From positions 62,001 to 126,000 of the forward strand of contig FMBT01000320.1 of assembly GCA_900095095.1 (NCBI GenBank): a DNA stretch of 64,000 nt, read 5' to 3'. The stretch is from Fragilariopsis cylindrus CCMP1102. Lineage: Eukaryota > Bacillariophyta > Bacillariophyceae > Bacillariales > Bacillariaceae. Of this stretch, positions 1-64,000 are shown piece by piece. Positions within the stretch are counted from its first letter, which is position 1. Every line of letters begins with the position of its first letter. Under the pieces are notes generated by a model. The model did no database searches. It had not been told where the DNA came from and saw only the letters and a program-made list of their open reading frames with translations. A program made the translations under genes and the position numbers.

Positions 1-3000
1 TTAGGAATTGGATGAGTGCTGCCTGAGTGTCCTCTATTGCTGTTGTTGCCTTGATGCTTAGTTCATTGAGTGCGTGTAACTGTGTGCTATCGACTGATCT
101 TCCATCATATAGGAATTTGCCACATACTTTCTGGATGTGGTTCTTTTGTAATAGGGTGAGTTCCGGCGTTGTATCTTCTGTAGTATATTGTACTTTCTTT
201 CCATATTCAGGTTGTACATATTTCGTTGGTCCATAGTGATGTTTTGATGGTGTTGGGTGCTGAAATTGTTGTAGTGCTCTTTTAACATACCCTTTCATAG
301 ATAGTTTTACTTCTCTTTTCTCGTAGTTCCATTCAAGATCAATTCCTATATATTTGGATCCAGTCCAGTCTATTTTGAGTGGATATTTTTCTTTGATTGC
401 TGCGAATAAGTGATCAATGTCGTTTTTGTTGGTGTATTTGACTCCAAAGTCGTCCACTACTAGTGTGAAGCTGATTGGTCTTGTTTTATGTTTCCATAAT
501 CCTGGTGTTCGTTTGGTTGGATGATATCCATACTGTGCCAGGTGTTCTTGGAGGTCTTCATTAGCGATACGACCACTCTGTGCTAATCCATACATGGCTC
601 CTGTGATTTCTACATAGGCATATCCGTCTGCTTCCACGTATTGCATTACATTGTATTCTTCTATGATTTCTGTTGGAATAAGGCTTAGGTGAATTCTCAT
701 GTATTCAGATGATTTGAGTTTTGAATTTGTGTAGAAGTTTCCTATATCCGCTGCTGCATACTGCGCATTCTTGGTTGATATGGTACTGTTGAGGTGTATC
801 TTGATTGTTTCCAGTCCAGCTGTTTCTGTGCTTGTTTTGCCATCATACTGTAGTCGGTCTCCTCCTACTGTTAGTCTTGTTCGGTTGATATCATCTTTCT
901 GTAGTCGTACATCACAACAGAATCTTGCGTATGTTACCTTCTTTCCTATTGGTACTTGCTTTCTTCTGATGAAGTGGAATGTGTCTGATCCTTTGACTCG
1001 TTGTGTACCATCTGCTTTCTTTCCTACTCCTTTTAGAAGTTTGCCAAATTCATTTGCTGCTGATTTTTGCCATGATTCCCGTGTTTGTTTGTCTGAGTGG
1101 TTGACTAGTTGTTTGTAGTCTATCATTTTGCCTGTTGCTTCATCATATACTGTCATTGCAAAGTGTCCTGGTAGTTTTCCTCCTGCTGCTGATGGATTGT
1201 TCTTGTTTTGTCGTACGATGTTGGCCCTTTGTAGTCTTGTTGATAGTCTGGTCATTCGTCTTGTTAGATCTTTGTCTGTATCAATGCATCGAAACTGGTT
1301 GAGTGTTCTACTGCTAACTTGTTCGTTATCTCCACTTTCATACTCAATGAAATATAATCTTTCATTTTCATTGTAGTGGGTGACTTCTCCTCGTTGGATG
1401 GTGTTGTTGTAGCTCTTCATAATCTTGGTTCCTATCTCATCTTCGGTAATTGTTGGTAATGCCACCCTTGTAGCTACTCGGTTCGTACCTTGGTTCGGAA
1501 AGTTTTGTTGTTGGTTTTCCACTGGATCACCTACTCGGTTCGGATCTTGGTTTGCGAAGAATTGTTGTTGGTTTTCCACTGGATTACCCACCACCCTTGT
1601 AGCTGCCCATGCCGGCACCCTTGTAGATTCATTATTCTGTTGTCTAGGAGTGAAGATTTCCCTTAACTTGTCGATGGCGTCATTAGTTGTTGTTCCTTGA
1701 TCAAGGAATGGCGTGGGTGGATGTGGTTTTTGGAGTATTGCTACTAAATCTTCCGTTACACTCGCTAGTCTATCTTCTGATGATGTCTTTGGCATTTGTA
1801 CATGTTCAGGGAAGAATTCAATTGTATCTGTTGTTCTTTCTCCTCTTGTTGCTGGTATGTATACTCTATAATTCCGATAGTGATGTTTGGCTGGTCCAAT
1901 GAAGTAACCTTTTACTCCATGATCCGCCCATGTTTTTCTATCTTGTGGTCTTTCGTGTGCTACGATGAGGCATCCCGGGGGTGCTAGTGGTGTCTTGTTG
2001 AAGTCAAAATTTCCCCATAACTCGTTGTATGCTGATTTTAGTGGGTTGATTCTTGACGGCCGTAACATGTTTAGTGTTAGTACTGCTACTTGTAGTAACC
2101 GATCCCATTGGCTTTTTGGAAATGATGGATCGCATCCATATAGTGTTGATACAAAATGGTTTTTGACTGTCTGTATTGCCCTTTCTGCAGGTATGGTTCG
2201 ATGGTTGCCTCTTGGTGCTATTTGGTATTTCAATCCTCTTGATTCTATCTCTGCAATGAGTTCCTTCGAAAATTCGTTGTCTATACGATGCAGTACTGGG
2301 TTGATTCCTGCCTTTTTCAGCGTGTCATGCATTTCGATGAACCCTGCTAGTAGGTGTTCTTTGTTTCTTGACTTGATTGCCACTGCAAGTATTGCTCCTG
2401 AATCACTATCTTCCATTACCATGATATATCGGTTTCCTCTTGACGATGTGTTTGGAAAAGCTCCTGTTTGATCACTTGAGGTCATTCCTTTCAGGTCTGC
2501 AAAGTTTACTGCTGTTATCTGTACAATGTGCTCCCGATTCTTTATTTCTCTTGGTGGTAGGTAGTCTGGATCATCTTCTTCATCTTCCATGATGTCTTCC
2601 GTTGTTACTTTGTCTGTTGGACGTAGGTTCTTTCTGACTTTGTGTAGATGCCCCATAGTTGTCTGGATTGATTTTGGTAGGTGTTTTCTGATGCCATTGG
2701 ATGTTAGTCCTGGAAATGATGTTAACCAATTTTTGTCAATTGCTTTGATTAGTGTTGTGACAACTGGAGCTCCTAATGTCGCATGGTGCCAGGCTTGTAG
2801 CTGTGATGCTGATTTTTGTTGGTAGGCACTGTTGGCTGTGTGCTTTAGTTGGATTACAAATGGTCTCTTGATCGGCTTCACCGTATTGTTGTTGTTGCTT
2901 TCTAGTGGCATCAACCATAAGTTTGTTTCAGCGTCTCTTGGTCCTTCAATTATTATTTTGTTTTCTTTGATTACCTGTACATTTTTCTTTTTGAATACTA

Positions 3001-3433
3001 CTGTGCAGTCGGCATCACATAGTACTGGTACTGATATTAATGATCGGTCCATTTCATTGAATCCATGTGCTTTCTGCGCCTCCATCGGTAGTTCTGGTGC
3101 TAGCTGTAGCTGCCTGGTTGTTACAGAGTTCATCGTGTTTGTGTTGGCTACTCCGACGTTGATTTCTTCGTGATGTAGTGGTTCTCCTAGGTACTTGTGT
3201 TTGTTCGCTAGGAACATGCTGGTTGCTGCTGAATCCGGATGACCCTGTGGTGTTGTGACTAATAGTGCTTTGAGGTTGTTTGTGAGGGTTGACAAACGCG
3301 TTGAACTACTATTGCTTGTTACTGCTGCTGCATATGATATATGCTTGTTGGTACGCGAAGATGATGTGTAATTGTTTAAATCAGTACTATTTATTTTATT
3401 TTGACTTATCTTACTATTCACCTTCCCACCTTG
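1..3433 (-). CDS. Copia-type Pol polyprotein, partial (protease, integrase, reverse transcriptase)
   Basis: Pol cleaves the polyprotein, reverse-transcribes the RNA and integrates the cDNA. The minus-strand frame is open from just after the Gag stop to the window edge, so the C-terminus is missing. In order: a protease-like site HPDSAATS near 3240-3220; a GAG-pre-integrase stretch with AWHHATLG near 2800; an integrase core with a D in HRIDNEF near 2285 and a downstream E in PAERAI near 2190; a linker with a duplicated PVENQQQ segment near 1500-1600; and a reverse transcriptase with the catalytic VVDDFGVKY at about 464-438. The frame is the same as that of gag, separated by a single TGA, so Pol would be made by stop read-through or the stop is a mutation. 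No independent start Met is obvious before the protease. The family assignment is firm; activity is not shown. Confidence 0.85.
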
Positions 3434-4732
3434 TCAAGTGGCAAAGTGGCAGTTGGTAGTGACACCTCCCATCTTGTTAGCGAGTGTGGCTGCTTCATTG
3501 TGGCAGTCCTTTCGGTTGGTGCAAGTTCCTGGGGTGTGTGTTGGTTTGATATCATACCCACACGATGGGCAGTAGTTAGTGGAATCTGGGTATCTGCGTT
3601 TCGATCTTTCACCATTTCCTAGATCATTTCGGATATACTCAGTGCCAAACTTGTTCTTTTTCTTCTTAGCTGCCCCTGTATTGTTTTCACCTTGGTTGTT
3701 GTTTTGAGTGAATTGTGCGAACATCTGCATCATTTCTTCTTTGGTAACAGTGCTTGTTGCACTACTGCCACCGGCGCTGCCATTGCTGCTGCCTGTGCTG
3801 ATTGACGCTGGGATCCGTCCGGGGACCTGGTTGGTTGCACTATTTGCTAGTTGTTGTTGTTCGATCCTTGCCTCTAGTTCTTGAATCTTCTGTGTTTGTA
3901 GAACCAGTACTTCTGATGCTTGTCTTTGGGCGTTTTCATCTTCCTTGGTTTGTGCTAGTACTGCATTCGCTAGTTCCACTCGTTTCATGATGGCTGGATC
4001 AGTCTTATTCATCTGGATTTCTTTGCTGAAGTGCTTTCTCATCTCCTCCCATGTGGTTAATGTTCCTCTGTTCCATTCTCTGCATGCATCTTTCAAGTCA
4101 ATATTCTTTTCAAATGTGGCATATGCATTTCTCATTACTTCAGCATCCGTTACTGTTTCTCTTAGTCCAGTTAGTAGCTCTCTTGCTTCATTGATTGCTT
4201 TGTAGTAGTGTTGGACGATTCGATCTGGATCATAGTCGACTTTGAGTAGCTCTCTTGCATGTAGGATTTCGCGATCCTTGTCGACGGTTAGGATGAAATT
4301 TGTCCACATGTGTTGATATACTTCATGTGGTGATACTCCCAGTAATAATCCATCAGTTTCTAGTTCGATAAATAAATCCTCATCAAAGCATGCTTGGATT
4401 GCTTTGTTCGTGTTGCGCTTGTGTTCCTCGTATTCTTCATAGAGTTTGAGGGCTTGCTTGTGTGCTGCATTGAGTATGTTGGTGTCTCCGATGTATGGTC
4501 CTGGGTCGACTGGCACTGGTACTTGTGCTGTGATTCCCTTTTTTAATATCCATTGTGCTTGAGTGCACATTATCCATGACCATCCATGATCTCTTGCTTC
4601 AGCGATGTTGCATTTATAGCTGGTTTGAACCTTTGCCATCTGTTTTTGGAACGTTATTAACTGTCCTGTTGTTGGTATTCCAACTACTCGGTCGACGCCT
4701 GAGTAGTCATATTCAATTTCGACTTTTGTCAT
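3434..4732 (-). CDS. Copia-type Gag protein
   Basis: This 432-residue protein would form the virus-like particle core that packages the element's RNA. The middle (about residues 60-250) looks like the helical Gag segment. A coiled coil with QIQELEARIEQQQ-like heptads lies near 280-310, followed by a G/S-rich linker and a lysine run (AAKKKKNKFG). The C-terminus has a Cys/His cluster starting CPSCGYD with H, C and C-H further on, ending in ATLANKMGG, a combination typical of diatom Copia Gag proteins. The ATG at 4732 follows the LTR by 68 bases. The stop is TGA, and the next codons continue in the same frame into Pol. No other ORF of this size competes here. Confidence 0.85.
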   Translation of the reverse strand: MTKVEIEYDYSGVDRVVGIPTTGQLITFQKQMAKVQTSYKCNIAEARDHGWSWIMCTQAQWILKKGITAQVPVPVDPGPYIGDTNILNAAHKQALKLYEEYEEHKRNTNKAIQACFDEDLFIELETDGLLLGVSPHEVYQHMWTNFILTVDKDREILHARELLKVDYDPDRIVQHYYKAINEARELLTGLRETVTDAEVMRNAYATFEKNIDLKDACREWNRGTLTTWEEMRKHFSKEIQMNKTDPAIMKRVELANAVLAQTKEDENAQRQASEVLVLQTQKIQELEARIEQQQLANSATNQVPGRIPASISTGSSNGSAGGSSATSTVTKEEMMQMFAQFTQNNNQGENNTGAAKKKKNKFGTEYIRNDLGNGERSKRRYPDSTNYCPSCGYDIKPTHTPGTCTNRKDCHNEAATLANKMGGVTTNCHFAT

Positions 4733-4800
4733 GGTATTGCTGTTGCCTTTGACTATTTCGTAGGTCTAGTTTCGTGTCCTGCGACAATATTGTTTAGAAC

Positions 4801-5036
4801 TGTTGAGATTCTAGTTTAGATAAGAGATTAGTTGAGTTGTTAAGGTTGTTCTAAACGATTTATGAGTTCTATCTTAGGCTGTTAGGCTGTCCTTGAGACG
4901 CTGTGTTGCTTGTGTTAGTGGCGATAGGCACTTGTCGTTTGAATTGGTGTTTGACTGGCTTGTGTTACTGTTTGAATTGGTGCGCGATAGTAACGGTATT
5001 TGAGGTCTGTCCGTCGTGCGTGTTAAGATTTCAACA
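4801..5036 (-). repeat. 5' LTR of the Copia-type element
   Basis: On the minus strand the segment starts TGTTGAAATC and ends AATCTCAACA, giving the expected TG...CA ends with an imperfect terminal inverted repeat (TGTTGA-AT against TGTTGA-GAT). The left limit on the plus strand falls exactly where LINE ORF2 loses its sense and acquires a short foreign tail with a stop. The bases after 5036 on the plus strand, GGACC, would be one copy of a 5-bp target duplication; the other copy is out of the window. The primer-binding site should lie at 4800 downward; I could not match it to a tRNA. Confidence 0.72.
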
Positions 5037-8000
5037 GGACCCAAGCGCAACGAGGGGACATAGCGGAGCACGCTAATTTTCTTACCAGCGACATAGATTT
5101 CTTCATGAGTGTTTTGTGCTGTTGTTTTTGGTGTTTGCCTATTCCTTGTTTTGTTCCAAGGAAACTGTATGTCTGGTATGCTGAAATTGGTTTAAGGATG
5201 ACGTCTTTCTTATTTAGTCGGTCTTGGATAACGATATTGATGGTTGGATCTGCGGGTGCAACGACTGGGCCTCCGTTCTGTGCGAACGTGTAATTGATTA
5301 CTTGAGTGAAGCATTTGTCGAGATTTAGTGCTCCTCCCGTCGCTCGTAGTAGGTCGTTCCATAGCTGTGCGTCGTGTTGAGTCCGTTTGATGACGTCGGC
5401 GACACTCTCGCCTTCTCTTCCATTGTTGGTAATATTGTTGTCGTCAACGTAACCCAGCATGTGGAGCATGACTTTTAGAGTGTTCCACGGGTCCGTATAG
5501 ACGCATCCGAAACCGAACTTGTCATGTGCATCGAAAGTCTTTGAAGCGATCTTACTCCATCCTGATCCTGATGCGCCGCTGCCTTGGCCTGATCCGAATG
5601 CCGGAGATTCCTTGGAGTGCTGGTATGTTTTCTTTGATATGCCAATCCCTGTTTTTATTGCGTACTTTGCCACCATTAGTAGTTTTCCCAATATTGTTGT
5701 GAGTTTTTGTGGCATTCCGTATGAGCGGAGGCATAGTGTTAGTATGTGGACTAAGATTCTGTCGAAACATGCCTTAGCGTCGTTGTTGAAGCGAACCAAA
5801 ATAGCTCTCATTATCATCGATAATTCTGTTTGTGTTACGTCGACGAATACTGGGTCAATTGCTCTCTTGTTTGGTCGGCAGCCATAAACTCCTTTATTTA
5901 TTAGATAATTGTCTTCGCAGTGTTGGTCTAGCTCTCTGAAAAATATCCCAAGTAGTAAGTTGAGATCGCACTCATATAAATGTATTATCCTCAGTCGGTG
6001 TATTCTTGGTATGCCTACATCCTTTCCTATCATGCATGTTAGTATGTATATCCATCTATCATAAACATGTTCGTTATCGTAAGCTGTTTGTAGCATCAGT
6101 GCATGGAGATCGATGATATCGGTTCGCATGCCTTCCAATTTGTCTCTTTCCTCATCATTTTTTGCTTTTAGTGGACGGAACAGCGCATGGAAGTGTCCTA
6201 GATGTCGTCCCGAAGGGGATGTACTTGTTCTTTCTTTCCATATTTTGTATTTGTTCATCATTTTCTCTGCTGTAATGGTAATGGTAATCTCAGGTGAGTG
6301 TCGTTTCATAGAGGCGAGAAGATATCGTGACCATTCGTCGTTGGTGATGTCTGTAGGGTCGCTTTTGCCATCCAGTAATTGTTCTGATATTTCTGTATTC
6401 GCTCCCCATCCTATCTTCTCTATCACATCATTAGTTGCTAGTGGTGTTGTTTCTGCCTGCCGGAAATGTCGGATGTTTTTACTCAAAATGATTCTTTCAA
6501 TTGTTGGTCCGTCGGTCACTGGTGTGTATTCCAACTCAAGACCTTCTTTTGGTAATGGTACTAGTAATGACTTGATGCTCCCTGGGCAGTTCATTTTGGA
6601 CGGAAGTTCAGACATCATTTGTTTGGTATCTCTTGCACGTTGGAATATTTGTGCGGCACGCTTTGCTCCCATTTCTGGGTTCATTGCTACAAAGGCTGCT
6701 ACTTGTTCTTCGTCTACTGTTGTTTGTTGCGTTCTCTGTTCTTTTATCAATTTTCTGCATTTGAGTTGCGCAGTTCGTAGTGCTTTGGATACTACTTCGG
6801 TTTCCATTGATAAAATTATTCGTTTAAGTAATAGTCTTTGTTTTTGTTCAATTTGTTTGTCGCAATCGATGTTGTTTTTCAGGCTTGATAGTTGTATTCG
6901 TAGTATGTTGGCTGTAGTCATCACCTCGTTGACTTCTTCATTCCATGGCAGTCTGTGGTGGGAACGACACTTGTTCTCTGCTTCTAACATTCCTTTGGTG
7001 ATTCGTCTGTCAAGTTTCTCCAAGTCCTTCTGAGTATAGTAATTTGTTTGGACTTTTGCTAGTCTGAATATGTCGTTGGTTGTTAAATATTTGTGTAATT
7101 GTTTGACATAGTTTGTGATGTTTCCTGGGTGTGTGCCTCTGATTGCACGTGATGATGCTGAGAATATTGACGGAAGTTGTCTGTCTAGGAAGCCTGCTAA
7201 CGCAAAGTCAACAAAATATCCTCGGTGGTCGGATACTATCCGTGCATGGAAAGCTTCATATCCGCTCCTCAGTATGTGATCAACCATCCTTGGTGTGACA
7301 AAAACGTAGTCTAGTCTTTCGTGCCCTCTTGTGTATGTGGTGATATCTATTTCTCCGTGTTGATGTCTGTGTGCGTCAGTGAGATTGCCTGCCGCTAGGA
7401 CTTTCACCATTGCGTCCAAATCATTTCCGACTAGTTCATTGAAATCGCCTGTAAGAATAATATCTTTGTCCTCTCTTCTAGCCCTTTTCACCAAGTCAAC
7501 GAGGTCCGTAATGAAGATCTTTTTGGGATCTGGCTCTCTGATGTTTTTCAGTTTGTATAGTGCTATTTGTTGATTGAACAATGTGTCGTCTCCGACTTTT
7601 GCGTTAACAAACTGAGAAACATTGTACGCTGTAATTACCATTATTTCTCTGTTATCTCTTCCTAGCATCGAGACGCCACACCACCTTCCGTATGGGTCAG
7701 TTATTGTTTCGCGGACTCTTCCTACGAGTGATCCTGTGACGCCAACTAAGTTTCCCCCTGGTTTTGTGAATGTTAGAACTGGTGCGGCGGATGATGAGTG
7801 AACTATTTTGCAGTCTTCACTACCGCTCCTCCACATCTTTTGTTTGGATAGCCGAAGTGCTCTTCTTGCTGTTGCGTTCGATTCGTCTCCGTGTGTTTCA
7901 TTGAATGTGAAAATGTCTGCTCCTACTTGTTTCATTTCTAGGAATGCCGTGTCCAAACCAATGCCTTCTCTATCATATATACCATTTACATTCTGACAAT

Positions 8001-8166
8001 AGAGTCGGACGTACGGGGTATCGTTGTCGACTGCTACCTCGTCACATATGTGTCCATGTGGCAGATTTTCTGTTTTCATTTTAAGTTTATTTTGCGTTCG
8101 TTGTTGTTTCTTGTGGCTTTTGTTATAATCTGTTGTTTCTATGTCTATTGAACCGTCTGCATGCAT
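5023..8166 (-). CDS. LINE ORF2: endonuclease-reverse transcriptase, truncated by LTR insertion
   Basis: ORF2p nicks target DNA and primes reverse transcription on the nick. Residues about 45-310 form an exonuclease-endonuclease-phosphatase domain: LYCQNVNGI at the start, FNETHGD with the catalytic Glu, TGDFNELVG, and SDHRGYFVDF at the end. The reverse transcriptase covers about residues 600-1000, with SGRHLGHFHAL, the first catalytic Asp in NDAKACFDRI, a glycine/serine-rich GSGQGSGASG in place of the usual QG-x-P-L-S-P box, and GYVDDNN. The last four residues before the stop at 5023 come from the Copia LTR, so the true C-terminus is lost. The frame is open upstream of the ATG to about 8337 and overlaps the end of ORF1. 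Confidence 0.86.
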   Translation of the reverse strand: MHADGSIDIETTDYNKSHKKQQRTQNKLKMKTENLPHGHICDEVAVDNDTPYVRLYCQNVNGIYDREGIGLDTAFLEMKQVGADIFTFNETHGDESNATARRALRLSKQKMWRSGSEDCKIVHSSSAAPVLTFTKPGGNLVGVTGSLVGRVRETITDPYGRWCGVSMLGRDNREIMVITAYNVSQFVNAKVGDDTLFNQQIALYKLKNIREPDPKKIFITDLVDLVKRARREDKDIILTGDFNELVGNDLDAMVKVLAAGNLTDAHRHQHGEIDITTYTRGHERLDYVFVTPRMVDHILRSGYEAFHARIVSDHRGYFVDFALAGFLDRQLPSIFSASSRAIRGTHPGNITNYVKQLHKYLTTNDIFRLAKVQTNYYTQKDLEKLDRRITKGMLEAENKCRSHHRLPWNEEVNEVMTTANILRIQLSSLKNNIDCDKQIEQKQRLLLKRIILSMETEVVSKALRTAQLKCRKLIKEQRTQQTTVDEEQVAAFVAMNPEMGAKRAAQIFQRARDTKQMMSELPSKMNCPGSIKSLLVPLPKEGLELEYTPVTDGPTIERIILSKNIRHFRQAETTPLATNDVIEKIGWGANTEISEQLLDGKSDPTDITNDEWSRYLLASMKRHSPEITITITAEKMMNKYKIWKERTSTSPSGRHLGHFHALFRPLKAKNDEERDKLEGMRTDIIDLHALMLQTAYDNEHVYDRWIYILTCMIGKDVGIPRIHRLRIIHLYECDLNLLLGIFFRELDQHCEDNYLINKGVYGCRPNKRAIDPVFVDVTQTELSMIMRAILVRFNNDAKACFDRILVHILTLCLRSYGMPQKLTTILGKLLMVAKYAIKTGIGISKKTYQHSKESPAFGSGQGSGASGSGWSKIASKTFDAHDKFGFGCVYTDPWNTLKVMLHMLGYVDDNNITNNGREGESVADVIKRTQHDAQLWNDLLRATGGALNLDKCFTQVINYTFAQNGGPVVAPADPTINIVIQDRLNKKDVILKPISAYQTYSFLGTKQGIGKHQKQQHKTLMKKSMSLVRKLACSAMSPRCAWVLLKS

Positions 8167-10860
8167 TTGGTGGGTGGGTTGTGTTGTTTCTATTGGAATC
8201 TCTGATTGTGTTGCTTGGGGTTGTCTTGAAGTATTGTCAACTGCCTTTTCTGCCTGATCAACCTTAGCGTAGTAGTGGGTCTTGCGTCTCCTGTATTGGG
8301 TCGTGGTTCTGTTGAGTTGGTACTTGGCTGTTAATCTCTACTTCCATTTCATCTTGTTTTTGCTCCGTCTGTCCTGATGGTTGCGTTGCTTGTGTTACTT
8401 GTTGTGATACTTCGTTCTTCCGTTTCTTCTTGAGATTTTCCTGAATGTGTGCCTCATCTGTTGTTTCGGTTGTTGCTGAATCTATGGTGAATGCCTGTGC
8501 GGCTGGGGCATGTCCTGTTGCGTTCTGAGTCATTAATGCCATCATGGATTGAAACATTATTCGGTTATTTTCATCTCTTCTTTCTTCGTTCCTTTGCCTT
8601 GCTTCTTCGTTGCGTTGTCGTGCTGCTGCTTCTGCCTTTCTTTCTTCGCGCTCTATTTTCCTTTCCTCTTTCTCTTCCTTTCTTCGTTCTGCGTCCTCTG
8701 TTCTTGCCTGCGAGATAAATTCTGTCAGTACGGACATTGCCTCTGATTGCATTGTTTGTTGGTCCGTGTTAGTGATACCCGTTCGCACTGATTGTGTGCT
8801 CTTTCCTGCTTCGGATGGTTCGGATGCGACACTGGTAGCGGTATTATCTGTAGATGGTGGTGCTGCCACTGCTGCCCATGACTGTTGCTTCTGGCTCTTT
8901 CGCACGGTTGGTCTTCTGTTAAGAATACTTGACTGTATTGCTGGGAAACCCTCCGCGCTTCCAAAATCGAATTCAATTTTCGTGGAGATCCTTTTCCGTG
9001 CGGGTTTTGGTACTGTTGGTGCATCAATTCTGCTTAATAATCCTTTTGCATTCTGTTCTGCGTACTTTCCTATCTTGTGGGGACCGATTATCGTTGGGTA
9101 TTGTTGATACTTTTCCAATGCTAGTACTCTGAATTCATCGTTTTCTTCAATTGTTTTGGCTAGTGATTGACACATGACTTGTAATATTCGTTTGAATGCA
9201 GGGAACCCTTCCGATTTACATAGAATGATATACCGTCCTTCGCTTTCTGTGTCTTTTGTGGACTCTATTGAAACTACCCCTGAACCTGTCAGCACCCATT
9301 CTCTTACTGTTGTGTAATTTGCCGCCTCGCATGGTCGATACTTGTGGTTCCAATATAGTTCATGGAAGTATTTTACGGAGATTGTCCTAGTATTTTGGTG
9401 AAACGCTGTATTTTCTTCAATGATTTGGCTATATTTGTCGCCGTCTAGTTCTCTTACTGCCGCGTCTGATACTATACTGGTGCCATTTCCTAAGTACGCA
9501 TGGTCTAGCATACCTACTAGTTCTCTAATCACTGGTGCTGCAGGTTTGTATGCCATGACACATATTGCCTCGGTTTGATGTCCCTGATGTGTTACTGTTT
9601 TCGTGTACAGGTCTATATCATGCATCCGTGTTGGTAACTGGTTGAGTAATCGGTGGTTGTTGTCTCCATAGTTTGCTTGTTGTTGGTTGATTCCATTGCA
9701 TAGTTTGTCTTTCATCTTAGGTTTGTAAGTTACTCTGCTGTGTGCGTTCAGTATCCAACATACACGTACTTTTGAGTTGTTGCTTATTTCGTCGTTCCAC
9801 ATTCCTAAATTGTGTTCCTGTAGGAATGGTAATGCTCTTCTTTTGATGTCAAGTACGGAAACTGGTGAGTATACGTGATGTGTGTATTTGACTTTATCTC
9901 GTATATCTACTCGGTGAAAGAACTTTTGATGCAGTAGGTGATGTTGTGGGAAGTCTTCAATCGTTGTAATTCTGATAGGTGTGGGTGTGGTTCTTGTATT
10001 TGATGCTGCGAATGTTGTGAATGGAGCTACCGTCATGATTTCCTTAATGAATTCTTTGTGGATGGACCCTACTGTGTTGGCTGGTGTGCTGCGGATGTCG
10101 AATTCCAACGTAAACGTTTGCAATACATTAGCGTCGTGCCCTGGGCCTGATGCAATTGCTTCGTTGGTTTCTTTTTCTTTTTCTTTGTCGTCGCCGTCCT
10201 CTTTTTGATTATCCTCTTTGTTGTTCTTTGCATCCTTGTCAGTGTTGTTGGTTTCTCCTACATCTTCGGTGTCGCCTTCGTTCATTCCAGTGTCTCTGTT
10301 GTTCTCTACATTTCTAGTTTCCTTGTCGCTTGTTGTGTTTCCTTCGCCTTCATTGTTGTCCGTTGCTTTGCCATTTGATTGTTGTTTTTGTTTTGTTTTG
10401 GTAGATTTTTCCGGTGTATTTCGTTCTTCTGGTCTATCTTGTGTTGAGTAGACTCCATATTCGTCATACCGGCATGGGTGTGGCTGTTTGTTGATGAGTT
10501 CTGTTCTTGCCTTCGCTCCGCCGCTTGGTACTACCTGCCATTCATTATGCCTGTCGGTGAATGTCTGTTTTAAATCAATTTTTGGTCGAATTTGGTCAAA
10601 ATCGCTACTGAATGTAGATCCGATGGATGCTGTGTCCCATGGGTTGTCCTGATGAGTGATACGTTGTGTCCTAGACGCTATATTGTTATGGAATACCATG
10701 GTCGATACGCTAAAAGGGCAGGTAGAAGGGCGAATAAAGGGGTATGTGAAGTTAACTGTACGTGTTTCTACGCGTTAAAAGCTGGTGACTGGCAGACGAA
10801 ATCGACACTGAGGTGCGCGTTTTCAAATGAATTCAATTTAGAATTGTCCCCCCTGGAGTA
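5037..10860 (-). mobile_element. LINE-like non-LTR retrotransposon, interrupted by the Copia insertion
   Basis: Two minus-strand ORFs form the standard two-ORF layout. ORF1 (10699-8264) has an acidic linker and a coiled coil. ORF2 (8166 downward) has an apurinic-type endonuclease followed by a reverse transcriptase with a Y-V-D-D box. The 3' part of ORF2, the 3' UTR and any tail are displaced beyond the Copia element to the left. The right boundary, about 10860, is set where sequence shared with dispersed repeats elsewhere in the window begins. The element resembles the Ambal-type LINEs reported from diatoms, but I did not run a phylogeny. Confidence 0.82.
8264..10699 (-). CDS. LINE ORF1-like protein
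   Basis: This 811-residue ORF precedes the endonuclease-RT ORF by 97 bases and is read in a different frame, the position of a LINE ORF1 protein, which usually binds the element's RNA. Visible parts are: an N-terminal region of no known motif; an acidic, N/D/K/E-rich linker at about residues 100-185; a longer globular-looking region at about 190-600; and a highly charged coiled coil rich in RKEEKEERK and RQRNEE at about 690-735. The C-terminus is Q/T-rich. I see no clear zinc knuckle or RRM. Function is inferred from position only. The ATG at 10699 is the first in the frame. Confidence 0.72.
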   Translation of the reverse strand: MVFHNNIASRTQRITHQDNPWDTASIGSTFSSDFDQIRPKIDLKQTFTDRHNEWQVVPSGGAKARTELINKQPHPCRYDEYGVYSTQDRPEERNTPEKSTKTKQKQQSNGKATDNNEGEGNTTSDKETRNVENNRDTGMNEGDTEDVGETNNTDKDAKNNKEDNQKEDGDDKEKEKETNEAIASGPGHDANVLQTFTLEFDIRSTPANTVGSIHKEFIKEIMTVAPFTTFAASNTRTTPTPIRITTIEDFPQHHLLHQKFFHRVDIRDKVKYTHHVYSPVSVLDIKRRALPFLQEHNLGMWNDEISNNSKVRVCWILNAHSRVTYKPKMKDKLCNGINQQQANYGDNNHRLLNQLPTRMHDIDLYTKTVTHQGHQTEAICVMAYKPAAPVIRELVGMLDHAYLGNGTSIVSDAAVRELDGDKYSQIIEENTAFHQNTRTISVKYFHELYWNHKYRPCEAANYTTVREWVLTGSGVVSIESTKDTESEGRYIILCKSEGFPAFKRILQVMCQSLAKTIEENDEFRVLALEKYQQYPTIIGPHKIGKYAEQNAKGLLSRIDAPTVPKPARKRISTKIEFDFGSAEGFPAIQSSILNRRPTVRKSQKQQSWAAVAAPPSTDNTATSVASEPSEAGKSTQSVRTGITNTDQQTMQSEAMSVLTEFISQARTEDAERRKEEKEERKIEREERKAEAAARQRNEEARQRNEERRDENNRIMFQSMMALMTQNATGHAPAAQAFTIDSATTETTDEAHIQENLKKKRKNEVSQQVTQATQPSGQTEQKQDEMEVEINSQVPTQQNHDPIQETQDPLLR

Positions 10861-11290
10861 ATAGGTGCGGTACCTTTTTACTTTGCTCTTAACAACGGAT
10901 GGAGAAGAAGAAGGATGCAGACGACCGGACTAGACCACCAGGACATTAAATAACATTATTGAAGGCATTAAATAAAATGATAACAACAGCAAACCGATTC
11001 GAATCGAATCGAATCCATTAATTACCATCCAACAGACGGTCCCAGTTCAACAATAATAAGCATATCATTTATTATCCGTACTACTTAATCGAATTGCTTA
11101 ATAAAAAGTACTACTCCAACAAGATAGGCCGTATACTAATAATACGGAAGGAAGGAAGGTCAAACATCAGCCAAGCCGAAGAAATAACTCATGTACCCTC
11201 TCTCTTTGCGGCTGTCGTGCCGTGTCGGCTCTTCTTCTTTGTTTTATATTATTCGTCTCACAAAATAAGTCAATTGGTGGCGCCAGTGTT
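10861..11290. repeat. Dispersed repeat segment Y next to the LINE 5' end
   Basis: The stretch from about 11010 to 11285 (beginning near CCATTAATTACCATCC, with GTCCCAGTTCAACAA, GAATTGCTTAATA and CTCACAAAATAAG) matches 54955-55165 in the same orientation, with small insertions and mismatches. Just upstream, GGTGCGGTAC near 10865 matches the end of another block present at 29285 and 54805. The LINE 5' end abuts this repeat, which suggests it inserted into an existing copy. There is no coding potential. Confidence 0.65.
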
Positions 11291-11574
11291 GGAAGGATTC
11301 ACCACAACATCATTAATTTATTACTACAAAAGAGAGGACATCATTACACTACCTTTTCTGAATAGCTACTAGATCTAATCTGATGCTGCATTTTATCCAA
11401 TTTATAGATGATTCAAATAGTATCAGTACAAACCTTCCTACACAGTTATAATCTGCAGTAATCCACTACAAAAAATGATTGTCCTATCACTTCCTTGTTA
11501 TTAAGTAACACTGTGAAGTGGTAGCACTTGTTTGTATTGTATAGGATGTTTGACACTAGGCACAGATAGTTTGT

Positions 11575-11621
<47 letters not shown>

Positions 11622-12965
11622 TATGCATTTTGAGATGATCGGCAAGTTATAGTTCATTGCTAGAAAAATGTGTTCAATAATATACTACACTAAAATGATT
11701 ACCGGTTATGAATGAATCTTGAAGATTCATTCATACAAGCAATAATACAAGGTAAATTAGTGGAAGTAAGAGCACATTTTGTATTTAATGCACGCAATCA
11801 TCCATAACTACTGTACCTGACTGACTCGACTCACTCGATAATGAGCAATCGCGCGACTTGTTGACCTTCGCTTCAACATACTGTACTGTTTGCTAGACAA
11901 ATAATAGCTGATTTTCGAATTTAACGGTCACATAAACGTCTACCGTTATTTTTTCACGATCAATGAAAGTATCGTCGTATGTAACAGTAATTATTAATAC
12001 GGTATTTATTATTTAATGCACATTATTTTTACGATTGCATTTAAATTGAAGTTTGTCACAAAAAAGAACACCCATTCCTTCAAAAGTTCTCAAAGATATG
12101 TGAGTACCAATTCTCTTTACTTTCTTTGTATCAACACGCCAATAAAAAGAACAAACAAGTGAAGCAAGTTGTGAAGAATCGTGGAAAACTTGTCCAACTC
12201 TGTATGTAGAGAGATTTACTTAGTCGAACCACAAAATTATGAAATCGAACCGTAGTTGTGGGATCGCAACCAACGGTATATTAACTGTAAAAAGTTTGTC
12301 ACACCGACACATAATATTTTTCAAAGTGTTAAAATACGTACTTCAAGTATAGAAGTCGTACAACAGAAATTGGTCGTCGGTACTTATGGTTGGGCCCAAC
12401 ACTACTTGTACGATAGTACAAAGATCCTACATGCAAATAGCACGGTGGGGAGAGATTACGCGTCGTCGTGTACAACTAAAAGAGGAAGGCCAATTTACAC
12501 AACAAAAACACAACAACAACAAAAGATCAAGAAAGAAGATCAATCGAATTCGCATTCCATTATTCAATCATTGTTCCCGGGTGTGTTGTGTGCTGTAGCC
12601 ACCTTGTTGATTGTTGTAGACAGCCTACTAGTCCCACAAATAGATACCGATAGATATAGAGTACAGTACACAACTTTATTCCCAATACAAACCAGAACCA
12701 AAAATCAATCTGAAAAGAAGTGAGTCTTCTTATACTCACTTAAAATTTTGTCGAACTGAGGAGAACACACATCAACACATCATCATATCATCCCATCGCT
12801 GATCGATCCGAACAGGCAGGCAAGCACGCACACACACGCCTGTAAAGCAATTACACGAACGCCAATTTAAGAATCGAAAGATAAGTCAGGTACATCTCGT
12901 GCTTTATCTCGTCGCGTTTGGTTTAATTAATCGTTTGGGAGAAATTTTACTTTTACATACAGAGT
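11291..12965. other. Intergenic and upstream region of the CRAL-TRIO gene
   Basis: It contains a trinucleotide microsatellite (GAT repeats, about 11578-11621) and AT-rich sequence. An open frame of about 155 codons at 12256-12723 has one hydrophobic stretch but no recognisable domain and no support beyond being open, so I do not call it a gene. The 240 bases before 12966 are the likely 5' leader of the following gene. Nothing else stands out. Confidence 0.5.
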
Positions 12966-15900
12966 ATGCCTAGACCCACGGTATTCGATCAGTATCAGCC
13001 CTACAACAACAATACTACTACTACTACTACTACGACAAACACGTTCCATCAAGATCAACGTCAAGATCAAGATCAGAGCCATCATCATCATCTATCAAGA
13101 TCGGAAGAAGCAATAGCAGCAGCTGAAGTAGTAGCACCCGCAATTTCAGTCTCCTCATCAACATCGGAAGCAACAGTAGCAGCAGCAACAGCGTCAGACC
13201 TTCATCGACAACATCGGCAACATCGACAACAACTCCAAGCACTTCTTCCACCAATCGTTAGTAGTAGTAGCGTTGTTTCGTCGTCGTCACCCGAGAATAG
13301 CTCGTTGTATATCGCTGCTACTGCTACTAGTGGGAGTGACGTGATCAACAACAATAAGAGCTACGGTGGAATCGTCGTTCTTCCTCGACCTCCTTCTTCT
13401 TTGTTGAGAACTACTACTACAAATACTACTACTACTGGATCATCGCCATCCTCGCCCTTGCCTTCTTCGTCGTCGTTCCAAGCAACGGAATTCCAAGCAC
13501 AACAGCAAGGATATTGGACGTGGCATCCCCAGCAGCAACAGCAATCCAATTCGTCGTCCTCCTCCTCCTCCTCGCTATTTCAGTCTCAGTCTTCATCGCT
13601 ACCTACTCATCAGTCTTCTTCGCAGCAGTCACAGTCACAGCAGTCTACTCTTTTCAATCCTCCTCAGCAACTGAGTCAACAACAGCAGCAGCAGCAGCCA
13701 CAGTCTCATTCTACACAGCAACAGCAGCAGCTTTTTGAGTCTCAATCGATTATCGATCCTCATCGTAAACAGCAGCAGCAGCTTTCACAACAGAGTATAC
13801 TGTTCGAACAACAACAACAGCCATCGCCATCTCAGCCACAGTCTCCTCAGTCTCCTCAGTCACAGTCACAGCCTCTGTTACTACTTTCTAGTCCTCAATA
13901 TCAGAGTAGTAGTAGTCAGCAGTACTCTCCTCAGCCGCCCTCCTCCTTGTCTCTAACGCAATCGTTATCTTTCGATCGTGCTCAACATCACGTACCTCAG
14001 TCTCAGTCTCATCCTTATTGTCCCGATCAGTATCAGTCATTGGAATTGTCCCAGTCTCGATCTATTTCTCTTCCAGTAAGTGTTACGATGGACGATGATC
14101 AACAACAACAACAACAGATGCAGCAGCAGCAAGCTGCTCTACTTCTTCAAGTAAGAATAGAAGAAGATGAACAACAACAACTGCGTAACACACCATCCAC
14201 TACAGCAGCATCCGATGCTGCTGATGCTGATGCTGCTGCTGTCGAAGGGGGTACAGTTTCAACTGGAGATGAACAAGATCAGCAACCAACACCAACAGCA
14301 ACAAATATATTAGAAGATCAAATCCAAAATGAACTTTCTAGTTTAACAGACATTGAACGTAAACAAGTTGATTTAGATTTATGTGGAATCAATCCTGCTG
14401 GTGCTGCTACTCTACATCGAGCTACTGGTCCAAGTTCAAACGGTGTTGGAAGCAACAGCTTTACTGATAGTACAACAGAAGCATTATTATTGAAAATTGA
14501 AACAGAATCATTAGGACGTGAATTATTTCGTATCTTACAAGATCCAATTGAACAACAACAAAATCCGATATATTCCAAATTATTATTTATATTAAAACAA
14601 GATACTACAGGTTGTAACTTTTATACAAATTCAATTGACTTTCGTATGAAATTATTAAGAGCAGAACATTATGATGTTAAAAATGCAGCTAAACGTACAG
14701 TTAAATATATGTGTCTACTATATGAATCATTTGGTGATGATAGTATACTCAAGAGAAAAATTTCATTAAAAGATTTAACACCACTTGAAAGATCATTACA
14801 AAGAAAAGGTTATCAACAATTATTTCGTTTTAGGGATCAATCATCAACATCAACAACAAATGCAAATGCAGATGCAAATACGTCTGTGTCACCGCAAATA
14901 AGACAACTTCAACATCAGTCTAACAATCCTCAATATCAAGCTGGTGGTGGACGTCGTATTGCAGGATCATTTGATTTATGTCGTTGTAGCAGTACATGTG
15001 AACCAGAAATTGATAATGAAAAATCAAAGGTAAGTCTTCTAATGAATGCGTTGGGTTGCGTTGCTTTACTTTGTATCTGTCAGCTTTCTACTGTACTGAT
15101 CTTTAATCGGAAGTCGACTGACTCACACTCACACCAAACACTTTTGAACTAAAACTTACGTCATATTTCATTCATGTTCACAACACAAAAAGCTTCGTGT
15201 ATTGTTGTATCTAATGCAAGTTGCATCAGATGATGGAGAAACACAAAAACAGGGGATTGTATTTATATTTATGTTAGCATTACGTGCTGTAACGGGACAT
15301 CAAACACATTTACATCCATCAACATCTACAGTATCACTAACAACGTTAGTGGCAGTTACAGCATCAACAACAACAGCAGCAACAACAACAGAAAGAATAC
15401 CAAGTGATAATAATATATTTGCAAGAACAGATTCAGCTGATTCCGGATTTGGTTATGGTTCTGCATCCTCATCTGATAATGGTATTACTGGTGGCTCAAA
15501 TTCAAATGATTCAACAGCAACAACAACAACAGCAGTATTTAGTCCACATGAAACATCTCATCGTCATAATCATACAATGAAACGTATTCGTATATTAAGT
15601 AAAGTGTTTAGATATGGACCAGTACGTGTGGGTGCTATCCATGTTTGTTCACCGAATCGTCCAGAATTACAACATATTAAATTTGATTTGTTACAAGTCC
15701 TTGAAAAGAATGAACGTGTTCGTACTAGATTCCATAATGGTATGTTTATAAATGTAAATGTTGTATGTCATATCTTATTTTCAACAAGCTCACCTTCTAT
15801 CTTTCTCGTAATCATAATCGTTGCCTTCATCGCTTCTTTTCCGTCTATTCTATACCATCTTCTCTACTTTTGTCCGATACAATCAACAACAACAAAAAGG

Positions 15901-17492
15901 AACATCAATGGAATGTTCTATATCATTGAATCGAGCGGGGATACCAACCGATCGTTTACCACTTAAATATGATGGTACGATTAAAACTGAAGATCATTTG
16001 CAATGGATTGCTATCCAAGAAGCGAAAGAATCTGCACTACAACAAAGTAGAACATTCGATGTTGTTGAATGTCCAATGAATATGGATATATTATCTGGTA
16101 CGTTACATACCTACCTACGTTGGATTTGATCTTTTTTTGTTTGTTTGAGTGGTACCAGCCGATCACGTCCTGTCTTTCTTGTAATCGGTAGGCTACGTGC
16201 ACAATACTTTGTAACTACACAAATCCACGACGCTCACACACCCTTCCATTTTCGTTTCACGTTTTTCCACGAAAATTAAAATATACATACATACATACAT
16301 ATACACAGGGAGAGGACAGCTGGTACGAAATCATCCGGGGAATGTTTCCTTCCGTACCGATTTTATCAGAGCTCGTTCAGCACGGTACGATAGAGCTGCA
16401 AATCGGGAGCAAAAGAATGCGATAGCATTAGAAATTTTAGATGATATTGCTGACTTGGGACGTAGATTTTTGAAACAACATTCCGGTGCGGGGTATTGGA
16501 CAGAACTCGATACGAAGACTGCAAAGGAAAAAGTGATGATGGCATTTCGTGAATTTCGTAAATCACAACGTAATCAACAACAGCAATATGATCGAGAGGA
16601 AGCACAGCAGCAAGCACAGCAACAACGTCATTTAGAACAACAACTATTACTACGTAACCTTCCACAACAGCGTAGACGACCGCAACAACAGCTTCCACAT
16701 GTGCATCCTCCTTCTCAACCACCAAAGCAGCAGCAGCAGCAGCAGCAAATGATGCAAGTGCAATCATCCCAGGTACAAAATCGGGTGCAATATCCTCTAC
16801 ATCAACCTGAGCAGCAGCAGCTACTACCGCAACACCAATATCAATACCCTGCTGCTACGAAGACGACGACTGAATCGACGGCGGTGACGGATAATATAAA
16901 GACTGGCACCACCAACAGCAGTGGTAATATATTCCATCCTCAACATTTTGCTCTTCAACAACCGCCACCACAGTATCACCAGTCTCATCATCATTTTGCT
17001 CATCAAGCATACAGTTATGCTCCCCCTCCTCTTCCTCCACCGATGAATCATCATCAGCATCATCCACAACAACCACATCATCCGCATTATCCGCATCATT
17101 ACCCTCAGATGGTCAATCCGTCCTATGAAGGTGCTGGTGGTGGTACCAGTACTATGGCGACGGTGACTCGTGATACTACGACTACTAATACTAACCTACT
17201 TGAAGCAGCGGCGGTAATGGGATCTATTGGTAATATGATTAATGCACCAGTGTCACACCATTATATTCCAGGAGTTTCATCACACACTGCTCCCAACGAT
17301 ACTAATAACACTGCAACAATAAGTCATACTACTAATGGTCGTATTCGTTACCGTAACGACAACAACGAGGATGTTGTTCTTGATCTCGAAGCACATCCTC
17401 GTCATCGTTCATCTTCCTATCAGCAGCGGGGTGGTGTTGGTGGAAGTAACGGCGGCAACAACGAGCAATCCTTCAAGAGATACAGACTATAA
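12966..17492 (+). CDS. CRAL-TRIO plus DUF6824 protein with long Q/S-rich N-terminus (4 exons)
   Basis: Exons by GT-AG sites and frame: 12966-15029, 15193-15739, 15900-16097 and 16309-17492, giving 1330 residues. Residues 1-530 are low complexity (Q, S, T, H runs). A CRAL-TRIO N-terminal helix bundle lies at about 540-630 (LLRAEHYDVKNAAKR, FGDDS, ISLKDLTPLE). The lipid-binding fold follows at about 650-860, with LYLMQVASDDGETQKQG and VGAIHVCSPNRP. A DUF6824 domain spans about 928-1025 (MDILSGRGQ, RNHPGNVSFR, GRRFL), then a Q/H/P-rich tail. CRAL-TRIO domains carry small lipids or retinoid-like ligands between membranes; DUF6824 has no settled role, and a nucleic-acid-related one is only a guess. 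All three introns are 159-211 bp with GTAAGT-, GTATGT- and GTACGT-type donors. This domain pairing is, to my knowledge, seen in diatoms. Confidence 0.86.
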
Positions 17493-18410
17493 TTGTGTTT
17501 GGTAATGTTTATTGTTTTCTGTTTCTATTCCAGAAAAAAGTGGGTGTGTCTTGTGTCCTGTTCTCGAGAAGAGTAGAGTAGTAAGAAATATTGTGAGACA
17601 AACAATAACATAATATTATTGAAGAACCGAACAGTTTTTTGTCATGTAGCTCTAGAGTTGAAGTTAAGATTCTTAATTAAGGTTACACTAAGTAGGCCTC
17701 TCTAGATTTCCTCTCTGAGTTGTGTTGTTGTTGCTGCTGTTGTTCTTGTTTTACTATTACTGGATTTGATCATACCAGATGGTTTATAATTCAGGGTCAA
17801 CCAAAAAACATGATCCACCTGATCCACTTCGAGAATAAAGAAGTATTAGAGGCTGAACACTTATGTGGGAAGTAATAATTAGCTGTTGTTGTTGTTGTTT
17901 CGTATTGTTTGATTAAAAGGAAGGAATAGAGCACACAGCTGGACTGTGCATAGCACCTTGTGTTAAGGAAAATTCTTGAAGATTATTTTATATATTACCA
18001 ATTGAAAATTACCATTCACATCAACATGACAATGGGGAATGCAATCAAAGCTCCATCAGTAGGCCTGTCCGTTACAAGAATTAGGTCAGACTTTAGCGCT
18101 TAATATTGTTACAGTAATAGGAAGGAAAAGTTTCATATAGGGATGGGAAGGCAAAATTCAAATCATCACAAGCAGTGCATTAGAGCTGGAGGATTATGAA
18201 GAATCAAATAATGTCAATTAAGTGGTATGGCTGGTATAGTATATATTCATAAGCTCCACTACTAGCTGCTAAAAATATAGTAAAAATGCGGTACTACATG
18301 TATGTGCTTCCTTGCGTTGTAGTCTTTGTGCAACAACAACAACAACAACAACAAGTCTGCCACAAATCAGTATGTGTATAGATCTGCTGCACAGAAGTAG
18401 CCATACGTGT
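17493..18410. other. 3' flank of the CRAL-TRIO gene, no gene seen
   Basis: AT-rich sequence with short (GTT)n and (CAA)n runs near 17890 and 18332. No open frame with plausible coding character is present on either strand. The first 200-300 bases are the likely 3' UTR of the upstream gene. Confidence 0.5.
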
Positions 18411-18697
18411 ATGCACCAAGTGCAGCTTGGGCTAGCTTGTACCTTCTCTTCCATGCTAATTGCAATGCCTTGTCGATTTCCAGTAATAGGTGGGTGTTTC
18501 CAGTGTGTGCTCCCGGATTAGTTGGTGAATAATTATTTGTGATATAACGTGCATGCACCATGTGCAGCTTGGGCTAGCTTGTATCTTCTCTTCCATGCTA
18601 ATTGCAGTGCCTTGTGGATTTCCAGCAATAGGTGGGTGGTTCCTGTGTGTGCTCCGGGATTAGTTGGTGGATAGTAATTATTTGTGATGTAACCTGC
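18411..18697. repeat. Direct tandem duplication, unit about 142 bp
   Basis: ATGCACCAAGTGCAGCTTGG at 18411 recurs at 18553 with about 90 percent identity by eye. The following text (GCTAGCTTGTA, CTTCTCTTCCATGCTAATTG, TAGGTGGGTG, GTGTGTGCTCC, ATTAGTTGGTG, AATTATTTGTGAT) is preserved in order. Two units are visible; the second has a small insertion near its end. I see no gene in it. Confidence 0.85.
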
Positions 18698-19521
18698 CTC
18701 TTTTTTAGCCTGTCCATACTGCCCCATACAATGTGTGAGTGACCATGGTCATGTGTCTGTATGTGGGTCTGTATCTGCACATATCCTTGTTTGTAATTGT
18801 TGACTGACTTCTCCCCTGGCTTTAGTAATACTCATCAGATTTATTCCCCAGTGAAACCTTGGTACACCACTATTGTTGTTGCCTTTACCTCAATGCAACC
18901 TTTGAATGAAGAAGCTTCCTACAAGAAGTGCACAATAAATTCTAACAAAACAGCGGAGGCAAGCTTCAGCAGCTTCTGTTCTTGTTCTTTCAAAAGATTG
19001 TTCTGTTGACAGGAATTAATGGAGGCTTTAGGTGGGTTAGATTATTTTATGATTATTTGTGTGGATGTTCCTGTTAATTGGTGTGGGAGCATTTTCCAAC
19101 CAAAAGAGACTAGTTTAACTACAGTCCTTGATTGCTTTTTATATGAGATATTTTATAAAAGAGGGGTAAGCTGTAATTACATTAAAAAAAAGGTGGGTAG
19201 GGATGATGATGCTTTCCATTCATAAGTAATATGTCCAAGTGAGGACAGTGAATCAATTCTGTTTAATAATTTACCTGGTGGTATGTGGAAATAAAGATAA
19301 TAATGAGAAGCTGTGGTTTGGGCTATAATCTTACTGTGTAGTGTGGGATGGTGTGTTTATTTCTTCTTTTAATATATAGAAAGAACAGTAACAAGTACAA
19401 GCTGTATTAATTTATCTTAACAAAAGTAGTATGGAGATGCTTGGTTGGTGTTCCAATGCAGCAGACACCTACCGGCAGATATGGGTGTATGTCTTCAAAT
19501 TCATTTCGCTGCTGTATATGT
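18698..19521. other. Non-coding stretch between repeats
   Basis: AT-rich with GT-rich patches. Short frames at 18797-19009 and 19019-19225 have no recognisable motif and look like chance. It may be part of the same repeat element as the array that follows, but I find no second copy of this segment in the window. Confidence 0.4.
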
Positions 19522-20190
19522 GCAAGATTTTGATCAGAAATGAATACAAAATATCTCATATAAAAGGGATACACAGGACAACACCAGATGGGGCAGATGC
19601 ACTGGCATTAAGTTAGAAAAATTGAACATTGTGTTTGCCTCCAACAACTTTTCTGTTTCTGTGGTTTTGGAATGAAATCCAGTTTGCTGTTGTTGCATGC
19701 ACAAAAACAACAAGATGAGTTTTGATCAAAAATGAACACAAAAAATCTCATTTGAAAAGGGTTGCAGAGGACAACACCAGATGGGTTGGGTGCACTAGCA
19801 TCCACATAGAGTATTAGAACATTGTGTTTGCCTCCAACAACTTTTCTGTTCCTGTGGTTTTGGAATGAAATCCGGTTTGCTGGTGTGGAAGGCACAAAAA
19901 CAACAACATGGTTTTTGATCAAAAATGAACCACAAAATATCTCATTTGAAAGGAATGCAGACAACAACACCAGATGGGTTGGGTGCACTAACATTCACAT
20001 AGTGTACTAGAACATTATGTTTGCCTCCAACAACTTTTCTGTTCCTGTGGTTTTGGAATGAAATCCGGTTTGCTGTTGTTGCACGCACAAAAACAACAAG
20101 ATTTTAGATCAAAAATGAACACAAAATATCTCATTTGAAAGGGTTGCAGAGGACAACACCAGATGGCAGGGTTGGATGTACTAGCATCCA
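19522..20190. repeat. Tandem array A, unit about 193 bp, about 3.5 copies
   Basis: The phrase GAACATTGTGTTTGCCTCC starts at 19624 and 19818, and in a diverged form (GAACATTATG) at 20010, giving periods of 194 and 192 bp. Each unit also contains CAACTTTTCTGT, GGTTTTGGAATGAAATCC, a CAAAAACAACA tract, GATCAAAAATGAAC, ATCTCAT and GACAACACCAGATGG. A partial unit precedes from about 19522. The reverse complement of the same unit recurs at 58018-58740. There is no coding potential. It could be a satellite or the internal tandem repeats of a non-autonomous element. Confidence 0.9.
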
Positions 20191-20212
20191 TTATATCTAT
20201 ACCTACAAGGTT

Positions 20213-20400
20213 CACATAATGCTTAGGTTTTTATGGAGGTTATGAATTAACCACAAAATTGGCCATTTAGGCCCCAAAACAGATTTTTCCACCTTTGCAC
20301 AAACCTAAGCTGGATGATCAACACGAAGCACCAAGAGATAGTTCCCTTTGGAATATATGGTGCACCCCATCCATATATTTTGTGATGATTCACCTTTTTG
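20213..20400. repeat. Block P of the repeat element, copy A
   Basis: Contains ACAAGGTTCACATAATG, a GGCC-rich piece, TAAGCTGGATGATCAACAC, CCCTTTGGAATATATGGTGC and ACCCCATCCATATATTT. The reverse complement of this block, with differences, lies at about 57640-57840, just left of the reverse-complemented array B. Block P and the array therefore move together as one unit. Confidence 0.85.
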
Positions 20401-20449
20401 AGTGTACTATATGTCCACAAAACACTGCAAATGGGCCATTTCGGGGGTT

Positions 20450-20680
20450 ATTTGATGTGTGCTGTGTGTGTGAGTGAGCCTACATTATGAGATACCAGTA
20501 TAGTAGGCTTATGAGACTGAGGAATATAACAATTCTCCATCCAATAGGTCAATTGTAAACTTCATAGTTTATTTCTACAAAAACATGACCTTTTAGGTGT
20601 AAATACTTGATGCTAAAGTTATTATTATATACTAGAATAACAAATACTAGTAAAATTTGGGCATGATTTAGTTTTCATAT
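20450..20680. repeat. Terminal block T of the repeat element, copy A
   Basis: From TGTGTGCTGTGTGTG through GAGCCTACATTATGAGATAC, GGTCAATTGTAAACTTCAT and ACAAATACTAG to GGGCATGATTTAGTTTT. The same text runs in the same orientation at 58893-59110. Similarity ends at the TTTAGTTTT run in both copies, which marks a likely element boundary. Confidence 0.87.
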
Positions 20681-21431
20681 TCGAATTGTGGAATCATAAC
20701 AAATACATCGCGATAACAAATACGGTACATCTTGTGCACTACTAGTACCTGTATTCTTTGTTAACGCGAGCAGACTGGCTGTATGGGCAGGTCCCAACGT
20801 GATTGAGCATTCATAATAAAGATCCCCACGGAATTCAAATCCACGAATGAAATAATAATTTATTATTTTGTTGAACGGCGCGCTAACTTACATCCATTTA
20901 AAGTAAAGGGGCATATGGTTGAATGAGCCTCCAACGGTTTTGTGATTTAAAATTCCATTTCAAAAGTAAATGTATATATATATGCTACGATTAAAAACAT
21001 ATATACTGTACTGAAGAATTATTTAAAAATGACAATTAAAAGTAATGCTGGTGTGTGATTTTGGTCGCGTTTAGATTTTTTTTACAACGACGAACTCTCC
21101 TTCCGAACGTGTCCACTTCACACGAACAACAAACCAACCCAACATACTCCAGTAGGCGCAACCGATTTTTGAAAACTGCCAACAGCAAACCAACAAAACA
21201 AGCAACGAATAACATTTTGGTGACAGGTCTACTTCAGAAACAGAGAGTGGTACTGTAGGTTTGATTGATTACCATTACCATTATACAATTAAAAACATCA
21301 GAAGTGAGTGCTGCTGTTGCGTTAACACAAACCAAGCAAGATTCAGCGTAGTCTTTTGTCTTCGTAGTCTTCATTCAACAGTCAAACGACATACGTCGTC
21401 GTCGTCCTAGTACAAGTCCAAAAGTACAAGT
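20681..21431. other. Upstream region of the myosin gene
   Basis: No gene is seen. An open frame at 21055-21258 has no motif. The last 130 bases before the ATG at 21432 are CGT-rich and probably the 5' leader; a short AT repeat lies near 20970. Confidence 0.45.
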
Positions 21432-24400
21432 ATGGAAGTGAATCAACAAGTATGGTTACGTCGTGAATCCAGTCATTGGGGATGGGTACCCGCTGTGATT
21501 GTACGGAAAGAAGAAGAAACTTTGGACAATAATAATAATAATAATAATAATAATAAAGACGAATCGTCTGTCTTTATTCATTTAGTCAATGATCATTCCT
21601 TATCATTAACGGACGATGAACGTCATTACTTCGAGGATGAAAAAGAATTTAAAGTTGTTATTAAAGTAGATAAAGAACAATTAAAATCCGCTGCACATGA
21701 TGATATTAAACTACGTAATATTAATTCATTGACACTTGATGGTAATGGTGGTAGTAGTCCTACTAAAGATCATAAGAAGAATGGTGTTAGTGATAATGAA
21801 TCAAGTAGTATAGCAGTAGTGGTCGGTGGTGTGGATGATTTAATTGGTTTAACCCATTTACATGAACCAGCAATCTTACATGCGTTACGATTGCGATATG
21901 ATAGTGATATTATTTATACATCGACGGGACCTATTTTAATTGCTGTCAATCCCTTTAAACCAATGCCGACATTATATCAAAGGAATGCCATGGATTTATA
22001 TCGTATTCAAGGTGAAAATTCCATGAAAGCCAAATCTGATATTTCACAAACACCAATGAAATCGAAATCAGCTACGAAAAATAGATATAATGGTGCTGCC
22101 TACAACAACAACAAGAAAGGTAACAACAAAACAAAAGAAACGAGATTATCACCGCATGTTTATCAAACAGCGGATGATGCCTATCGACAAATGTTACGTG
22201 GACTTGAAACACAAAAATTAATGCAATTGAAGAAAAGTAAAAATCCCAAAGCAACACCAATTAGACGTGGTGAATCACGAATTGAGGATACAACGAATCC
22301 TGTGGATCAATCGATCCTTGTCAGTGGTGAATCAGGTGCTGGTAAGACCGTTACCACCAAAATTGTTTTAGATTATTTTGCGATGTTAAGTAAGAAATGT
22401 ACTAGTTCTACTGATGACAACAGCAACAACAATAACAATACTACTACTACTACTCCACGTAAAAGTTGGGGTGGTAGTGTAAGTAATGCAAGTCCACGTA
22501 AAAGTTGGGGTGTTGCTACATCAAATTCAAATTCAAAAAATCAAGATCAGGATGTATCAATTGAACAACAAGTCTTACAATCCAATCCAATATTAGAAGC
22601 CTTTGGAAATGCACGTACGATACGAAATGATAATTCATCACGATTTGGTAAATATATTGATATTGCCTTTGATCACAATGGTAAATTAATTGGTGCTTCG
22701 ATTGAAACATATCTGTTGGAAAAAGTACGGCTGATCCATCCGGCCGAGAAGGAACGGAATTATCATATTTTTTATCAATTTTTGTCATCGGCAACTGCCC
22801 AACAACGACAAGAATTCTTTTTAACGACAAAAACTGCCATTGATTTTCGATTATTATCTGATAGTGGTACCTTTGATCGAAGAGATGGTGTTGATGATTG
22901 TCAAACACATTTCGAAATGTTAACGGCCATGGTAAGTGTGCTCTTGTGTTGTGTTGTGCTATGCTGTGCTATGCTGTGCTACCGTATGCTGTTGTAAGCG
23001 TGTTTGTCTTTTGTGCGTACCGTCACTGGTATGTTTGAGTATATGCGTGCGTGCGTGCGTTCGCTTGCGGGGGATGCCATTTATATTTATATGCCTACTT
23101 CTTTTCCCGTTCTGTCCTTCTTTGTATCATCCCCCCATTTGGTCGGATGGAATGGAATAGAATCTGTTTGTTGTGGATGGCATTTTTTTGTTCTGTTTTG
23201 TTGTGCAACATATTGTATCTGCTGTCTATTTCTGGCCTACCATACTTCCCCCCTACATGCCATTTGATTCATGATAAAACATTGTAACTAACTGCCGTCC
23301 GTCCTGCCTTCCTTCCTAATCCCCTCCCCCTTTTATTACATACCGATTAGAAAACAATTGGATTCTCGGAAGAAACGATTTCCTCATTGATGAGATTGAT
23401 ATCAGCAATATTATTTGCTGGTAATATGTCTTTTACACCAAGTGATGATGGTGAATCATGCAAACTCGATAAAACTAAGAGTTCATTGGCATGTGCTGCG
23501 TTACTCGGTATTACATTTGATGGATTATCCACAGCTCTCACGAAGAGATCTATAATTGCTGCGGATGAAACTGTCTTGAAGTTACTAACCATCGAGGAGA
23601 GTGGTAAAGCATGTGAAGCTCTGATCAAAGCTGTATACGGTGCAGCATTTGATTTCATTGTGGAAAAGGTCAATACAAGTTTAGATCGTACGGCAAGTGC
23701 CTCTCGACGTAAGTCTGCTGCTGCTCTGGCTGCAACAGGTGATCCACGTGCTACTCCCGGTGCATCCGGTAGTGCACCAAGTGGTGGTGCATCCATTGGT
23801 GTATTGGATATATTTGGTTTTGAAACTTTTGATTATAACAGTTTTGAACAATTATGTATCAATTATACAAATGAAGCATTGCAACAACAATTTAACCGAT
23901 ACGTATTCAAATTAGAACAACAAGAATATGAAAAGGAAGGTATCCTTTGGAAATTTATTGAATTTCCTGATAATCAAGATGTATTAAATTTAATTGATGT
24001 GAAACATACAGGTATTATGGCATTATTAGATGAACAATGTATACTTCCGAGGAGTACTGATAATAAATTTACACGATACCTGTACGCGAGATGTGATCGT
24101 CATCCAAGATTTTCTGCATCCTCGGCACAACGTGTTGATTATTTATTTTCCATTGAACATTATGCTGGATTAGTAGAATACAACACAGAGGGTTGGTTAG
24201 AAAAAAATAAAGATCAATTACCAGCATCGGCTGCAGAATTAATTAAATCATCTGATTTTGATTTGCTGTTGGACATTAACAGATTTGTTCGTGCGGAAGG
24301 TTCTGGTGCTGGACGTGGTACTGTGGCAACTAAATCTGTTAGTTTTCAATTTGCGAAACAGTTACGTACATTACGTTCCAGAATTGAAACAACTGTACCA

Positions 24401-27400
24401 CATTATATTCGTTGTCTTAAGCCGAATGATGAATTATGTCCTGATTATTTTGAACCAAAAAATATTGTGGAACAATTACGTTGTGGTGGTGTATTAGAAG
24501 CTGTGAGAGTTTCACGTGCAGGATATCCTACACGTTATCCACATGATGTCTTTACTGCACGTTACTATATTTTAGGTAATCGGAAAGATAATGGTCCAGC
24601 GAGTCCATTGTTCAGTCCGGGCGGTAATACTGCATCAATGGATCGTGATCAACGTAATGATGAAGAATTAAAACGTTTGATTGCAAAAATGGCATTAGAT
24701 CTATGGCAGATCGACCATGAACTTCATTTAGCACAGAAAGAATTGGAAAAAAAGAGACGCCAATCACTTCCATTCTACGAAGAAGTACAAACGATACCAC
24801 ATCCATCTGCTGTTGGTCACTTGCTGACACATCAAAAGAAATCACAATTACCAGTTGATTTTGATAAAGATAAAAATTTAGTTGTTGAATCATCAGTGAT
24901 GACACCAGAATTTCAGCGTAAACAATTACGTAAAACTAAAGTCAATGCACATAAGAAATCGACTGGTGGATCGGGAAGTCTGAAGAATGCATCTAATAAT
25001 AATAATCATAAAGTACCACGTCCAGAAAATCGTGAAGATTTCTTAGCATTAGATTTTCCATCCCGATGTGCTGTTGCTGGATTACAATTAGGACGAACCA
25101 AAGTTTTCTTACGTCGTGAGGCATTTGATAGAATTGAAGCCATGAGATCTGAAAAATTCTTCATGGCAGCAGCAACAATTCAAAAAGTTATTCGTGGTCG
25201 ACAAATCCGATTATGGTATACTGATATGAGATATGCAGCAATTATTGTACAATGCTTTTTGCGTATCAAAATCGCTGAACGTAGATTAAGTGCAGAACGT
25301 GTCCGTCGTGCTGCAATCATAATCCAATGTTCATGGCGGGTATTCACATCAAGACAGTATTTCTTCGAAATGCAATTAGCGAGAAGAACTGCTGCTATGT
25401 TTATTCAACGTGCATGGCGTGACTTTAAGAATACACCAGTTGGTCCAACTGATGAAGAAATTGAATCTAGTATCATTCGTGTACAATCACGATGGCGTGG
25501 TAAACAATCAAGGATTCAATATCAAATGTATCTTGCTGCACGTGAACAAGAAGAACGCGAATGTAAGTTAGTCTCAGTAGTCCTTCTATATCTTGTTCGT
25601 CTGCCTTCCCCTTCTCTATTCATCTATTAGTATTTGTGTGTCTACTACTTATCTAACGCTTTCTTTCTTTCTGTAAAACGATCACACATGTGAAGATTTC
25701 GAGCGTGTCGAACGTGAGCGTCAACAACAAGAAGAACGTGCACGTGAATTGGAACTAGAACGTCAAGAACAAGAGGCACGTGAACGAGAACGTGAATTGG
25801 AACCACCACCATCTCAATTATCTCCTGTTAACGAGCATGTACCATCGCCGGTACCATCACCACATCAACAACCTGTTGTTCATGAACGACAGCTTACTCC
25901 TATGCCCGAAGATCAGTACGTGGAATATGATTCTGCTCAACTTGAAGATTTGTTCCATGAAATTACTGAAAATAATTGGGCTGTTGTTGAAAATATTTTA
26001 GATAAAAATCCTGAATTAGCAGAAGCACAGGACGATAAGAGTGGAGAGTTAGCTTTACATAAAATTGCACGTCATTCTGGTGCATGGACGTTATTGATTG
26101 ATATGGTATTGGTTTTATATCCAAAGGCATTGATCCATCGTGATAATATGGGTGCATTACCAATCCATCACGCGTCGGCACATGATAACCTACCTGCACT
26201 AGAAATCATCTATAGTGCCTACAAAGAAGGGATTAATGATACAGATAAGATGGGACGACTACCGATTCATGTTGCAGCAAATTATGATGCTGTTGATGCG
26301 ATTAAGTTTCTTTTAAAGATGTCTCCGGAGGGTGCGTATACTATGGTATACAGACCACCTCATAATTCTGGTGGTGGCTTACCATTACATATTGCATGCC
26401 GTAATCATGGTTCGATTGGTGTCATCACAGCATTATTGGCAGAGAATTTTGCTTCTGCTAAACGTACTGATGAAAATGGCGATTTGCCGTTGCATTTATT
26501 ATTACGATGTGGTGAAGTAGTTGATCCTGTGGTAGTCAAGACATTACTGACGTGCTTTGCTGGTGCTGTTTCACGAACTGATATGAATGGTGATTTACCG
26601 TTGTCGATTGCTATCAAGTATTCATGTTCCTCTACTGTTACGAATTCAATCTTGATGCAATTGCCTGATGCTGCTTCTGCCCTTGATGGTGAAGGACACA
26701 GTCCATTGCATTTAGCATTCTATCATTGTGCTGATGATCGTACCATTATGGGATTGTTAAATCATGCACCGGAATTTGCAACCCAAGAAGATAAGAAGAC
26801 CGGTCTACTTCCTATTCAAGTTGCAACAGATAAGGAACATACCCATTTTATTGTTCATTCTTTATTGAAACGTGATCTACCAATTAATATGAAAGAAAAA
26901 GTTCGTGCACAATTGGTGCCACATCGTTATTCTTGGAATCATGTTGTTGCTAATTGTGATGATTTGTATTATCAGGTTATAACAAAGATTCTGCAGTCTT
27001 GTACACAACCACAAGTATTAGCATTAGCACATATTGAAGGTCCTGATGGTAAGATTGCATTAGCAGCAGCAACACCGGTATGCAAGCACGAGATGCGTGT
27101 GATGTTACGATTGTTTAATACTCTTGAGGTTGTCAATCAACGTCCTGCATACACGAATCCTGATAGTGATACACAAATCTTTTACGCATTACGGTATGAT
27201 CCACCACCACAAGTAGCAGCTGGAGGTGACTTCAGAGTCATTCATGAAGAAAAGTCTGATGGTAACAATGCTGGTGATGATTACGTTGAAGATTTTGATG
27301 ACGTGACCGTGATGTCCACCACGTCCAAGATGAGTACCCGTTCGGCACTAACAACACGAACTCAACATAGTATTGATGATAAACTTAGGATAATTCGTCG

Positions 27401-28499
27401 TGAAAAGGGACAACAAGTTATTGCTAAATTGACCTCCAAGTCAGAAATTGTTGAACGTGAACTTAAGATTCGCAAGGATTTTCATTTGTCACGTCATTAT
27501 GTTCCTGCTGTTATTAGTGTCCATCATACCGTACAGCACGCAGCATATTCTGAAGCAATGGCTGAACCTGGATATTGCATCACGATGGAAGGTGCCGATA
27601 CAACAGCTGAGAATCTCATGCTCGATATGCGCAAACAAGGAAAAGCATTCCCAGAAAAGGCATTGAAACGAATTGGTATTAGTTTATTGCATATTCACGA
27701 GCATGGAATTATTCATGGTGATTTTGGTACGCACAATATTGGTAAATTTGGTTCACGATGGAAATTATTAGGCGTTGGTGGTAGTATTCCCTTAGGACGA
27801 CCAACGAATCCATCACGTGGTTTTTATCATCCCCCTGAATCAATTGTTGTTGAAAATCGACGATCGACTAATCCTATGGGCAAGAAGTCCTATAACTCAA
27901 GTGTTGTTTCCATTCCTGCTCATCCAACATACGACATTTGGGGATTCGGTGTTGTCTTATATGAAGGTATTGCTGGGCTACCTCTTGGTCCATACGCGTG
28001 TCGTGGAAAGAGATCAATGAGCTCAAGTGAGGTTGCTAAAATTGGTTTATGGGATGACAACAGTCTGAGGAAGGCCTTGAAGCACATCCCCGACCATACC
28101 GATGGTGGTGCTGCCCGTGATCTTATTAAATTCATCTTGAATCCGGATCCAAATAAACGTGCAACATCAATGCGACAAGTATTAGAACATCCTTTCTTTG
28201 GTGGAGAACAGCAACGAGGACAACAAATCCAACAACCCGACCAAGTAACAGGTATGGAAAGACAAGTTAACGGTGTTATGAGAGGTAGCTCCCATAGTCA
28301 CCAGCTTCATGTCCAGCAACAACAGCAGCAACCCGAAGCCATTCAGAAGATGGGATCAGGATCGACTGATTACTCAATCGAAAACAATGAGAATGGTGTG
28401 AAGGGACGTACAAGTGGTGAATCAATGAAGTCCGGAAGAAGTTTTGGGGGATTCCGTAAATTCAAGAACACGTTCCGTGCTACTAGTAAACAAGAATAG
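21432..28499 (+). CDS. Myosin motor / IQ / ankyrin-like / pseudokinase fusion protein (3 exons)
   Basis: Exons 21432-22931, 23351-25562 and 25696-28499 (GTAAGT donors, AG acceptors) give 2171 residues. The motor is complete: P-loop GESGAGKT at 299-306, switch I NDNSSRFGKYI from 399, switch II DIFGFE at 653-658, and the actin-side segment VPHYIRCLKPND near 855. Variable inserts rich in N, T and S lie near residues 30-45 and 325-365, and about 165 extra residues lie before the GRTKVFLR converter end. Five IQ-like motifs follow (about 1095-1230), then an R/E-rich helix. Ankyrin-like repeats (GALPIHHA, GRLPIHVA, GDLPLHLL, GHSPLHLA) cover about 1313-1620. A kinase-like fold at about 1810-2075 keeps HGDFGTHN, PPE and DIWGFG but has GVG where DFG is expected, so catalysis is doubtful. 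It is probably an actin-based motor with a protein-binding tail; the cargo is unknown. Confidence 0.88.
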
Positions 28500-29104
28500 T
28501 AAAGTACGATATTCGTGACATTGTACTGCATTGCTTGCTTACATCCAAAACGTTGTTTCGTGGAAAACACGCACTGAATGAAAGGATGCCATGCAAAACA
28601 GCAGTTTTATTTTAAATAGTGTATATGGGACTCGAACATCAACAAGAAAAATAATTATTCCATATAGTAATTATAAAAAAGATAGAGAAAATGTATTTAT
28701 TTCATAATCCAAAGTACTTAATTCTTCCTGATTAAATACTAAACTGTAGGCATTATTCAATAATGTGTATGAGTCCTCCTTTTTTGGTAACTTTTGTTGT
28801 GTCTACAAGCTCCAAGTGACGATCGACGCCTATTAGGGTGCGCCAGCTTTTTAACTAAAAAAAATTGATTCTTAAAAATGACACGCCTGCACGCGTTGTT
28901 TTCTCTTGTATTTGCGATAATTCAGAAATGTCATTATTATTTTTTAATTACGTCCTAATGGATTTGACCATGGTGGGTCCATTTTAGACAACATCCAATG
29001 AATGAATATAGACAAAATCATACTCATTCAAACAAGCAACTCAACTACTACTACTGCGCTCCTTTTTAATTTCAAAGTCCTCTTCTCTAAGCCAAAATAT
29101 CATT
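28500..29104. other. 3' flank of the myosin gene, no gene seen
   Basis: AT-rich, with poly-A/T runs near 28660 and 28855. It is the likely 3' UTR followed by intergenic sequence. No open frame is worth naming. Confidence 0.45.
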
Positions 29105-29612
29105 TAAGAAAAAAATAAACAACAACAGCAACAGCACCATGATTCGTTGCCCCGACATCAAGCCTACAACCGATCGATCGATTGATTGATATATCGACCA
29201 TAAAAGAATTAGAATAAGTCAATGATATCAAAATAATGTGAGAGGAATGATGATGGAGATGGTAGTCCACCCAACGGCATGGAGGTGCGCTACTTATTGC
29301 TAGATCGGTGAGACGATGAAGGCATATCACTGATATGAATCGTGTCTATTGATACTACTCCAACAGACATTGCCATACGGTTAATCCGGGAAAATTAGTT
29401 GGGATTGATTTGGACGGATGGGGAAAATGCTATGAGGATGTAAATGGGTGGCAGGCAAATTTCGAATCGCCAGGAAGAGGTGCATAAGAGAGAAGAATCA
29501 AAAATTAAATAATGGATTAATAGATAAAGTGCTAGTACAGATGTCTCTATTATTGTTATATTAGTCAATGTGATAATTTTCATTGTTATTTGTACATTAA
29601 GAGAGGATCCAC
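29105..29612. repeat. Dispersed repeat copy 1 (blocks X and inverted W/Z)
   Basis: About 29155-29365 (block X: GATATCAAAATAATGTGAGAGG, GGCATGGAGGTGCG, GAAGGCATATCACTGATATG, CCAACAGAC) matches 54650-54900 directly. About 29424-29612 (block W/Z: GGTGGCAGGCAAATTTCGAA, GTGCATAAGAGAGAAG, ACAGATGTCTCTATTATTG) matches 32283-32423 in reverse complement. The two halves are therefore joined in a different relative orientation from that in the other copies. Confidence 0.82.
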
Positions 29613-29753
29613 GTAACGCAGTACTGTAGTTTCATTTAAGAATAACAATCGAATTCCTTCATTATGGCATTTACTTTTTTATCTGCATTTTCTTGCTGCT
29701 ACTGTTGCTACTATCCGGTTGATCGTTGTCAACAACCGCTTCGTGTGTCTTCG

Positions 29754-31078
29754 TTACTTCTTGTCAGATGATGACTGCGTGCAATTATCATTCTTGGTGT
29801 TGATCGAGGTGGAGGAGACAGTGTCGGTAGATGTCGAAGTTGACAACGATGTTAGCATTGTAATAGAAGTACCAGCCTTAATGCCACCGTTATCGTCGGT
29901 TCGTCCATCTTCCTGTAGTAGATGCTTGGGCAATTGCAATAATGCATCGTTAGGATCCTTACATAAGAGGGTATACAAACCTTCCAAATGAATTGTTTCA
30001 TCGGTCACTGCCGACATTAGCAGCGAAGATTCCGTAGTGCTTGAAGAGGCAGAAGCAGCGAAATAGTTCGCTATACAATCGAGAACTTCATTCATCACTT
30101 TTTCCTGTTTATGCTTATCGCATGCTAAATTGAAAGCCGTTGAAGTCGACTCGGTTCCATCGTCTCGGTTCCTTTGAGTACCCTCACAAAAGACGAAAAC
30201 ATCATAATCCAGCCTTTAATACTATCTTGAATATCTGAAATTTCTTCAGGGGCAGTCCAGTGAATAGGTAACATATTTCCATGTTCGGGTTCACATGGTA
30301 TAGTCAATGTCATCGGATCCCAATCAACAAAATACAAAAGCCTTGTTCCAGAAAAAATTCCAATGTTAGCCATGAGCAATCTCCCCACCAAATTACATTC
30401 ATTAATGTCTTCTTTTTTTAGGTGATTATTTTGTCTAAGTCGTTTCCAGACTGCTGAAAAACATTCATCAACAAGATCGGTGGTTCCATTTTCAATTCGA
30501 TCGTAACAGATAATGAAATGCAAAACGTTCCATTCTTCATCAGCATATGTACTCAATAATCCTTCTCTCAATTCTTCATCGAACTGACCCAGCTCAGATC
30601 CAAGTTCTGCCAGCAGCGGAATGCGTGATAGATTTTTCAAATTGTATGCCATATTACCCCCTTGACGACGTCCCGCCCACATGATAGGATACATTCCAAA
30701 TTTTTTTTCCGACAGTACATCGGGGAAATATCGAATTGCCTTCGCTATCTTTCTTTCGTCATCATACCAGTCTTCGTCAACGATAGTCTTTGTCAAACCA
30801 CGCTCTCTTTCTTCACGTTCCGCTTCTGCTACATTACCAATCATTATTAATTTTTGGACAGCAGTTCTTACTTTTGAAAGGAATTCATTCGCAATACTGT
30901 TTACGGCCTGATTAATTTGTCCATTGATAAATGGTGGAAGCTCTGACTTGGATCTACTGCCAAGAATCGAAAGGACTTTTTGTCCCTCCGGTGACAGCAG
31001 GTGTTCTGCTTGTAATTGCTGCTGCTGAAGTAGTTCGTCCTCCTGACGACGATGCTCGTTGTTTTCATGATGATTCAT
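29754..31078 (-). pseudogene. Ankyrin-type diatom protein, frame-broken
   Basis: Two minus-strand frames form one gene. The 5' part (31078 to 30125, first ATG at 31078) has phrases typical of a diatom ankyrin-like family: FGMYPIMWAGRRQ, IPLLAELGSELGQFDEEL, NLVGRLL, YFVDWDP, MLPIHW and DSIKGW. It stops at 30125 with a short nonsense tail. The 3' part continues in another frame as AFNLACDKHKQEKVMNEV and runs to 29754 with an S/T-rich end. Compared with family members as I recall them, about 15 residues seem to be lost at the junction (about 30130-30190), together with one frame shift. The N-terminus is Q/E-rich. Ankyrin folds bind other proteins; no partner is visible. It could be a recent pseudogene, a sequencing error, or an allele. 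Confidence 0.7.
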
Positions 31079-31467
31079 CGTTTTATTAGTATCGATTCGA
31101 TTCCTTTCTTGACTCGACTCAACTCGACTCACTCCTCTAACTAGATTATATTGCGGTAGATAAAATATTTTGAATTCAAAGCAGAAGATGATTATTTGAA
31201 GGATGTCACCGAATGAGAAGAGTGAACATAAATTAAATAATAATAATGAAGTGTGGGTGTTGTTTCAAGTTTCAAGTTGCGCAAATAATGGATCAGTACA
31301 AAACGAGTAGAATTTGTACGTGAACTGTGCTGGTTTACAAGAACGACAAGAATGACAAGAACAACAAAAACAACAAAAACTACATGAACAACGAACACCA
31401 GCACCAGCATGTACACAGCACCGGCACCAGCCCCAGCCCCAGCACCAGCACCATCGTCGTCGTACCT

Positions 31468-31498
<31 letters not shown>

Positions 31499-32089
31499 TG
31501 CTTGTTGTCGCATCAAATGTTTTGAGATGTTATTTACCTTTTGCTTGTTTGTGAACTGTACTGATTTTCAAATTCTCACAGGACTGCCTGGTAACGAGTA
31601 CAGGTAGTAAAAGTGCCGTTGTTAGATCTACGCCGTTTAAATCTTCGATCTTATAAGAGGAAAACAAGTTTGACTAAGAACTTCATGATGTGTGTGTGTG
31701 TGTGGCTGTGTTCAGAAGGCTAGGCGTGGATGTGCGGTAGTTGGCAGCATCAACACAATGTCTCTTGTTCGCTAAATGGCAAGATGACTGAGACCCGTTA
31801 TACTCGTGCGAAAATCAGTATACTTTTTCATGTACTTATGACTCAAAAAAAGTGCATCGATCGAAATGCCAGGTACATGAAATAACCTACCCCAATATGG
31901 GCTAATATCGGATGAGGTTATTTCATGTTTTTTTTTTTTCATTCTGTCTTTTTGGTCTGTCCTCCCGTATGGGTCCCACTTTTCACTTTTTTCATCTCCA
32001 TTAACAATCTTGTTTTTTTTACATGTACTAGTACGGTACTCCTATTCATACAACAACAACAAATCAATACATTGAATTAAAATAAACCA
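31079..32089. other. Intergenic region with microsatellites and a hairpin
   Basis: AAC/GAC-type repeats at 31340-31450, a CT run near 31470-31500 and a GT run near 31690. An inverted repeat at about 31873-31930 pairs CATGAAATAACCT with AGGTTATTTCATG across a loop of about 32 bases. No coding sequence is recognised. Confidence 0.5.
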
Positions 32090-32425
32090 TGGTAGTTTAA
32101 TGTGAGGGAAATAGTGCCGATGAGGGTCCACCCAGCGGCATAGAGATGCGGCTACTATTCATTTAATTAAGTTGATTCTACTAAGACACGAATGATTTTG
32201 ATTTTTTTGAAAAATACGACGACCATATCTGTTGTTAATGGATTAACTTTTAATGAACTGATAACAATGCAAATAATTGCATTATGATAGAGACATCTGT
32301 ACTAGCACTTCATCTACTACTCCATTATTTAATTTTTGATTCTTCTCTCTTATGCACCTCTTCCTGGCGATTCGAAATTTGCCTGCCACCCATATACATC
32401 CTCATAGCATTTTCCCCAAACATTA
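32090..32425. repeat. Dispersed repeat copy 2 (X end, Z, W)
   Basis: About 32100-32160 matches the end of block X (CACCCAGCGGCATAGAGATGC). About 32225-32310 matches block Z, with GAGACATCTGTACTAGCAC. About 32310-32423 is the reverse complement of 29424-29530, with TGCACCTCTTCCTGGCGATT and CCTCATAGCATTTTCCCC. It forms an inverted pair with the copy at 29424-29562, enclosing the broken ankyrin-type gene. Confidence 0.83.
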
Positions 32426-33304
32426 TTATGATGGTAATGATGATAGTATAATGTAATAATGCTGGTCCACAATTCTTACTGGTACACATGGATGTGTTGA
32501 GGGCTCTTCTTCTTCTTCTTCTTCCTCCTTCTCGTGTTGTTTTTTCACTGTAATTAGGACTGCTACTGCTACGGCAATGTTGATCTCGTTCATATTGTAA
32601 AAAACATATTACCATAAATTATATTATATTGACAAGCTATTTGCAGTTGTCTTCAATGTGTTCTAGTACCTGATAGTTATGGAGCTATGATGATAATAGT
32701 AATGACAGCAATGTGCATTCAATTTTTCTTGTCGTGTTGATAGTGCGCGATAAGCGTTGAGTTTTTCGGGGACTATCAAGTACATTCCTTGCTATAATGC
32801 GACTTCTATCAGGTTGTACATTAAGTGTTAACTATCAAAAGAAAGCTGAGCCTAATCGCTTTCGGCACATGTAACATGTGTAAGACGTCGAACATTATTG
32901 CCTCTAAGGCGGACAAGCGGACAAAGACGAGCATCTTTGTTAATGGAATTATTTAATTTTCGGCGATGCGCTAGCTAAAATAACTTTTTTTGACACAATG
33001 GTATTTTCGCGCGACTATAGGGGGCGTCCAGTTTTCTACTTTGCTCGTGATGGTTCACCTCTCGGAAGGGCATAGATCAAGAGTATTCCTTTTTCTCCGT
33101 TTTTTCATGAAAGCAAGACACAACAACGATTGATCACGATTTGAATTATCATTCTGTTATGTAGATTGATAATTCGTCCCCACATATGCTCAAAAAAAAA
33201 CACAATGGCTTATATGAAATACGTTGTACATGGAATCAAAAGCAAAGGCAGCAAGATAGTTCAAGAGTCTTGGTTAAGACATTTTCTCGAGCTGTTCTTT
33301 ATCT
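32426..33304. other. Non-coding stretch, nothing recognised
   Basis: AT-rich with a CTT repeat near 32510. No plausible gene or repeat with a second copy in the window was found. Confidence 0.4.
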
Positions 33305-33478
33305 CATTTATGCCTAGCAATAAATGGATTCGATTCGATCCATAATATATAATTGGAGTGCTGTATCCAAGAGTCGAATCTTGGTGTTTTTTAGTTTGTT
33401 GATGCCTAGCAATTAATGGATTCGATCAATATAATTGTAGTATCCAAGAGACAAATCTTGTCGTCTTTTGTTTGCTTT
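33305..33478. repeat. Imperfect tandem duplication, unit about 85 bp
   Basis: TGCCTAGCAAT-AATGGATTCGAT occurs at about 33310 and 33402. It is followed in both cases by ATATAATTG, GTATCCAAGAG and AATCTTG, with a T-rich end. Two copies are visible. There is no coding function. Confidence 0.7.
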
Positions 33479-33542
33479 TACATGCCTGAAACTTCTAGCT
33501 TTGATGCCAATTAGAGTGGGACTCAAAAAAGCTTGTATAAAA

Positions 33543-33986
33543 ATGCATTTGGATCAAAACAGTTTAATCCAATATTACAATCATCCATGTTGGAGCATCA
33601 TATCTCTTTTTGGCTAGCATAGGCGCAACATCAAGATTTCAACAACTCATAAATTTGCCATAGGTACAATCTTTGGTGCATTATTTTTTGGTTGGTCATG
33701 GTATATTGATCGATTGATGAATGATGTATACTTTGATAATAATGAATTTCAATTGAGTATCCTATATCAAATCCCAGTATTATACACATTCAATGCTATT
33801 TTATTATTAATGTGATTTCATTTGTGTGTAGTCAATTGGGTAGAACGACCTCGAATCGAGGCATCTGATGCCGATGAGGCTGATTCTGCTATTCTTTCAT
33901 CAGTCAATGACAAGAATTCCGCAATGACGTCAGATACAGCCGTGTATTGTAGTAACCATGAGACGAGAATAAGCATCACTTTCTGA
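33543..33986 (+). pseudogene. Relic of a small membrane protein, two in-frame stops
   Basis: One continuous frame of 147 codons starts at ATG 33543 and ends at TGA 33984-33986, broken by TAG at 33615-33617 and TGA at 33813-33815. It encodes two hydrophobic spans, KFAIGTIFGALFFGWSWYI and IPVLYTFNAILLL (continuing after the second stop), then a soluble tail with NWVERPRIEASDADEAD. The length of uninterrupted meaning across both stops argues for a former gene. I do not recognise the family. The first stop lies in a stretch that may instead be non-coding leader, so the second stop is the stronger sign of decay. Confidence 0.55.
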
Positions 33987-35082
33987 CATCGAATCATCGA
34001 ATCATCGAATCATCGTTGAAATTAATTAACTGCAGTATGAAATTAATCCATAGTATATATGTATTAAACCATATGCTTCTTCTATTTATAGTACTACAAC
34101 TTTTTTATTCGACGAACGAAGTGTTTTATTGCAAATAAGCGACTTATCATTTTACGGTGATATAATCTGACACAAGCTTATTTTCAGCTACAAAAAAAAC
34201 TCTATAACGAGCGTGAAATAACTACTGCACTACTCTACTATAGCTAGCTAGGGTTTGATTTGTGTTATTGCAGCACCGTTTAATTACGTTCTTTCGTTCG
34301 TTCCTTGAGGATTATATATCACGTACACCGTATCGGGTAATAAACTGCTATAAACTTATTATATTCATCTCGTCTCGAATAATATTTCAAGGCAACAATA
34401 ACAACAAAAGGGGCAACACTGCATCCTGATAAATTTTTATCTCTGAACAGAACAGAAATGTAATGTTGTTGTATATTTAAGATTATTAATATTGATTCTG
34501 TATTCGTCGTCGAAGGATTTTTGCCTTTGTGTTATAACACCGACGACGACGACGACGACGAATGAAGTAGAGAGAGAGAGAGAGAGAGAACGAGATCGAG
34601 AGAAACGTGTATTATATACTTCAATACTGGACCAACGTATTATATTCATCGACCAATAATTCGCTTCAAAAACCATCAGCTGAATATACAAACTATAATG
34701 TCATATGTCTGTATCTCTTACTACAAAGGAAGAATCCTATCCGTCTCGATCAGCATCTTGTATCGCAGAATCTAAATACGAAGACGAAGGAATTGTGTTA
34801 TTAAAAAAGGCACGCACTAACAATATAATTTAATGGGATCTTTCGATCATATCCACCAATATTAAATGTTCCAAATAAAACAACAACGAACGCAGAGAAC
34901 CCGTAAACTAATATGCATATGTAAATACATTGTGGTCTTGAATTAATCGTTCCTTGCTTTCACATCAGAAAACGAGGACGATTCATTCGATTCGTTCGAC
35001 TTCAAGTATTATCATGATCATCATAATCACGATGAAGAGCAGCACCAGCATCAGCATCAGCACCACCAGCAATATAAACAAA
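33987..35082. other. Intergenic, microsatellites only
   Basis: Contains a CGA/ACG run near 34543-34562, a GA run at about 34570-34588, and ATC/AGC repeats near 34990-35075. No gene is recognised. The open frames here are short and compositionally simple. Confidence 0.45.
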
Positions 35083-35588
35083 GCCTCATTAAAACAGCAT
35101 CGTACGGTCCTAGCATATCAAACATACGAAATCCTCTATTAATACTACTATTTTGTACTACTACTGTACAACTACTAAAGCTGTTCTACAGGTAGTACAG
35201 AAAATGTGAAATATAAAATCGATCTATTCTATATAGAGCTTATTATGATACGATTTCCCTTTTCATTTTTTTTTATGATAACTATTACAGTAACTTTCTT
35301 CCCGGGATTTCTTTTTAATAAGAAAGTTACAATATTATCATTCTCCTAATCCCCATTCACTTTTTGTTCTTTACACACATATTATACAACTTTGTTATGG
35401 CCTGATTTGTGATCTATACATCAGAGGTTCTTCGTTTCACATTTAAGATTATAGTTGCCGTTGTCGTCGCACCATCTACCGCCAGTAATATATCGCACCT
35501 AATCGTCATCTATCAGCAGTCAGCATGCATTGTTTACATGCCATATGATGCATGGCGTGCGTTGCGTGCGTCCTCATCTCATCTAATC

Positions 35589-36224
35589 TCATTTTTTTAT
35601 AAAAGACAGAATACCAGTTACATCTTTTTCACGAAAAGTTAATGCTTCAATGATTAAAGTTTGAGGTGTCAGCTCATTGTTTTCATCTGCAACTTCTTCT
35701 AACAAGTCTGTCAAAACTATGTCATCACCACCTGTATGTCTCTGTCCCCATCCCAACGGCAGCGGTCCAAGTTTTCCATGCACACTAACGATTGGACCAT
35801 TGCCACCCCCGTCAATATGTATATATTCCATTCGATTTTCCTCATCATAGAGTTCATCGTCGAATTGAATATTTGGATCATCTATATTGAATCGTTGTAC
35901 GATGACTCCACCCATTGTTACTTTAATTTCAGGTAATGAGCTTAATGGAAAACCATCAGTAGTAATATCATCGCCACGACCTTTATCAAAGCTTAAGATA
36001 ATTTCATCATCATTATCATCATCATCATCATATCGTTCAGCATTTCTGAATGATTCTTCACCATAAATAGGTGTACCATTCTCACCCGTGATCTGTACAA
36101 CTAATCGTTCATTTTTAGATTCTGTTAGTCTAGATTGTAATACATTAATTTCTGTTATCAGTTCATTTAATTCCTCGTCTCTAAGGACAGCAGCAACGAA
36201 CAGTGCTAAATCTGATCCGGACAT
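35589..36224 (-). CDS. Diatom protein of unknown function, left member of the inverted pair
   Basis: A 211-residue protein that starts MSGSDLA-FVAAVL, followed by a helical segment (INVLQSRLTESKNERL, about residues 25-40) and a beta-rich part beginning VVQITGENGTPIY. An acidic run (DDDDDNDDE) lies at about 66-74. The end reads LTPQTLIIEALTFREKDVTGIL. There is no signal peptide or membrane span. The start is fixed by near-identical DNA around the ATG in the mirror copy at 36917. I recall similar proteins as multicopy unknowns in pennate diatoms, but no function is established. The shared upstream region faces the paralogue across the loop, so the two may share control elements. Confidence 0.75.
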   Translation of the reverse strand: MSGSDLALFVAAVLRDEELNELITEINVLQSRLTESKNERLVVQITGENGTPIYGEESFRNAERYDDDDDNDDEIILSFDKGRGDDITTDGFPLSSLPEIKVTMGGVIVQRFNIDDPNIQFDDELYDEENRMEYIHIDGGGNGPIVSVHGKLGPLPLGWGQRHTGGDDIVLTDLLEEVADENNELTPQTLIIEALTFREKDVTGILSFIKK

Positions 36225-36916
36225 GTTGTATTTGTATTTGTATTAGAATCTTCCTGATCGAATGGGGGGAGGGTAATCGATGTACGGTGTACTAGCAGGA
36301 CTGGACTGCCTTCTTGAATGCGTTTGTGTGATGATGAGGAGATTGATTGATCTGATGCCTAGTAGTGAACCGCATCGCATTGGTAACAATCCTTGACACT
36401 TTAATTCCTATTTTTTAATCGTGTTCCACATCTTCCGGCATTTATCTTATTCTTCATAAAAAATAAATAAAATAAAACAATAATTAACCAAAAAACAAAT
36501 AAATATCAATGTTAACCAAAGTAACTAGGTAACTTAGTAAAATTTAAACAGTACTTCTGCAGTAGAGCAACAAATACCGACTACTACGGTAGTAGTCGAC
36601 ATGATCATTCGTTGGACTTCTTCTTCGATCTTCGATTTATTTTCTTTCGATGATAATTATTGTTGTTTGTTAGTTCTGTGCCAAGAAGGATTGTTACCAA
36701 TGCGATACGGTTCACTAACGTTACTACTGTAGGCCCTCAACAACATAGCAGAACGGGTCAGTCATCACTCTCATTCATCAATCCCCTCCTCATCATCACA
36801 CAAAGAACGCATCAAATCAAGAAGGCAGTCCTGCTAGTACAACCGTACATCGATTCCCCCTCCCATTCGATCAGGAAGATTCCAATACAAATACAAATTC
36901 AAATACAATTATTGTT

Positions 36917-37573
36917 ATGTCCGGATCAGATTTAGCACCGTTCGTTGCAGCTGTTCTCAATGATCGTACGGTAGCAGGGTTGATACAAGAAAATAATGGA
37001 TTGCAATCTAGATTAACAGAATCTGAAAAGGAACGATTAGTTGTAGAAGTAACGGGACAAAATGGTTCACCAATCTATTATAAGGGGTCCATGAGGAATG
37101 GAGGACGATTGGGAGATGATCATTGGTTGGTTCATCTCGAGAAGAATGATACCGTTTTATCCTTGATTTCATTATCAGATTTAGAAATTTGGTTGGGCGG
37201 GACACTAGTGGAGCAATTTAGATATATTACGGACAATTTAAAAAGTTTTGATGGGAGAAATTTTAAAGAAATTGATAATGCATCTAATATGGGAAGAGGA
37301 AGTATTAGAGTCATATCAGCCACTGCACTTAAAACTCCAGTAGTCGCCTGTACATATGGAAGAATCGGACCGATGCTTCGTACCGATTATAAAGAACTAG
37401 AGGCAATGACGAATGTGACGCAACTTATGGATCTTTATCAGAACCGCACAGCACCAGGTATATTCATCGAATATATAATATTTAAAAACAAGGGGATACG
37501 CGGTATAATGGCTCTCCTCGAAAAACTCGGAACTGATATGATGGAACCATTTCAGCCAAATAGTTGCAGATGA
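36917..37573 (+). CDS. Diatom protein of unknown function, right member of the inverted pair
   Basis: A 218-residue paralogue of the left gene, with the same start (MSGSDLAPFVAAVL), the same helix (LQSRLTESEKERLVVEVTGQNGSPIY) and a diverged centre. It has its own version of the closing motif (FIEYIIFKNKGIRGIMALLEK) at about residues 180-200, then a short unrelated tail to the stop at 37573. Just behind, in another frame, lies a second copy of the C-terminal motif that resembles the left gene more closely. The similarity to the left gene is highest at the N-terminus and upstream, and lower in the middle. It is probably a functional ORF, but the end may be an accident of recombination. Confidence 0.7.
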   Translation: MSGSDLAPFVAAVLNDRTVAGLIQENNGLQSRLTESEKERLVVEVTGQNGSPIYYKGSMRNGGRLGDDHWLVHLEKNDTVLSLISLSDLEIWLGGTLVEQFRYITDNLKSFDGRNFKEIDNASNMGRGSIRVISATALKTPVVACTYGRIGPMLRTDYKELEAMTNVTQLMDLYQNRTAPGIFIEYIIFKNKGIRGIMALLEKLGTDMMEPFQPNSCR

Positions 37574-37679
37574 AAACAATGATCTGACACCTCAAACTTT
37601 AATAATTAATGGATTAGTATTTCGTGTAAAAGATATAACTGGTATTATGTCTTTAATAAATATACGAGACATGACATGA
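37545..37679 (+). pseudogene. Orphan C-terminal exon-like remnant of the paralogue family
   Basis: The frame 37545-37679 reads VADENNDLTPQTLIINGLVF and then KDITGIMSLI, which mirrors the C-terminus of the left-arm gene (VADENNELTPQTLIIEALTF, KDVTGIL). It overlaps the last codons of the right-arm ORF in another frame and has no start of its own. It is best read as the original 3' end of a left-type gene whose front was replaced by, or diverged into, the present ORF. Confidence 0.7.
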
Positions 37680-37791
37680 GATGAGGACGCACACGACGGA
37701 ATATCATAAAAATATAGTATTAATGAAAGAGATATCTATATCTTAGGGAAACAATCGAAACCATATACACATCATATGAGGTAAGTGCGTG

Positions 37792-37829
37792 TACGTTACG
37801 TTACGTTACGTTACGTTACGTTACGTTAC
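37792..37829. repeat. Pentanucleotide tandem repeat (ACGTT)n
   Basis: About seven direct copies of ACGTT, with related fragments (GACGTT, GTTACGTT) continuing to 37865. It lies in the part of the right arm that has no counterpart in the left arm. Confidence 0.9.
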
Positions 37830-38737
37830 TACGTTGACGTTATTATTGTTGACGTTACGTTACATTTATTAGGAATACAAGGATACAGATATAAGATATA
37901 ACGTAACAATACTTTAACGTTGTTCCCGTTCGTTCGTTCGGTTCAGTGCAATTTCTAATTCCAACTTCTAACGTTGTACGTACTTTTTCTGTCCTACTTC
38001 CTTCTTCTCACCTTTTTATCCTACTCGGTCGTCTTTGACTCTACTTCAATTTCAATTTGACTATTGGATCCAATCAAGATATTGGAAGATTGCTTTAGTT
38101 GAAATAGAGAGGGAAATAAATAATATAGGTATATAACAGAAATAAATAGTGAATGGGGATTTGGGAATGGTGATATTGTAACTCTTATATAAAAAGAAAT
38201 CCTGAGAAGAGTTACTGTAATAGTTATCATTAAAAAAAATGAAAAGGGAAATCGTATCATAAAGCTCTATAAAATAGATCGATTTTATATTTCACATTTT
38301 CTGTACCTGTAGAACAGCTTTAGTAGTTGTAGTAGTGTACAAAATAGCAGTATTTCTTTATGTACTTTAGTATGTTTGATATGCTAAGACCGTACGATGC
38401 TGTTTAAATGAGGCTACGGTATGTTTATCCGCACTTCGGGTAAAAATTAAAAATATATCAAATTTACTAGACATTACTAGTAAAACTATTTAACTTTCAA
38501 CAGCAGGCAACTTACAAACTATTCATTCTAAATTAAAATTTGATTATATTTCCTACAACCATTTTGAACCAGGAGTAGGAATATACTAACCGTTTCTGTT
38601 TAATGCAAGCGTAATATATAGTCATTTTTGATTGAAAATTGCATGAATTATCCAGTTGTTTTTTACAGCTAGTTTTAAGAACAAATCATCGTGGGACTCA
38701 AAAACTAAAATTTCGCTATTATTCTCCTCAGCCATAA

Positions 38738-39346
38738 TATCTTCGTCACAACAATAGTAGTTCTCAAGTACCACTATCATCAAATTCTAGTAGTACAGTA
38801 TCATCACTATTTGCACCGCCCCCCCCTCCTCCTCCTCCTCGGCCTAGTACCAATAACAGCAGTAGCAGTAGCAGTAGCAGTGGTGCTGGAGGTGGAGGAC
38901 TATCTCATTTGTTCGCAGCAGCGCGCAGCAGTATAGTAGCACCCATCATTTCTTTATCTAAGACCAACATCAACAATCGTGGGAACGGACTTGCTTCTCT
39001 GTTCGGGACAAACACCACCACAACGGTCCACAAATTCTTTGTCAATGACCAACAAGACCAATTCCAACAACACCAGTAACAGTAACAGCAACAGCAACAC
39101 CAATAATCATCGAGTAGTACAAGGACTTGCTTCCTTGTTTTCGAATCCACCATACCAACTTCTACTATATCTACACAATCAAATGCCGCAACAACTACAT
39201 CATCAGCAACCTCGATGATGTCATCATTTTTTAATCCTCCTCCTCCTCCTCCACGGACAGCAGCAGCAGCTTCTTCTTCTTCTTCTTCTTCTTCGAGATC
39301 TACCTCAAATACACAAACATCATCCTCCACTTTTCATCAACACTTT

Positions 39347-39388
<42 letters not shown>

Positions 39389-39709
39389 ATATCGTCACCG
39401 CAGTCCTCGTGGAAGCAGTCCTCTGATACTAGCGTAGAATCCACAAGAACTGTTTCCGATTCATCACCAACATCATCATCATCGACGACGACGACGATTG
39501 CCACGCTATTTGTTGTCCCACCTCCATCAACGCACAAACAACAACAACAACAACAAACATCTTGTGGTACTACTACTACTGCTACTATATATTGTAAAGT
39601 TCTCCATAAACAGTACTATTCATATTTAAATTCTCAGAATAGAATCCCAGTGCTCAATGTCCAAATCATTTCCTCTAACCATTTTTCTTTTCCGCTTCTG
39701 ATTTCGTAA
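38738..39709 (+). pseudogene. Low-complexity P/S/Q/T-rich coding remnant with frame shifts
   Basis: Three successive plus-strand frames have similar protein character. First SSNSSSTVSSLFAPPPPPPP with GLSHLFAAA and NGLASLFG (about 38738-39079), then GLASLFSNPP in a second frame (to 39218), then MMSSFFNPPPPPP followed by S runs (39215-39709). The recurring G-L-x-S-L-F and F-F/A-P-P-P phrases suggest one protein with internal repeats whose frame has been broken at least twice. No known domain is seen. It overlaps the 3' end of the minus-strand DUF6824 gene. It could also be chance from simple repeats; confidence is low. Confidence 0.35.
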
Positions 39710-40284
39710 TCATTGGCAGCGTCAGTGGAACAATTGACGTCGTCCATAACTGAATTAGATAAAATTTGATTCCACTTCGATTCTTCTGTTGACGATAATG
39801 GTAGAGATTTTTGTTTCGTTGGTGTCGGTGTTGTTGTTGTAGTTTTTACCACTGATATTTTTTCACGTTGTAATTTCTGCTGCCTTTCCTGGAATGCTAC
39901 CACATCACGTAATGCATGACCAATCTTTTCTCTTCTTTGTGTCTTTGTTAGTTCAATTAGTTTAGTGTTATTTCTATCCATTTTGTAGAATTTTGCACCG
40001 ATTTCATTCACAAAAGTATCAACTAATGATCGAATAAATAAACCTTTCCAATGTCTGCTATTGATACCATTATAGTTACTAACATTCATTCCAATTACCA
40101 TTTTAAATCTGCGATTACCAATATTATTAAAACTCAGTTTTCCCCGTCCACAAATCACATCATATGGACCTAATATTACTGATTCTGCTGTCATGGTAAT
40201 TGAATCATCATCATTGAACTGTTGAATATATTGCTGTTTTTCTCCGTTTATCGATTGATATTTGATTGATGAAAATGCATCCAT
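39634..40284 (-). CDS. Small DUF6824 protein
   Basis: This 216-residue protein carries the diatom DUF6824 motif at about residues 40-135: GPYDVICGRGK, then NNIGNRRFK, a helix-rich middle (LFIRSLVDTFVNEIGAKF), and KIGHALRDVVAFQERQ at the end. The usual His of the N-H-x-G-N part is Asn here. The tail is T/P/K-rich. The domain has no settled biochemical role; related proteins are numerous in diatoms. The ATG at 40284 is the first in frame, and the stop is at 39634. It is a single exon. It is one of three DUF6824 genes in this window and the only one without large additional segments. Confidence 0.8.
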   Translation of the reverse strand: MDAFSSIKYQSINGEKQQYIQQFNDDDSITMTAESVILGPYDVICGRGKLSFNNIGNRRFKMVIGMNVSNYNGINSRHWKGLFIRSLVDTFVNEIGAKFYKMDRNNTKLIELTKTQRREKIGHALRDVVAFQERQQKLQREKISVVKTTTTTPTPTKQKSLPLSSTEESKWNQILSNSVMDDVNCSTDAANDYEIRSGKEKWLEEMIWTLSTGILF

Positions 40285-41118
40285 ATTATATAAGTAGTAG
40301 TGGTCGTTGTATTATTTGAGTGTATTGTAGATATATATATTTATTCGTATTTTTTCTTGTTTGCGTTTCGTATTTTGCGTTTCATATTTTTAGAATGAGT
40401 TTTATGTTGCCATCTTATAAAAATGTGAACACTTTCACAGAAATTCGACATGAATACCGCGCTATGAACACTTCACAGAAAGTCTACATGGCGGTAAAAT
40501 CTTCCAATTTGTTTATCGCGCGCATCGAAAAAAAAAATCAAAATCTTATTCATTCTTTAACAGTACTTGGAGTACGTAGTGTAAGGAGGCTTTGTAGTAT
40601 AACCCGGAGGGTTGGGACGAAGTCCCCCTCCCCCCCTCCCTCCCCCTCCCTTGTACTAAAAGAAAAGAAGAAGGAGACGTGTACAGACCTGCACTGTACC
40701 AGGGTACGATTTTATTGCTTTACTTATAAACCCTGCAATATTACTTAAAGCAAATCTTATACCTCATTCAAGAACCTTTCTTTGAAAGAGGTAGTCCAAG
40801 GTACTTTTACTGTCTGGTGAAAATGCATTAAGTAAGTTTGCGAAGGCGCATACTGCGTAAAACATTTTGCATGCGGTATTCTTCAAATAAATGTGATGGA
40901 TTGATCGTGTGAAATCAAATCTACTATTTTATGAGATAGACCATTTATTTGTTCCTGCACCATACTACCGTCTTTACTATTTACACTACTTTTAGCTGTT
41001 CGTAGCACCTTCATCACAAATATATCATTTACACGGACGCCAACCAAAAGTGCTGCCTACTAGCTATAAAACCACAACTTGCAATATAAGTCTTCACACG
41101 ACCACGACCACGACCTAA
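40285..41118. other. Intergenic, no gene seen
   Basis: Includes a C-rich stretch at about 40625-40652 and AT-rich sequence. A 142-codon open frame (40320-40748) starts with a hydrophobic run but is otherwise unremarkable, and I do not call it. The last 60 bases before 41119 may be the old leader of the sulfotransferase-like relic. Confidence 0.45.
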
Positions 41119-42934
41119 ATGCAGAACAAAGTGTTCCTTAACACTGTTGTTTTGCTTGTTATTCTAGTGGCTTTTACTATTTTAGTCATTGTTAAAGGAG
41201 TGGGAAAGATCTCAGATTTCTTCTCCTCTGCTACCGCCGTTCCTCGTACTGTAGTGCCCCCAGTCGGCGTCAAAGAGGTGAACAACAACACTGCTGACAA
41301 CGACGACAATACTAATAACACGATTGATGTTGATAACGGCAACGAGAGTAGTGAGAACGAGGATCAGATTTTCAATAGCAATATTGTTGTTGAAAACAAT
41401 TCTCGTCTAGCAGTACTTCCGTACTTTGTGCTTCATGTGGGGCCTTCAAAGTCAGGAACATCCACGATCCAAAGTGAGTTTGATGAGAACAAACGTCTCG
41501 AAAAATTACTACGCCAAGATAATTACACATACATTGGTAACGGCGCAGTAGGAGCAGTCCTGGATCACACCAAGCTCCAGAAGCAAAATATGGCCACAGG
41601 AACATAGGAGTTTTCGACTGAAATCGTCAGTGTTTTGAATGAATAAAGACTTCTAGGACATCATGTGGTTGGATCCAGTGAGTACTTGATGAATCCTTCA
41701 CCTGAAAAATATCAGGCATGGAAAGAGAGGTTTCTACCGAAAAATGATAAAGACAGCACCAGCAGCAACGGAAAGAAGTGGGATCTACGGATCGTGATAT
41801 TATACAGGAGGCTACATGGCTATCTACCAAGTTATTGGAATCAGCGCTTCAAGCTATTTCGATCCAAGAAGGGCAATAAAAGCGTTGGACATCAGGAATT
41901 GCCTGGAGTCAATAGTGATATAAGAATACCTTCGTTTGAAGAATGGTTTATCAAGCATTATTATAATCAGCCACAGAAACAGTTACATTTAGCTCAACGA
42001 AGCTACAATTCTTGGAAGGCCTGCTCCAATGGAATCACCATTGTGAACACCCACAAAGATAAGCATTTGACAACGAACCTTGTTTGTAAGGGTTTGAATG
42101 GTGCAACACATACATGCTCTGGCTTGAGAAAATATGACGACCAAGACCATCAGAGGTCGAGGGTGAAGAGACGCTTACGAAACCGTAATGCCTCTATCAA
42201 TCTAGATTATGACATTTTGCCAGTCTTTGCTTATGAGAACGGACTTGTTGACATGTCACCAGTGCAATTAAGAAAGACGTAGGAACAAATGACCTCTCCT
42301 TGCCAAAGAAATGTCCGAATGCTACCGAGCAGTGGGCGATTTCTACAATTGAGCAAACGAATTCAACAGATACAGGAATGCAAATGGAACAACAAAGAAT
42401 GATAGGAGAACTTGAAATTGAAGTCAAACCATTGAATGAAGAACACCGATTAGACTTCAACGCTGATTGGGAGCATTCTTTGAGTGCAAAACTTTTTTTG
42501 CACTGTTGACGGTGTCGAGACTTTTCAGCAAGATGAGCAATGGCAAAAATTCTAATGGCAAAAATTCTTCGAGGATGCTTTCCCAGCGCACCCATGAAGA
42601 GTTCCCTCCAAATTGCGCAAGAGGATCAAACGACCAAAATCAAGAGGCCGCCAGTGACTACAAACTGGTCTGGCAAGATCCAGAAAGTCATAACAACGAT
42701 TCATTCTGTGACATGAACAAACTCATTCTCGATACGGGAGGTCCAACCGGCATCGCTCGGCTCTTAAAGCTTCAACGAAGTAACAGCACTAATATTCATG
42801 GGAAACACCCTTTGAAAATCTTGATGCTGGGATATTTCTATTTGAGACAGATCTATATGAAGCTCTGGTATACTGCGGATTTCAAGATCAGATCACAGAT
42901 CTTCGTTGGCAGAGGGAGGGGAGGGCAGGCTTGA
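41119..42934 (+). pseudogene. Sulfotransferase-like type II membrane protein, decayed
   Basis: The start is intact: ATG at 41119, a membrane anchor (VVLLVILVAFTILVIV, about residues 10-27), an N/D-rich stem, then LHVGPSKSGTSTIQ, the PAPS-binding loop of sulfotransferases. The same frame is then stopped by TAG at 41605 and TAA at 41644, yet continues with family-like sequence (GSSEYLMNP, RIVILYRRLHGYLPSYWNQ, PSFEEWFIKHYY, NASINLDYDILPVFAYENGLVD) to TAG at 42280. Beyond that the frame shifts, and a 15-bp tandem duplication at 42539-42568 puts another stop into the WQKFFED segment. An intact enzyme would transfer sulfate to glycans in the Golgi. This copy is almost certainly dead. Confidence 0.85.
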
Positions 42935-44617
42935 CCTTTCAATGAATGCGATAAAAAGAACGAAATGGAACCAATTTCAGTTTGTGTTGATGGAATGGGA
43001 ACTCTCTTTGTTGATTTGGATTATATTCAAAATGGGTCTTGCTATATTCAAAATATGGACAGGAAAACGTTGCTAAGAATGACTGTGAAAAAGTATTAGT
43101 ACCACAGAATTATATTGACTGCAATAACTATCCACCAATAGATAAGAGATGGTGATTTAAAGGTCAAAATCATTGATCCCACGAAGAAAGTGAGACATCG
43201 TCTTCTACTAGGACACTCACTCTCACTCTCAAAACGGCACGGATAGATGGATCAGTCCTGTCAAAGGAATTGATTTTGCGGTAGGAGACGGGTTTTTTAT
43301 TTCTTTTCCTATCTTGCCATGCAGCAGCAATCAACAGTCAATAATAATAATAATGATAGAGTGATATTATTATAGACGCAAGCAACACTCTCAAATAAAT
43401 AAAGAAAGGGAGAGCATTTCTTTTGGTAGGAAAAAAATTGTTTTGTTCGAATGATAAAAAAGGTAATGGTTCGAATAGTGAATTAATTGTACTTGACGAA
43501 AAAATATATATTTCAACACTAATAATATATCCGTCGTAGAGCAGAATGAATGAATGAATGAATAAATGAATCGAAATAATAGTCGTGTCCGAATGAATTG
43601 AATTGAATTGAATCGAAATTTTTCACATAATATAAAAAATGAGATCCAGGAAAAATCCCTAATAAAAAAATCAATGTACTGTACTCGCAAAAAAGAATAC
43701 AATTACGACAAACTAAAATAAGAACTTACTTAGCATATACTGTACTAACTGTACGTGATAGAATGTACGTGATAGTAGACGAAAGAAGAAGAAGAAAACA
43801 TTGTTTCTGCTCCTTGCAAAAAATAAACAAAAAAAAAATCGTACACCTACAGTAACTTACTTCCTCCAGCGATGTTAGCCCTAATTTACTATTGCGCTAC
43901 TATCGTATGAAAATTGAGCGCTTTGTAAAATAAAAGGACACTAAACTAAAACACCTTAAAAAATCTACCTAATACAGTAAATTACAAAAATAAAAATGAG
44001 ATGTGTACTAATTTTGATCGTGATACTGTAGCGCATTAATTGTAAATTAGCGCTCGCTCGCTTGGAGGGAAGTACCTACCATTCAAAAAAAAAAAATCAC
44101 AAAAAAAAACATCAACCACAACACAACACACCATCATCATCATCATTATATACATATTTATATCACAATAATAAGAAAAGCCAAAAAAAACTAACACAAT
44201 ACTAGTACAGGATATATCTCGCTCCACTGGGCGTATTGCCTTTTTTCTGTATATAAAGTAATTCGAACAACCTACGAACGTGCCGGTAGCTAACCGTCTC
44301 TAATAATAGCTACAGTACGACAGTAAGATACTCCCACAATATTCATTCATTCATTCATTCATCACGACTGCGACTGCGACTGCTTCCGGTATTGTTATTG
44401 TTATTGTTTGGAATTGGAATTGAATTGAATTGAATGGAACGAATGTGTTGTGTTGCCTACCTGCCTTAAATTAACTTACCTACTAAACAAAAAACAAGAA
44501 CGACAACACAAAACGAACAAAACGAAACGAAACGAAACGAACAAAAGAGTAAATAGTTATTTTATACAGTAAAGCTAGTTCCAACAAAGATCTGCTTGTG
44601 CATGTGCTGTGTTGGAT
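42935..44617. other. Intergenic, simple repeats
   Basis: The first 200 bases may hold the decayed tail of the sulfotransferase-like relic. Short repeats: GAAT near 43547-43570, GAATT near 43595-43615, CAT near 44125, ATTC near 44341-44362, ACGAA near 44520-44545. No gene is recognised. Confidence 0.45.
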
Positions 44618-45055
44618 ATGATTCTTCGATTATTGCAGCAGCAACAATTATTATTATTATCGAGGCGGAGTAGTAGTAATAGTCCGAGTCCAAGTCCAAG
44701 TCCAAGAAGAAGTAGAAGTAGAAGTAAAAGGCGAGCAGCATCAATTTGTATTTGTATACTGACAATGACGATGATGACAATGATGACGAGGACGATGACG
44801 ATGTCAAAAAGGATACCACTAATAAGAAAAAAGAAGACGTTGTCGTCGTTGTCGACATCCTTCATTTTTGTCAACTCTTTGTTGACGAGCAGTAGGCACA
44901 GTACTAGTACTACTACTACTCGTCGTCATTATACTTATCGAACTACTACGTCATCATTGTCGTCCAAACAACAACAACAACAACCACAACAAGGACTATT
45001 ACTACGTCAGCAACAACATCGCACACCATTTTCTATGTTGTCATTGTCGTTATCA

Positions 45056-45088
<33 letters not shown>

Positions 45089-47514
45089 TCGTCTTCATTA
45101 CCTAATAATGGTGAAAATCCAACACCTCCAACAATAACACCAACAGTACTAAAATTACAAGATTTGTCCTCACTGGCACTATCAATCCATGATCGTCTTC
45201 AAACACTTCTTCACATGAATAATATAAATCTCTCTACTACTGTTATCAATGAGAATGACAATAAGAATAAGAACAACAACAAGAGTAGAATAATATATAA
45301 AATACCCATCAGTGTAGCGGTGAGTGGTGGATGTGATTCGATTGCTTTATTACATTCCTTATTGGAATATCACAACTATAATCAAAATAGAAATAGAACT
45401 ACAACTACAAACTTACTACTGAAATTCGATATCACCATCCTTCATTTTAATCATCAACAACGTCCACTAGAATCGGAAAAAGATTGTCAATTAGTACAAG
45501 ATCTAGTAACAGCAGTAGCAGCAGATGGTGTGAAATTTCAATTATATGATTGGAATGATAATGAGAATGATAATGATAACGACGACAGCTATGAGGATAA
45601 CAATGCAGATAATGACAATGACAATGACAATGATACCAATGATACCAATGACAATGACGATAACAATGACGATAACAATGACACCAATAATACTGATACT
45701 ACGTCATTATCATTTTCACAAGATACAGCAAGAAGATGGAGAAGAACGAAATTAAAGGACTATACACAAAATCGTCTCAAATTTCTGAGACAAGAACAAC
45801 AACAACAACAAGATCAAGATCAACAACAAGATCAACAAGACAAAATAATCATACCATTTGGTCTAATACTCACTGGTCATCATCAGGATGATTCCAATGA
45901 AACAATAGTATTAAAATTATTACGAGGTTGTCATTTACTTAATTTACATCAAAAAGGTACAATACAGAGTATAACACAAATGAAATCACAGTCATCATCA
46001 CAGGTACCTGCATTAACATCATCATCATCATCATCACAGGTGGTTGCAACTACTACTAAAGATAATGAGGATGATGACGATGAAACGAAGATCTATCTGG
46101 TTCGTCCATTTGTGAGTATGGATATTGATTATGACAATAATAATATTGATAGTACTAATAATAAGAAGAAGAAAAGTACTAAACATGGACATACCAAACA
46201 AGAATTAATGAATTATTTAACCATACGAAATTTGAGATGGAGAGAAGATCAATCCAATCATGATGCAGATTCGAAATATCTTCGAAATCGGATACGGAAT
46301 GAATTATTACCTCTCCTGCAAAATATTACAAATAATTCATTTGTTGACAAACGATTGCCATCGATACTGAAACAAAGTCAAGAATTATATAATGATATCC
46401 AACCCAGAAAACAGAATTATCTTCAAAACAATAGTCTTTCCATATCTAAAAATAATGACAATAATAATTATGACAATGACAATAATTATGACAATGATAA
46501 GAATGACAATGATAATGATAAGGAGTATTTTTTTCGTATAGTACCACCAAGCAATAGTAAGAGTAATGACAATAACAATGACAATGACAATAACAATGAT
46601 AACAATGATGATGTGATATCCAGATTAATACGTTCCCAAGCATTATATGAATGGATCACCAAACGTATCACTATATTATCAGCGCAATTGTCATTGTCAT
46701 CTACATCTAGTAGTAGTAATAATTCGAACACTATTTCCTATAATACATTGCAACGTATTATGGATCAAATTGATAATACTAACAATAATAATAATAATAG
46801 TAATAATAATAATAATAATAAATGTTGGATATTAGAACTAGGTTCGGGATATAATTTAGAACGGATTGGTGATGTAGTGAAAGTTACTACTAGTACTACT
46901 CCTACTACTAATCAAACAAGAAAAAGAATTGAATGGGAATGGACTATTACTACTGACATTGGTAGTGATAATGACAATGATAATGATAGTGACGATACTG
47001 ACGGTAACGACGGTATTATTCGTTTACGTCTACCTATGTCGGAGGAATTAAAATTAAAAAACTTAAATTTCTTTTCAATGACCTTAAAAGATGCTGAAAC
47101 AATAGCCAGAAATGGTGCTACTACTACTAGTACTGCTACTGCTACTGCTACTGCTCTACGATTTGTTCCACCACCAAGACCAAGTAGCAATCACAAGAAC
47201 AATCACAGGAGCAATCACAATAGTAACAGTTCGAATAATACTCTGCTACATAAAGAAAAACAACGAAAATCAATGAAGATCCGTGATTACTTACGTGGAC
47301 AAAAAATACCATTGTATCAACGTGATTATATTGAATTACTTTTTATGTCATCAGATAATACTAGTGAACAACCACAACCACAACAAGATTATGAACAAAA
47401 TCAACAAGATGAACAAAAACAAAATCAAAATCAAAATGAACTAAATGATGAACACCTTGTAGCAGTACGTATAAATAATAACTGGATTATTGATCATCAA
47501 TTTAATATTGACAA

Positions 47515-47546
<32 letters not shown>

Positions 47547-47680
47547 ATAATAATAGTAAAAAAATTGACAATGACAATGACAATATTAATAATAATAACG
47601 TCAACGTCAATGACAATGACGTACCTACTACTAGTAATAGGATAATGACGACACTTGTTCTTTTAAAACCAAAAAACTAA
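44618..47680 (+). CDS. tilS: tRNA(Ile)-lysidine synthase (TilS-type), organelle-type, with N/D-rich inserts
   Basis: TilS converts C34 of tRNA-Ile(CAU) to lysidine so that it reads AUA, a step needed in plastids and some mitochondria. The PP-loop ATPase core is clear: ISVAVSGGCDSIALLH with SGGCDS at 236-241, ILHFNHQQRP, LILTGHHQDDSNETIVLKLLRG with H421-H422 and D424-D425, and KQELMNYL, NLRWREDQSN and YLRNRIRNELLP. A C-terminal recognition domain follows (KIRDYLRGQKIPLYQRDYIE, then NNWIIDHQFN). At 1020 residues it is over twice the bacterial length because of N/D, Q, S and T runs between conserved blocks. I start at the ATG 44618; the first 150 residues are basic and S/T-rich, fitting an organelle leader, but the cleavage site is unclear. 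No intron is needed. Confidence 0.88.
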
Positions 47681-47825
47681 AAACTATATTCAAAATAAAT
47701 AAATAAATAAGAATGATATGTAATAATATAGATATAATAAGATAAGATACGAAAAGAAAAGATGATGTACTGTAGTCTTATACCTGAATGTTTATACCCG
47801 ATTTCGTTTTTTTTCTTTTTCTTCT

Positions 47826-48336
47826 CTAGAGATGAATAGTATAAGGGAAGAGTTTGAAAAACAAAGCAGCAAAAGGTTCGAAAATGATGTACAATATCAA
47901 AAAATCAATGAAATCAATCCACCGTAATAACGATGATAGATGGATGAAGAAAGATTTCGTACAGATCGATTTAGCAACAAGTCCACAGCAACGACCACTA
48001 TGACCCTTGCTTATGGAAAGTGTGTAGGTCTGATTGTCGAAAATTAAAAATCGAATAGAAGCTATAATACGGCAAAAGGGACGCCTAGAGCGTTTGCTTT
48101 TTATCTTAAGATCGTAGTACTTGTAGTTAGAGCAAATATCAGTCCCACTCAGGACAGTACTTGGTGTACCAATTGGATTAAGGCAAGGAACAGAGCTAGG
48201 CATAGCACTCAGCAAAAAACTTGGCTTAAGACTTGGAATGGCACAGTACTGGGCAGTGAACTAGGACAAGCACTTGGTATGGAACCTGATGTGCCACTCT
48301 GATTAAGACTAGGATCAGAGCTAGGAGCAGTTAGTT
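47826..48336 (-). pseudogene. Decayed PS-repeat secreted protein fragment
   Basis: On the minus strand, codons around 48320-48180 give broken P-S-x-x-P-S phrases (PSSDPSLNQSG, PSSLPSTVP, MPSSVP). These are followed by a cysteine-containing end with KGHSGRCCGLVAKSICTK that resembles the C-terminal modules of such proteins. Several frame changes and stops separate the pieces. It is the likely relic of a paralogue of the intact gene at 49584-51803. It has no start codon context or signal peptide. Confidence 0.6.
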
Positions 48337-48540
48337 CCTAACGATACTGCGTTAGGTGGAGTGGAAGTCTCTGTAAGTCTGTATGGCTAAGATACCATTT
48401 GAATACGAGTGCTGTACGGGTGGCGTGCACAAAGTAATTCTACTCACAGAAGTAAAATGACGAACATATCTGTAGATAGTAAATAAATGCAGCTTTGCTT
48501 GTAATGTAAACAAATGAATGAATCGAATTACCCAACTTGC

Positions 48541-48675
48541 CTTACCCACGTTGTCTTGTAGGAGGTTGAGTCTTGGTCAGTAAAAGTAATCTATGATATA
48601 TTTTTGTTAAATTACCCACGTTGTCTTGTAGGAGGTTGAGTCTTGGTCAGTAGAAATAATCTATGATATAACTTC
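48541..48675. repeat. Direct tandem repeat, unit 69 bp, two copies
   Basis: TTACCCACGTTGTCTTGTAG starts at 48542 and again at 48611. It is followed both times by GAGGTTGAGTCTTGGTCAGTA and TAATCTATGATATA. The copies differ at two or three positions, so the duplication is recent. Confidence 0.92.
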
Positions 48676-48745
48676 GTACCAATTTGAATTATTTACAATT
48701 GTATCGTCGTCGAAGGAGAAAAAGGAACAAACCAAAGAAGCAAGG

Positions 48746-49232
48746 ATGGTAGAATGCGATAATAATAATCCGGAACAACGTTGTTGCATACTAATACTGC
48801 TACAATTAACGTCATTTGTTCCATGTTGCACATGCTTTATTATTCCTCCACCAACTAACGTTATTTCATCGAAATCGAAATCGAAATCTACTAACTCATC
48901 AACAACAACAACAACAACAACAAGACAGAGGAGGACGAATGATAACTTTTCCTTTCACAGTTCAATTCTAACAGAAAAAAAGACGTTACAGCTACTGTCC
49001 ACTACTAGAGATACAGAAGAAGAAGTCACAGAGAAACTACTCGCCATCGATAATGATAACAACAACAACGATGAATCATCTACGTAGAAATATTTTTTGG
49101 AAAGCATCAAGAAGTAATACCAAATGGTGGCAAGAACGAAAACTATTAGAAGAATTAAAGGTTGGACAAGAACTACCAGGTTGTTACTTAGTTGAAATTT
49201 TGTTTACTGGTAATACAAGGCCAAAATTATAA
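48746..49232 (+). pseudogene. Plastid-type protein fragment (possibly S1-domain), frame-broken and truncated
   Basis: The first frame (48746-49087) starts with a short polar piece, a hydrophobic run (ILILLQLTSFVPCCTCFII), and an S/T-rich stretch like a diatom plastid leader, ending in an N/D run. The next frame (ATG 49071 to 49232) reads FWKASRSNTKWWQERK and LKVGQELPGCYLVEIL, which recalls the beginning of an S1 RNA-binding domain region in diatom plastid proteins. The frames overlap by 17 bases with a one-base shift, and the second ends after 53 codons, well before a full domain. It is probably a broken copy; an unannotated intron cannot be excluded. Confidence 0.45.
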
Positions 49233-49583
49233 TTTGAATGTGGTTGAAAATTTTAGATAGGCTAGAAAGAAATATATTTGTAATAAAACAGCAGAATCTA
49301 TATAGTGTTACTATTAAATAGCGAGGGCAGTCATCATTCTAACTCTTTCATCAACTTTTTGGGTTTTTTTCTTGCCTGGATCCCACTCTAGGCTCAATTT
49401 TTTTACTTTTTATTTTTTGTTTTTGTTTTGGTAATCCTTATATTTATTTTTTGTACACCCAGTCAATAGTGACTTACGACAACGACGACGACGACAACGA
49501 AGGAGATGAGGAAGAAGATAAAATATCATGGATGCAAGTGTGTGTTCGGGTGGATCTGTGTGCTGATTTTGATGTTATAGATC
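49233..49583. other. Intergenic, no gene seen
   Basis: T-rich sequence with an ACG/ACA run near 49478-49500. It is the likely 3' flanks of the converging features on both sides. Confidence 0.4.
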
Positions 49584-51803
49584 TTACAAAGTCTTGCATT
49601 TCTTTTTGCATGTAGCAGGACAAAAGAATTTTACTTTCTTTAATTTACCAGTGACTTTATCCTTTTTACCTTCTACGTCCTTTTTGCATCTCTTGACAGG
49701 TTTTTCAGCAACGTATGAATCACATGCATTACTATTGCCTTGAAATCGGAATGTCTTTAAATTTTCACACTTACCACGTGGACATTTCTTCTTGCATGTA
49801 CCAGGACAGTAGAATCTAACCTTCTTTCCAGTGCCAGGCTGCTCTTTTTTACATCTCTTGATGGGTTTGAAAGCAACGTATGAATCACAGGTTCTTGATG
49901 AATCGCCTTCAAATCTAAAGTCAAGATCATTTGAACAGTCAATGGTGGGTGCAGGACTAAGCAATGAACTTGGTTTCAAGCTTGGGACAGTACTTGGTTT
50001 GCTACTCGGATCAACACTAGGAGTAGAACTAGGTACGTTACTTGGATCAGCACTAGGACCAGCACTAGGTATATCACTTGGTACTGAACTTGGTCTGTTA
50101 CTTGGATCAGCACTGGGAACATCACTTGGTACGAAACTTGGGATAGTACTTGGTCTGTTACTTGGATCAGTACTAGGACCAGGACTAGGTACATCACTTG
50201 GTGAAAGACCAGGCTTCTGGCTTGGACTAAAACTTGGACCAGCACTAGGTACAGCACTAGGTAATAAACTTGGCACCAAACTTGGAACAGTACTTGGTTT
50301 GTTACTTGGATTAGTACTAGGAGTAGAGCTAGGTACATTACTTGGTACATCACTTGGTGAAAGACTAGGCTTCTGGCTTGGACTGGAACTTGGACCAGCA
50401 CTAGGTACAGAAGTAGGTAAAGAACTTGGCACCAAACTTGGAACAGTACTTGGTTTGTTACTCGGATCAGTACTAGGACCAGAACTAGGTACATCACTTG
50501 GTGAAAGACTTGGTGAAAGACTTGGTGAAAGACTAGGCTTCTGGCTTGGACTGGAACTTGGACCAGCACTAGGTACAGCACTAGGTAATGAACTTGGCAC
50601 CAAACTTGGAACAGTACTTGGTTTGTAACTCGGATCAGTACTAGGACCAGAACTAGGTACATCACTTGGTGAAAGACTTGGTGAAAGACTAGGCTTCTGG
50701 CTTGGACTGGAACTTGGACCAGCACTAGGTACAGCACTAGGTAATGAACTTGGCACCAAACTTGGAACAGTACTTGTGACAGTACTTGGCTTGTTACTCG
50801 GATCAGTACTAGGACTAGAGCTAGGTACATTGCTTGGTGAAAGACTAGGTGAAAGACTAGGCTTCTGGCTTGGACTGGAACTTGGACCAGCACTAGGTAC
50901 ATCACTAGGTAATGAACTTGGCACCAAACTTGGAACAGTACTTGGTTTGTTACTTGGATCAGTACTAGGAGTAGAGTTAGGTACATTGCTTGGTGAAAGA
51001 CTTGGCACAAAACTAGGCACATCACTCGGGATTGAACTTGGTGCTGAACTTGGTGCGCCATTCGAACTGGGTGCAGAACTGGGAAATGCTATCTTACAGA
51101 CAAGATTTTCTTGTATTCCTTGAACTTGAGCACAGCCTTCAATTTCTGTTGGATTCCTGAAATAAGCAGTCTGGAAAGCAATCCAGCAGCCGCATGGAAC
51201 ACCACTAATATTCGGATCAATAGTATTAACTTGACCACCACTGAGTGGGCTTCCATTAACCTCACTAGCAGCAGTGTAGCATTCATCCTCAGACACTTCA
51301 TTGCCGTCTTCACATTTACCAATAATATTCCCCCCGTCAAAATAGATTGAAATTGGTGCTGAACTTGGTGAAAGACTTGGAAGGGAACTTGGTGCGAAGC
51401 TGTTGCTTGGTTGCGCACTTATGGTGGGTTTAGAACTTGGGACAGCACTGATGCTGGGTGCTTCACTTACGCTAGGTACATTACTGGGCAAACCACTAGG
51501 AGAAGAGCTGGGAACACCACTTGGTGTAAGACTTGGAATGGAACTTGGAACAGCACTTACGCTAGGTACATTACTGGGCAAACCACTAGGAGAAGAGCTG
51601 GGAACACCACTTGGTGTAAGACTTGGAATGGAACTTGGAACAGCACTTACGCTAGGTACATTACTGGGCAAACCACTAGGAGAAGAGCTGGGAACACCAC
51701 TTGGTGTAAGACTTGGAATGGAACTTGGAACAGCACTTGATAACTTAGCAGTAACAAGGATTTGAGCAAGTAAAGCACTGACGCACGTAGAAGAAAACTG
51801 CAT
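49584..51803 (-). CDS. Secreted PS-repeat protein with cysteine-rich C-terminal modules
   Basis: 739 residues from the ATG at 51803; the open frame extends three codons upstream but has no ATG there. A signal peptide (about residues 1-24, ALLAQILVTAKLSSA) leads into P-S-x-x-P-S repeats, including three identical 30-residue units. A cysteine domain at about 155-243 has GGNIIGKCEDGNE, SEDECYTA, VPCGCWIAF and GCAQVQG. A second, longer PS-repeat block (about 250-620) follows, with PSLVPSSLPS, PSAGPSSSPSQKP and PSTDPSNKPS cycles. The end has two related modules (FRFEGDSSRTCDSYVA and FRFQGNSNACDSYVA), each closing with C-x3-CKKKC. Such repeats are common in diatom cell-surface or extracellular proteins, perhaps wall-associated; the role here is inferred. 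The repeats make assembly errors possible. Confidence 0.83.
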   Translation of the reverse strand: MQFSSTCVSALLAQILVTAKLSSAVPSSIPSLTPSGVPSSSPSGLPSNVPSVSAVPSSIPSLTPSGVPSSSPSGLPSNVPSVSAVPSSIPSLTPSGVPSSSPSGLPSNVPSVSEAPSISAVPSSKPTISAQPSNSFAPSSLPSLSPSSAPISIYFDGGNIIGKCEDGNEVSEDECYTAASEVNGSPLSGGQVNTIDPNISGVPCGCWIAFQTAYFRNPTEIEGCAQVQGIQENLVCKIAFPSSAPSSNGAPSSAPSSIPSDVPSFVPSLSPSNVPNSTPSTDPSNKPSTVPSLVPSSLPSDVPSAGPSSSPSQKPSLSPSLSPSNVPSSSPSTDPSNKPSTVTSTVPSLVPSSLPSAVPSAGPSSSPSQKPSLSPSLSPSDVPSSGPSTDPSYKPSTVPSLVPSSLPSAVPSAGPSSSPSQKPSLSPSLSPSLSPSDVPSSGPSTDPSNKPSTVPSLVPSSLPTSVPSAGPSSSPSQKPSLSPSDVPSNVPSSTPSTNPSNKPSTVPSLVPSLLPSAVPSAGPSFSPSQKPGLSPSDVPSPGPSTDPSNRPSTIPSFVPSDVPSADPSNRPSSVPSDIPSAGPSADPSNVPSSTPSVDPSSKPSTVPSLKPSSLLSPAPTIDCSNDLDFRFEGDSSRTCDSYVAFKPIKRCKKEQPGTGKKVRFYCPGTCKKKCPRGKCENLKTFRFQGNSNACDSYVAEKPVKRCKKDVEGKKDKVTGKLKKVKFFCPATCKKKCKTL
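51466..51735. repeat. Three perfect 90-bp tandem repeats within the PS-repeat gene
   Basis: Units 51466-51555, 51556-51645 and 51646-51735 appear identical base for base by eye. They encode the 30-residue unit containing PSSIPSLTPSGVPSSSPSG. Identity including silent positions points to very recent expansion or homogenisation. Confidence 0.93.
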
Positions 51804-52730
51804 TATGAGCAATGATGATTTATTTGCTGTGAGTTGTATTGTAAGATAATAGAAACAAGAAAAATTAAAAGAAGGGGAAGAATTGGATAAAGAAAAAAAT
51901 GAGTTAAATCATAGCACTGGTTCATGATGGTGCCTTATTGATATCTAGTTGTATGTACGATACACATCGCACATAGTAAATTTTTCAAACAATGGAGACA
52001 ATGACGGTGACGGCATAAAGGCATGTAAATAAAGATAAACGAGGATGATATCATAAGATATTTGTTGTTGTTGTTGATGATGATGCACGTCATACCACCT
52101 AATGACTTAATTTATCTTACAGTCCCATAATATGCCGCTGTTTCCATTAATTTTCATTCATCATTATAAAAGGAACGTGTTGATTCTGATGTTGTTATTA
52201 TTCTGATAAATTTGTTGGTGAATATTCCGAAGCTAATTTCAGAATCTAATCACGATCCAAAATTTGTTGACGACGTTCAAGTGAGGTGAACCATTACAAT
52301 TGATCTTCATCATGGCATATTGTAATACCAACCTACACATCAATTCATACGTAATCGTACTGGATCATTACGTTGTTGCCACATGTACCGTTGGTGTTTG
52401 TTAGTAAATATGTGCGTCACAATGTATAGATTAATGAATATGGACCATTCTATTGTTGTGATTGTTATTGTTATCATGATTGGTTCTATAATTTGTTGGT
52501 GTAGTGTAGTGTATGTAGATTGACGACACTATTCATGGTTATGAGGAACAAAGTTCTGGTAGCAATCAAATTCCCATTCGATAATGTGATGATGTGTATA
52601 TATATTATTGGGTGGAGACGTTGACGATCACGACATAGAGAAGGATGATATTATTGTAAGATCATGTGTTGTTGTTGTTGTTCTTCTTCTTGCTTTGGGG
52701 GTGGTAATACCAAACGAGATGATGAACCCC
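51804..52730. other. Upstream region of the PS-repeat gene, no gene seen
   Basis: AT-rich sequence with GTT runs near 52060 and 52670. It holds the promoter and leader of the minus-strand gene on its left, but no motif can be assigned with confidence. Confidence 0.4.
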
Positions 52731-52899
52731 AAACCCCAAATTTTTGATTGGTTACACGTGTATCTAATTTGAACGGTAGGTTACACGTGTAAGTCAATCG
52801 GTCAAAACAAGGTCTGTACCTCGAACTAGTTACACGTGTAAGATATCGTTCAGATTAGTTACAAGTATAACCAATTGAATATTTTTGGTTTGGGGTTTT
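52731..52899. repeat. Small near-palindromic element with TIRs and repeated TTACACGTGTAA
   Basis: It starts AACCCCAAATTTTTGATTGG (in a locally doubled AACCCCAAA) and ends TTTTTGGTTTGGGGTTT, inverted complements over about 35 bases. Inside are TTACACGTGTA at 52752, TTACACGTGTAA at 52781 and 52830, and a diverged TTACAAGTATAA at 52859. CTAATTTGAACG is mirrored by CGTTCAGATTAG. The size (about 169 bp) and symmetry fit a MITE or foldback element. No transposase is present. Confidence 0.75.
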
Positions 52900-53278
52900 A
52901 GTAGACCAAAAAATCTTGTTTGGGATAACCTCATAATCTCGTTTAGTATGAGTCGCTCTATGTGTGTATACCACATCATCGTGTCGTGCATATAAGCATA
53001 GTATGTATGACAGAACGATCTCTCGCAACAGGTTGTCGTTGTTGCTGCTGCTGTTGTTGCTGCCGCGAATAGGACGAATGATGTTTCGTCTTCACACTAT
53101 ATCACCTAAATTGAATTGAATTGAATCGATATCTCTCTCTCTCTCTCTCTGTTTGTCTCTCTACCTTGCTTTATTCCTGTGTTCGACGATGGTCTATCTT
53201 TTTAAGGTATTATGTTTAATTTGTTGTTGTTAACTAACTGCACAGATACTATTCCCTATGTTGAAATGATTCGAACAC

Positions 53279-53299
53279 AACAAGATCATTATCGACAAA

Positions 53300-53354
<55 letters not shown>

Positions 53355-53430
53355 TGACGATGAAGACGATGAAGACGACGAAGACGACAAAGACGATGAA
53401 GACGACGAAGACGACAAAGACGAAGACGTA
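53279..53430. repeat. Long (GACGAT)n-type microsatellite
   Basis: A run of GACGAT, GATGAT and GACGAA units about 150 bases long. It opens a frame of acidic residues on the plus strand (53212-53520) and hydrophobic ones on the minus strand; neither has flanking coding character, so no gene is called. Confidence 0.85.
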
Positions 53431-53848
53431 ACACAACACAAAATAGAACTTACAGTTTTAGGATATGTTGTTGTGAAGGTATTAACTTTTTGTTTGCTTG
53501 TTGATAGATTTATGATTTAGATGTGTCTATTTTGTATTTTTAATATTCCTTTTGATCCTTTACACAACTTGACAACCTTCACCGCAGACTACACTACGTG
53601 CACGCAGCAATCTTCGCCAAATACCCTTGTCATCACAGTCATATTAAAACTTGACGACTTCAATATGTCCTGATGACTGCATACCTATCACCGTAGAAAA
53701 TTGAAGTGTTTCAGAGTTTGTCTTTCTCTTTTTGTGGGTACAATAATAACCTAATTCGTTCCTAATAAGAGTACCGGTATGTCAATCTGTTGTTGCTATC
53801 ACGCTTCTTATGACCGTGGACAGTGGCGATGCACGGAGAAATTTCGTT

Positions 53849-54032
53849 TGCTAGCCAGTAAAGTCGTACATGTCATGCATTAAAAGGCCTAGATAGTGAT
53901 GCAATCTTCGGTCAAGCTCAGACAAGATCGTTAGAGTGAATGCTAGCCAGTAAAGTCGTACATGTTATGCATCAAAAGGCCTAGATAGTGATGCAATCTT
54001 CGGTCAAGCTCAGACAAGATCGTTAGAGTGAA
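53849..54032. repeat. Direct tandem repeat, unit 92 bp, two copies
   Basis: TGCTAGCCAGTAAAGTCGTA starts at 53849 and at 53941, and both copies run through GGCCTAGATAGTGATGCAAT and CAAGCTCAGACAAGATCG to GTTAGAGTGAATGC. They differ at only two positions by eye. Confidence 0.93.
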
Positions 54033-54048
54033 TGCGGATTAGATAAAT

Positions 54049-54314
54049 TACGCCGCGTTCTAAAACTCGCGTCGCAAAACATCGACGTCGTCGTGATACT
54101 GTAGTTGACCTATTATTCACATTATGTCATGAATAGTTTTCTATGTATCCTAGTATATTGGTATGGTATGTTGTGCCATGATATGCTTTGTAGTAATTAC
54201 TATCCACCTGCTACTGTAAATACGCCGCGTTTTACAACTCGCGTCGCAAAACATCGACGTCGGCACATTAAATACGCCGCGTTCTAAAAATCGCGTCGCA
54301 AAACATCGACGTCG
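54049..54314. repeat. Three copies of a 42-bp CG-rich motif ending CGACGTCG
   Basis: Copies at 54049-54090, 54221-54262 and 54273-54314. Each runs from TACGCCGCGTT through CTCGCGTCGCAAAACA (or a one-base variant) to TCGACGTCG. The end is an 8-bp palindrome, in contrast to the AT-rich surroundings. The first two are separated by 130 bases and the last two by 10. Confidence 0.9.
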
Positions 54315-54649
54315 TGGTAGTGAATTGTAGCTGGTGAAGTAGCTAGTACACACTGGTACTTATGAAAAGTATACTAGTACGTATTTGGTATACTATCTCT
54401 AAAAACAAGCGAATCCGTATACTTTTACGTAAGACTGCGCAGGATGGGATTTCATAGTAAATAATCCAACCATGGTTGTTTGAAAAGTTGATTATTCAAC
54501 CACTGTTATTTTATTTTAATGGATAAAACTGAAAAATTCAACCCTCAACAAAAAAAGTTCCTTTGCGCGACAAAAATGCAAAAAATTCAACTAACGTTAG
54601 TAGCTAGCTAGCAAGCTAACAAAAATTCAACTCAATACCGACAAAAACA

Positions 54650-55500
54650 CTCTTCTATTTGTCCTTTCAAAAACAACAACAATTGATTGATTGATATATA
54701 TATATTGATTGATAATGGAATCAAAATGAATCAACGATATCAAAATAATGTGAGAGGAATGATGATGGAGATGATGGTTCCGCCCAGCCGCCCAGCGGCA
54801 TGGAGGTGCGGTACTTATTGATAGATCGCGGGACCGATGAAGGCATATCACTGATATGCATCATCGTGTCTATTGATACTTCTCCAACAGACGGAGACGA
54901 CGGCAACGACGAAGGCATTAAGTAATAATAACAACAACAACAACAACAACCAATTCGTATCCATTAATTACCCATCCAATCCCAGTTCAACAAGAGGCAT
55001 ATCACTATCAATATGAATCGAATTGCTTAATACTACTCCAATAGGAAGGCAATACTAATATAACAGAAGGAAGGACAACAACGTGTTGGAGCAATAAGTA
55101 ATGCACCTCTCTCGTGGCTGTCGACTATTCTTATTCTTTTCATTCATCTCACAAAATGAGACAATTCATCTATACATATGCAGTATATAGAAGGCATTTT
55201 CCTTATGAACACATTGACAATGGGAATGTATTGAATCGAACCTCCATGGATATAGATCTATTTAACATACGCTTATGAGACGAAATACAGATGTCTGTAC
55301 TCTTAACAAGGACTAAAAATTCCGGTTGAATTGGATCAATTTTTAGTACTTAAACTCTCTCTTAGATCGGATGTTTTCGGAAAAACAGGTCCTACATACC
55401 CGGTGATAATGGGTCCTCTCTTAATATACTAATAACAATAAAAATTAGCGCATTGACTAATAAAATACTAATAGAGACATCTGTACTACACAAACTTTTC
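54650..55500. repeat. Dispersed repeat copy 3 (blocks X, Y, Z)
   Basis: About 54650-54900 matches block X of 29155-29365. About 54955-55165 matches block Y of 11010-11285. About 55410-55495 (CCTCTCTTAATATAC, GCGCATTGACTAAT, GAGACATCTGTACTA) matches the reverse complement of 29521-29605 and part of 32240-32310. It is the longest copy in the window and may be closest to the full element, though no transposase or ORF is present. Confidence 0.8.
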
Positions 55501-56137
55501 AGACGAGCTAAAGATATCTGTACGAATCGAGTAATAGAGTAATAAAGAAAGGAATAGTACCGCGTATATTCCATTATTGTTATGTTATTGTGGTAACCCT
55601 CCACGGGTTGCTGCGCCTACGTGTACACGGAACTAGGACCATGCATGGGTCCAGCGTTTACGGAAGGATATAAATTAGAATTGTATTGTGGGAGTTGGTT
55701 TTACTATTAAAGCCTTTTTGAAAGGGAATATATTATGTTTGACTATTGTTTTTTTTCAAAAAAGTAAGAATCCTTCGTGTCTTTGTAGAATCGACTCCAA
55801 CAAAAAATTATACTACATATAACAGCCAACTATACAGTTCAAGAAAAAGAAGCAGTAAAGTTGTACTACATAACTAACTATATAGCTACCGTTAAAAAAA
55901 AAGGATCATTGGTGGAGGCGAGGCGAAACTAGACGAGGCAGAAAGAAAGAAGTAGAAGGTAGGACTTTTGCCTTGCATTACATTACATTACATTTCATTT
56001 CATTGCATTGCATTATTATTATTTTCTAATTTTGTATTTGTATTTATATTTGTTTTAATTCAGTATTTCATTGTTTCATTTATAGCTTTCGTCTTCAATT
56101 ATTATTATTGTTCGCTACTGTTTTTAGTTGTTAATCG
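55501..56137. other. 3' flank of the CbbY-like gene, no gene seen
   Basis: AT-rich, with ATT and CATTA repeats near 55980-56020. The last part is the likely 3' UTR of the minus-strand gene. Confidence 0.4.
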
Positions 56138-57235
56138 TTAAGTCGTTTTGCTAAGTCGTTTGGCTAATAATTCTTCGATAGTATGTAATGTCACTTGATC
56201 CGAAAAACCATCGGATCCATCTAAATCTGTGACAATTAAATCAGCACCATTAAAATTTTCATGTTTCGTATAGACAGATTTTGTAACAACACAACAGATA
56301 CCACTGGCGAATGCAGCATTAAACCCGATACTCGAATCTTCGACAATTAGACAACGTGTTTTATCTAAGTTTAATGTCTGGACCGCTAAATTATATATAT
56401 CCGGTGCTGGTTTTTTATTTGGAACGATATCACCAGCAAATATCGCATTATTGTTGTGGAAGAATGTCGAGGCACGTTCTGGACCTAGTAATGTGGTGAC
56501 TAAATTACGTACTGCTTTTTCATTCGATGTCGAACAGACTGCTAATTGTATATTATTCTTGTGTGCTTCGTCCATTAAACGTTCGACACCGGGTCGTAAT
56601 GGTACAGTCCCTTGTGAGATAATATCATTAAATATCTCCGTTTTTGCGAAATGCAATTCTTGTACTTTCTCTTGTCGACTGGAGGTAGTATCATCACAAA
56701 TGGAGTCCGGCCAACCTACTGTATTCCAATAATGTGTCATACGTTCTTTCCCACCACCTACATCTAATAATGTTCCATACAATTCAATCGTCCATTCAGT
56801 ATTCAGATTCCGTTCTGTAAATACTGTATTAAAAGCAATTCGATGTGCATCACGTTCGGTTTCCGCTAATACACCATCCATATCCCATAATATTGCATCT
56901 AATAATTTTAAATCTTGTTGTTTTGGAGTATCTGTATCTTCATTTTCATTTGTATTTGTATCGTCATCTTCGTCTTTAGTTGTTGTCATTCTCAATAAAG
57001 AAGAAGAAGAAGAAGAAGAAGTTTTACTACTACTACTAGTAGTAGTAGTGATAGTAGTAGTAGTCGGTGTTGTTACAGCTACGTAGTTGCGCTGCTGTAC
57101 TTTTTGTATGGATTGGAATCCTTCTACTACTTGTACTACTGTACAATAAGGAATTATTGACGAAGAAGAAAAGAACAGTATCATCATCAATCCAACAATA
57201 ATAAAAGACGAAGTAGGCGACGACGTCATCATCAT
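56138..57235 (-). CDS. CBBY: Plastid-targeted CbbY-type HAD phosphatase
   Basis: 365 residues. The HAD core begins at about residue 112 with WDMDGVLAETE (D118 and D120 as nucleophile and acid). It continues with LYGTLLDVGGGKERMTHYW, LRPGVERL, LAVCSTSNEKAV (motif II), FAGDIVPNKKPAPDIY with the motif III lysine, and CLIVEDSSIGFNAA (motif IV). These blocks match plant and algal CbbY proteins, which dephosphorylate xylulose-1,5-bisphosphate, a Rubisco inhibitor. The N-terminus has a hydrophobic signal (FIIVGLMMILFF) and a V-V-E-G-F-Q junction like the diatom plastid A-x-A-F motif, then an S/T-rich leader to about residue 85. A plastid stroma location is inferred. It is a single exon with ATG at 57235. 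The substrate is inferred from family; other sugar phosphates are possible. Confidence 0.87.
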   Translation of the reverse strand: MMMTSSPTSSFIIVGLMMILFFSSSSIIPYCTVVQVVEGFQSIQKVQQRNYVAVTTPTTTTITTTTSSSSKTSSSSSSSLLRMTTTKDEDDDTNTNENEDTDTPKQQDLKLLDAILWDMDGVLAETERDAHRIAFNTVFTERNLNTEWTIELYGTLLDVGGGKERMTHYWNTVGWPDSICDDTTSSRQEKVQELHFAKTEIFNDIISQGTVPLRPGVERLMDEAHKNNIQLAVCSTSNEKAVRNLVTTLLGPERASTFFHNNNAIFAGDIVPNKKPAPDIYNLAVQTLNLDKTRCLIVEDSSIGFNAAFASGICCVVTKSVYTKHENFNGADLIVTDLDGSDGFSDQVTLHTIEELLAKRLSKTT

Positions 57236-57309
57236 AAAATCTTAGCTTAGCTTTTTTTTTCTGTACAGTAATACGGTAGTCAGTCGTTCCACGGATTTTC
57301 TTGCCTTTT

Positions 57310-57357
57310 TGTTTGTTTGTTTGTTTGTTTGTTTGTTTGTTTGTTTGTTTGTTTGTT
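57310..57357. repeat. (TTTG)n microsatellite
   Basis: About twelve direct copies of GTTT upstream of the CbbY-like gene, roughly 75 bases from its start codon. Confidence 0.95.
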
Positions 57358-57639
57358 CCGTATGCTACTACAGGAACTACTTGGGGCTGACTATCGGGTT
57401 TTTAGTTTTAATCTCTTTGGCAACAGCAAGTTGTTGCCGATGCCGTCGTTGTGTGTTGATTGAGATCAGTAACGTGTGTACAAGTACAGTAACGTTGTAC
57501 AATAATACACAGTAGTAAATGCAGCTATGACGTATGCGTGTCAAAAAAACAAGGAATGGGGGAGATACTACATTAGTTCTATTGTGTGTATTGTACTTAC
57601 TTCTGTACTATCCGCTTGGGTTGTTTGTTTTGTGTCCCC

Positions 57640-57840
57640 CGGCAAATATATGGATGGGGTGGTGCACCATATATTCCAAAGGGAACTTACTCTTGGTGCT
57701 TTGTGTTGATGATCCAGCTTAGGTGAACACAAAAGTGGAGAACCCTGTTTTGGGGCCTCAATGACCCATTTTGTGGTTAATGCAACCCTATGCCAGCATA
57801 ACATCCAAAAAAACCCTAAACATTATGTGAACCTTGTAGG
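57640..57840. repeat. Block P of the repeat element, copy B (inverted)
   Basis: ATATATGGATGGGGTGGTGC, CCATATATTCCAAAGGGAAC, GTGTTGATGATCCAGCTTA, CAAAGTGG-like text and CATTATGTGAACCTTGTAGG are the reverse complement of 20213-20400, with small indels. It lies left of array B, whereas in copy A it lies right of the array. Together with array B it forms one inverted unit. Confidence 0.85.
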
Positions 57841-58017
57841 TATAGGTATAATGTACAGCTCCATATAATTTTTTGGGTGTACCAAGTCCATATTGATGGC
57901 GCATCAAGGCCTTGATTGCACACAGTTTTGTTATTTGGGGAGTTCAGTGTGCTTTAAAGCTTTGGGTTTTGACCCATGAGACCCCAAATATATGTATGGC
58001 TTTCTAAACCAACACAC

Positions 58018-58740
58018 ACACAATGTTCACGTACACTATGTGGATGCTAGTGCACTCAACCCATCTGGTGTTGTTCTCTGTAACTCTTTTAAATGAGATA
58101 TTTTGTGTTTCATTATTTTGATCATAAAAAAAATCATGTTATTTTTGTGCCTTCCACTACAGCGAAATGAATATCATTCCGCAACCACAGGAACAGAAAA
58201 GTTGTAGGAGGCACACACAATATTTGAGTACACTATGTGGATGATTGTTCACCCAACCTATCTGGTGCTGTCCTCTGCAACCCATTCATATGATATATTT
58301 TGTTGTTCATTTCTGATCAAAATCTTGTTGCTTTTTTCCCTTCCACAACAGCGAATTGACTTTCATTCCACAACCATAGGAACAGAAAAGTTGTAGGAGG
58401 CAAACACAATGTGCTAATACTCTATGTGGATGCTAGTGCATCCAACCTATCTGGTGTTGTCCTCTGCATCCCTATGAAATGAAAAAAAATTGTTGTTCAT
58501 TTTGATAGAAAATGATGTTGTTTGTGTGCCTTCCATACCAGCAAAATGAATATTATTCCGCAACCACAGCAACAGAAAAGTTGTAGGAGGCAAACACAAT
58601 GGTCTAATACTCTATGTGGATGCTAGTGCATCCAACCCATCTAGTGTTGTCCTCTGCATCCCTATGAAATGAAAAAAAAATGTTGTTCATTTTGATAGAA
58701 AATCATGTTGTTTGTGTGCCTTCCACACCAGCACATGAAT
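58018..58740. repeat. Tandem array B, unit about 190 bp, about 3.8 copies (inverted relative to array A)
   Basis: GTTGTAGGAGGC occurs at 58201, 58390 and 58580 (periods 189 and 190). The units are the reverse complement of those at 19522-20190: GGAACAGAAAAGTTG mirrors CAACTTTTCTGTTCC, and CCATCTGGTGTTGTTCTCTG mirrors the GACAACACCAGATGG phrase. About 170 bases between block P and the array (57845-58015) have no counterpart in copy A. There is no coding potential. Confidence 0.9.
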
Positions 58741-58892
58741 ATGTGCATGAACTGAAGGAGCCGCTTACAACAAATTTTTAGTCCACTATTCAATATACAC
58801 ATATTAAGGTAGAAGAACTCTCTCTGACCAAAAAGAAGCAATTTCTTGGAAGTTCTACCCTGCTTTGTGTCCTGAACAAGATATCGCATAAA

Positions 58893-59110
58893 AAGCTGAT
58901 GTGTGCTGTGTGTGAGCCTACATTGTGAGATACCAGTAGGCTTAGGAGACTAAGGAATATAACTCTTCTCCATACAATAGGTCAATTGTAAACTTCATGG
59001 TTTATTTTACAAAAAAAAGACTTTTTAGGTGTATATACTTGATACTAAGTTGTTATTATATACTAAACTAACAAATACTAGTTAAATTTTGGGCATGATT
59101 TAGTTTTTAT
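58893..59110. repeat. Terminal block T of the repeat element, copy B (same orientation as copy A)
   Basis: Runs from GATGTGTGCTGTGTGTGAGC through ATTGTGAGATACCAG, GGTCAATTGTAAACTTCATG and ACAAATACTAGTTAAATTTT to GGGCATGATTTAGTTTTT. It matches 20450-20680 directly, while the adjacent array and block P are inverted with respect to copy A. Confidence 0.87.
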
Positions 59111-60149
59111 TTTAATGAGTCACTACACGGGACCCACTACAGGCTACTACAACAAACTCTTCGCTTTCGAACATCACGGTATTCTTCATTTATCTACCAA
59201 TACGCTTCGCTTTCGACACAATACGGTATTTTTTGTATCAATAAAAAACAAAGAACCTTGTACGATACTTACATGATTGAAAATCTTAGAAATAATCAAT
59301 TAACTAGCTAACTACCTGAATGAAATGAAATGAATTGAATGAAACAAATCAATTACTTACTTACTTAAGACACTGACTTTGTACTCTACTCTACTGTACT
59401 CTACGCTCTACATTTTAGTACAGTAATACTGAACTGTAGTGTACCATCCACCTACCGTACCTACTATCTTCTGTTCGGTTCACAGGTATTGAAAGAAAAT
59501 GAACCATCGGCCATGATATGGTCATCTTCTTCTTCCCTAATACAGCCAATGAATGAATGGTATGTATACATTACAGTTTAGGAACTGTATTGCTTCTTCG
59601 TCGACACATCATACACCGTAGCCCTCATCGCGTAATACTACAGTAACGACGAGTGCGTAGTATAACGTAGGTAAAATTGAAAACCAAGATTTCACGGACG
59701 GTAGACTTCCATTATTCTTTTTTGTACCGGTACACGACTGAGTCAAACTCAACTTGGAAAATTCCAGATGATAGCTACTGTATTATATACACGCATAATT
59801 TACCGAGATATGATGATACTCTACCGGAAAGACACGTCCACCTTTTAGGTACAGTACTGAGATTGAATTCGCAAGAGAATAAGGTATGTGTTTATTCTCT
59901 CGGTTGTATTATCTGAACTTGTAAAACTCTTACAGATGGAAGTATTTATGATATCTTCACATCACTTAAGATGTAACGATCAAATATCAATCGGAGCCAT
60001 TCCTATATGGCTTTGCCTATATAGACCAAAGACTAGCCAGAGGGAGGATGAAAGGAATCCGCCATTTTACTATATGCAGTTGGTCTGAAAAACATGACTG
60101 CAGTACAGCTTTTCCAGTCCATCGATATGACTATGATTTTGTGAGGAGG
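59111..60149. other. Intergenic, no gene seen
   Basis: AT-rich with TACT/CTCT-type runs near 59380-59410. An open frame at 59677-59916 has no recognisable feature. It is left unassigned. Confidence 0.4.
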
Positions 60150-61150
60150 GGGAACTTGCGTCGATGAAATGTAGGATCTTTCTCGCGCGTGATGTGGACG
60201 AGAACACACTTTCACACTCGAAAGAGAAGACTAAAAAAATAATCAGAGTGTGAAACTGAGAATTTACAGACTTATATACACGGTAAATAATATTACATGA
60301 TGATGTTGTATAATGACGGTTGCTCAACCTTCATCGATGCGATTGTGAGGAAGTAGGGAATGTGTATAACTTTTCAATTGAAATTCGGACATATGCTACT
60401 CGTAATATATTTTTTTGTATTGAATACGATTAAGCATTCGGTTCGGATACGATTAAGCATTCGGTTCGGATACGATTAAGTTTTCGATGCGTCCTCGTTA
60501 ACGAATAACGGGATTTCTCGAGCGTGACGAGAACACACAATTACATTTGACAATGGCAAGTCGAAATAATAGAAAAAGTGTGAAACCAAGATTGAAAACA
60601 AATACAGCATGACGCCATGGGCTGTGAGCTGAGCAGTTTTTCAGAATTTCAGCACGATCGATTTATCCATTACGTACAGTATGTTTAGACATGCAAGCCC
60701 AATAACTACCTCCATCTTCTTATTTTCGGGATCATGAACGCGCGAGAGAACTTTTTAGTTTTTAACATAAGTATACACGGTAAATCATACATGATGATAT
60801 TCTGCCCAAGAAGTATCTAAACTACTTATTTCGGGATCATGAACGCGCGAGAGAACTTTATAGTTTTTTACATATACAGTACACGGTAAATCATACATGA
60901 TGAATGTTCTCTGATTATACTGTGTATTTATCCAACTTTTATCGATGTCACTGTGATTGATACAGTGAAGAGGGAATGGATCGTAGAAATGGAGAATTTC
61001 GCGCGTGACGAGAACACCACACTTTAGAAGTCCATTTATTATTAAATTGATGTGTCATATTTTACTTACGCTTGTAGGGGGACCCAACTTGAAGTACTTT
61101 GAAGTAATTAACGAAATATTAAAAGTGTGAAACTGAGAAAGTATTATAGA
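60150..61150. repeat. Cluster of degenerate repeats
   Basis: The theme GCGTGA(C/T)G...GACGAGAACAC occurs near 60185, 60516 and 61000, each followed within 30-120 bases by AGTGTGAAAC. CGGGATCATGAACGCGCGAG occurs at 60727 and 60832. CACGGTAAAT-ATACATGATGA occurs near 60280, 60777 and 60886. Three tandem copies of a 23-bp unit (ATACGATTAAGCATTCGG...) lie at 60424-60480. These look like eroded, nested duplications of one longer unit. No gene is present. Confidence 0.7.
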
Positions 61151-61271
61151 AGAGAGATGCGAAGTAGTCGTGAAGAATCAAAACAAAAAAACATTTTTGT
61201 CGAAGCGTGCTACAGGAGATAGCTAGAATACTCGACAAATACAGTATATACCATCACCCCATTATATTACA

Positions 61272-62407
61272 ATGCTCTCCTCTGCTAACATCCAAACGAA
61301 TAACAGCATCAGAACAAATAGCCTAAACCCGATAGTCTACGGTAATTGGAATGATAAGATCAACGAATCACGACGAATGATCTCGATGAACCATCCACGT
61401 GATGTATCTTTTCCTTCTAATAGTAGTACCTCGAACAGGCATTCGCTGGTAACAAAGAATTCGCCATCTTCGGTACACAATCAAAATCAGAATCAGAATC
61501 AGAGTAATGAAGCAGTGTGCAATAACAACGAAATTAATGACTACATAATTAATCGTAACCATCTATCGCCGAAGTATCCTTCTTCCTCTATTCAACCATC
61601 ATTAAGTACTGTCGTTATCGGCAAAGGTGAGAAGAAAATATTTCGATATCTCTCTTTAATCAAAACATATTGTTACTAACATCGTTGTTTACATTCTTCA
61701 ATACTACTGTAATACAAATACTAATAGGTAAAATTCCTAAGAACGCACCAGGGAATATTCATTTTAGAAATTTAGTAAGAGATAGACTACAGGAATACGT
61801 CGATGCAAAATCAAAGGCAGTTAAGTCATCTATTGTTACTAATGTATTTTCTTCAATCCAGGAAACATGCTTCCGAGAGCAGGGAGCAGTAGAAGGTGTA
61901 TTTCTTCGATACGATCATGGGTTTTATTCTATAGCAAGTGAATCAGCTGCACGTGAAAAGATATCAGCAACATTCCGTGATTGTCTTTCTGAAAAATACA
62001 AATCTAGTTCTAAAAACAAAGTAGCCAAACGAAGACTGGCTAATAAAGAACGTACGACTGCTGCTGCTGCTGCGGTTGCGGAAGGGAAAACTAAACATAA
62101 AAAACAACAACAACTACAAAAACAAGGTTCTTCACTCTCATGTGGAAGCATGATGATGACTACAACAGCAACAAGTAATCCATCATCATTCATTAAGTCA
62201 ACGACGCAGACTGACTACAAAGACAACAAGACTTACTCTGCTGAACGCGTCAATCCAACTGTCTTTAGTAGTAGGAACCCACAACATCCTGTTTCGAATC
62301 TTATGAGAAGAAGCAGTAGTGATATCTCATCTGATGAACCAATTCCTATATCTGCATTTTCAAACAATAATCAAGGACCTGTCGGAAGGAATGAGAGACA
62401 ACTTTAA
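61272..62407 (+). CDS. DUF6824-variant protein (2 exons)
   Basis: Exons 61272-61626 and 61728-62407 (donor GTGAGA, acceptor AATAG) join in phase to give 344 residues. Residues 1-105 are polar, N/S/Q-rich. The domain starts at the junction: TVVIGKGKIPKN, then APGNIHFRNLVRDRLQEYV, AKSKAVKSSIV and ARE-KISATFRDCLSEKY (about 112-225). Compared with the standard motif, the R of G-R-G is K and the H before x-G-N is A; placement in the family rests on the G-x-G...P-G-N-x-x-F-R pattern and the helices that follow. The tail is K/Q- and S-rich. No role is known. The intron falls inside the signature motif, which supports the exon join, since only the spliced form gives an unbroken motif. Confidence 0.78.
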
Positions 62408-62784
62408 ATTACTTTCAAGGGCACACACGGTGTGTGAGGTATAGAATAACTCGACTCGACACGACTCAGAATGGAACGGAACGGAACGGAACAAAATTGT
62501 TATCTGAAATATATACTATGCATAAGGGATGTGGATCAAAACATATATATATATATATAACTATCTATCAAGTAAAGCACTTTCATACGTACGTACGTAC
62601 GTACGTACGTCCTCTAATTGTGTGTAGTTGATTTTTATTTATTTCAAATTTATTGGTATGATTGTGTATTGTAATGATATGTATGAGAGGGTAAAACCAA
62701 ATCCCCTTCTTCCCTTTCTATTCGTCGTCGTGTTGTATTCGATGTACGATGAACGATATATGATATATTGTTTTTAGTGTAATT
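62408..62784. other. Intergenic between convergent genes
   Basis: Contains an AT dinucleotide run near 62545 and a (TACG)n run at about 62588-62611. It is the likely 3' UTRs of the two converging genes. No other feature. Confidence 0.5.
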
Positions 62785-64000
62785 TTAGAACATAGCGACG
62801 ACGATGACGAGTACGATCGTCCAAGAAGTGAGTGCAGCTACTGCTACTGTTGAGTGTGCAGAAGAAACGGATGATCCATTGATCTCATTCTCATTCTCAT
62901 TTTCATTCCATGGACTACCACTACTAGTACCATTCGTAGTTTCTTCGGTAGTAGTTTCACCTCCTCCTCCTACCGCAGGAGGCAGAGTCGTAGTTGGACT
63001 GAATGTAGCAAACTCTTTTGATACAGCAGCAGTAATAGGTGCGTCAGTAATCGGACTGTCGGTTGGACTAGCAACTACAATAATAGTAGGACTTAGTGTA
63101 TTAGCACTTGGTGGTTCTGTTTCTGTTACTGATGTTGTTGCATCCGTCGATGTTGTTGCCTTAATCGTTGGTGCAACGGTAGGTGTTTTATCAACATCAT
63201 CGCCACCTACTACTTCTACTCCAGATGCAGATGCAGACGATGGTGGATTTGTTGTTGTTGCACTACTACCGTCGTCCGCAGTACTACTAGTAGTAGTATC
63301 AGTGATAAAATTTTCTGTACGACAACAACCTAAATAATCACCACTGGATGTTGGACAGCAATTTCCACTTAAAGCTTCACAACCTAACCATAATCCACAG
63401 ACAGCATTTTCTTCTATACTATCGTTGTTATCAACTATTTCCGTTACAGCAAGTTCCGGTACGGACCAATCAATGGCACCAAAACTATAGGTAACACCAT
63501 CATTAGTACCACAATCGAATGTAAAGTCGACAAAATGTGACTTCAATGATAAATCCGCTTCCAGGAAACCCCAATTTCCTTCAATGGTATTATTTGGATC
63601 TTGTTCTTGTCTCCAATCATTATCAATACCGGTAAATATATAGTACGGCCAACCTTGTTCTTGCAGATAACAATAGGAATCTGCCATATATTGTTGTTGA
63701 TTATCAATGGATGCCACACCCACACCATCAATATATCCAGCGGAGGGCCAACCATGTTCCCCCAATATAAATTCTTTTCCATCCTGTTGTAATTCTGGCA
63801 ATGATACTAAATAGGATAATTTTTCATCTAAATTATCCACCGCTAAATCAATAGGAATGGCTTCCCAAAATGGAAAAGTATTTGTCATAATGGTATCCAC
63901 CGCGTTCCGTAATTGTTGTGAATTACTATAGATCGGTGCAATCTCCACAATAGTGGTTGGTATATCCATAATGTTATATTCGACTAATAAGGATTTTGTG
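62785..64000 (-). CDS. GH17-like beta-1,3-glucanase, 5' part beyond the window
   Basis: The frame is open to the window edge; the ATG at 63969 is probably internal, since coding-like sequence (SLLVEYN) precedes it. Visible order: the C-terminal half of a glycoside hydrolase family 17 barrel, with FPFWEAIP and GEHGWPSAG carrying the expected nucleophile Glu at about 63755, and GWPYYIFTG near the end of the barrel. A cysteine-rich insert follows (CGLWLGCEALSGNCC, CCRTE), then a long S/T/P-rich stalk. The C-terminal hydrophobic tail (SWTIVLVIVVAMF) fits a GPI signal or membrane anchor. The family cleaves or remodels beta-1,3-glucans; in diatoms that could be chrysolaminarin or wall callose-like glucan (inference). 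The N-terminal signal cannot be seen. Confidence 0.8.
   Translation of the reverse strand, partial: TKSLLVEYNIMDIPTTIVEIAPIYSNSQQLRNAVDTIMTNTFPFWEAIPIDLAVDNLDEKLSYLVSLPELQQDGKEFILGEHGWPSAGYIDGVGVASIDNQQQYMADSYCYLQEQGWPYYIFTGIDNDWRQEQDPNNTIEGNWGFLEADLSLKSHFVDFTFDCGTNDGVTYSFGAIDWSVPELAVTEIVDNNDSIEENAVCGLWLGCEALSGNCCPTSSGDYLGCCRTENFITDTTTSSTADDGSSATTTNPPSSASASGVEVVGGDDVDKTPTVAPTIKATTSTDATTSVTETEPPSANTLSPTIIVVASPTDSPITDAPITAAVSKEFATFSPTTTLPPAVGGGGETTTEETTNGTSSGSPWNENENENEINGSSVSSAHSTVAVAALTSWTIVLVIVVAMF

What the first reader, a model, noticed from the sequence alone, without database searches (positions are those of the whole stretch)
21432..28499. Myosin motor fused to ankyrin-like repeats and a kinase-like domain lacking the DFG aspartate
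One spliced frame links a complete myosin head (GESGAGKT, NDNSSRFG, DIFGFE), about five IQ motifs, ankyrin-like repeats and a kinase fold that keeps HGDFGTHN, PPE and DIWGFG but reads LLGVGGS where DFG should be. A motor with a built-in pseudokinase at the end of the tail suggests a scaffold or regulated-cargo motor. I cannot say from memory whether this exact order has been described in stramenopiles.
Basis: partly seen in the sequence, partly recalled or inferred. Interest (0 to 1): 0.72.

Follow-up and report, generated by a model that had tools for sequence, protein, structure and literature searches.

The report
Diatom myosin with ankyrin–pseudokinase tail
A diatom gene encodes an actin motor whose tail is a protein-docking ankyrin stretch followed by a kinase-shaped domain that has lost key catalytic residues, so it probably binds partners rather than phosphorylating them.

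Summary
Three exons (21432-22931, 23351-25562, 25696-28499) give one 2171-residue frame: complete myosin motor, IQ neck, E/R-rich helix, about eight ankyrin repeats, linker, kinase-like domain; Pfam scores motor, IQ, ankyrin and Pkinase above cut-off. Coding signal and a charged helix continue across intron 2, against two genes; no transcript could be checked.

The kinase-like domain keeps the VAIK lysine, alpha-C glutamate, HGD aspartate and asparagine but lacks the DFG aspartate (GVG), the catalytic-loop lysine and a recognisable glycine loop: a pseudokinase by the usual definition.

New here: the same diatom genome holds a stand-alone relative of the whole tail, without motor and more degenerate; each is the other's best kinase-part match by far. 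The motor groups with two other myosins, one with an ankyrin-FYVE tail. Fusion of a motor to a scaffold protein is the simplest history.

I propose a cargo or anchoring motor docking through an ankyrin-pseudokinase scaffold, working like integrin-linked kinase, kinship not shown. Eukaryotic collections were not searchable, so orthologues and novelty are untested; a 2007 survey already notes ankyrin and kinase domains at either end of myosins.

The parts
21432..22931 (+). Exon 1: start codon, N-terminal extension and first half of the motor (aa 1-500)
   Evidence: open frame, Myosin_head 1.1e-79
22326..22349 (+). P-loop GESGAGKT (aa 299-306)
22626..22652 (+). Switch I NDNSSRFGK (aa 399-407)
22932..23350 (+). 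Intron 1, GTAAGT...TTAG
   Evidence: part of the one combination of 12 that stays open; negative coding score in all three frames
23351..25562 (+). Exon 2: rest of motor, converter, IQ neck (aa 501 to first base of codon 1238)
   Evidence: Myosin_head 1.4e-111, IQ 7.1e-06
23567..23569 (+). Candidate TEDS-site residue Glu573, 16 residues before the DALAK-equivalent EALIK (rule recalled)
23807..23824 (+). Switch II DIFGFE (aa 653-658)
24578..25075 (+). Long insert in the converter (about aa 910-1075); a long insert at the same place is in the C109 myosin but not in C514
   Evidence: alignment A1
25178..25513 (+). IQ neck: three pattern-matched motifs (aa 1110, 1158, 1211) and two degenerate ones
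   Evidence: pattern; Pfam; degenerate ones by eye
25523..25802 (+). E/R-rich helix, about aa 1225-1273, interrupted by intron 2; single-alpha-helix-like (term recalled)
   Evidence: in aa 1221-1275: 30 of 55 residues charged, 11 i,i+4 opposite-charge pairs, best heptad 5 of 16
25563..25695 (+). Intron 2, GTAAGT...GAAG
25696..28499 (+). Exon 3: end of helix, ankyrin repeats, linker, kinase-like domain, stop (aa 1238-2171)
   Evidence: coding score +0.36 between acceptor and first Met
25935..26933 (+). About eight ankyrin repeats (about aa 1318-1650), type GxLPIHxA
   Evidence: Ank_2 2.6e-19, five stretches; eight motif starts, aa 1354-1606
26934..27194 (+). Linker (about aa 1651-1737) conserved in the stand-alone relative
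27381..28199 (+). Kinase-like domain (about aa 1800-2072), pseudokinase
27714..27737 (+). HGDFGTHN catalytic loop: Asp and Asn kept, catalytic-loop Lys replaced by Gly
27771..27779 (+). GVG (GGC GTT GGT) in the DFG position

Best explanation
This is one diatom gene for a class V-like actin motor whose tail is an ankyrin-linker-pseudokinase scaffold. The motor and its calmodulin-binding neck look competent (shown by motifs only). An E/R-rich helix extends the lever. The ankyrin repeats and pseudokinase dock partners, so the motor carries or anchors a signalling or adhesion complex on actin, or is switched by it (inferred). The pseudokinase lost phosphotransfer (inferred from missing residues) but kept the VAIK lysine, alpha-C glutamate, HGD aspartate and asparagine, so it may still bind a nucleotide as a conformational signal (inferred). 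The module exists separately in the same genome, so the myosin most simply arose by fusion of a motor to a whole ankyrin-pseudokinase protein (inferred).
For: Single open frame with canonical splice sites. Profile hits for all domains. Coding signal continues through the 68 codons upstream of the first exon-3 Met: 3 of 1112 tiles of the rest of the window score as high. Charged helix spans intron 2. Solved structures nearest to exon 2 include myosin-Va, 274.7 bits, third distinct sequence listed. The stand-alone C59 relative is colinear over ankyrin+linker (8e-28) and kinase part (4e-25); for the kinase part each is the other's best match in the assembly by far. Motor groups with C109 and C514, support 0.993. 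Pseudokinase residues. Kinase fold in the model.
Against: No transcript or protein evidence. No orthologue outside this genome was found, and no eukaryotic collection could be searched. Fission of C59 from a duplicated myosin is not excluded. The model has low mean confidence (pLDDT 55.5) and was guided by 11 other kinases in its alignment, so it is not independent. The DFG reading rests on one codon in a single assembled copy. Class V likeness rests on PDB matches only, and single kinds of tail function cannot be told apart by sequence.
Confidence: 0.6

Rival explanations
1. Two adjacent genes were joined by eye: a myosin ending near 25630 and a separate ankyrin-kinase starting at the Met near 25902.
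For: An unspliced message would stop at 25628-25630, and a Met opens exon 3 (aa 1307); the stand-alone C59 protein shows the module can exist alone.
Against: The 68 codons before that Met score as coding (+0.36; 3 of 1112 tiles reach it) and carry on the charged helix of exon 2; intron 2 has canonical ends, keeps frame and scores as non-coding. Only 65 bases lie between the exon-2 stop and the first base of exon 3.
Confidence: 0.06
2. The kinase-like domain is an active, unorthodox kinase that phosphorylates the motor, its cargo or actin-associated partners without a DFG aspartate, as some kinases break the usual rules.
For: VAIK lysine, alpha-C glutamate, HGD aspartate and Asn are kept; the review PMC4718504 (passages seen) describes kinases lacking canonical residues that are active (WNK, CASK) or bind ATP; CASK is among the listed Foldseek matches.
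Against: DFG aspartate and catalytic-loop lysine are absent and no glycine loop is recognised; the only close relative is more degenerate still (HGN, no VAIK lysine).
Confidence: 0.12
3. The tail is a regulatory clamp: the pseudokinase folds back on the motor and holds it inactive until a partner or calcium-calmodulin releases it, rather than a cargo dock.
For: Many unconventional myosins are tail-autoinhibited (recalled); IQ neck and long helix would allow it; Glu at the candidate TEDS site would, by the recalled rule, leave control to something other than phosphorylation there.
Against: Nothing in the sequence shows a head-tail contact; the ankyrin repeats favour partner binding.
Confidence: 0.18

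Closest known systems
Class XXXIV myosin (one IQ, short coiled coil, five ankyrin repeats, FYVE; Odronitz and Kollmar 2007, PMC2375034, passages seen)
   Same: Stramenopile myosin with neck followed by ankyrin repeats; the C514 myosin of this genome has a similar layout, its FYVE in a following frame, and is among the nearest motors
   Different: Ends in a kinase-like domain, no FYVE match; its ankyrin repeats and linker match the stand-alone C59 protein; several IQ motifs and a converter insert
Class XXXI myosin (many IQ, ankyrin repeats flanking a PH domain; PMC2375034 and PMC3942036, passages seen)
   Same: Stramenopile, ankyrin in the tail
   Different: No PH or Aida_C2 match here
Class III myosin (N-terminal kinase + motor; PMC3942036, passages seen)
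   Same: Motor and kinase-type domain in one chain
   Different: Kinase at the N-terminus there; at the C-terminus and pseudokinase here
Integrin-linked kinase (ankyrin + pseudokinase; PMC6203859 abstract and passages, PMC4718504 passages)
   Same: Ankyrin repeats then a pseudokinase, acting as an actin-linked scaffold
   Different: ILK keeps the DFG aspartate (DVK) and is not a motor; no kinship was shown
Oomycete ankyrin-kinase PITG_06288 (15 ankyrin repeats N-terminal to a TKL kinase; PMC3019232, passages seen)
   Same: Stramenopile ankyrin-then-kinase order
   Different: No motor mentioned in the passage; kinship not tested
Stand-alone ankyrin-pseudokinase of the same genome (C59, L063)
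   Same: Colinear over ankyrin, linker and kinase part, 24-27% identity
   Different: No motor in the stretch read; HRD reads HGN and the VAIK lysine position reads Glu

Membership tests
Myosin superfamily | Motor domain with P-loop, switch I, switch II, SH1 region and IQ neck | tested here: met
   Pfam Myosin_head and IQ above cut-off; motifs
Class XXXIV myosin | Ankyrin repeats after the neck | tested here: met
Class XXXIV myosin | C-terminal FYVE domain | tested here: not met
   no FYVE match in exon 3, Pkinase instead; FYVE 32.2 bits, cut-off 27.8, at C514
Class XXXIV myosin | Motor falls in the class XXXIV clade | tested here: inconclusive
   the ten-sequence tree holds nine own-genome motors and one MAG contig, no named class: groups with C109 and C514, support 0.993, but outside C109+C514, support 0.942
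Class XXXI myosin | PH domain between ankyrin repeats | tested here: not met
   no PH match at E up to 1
Class III myosin | N-terminal protein kinase domain | tested here: not met
   Pkinase matches exon 3 only
Active eukaryotic protein kinase | VAIK lysine and HRD aspartate | tested here: met
   VIAK (Lys1815) and HGD (Asp1913)
Active eukaryotic protein kinase | DFG aspartate | tested here: not met
   GVG in the alignment with ten fetched own-genome kinases plus L064
Active eukaryotic protein kinase | Glycine-rich loop | tested here: inconclusive
   Pfam match begins at profile position 18-20; model aligns from residue 21-22 of DAPK; the stretch upstream is low confidence
Pseudokinase | Kinase fold lacking at least one of VAIK Lys, HRD Asp, DFG Asp | tested here: met
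   definition from PMC4718504
Integrin-linked kinase | Ankyrin repeats followed by pseudokinase | tested here: met
Integrin-linked kinase | Kinase domain of the ILK family | tested here: inconclusive
   ILK not among the rows shown (60 of 262, 60 of 203, 50 each), which does not exclude it

The most novel reading that the evidence does not exclude
A previously undescribed myosin layout in which a motor was fused to a complete ankyrin-pseudokinase scaffold protein, giving a motor that is its own ILK-like adhesion or signalling adaptor, with the pseudokinase sensing nucleotide to gate cargo or motor state.
Probability: 0.3. Interest if true: 0.75.

Novelty: new variant of a known kind. Interest (0 to 1): 0.5.

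Why it matters
Pseudokinase scaffolds such as ILK act on actin as separate proteins; here one is covalently part of an actin motor. If real and conserved, it offers a single-chain system to test how a catalytically dead kinase controls a motor, in diatoms, where a 2024 paper (PMC11420354, passages seen) says that no diatom myosin had been functionally characterised to date. The stand-alone relative in the same genome gives a natural control for the tail without the motor.

Tried and rejected
Viral contigs: scans with exon-2 motor, tail, motor alignment and tail alignment gave 4, 19, 78 and 52 pattern matches and 0 confirmed relatives each. Bacterial/archaeal genome contigs with the motor alignment: 39 pattern matches, 2 relatives, both in one pond MAG filed as Verrucomicrobiaceae. 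They look like protist contamination; by eye no ankyrin-kinase tail shows in the plus-strand frames of 120 or more residues (minus-strand frames were printed only in part). PDB searches of the kinase part, single and with the two-sequence alignment, listed general kinases (Aurora, RSK, CaMKII and others), so no kinase subfamily is assigned.

A count of myosins by the Pfam family did not complete. The two motor-exon searches give the same myosin loci, which I collapse by eye to nine genes (C674, C109, C514, C306, C532, two in C232/C84, two in C384/C54); such counts are lower bounds. The tail search did not list the ankyrin repeats of C514, so its silence about other loci is no proof of absence. 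In the frames printed (110-130 or more residues, match plus 1500 bases on either side) I saw by eye no ankyrin or kinase tail other than C514's. The kinase family search of the genome scored 118 of 358 candidates and did not list this domain.

Literature: in the rows listed and passages opened I found no motor-ankyrin-kinase order (searches; several lists were cut at 10-20 rows). The library lacks most subscription journals, supplements could not be read, figures are not held, and a paper on Phaeodactylum myosins (Heintzelman and Enriquez 2010) is not held. The main text of the 79-class survey PMC5583752 has no 'ankyrin'. PMC2375034 states that ankyrin repeats and the Pkinase domain occur at either end of myosins, so a C-terminal kinase domain as such is not new. 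PMC8613185 and PMC8215601 (passages) held nothing on this layout.

Considered and set aside: assembly or base error at the DFG codon. One copy of the locus is listed in the assembly, so it cannot be checked here, but the missing lysine and the relative's losses do not depend on that base.

Full report
Gene. The window lies in a 67.9 Mb assembly (C674:62001-126000) with 27 silicon-transporter family matches, so very likely a diatom. The reported frame is real: exons 21432-22931, 23351-25562 and 25696-28499, introns with GTAAGT donors and AG acceptors, 2171 residues. Scored with 7687 codons from other genes of the same genome, the exon pieces are +0.20 to +0.36 in frame and both introns negative in every frame; the 68 codons between the second acceptor and the first Met of exon 3 score +0.36, a value reached by 3 of 1112 plus-strand tiles of the rest of the window (a first version, trained on window ORFs that include retroelement-like ones, agreed). 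An E/R-rich helix runs through the junction. Two separate genes are therefore unlikely, but no transcript was seen.

Motor. Pfam reports Myosin_head on both exons and IQ above cut-off. P-loop, switch I, switch II and the SH1 region are present; the residue at the TEDS position is Glu573 (rule recalled). The best solved matches of exon 2 are an entry named 'Motor domain of myosin' (293.1 bits), an 'Unconventional myosin heavy chain' (281.9) and myosin-Va (274.7). A long converter insert (about aa 910-1075) also occurs in the C109 myosin but not in C514. Two motor-exon searches of the assembly list the same myosin loci, nine genes after collapsing apparent haplotype pairs by eye. In a ten-sequence tree of a stretch around switch II to SH1 the query joins C109 and C514 with support 0.993 (identities 45% and 50%). 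C514 has myosin head, IQ and ankyrin repeats in one frame, and a FYVE match (32.2 bits, cut-off 27.8) in the next frame, joined by inference: close to the layout published for oomycete class XXXIV (PMC2375034, passages), though that class has one IQ motif.

Stand-alone relative. The assembly holds a second protein with the same order, on C59 (L063): ankyrin repeats, linker, kinase part, 1306 residues as I spliced it at GTAAGT/AG sites with a start Met chosen by eye, no motor in the stretch. BLASTP joins it to the myosin tail in order: ankyrin plus linker 8e-28 (24% identity, aa 1319-1738), kinase part 4e-25 (27%, aa 1807-2072). Its kinase part reads HGN for HRD, ERL for DFG and Glu for the VAIK lysine; Pfam gives the last 195 residues 25.9 bits, under the cut-off of 31.7. 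Searched with either kinase part, the other is the strongest match by far (7e-19 and 1e-18); the next are ordinary kinases at 5e-06 and 0.013. So ankyrin-linker-pseudokinase is a unit with its own existence, and a fusion to a motor is the simplest history, though a fission cannot be excluded with two members.

Mechanism. Most likely an actin motor that docks through this scaffold. ILK is the working analogy: its ankyrin and pseudokinase domains each bind a partner, and ATP bound at the dead site tunes actin bundling (PMC6203859, abstract and passages). A pseudokinase with GLR for DFG (STRAD-alpha) still binds ATP (PMC4718504, passages), so loss of the aspartate does not exclude nucleotide sensing here. 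Docking, cargo and sensing are inference.

Novelty. Ankyrin tails are known in stramenopile myosins (classes XXXI and XXXIV), kinase domains in class III, and the 2007 survey says that ankyrin repeats and Pkinase domains occur at either end of myosins. An oomycete protein with ankyrin repeats before a kinase is known (PMC3019232, passages). I found no report of motor-ankyrin-pseudokinase, but the searches were limited and other diatoms could not be searched. I rate it a new variant of a known kind.

Noticed in passing
L066, L040, L027 (C514:37601-44354, minus strand): A diatom myosin with IQ motifs, coiled-coil-like stretch, canonical ankyrin repeats and a FYVE finger in a following frame: close to the class XXXIV layout reported for oomycetes in 2007.
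   Followed up: partly
L063:2296-6528 (C59, minus strand): Stand-alone ankyrin-pseudokinase protein colinear with the myosin tail, more degenerate catalytic residues.
   Followed up: yes
L077, L078: Myosin-encoding frames, broken as if by introns (L077 with PH-like repeats by eye), on contigs filed under a Verrucomicrobiaceae MAG: probably protist contamination of that bin.
   Followed up: partly
window 5026-8337, minus strand: 1104-residue frame with an endonuclease/exonuclease match (24.8 bits, cut-off 24.5) and a reverse-transcriptase match under its cut-off: looks like a non-LTR retroelement.
   Followed up: no
window 30128-31264, minus strand: 379-residue frame next to the myosin with no Pfam match at 0.001.
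   Followed up: no
window 44579-47677, plus strand: 1033-residue frame with a PP-loop (ATP_bind_3) match.
   Followed up: no
G000 C232/C84, C384/C54, C95/C158, C80/C545: Several loci occur as pairs with equal or nearly equal scores on two contigs: probably partly separated haplotypes; the myosin locus C674 is listed once.
   Followed up: no
L026 (C109) and window 24578-25075: Two myosins of this genome carry a very long insert at the same place in the converter.
   Followed up: no
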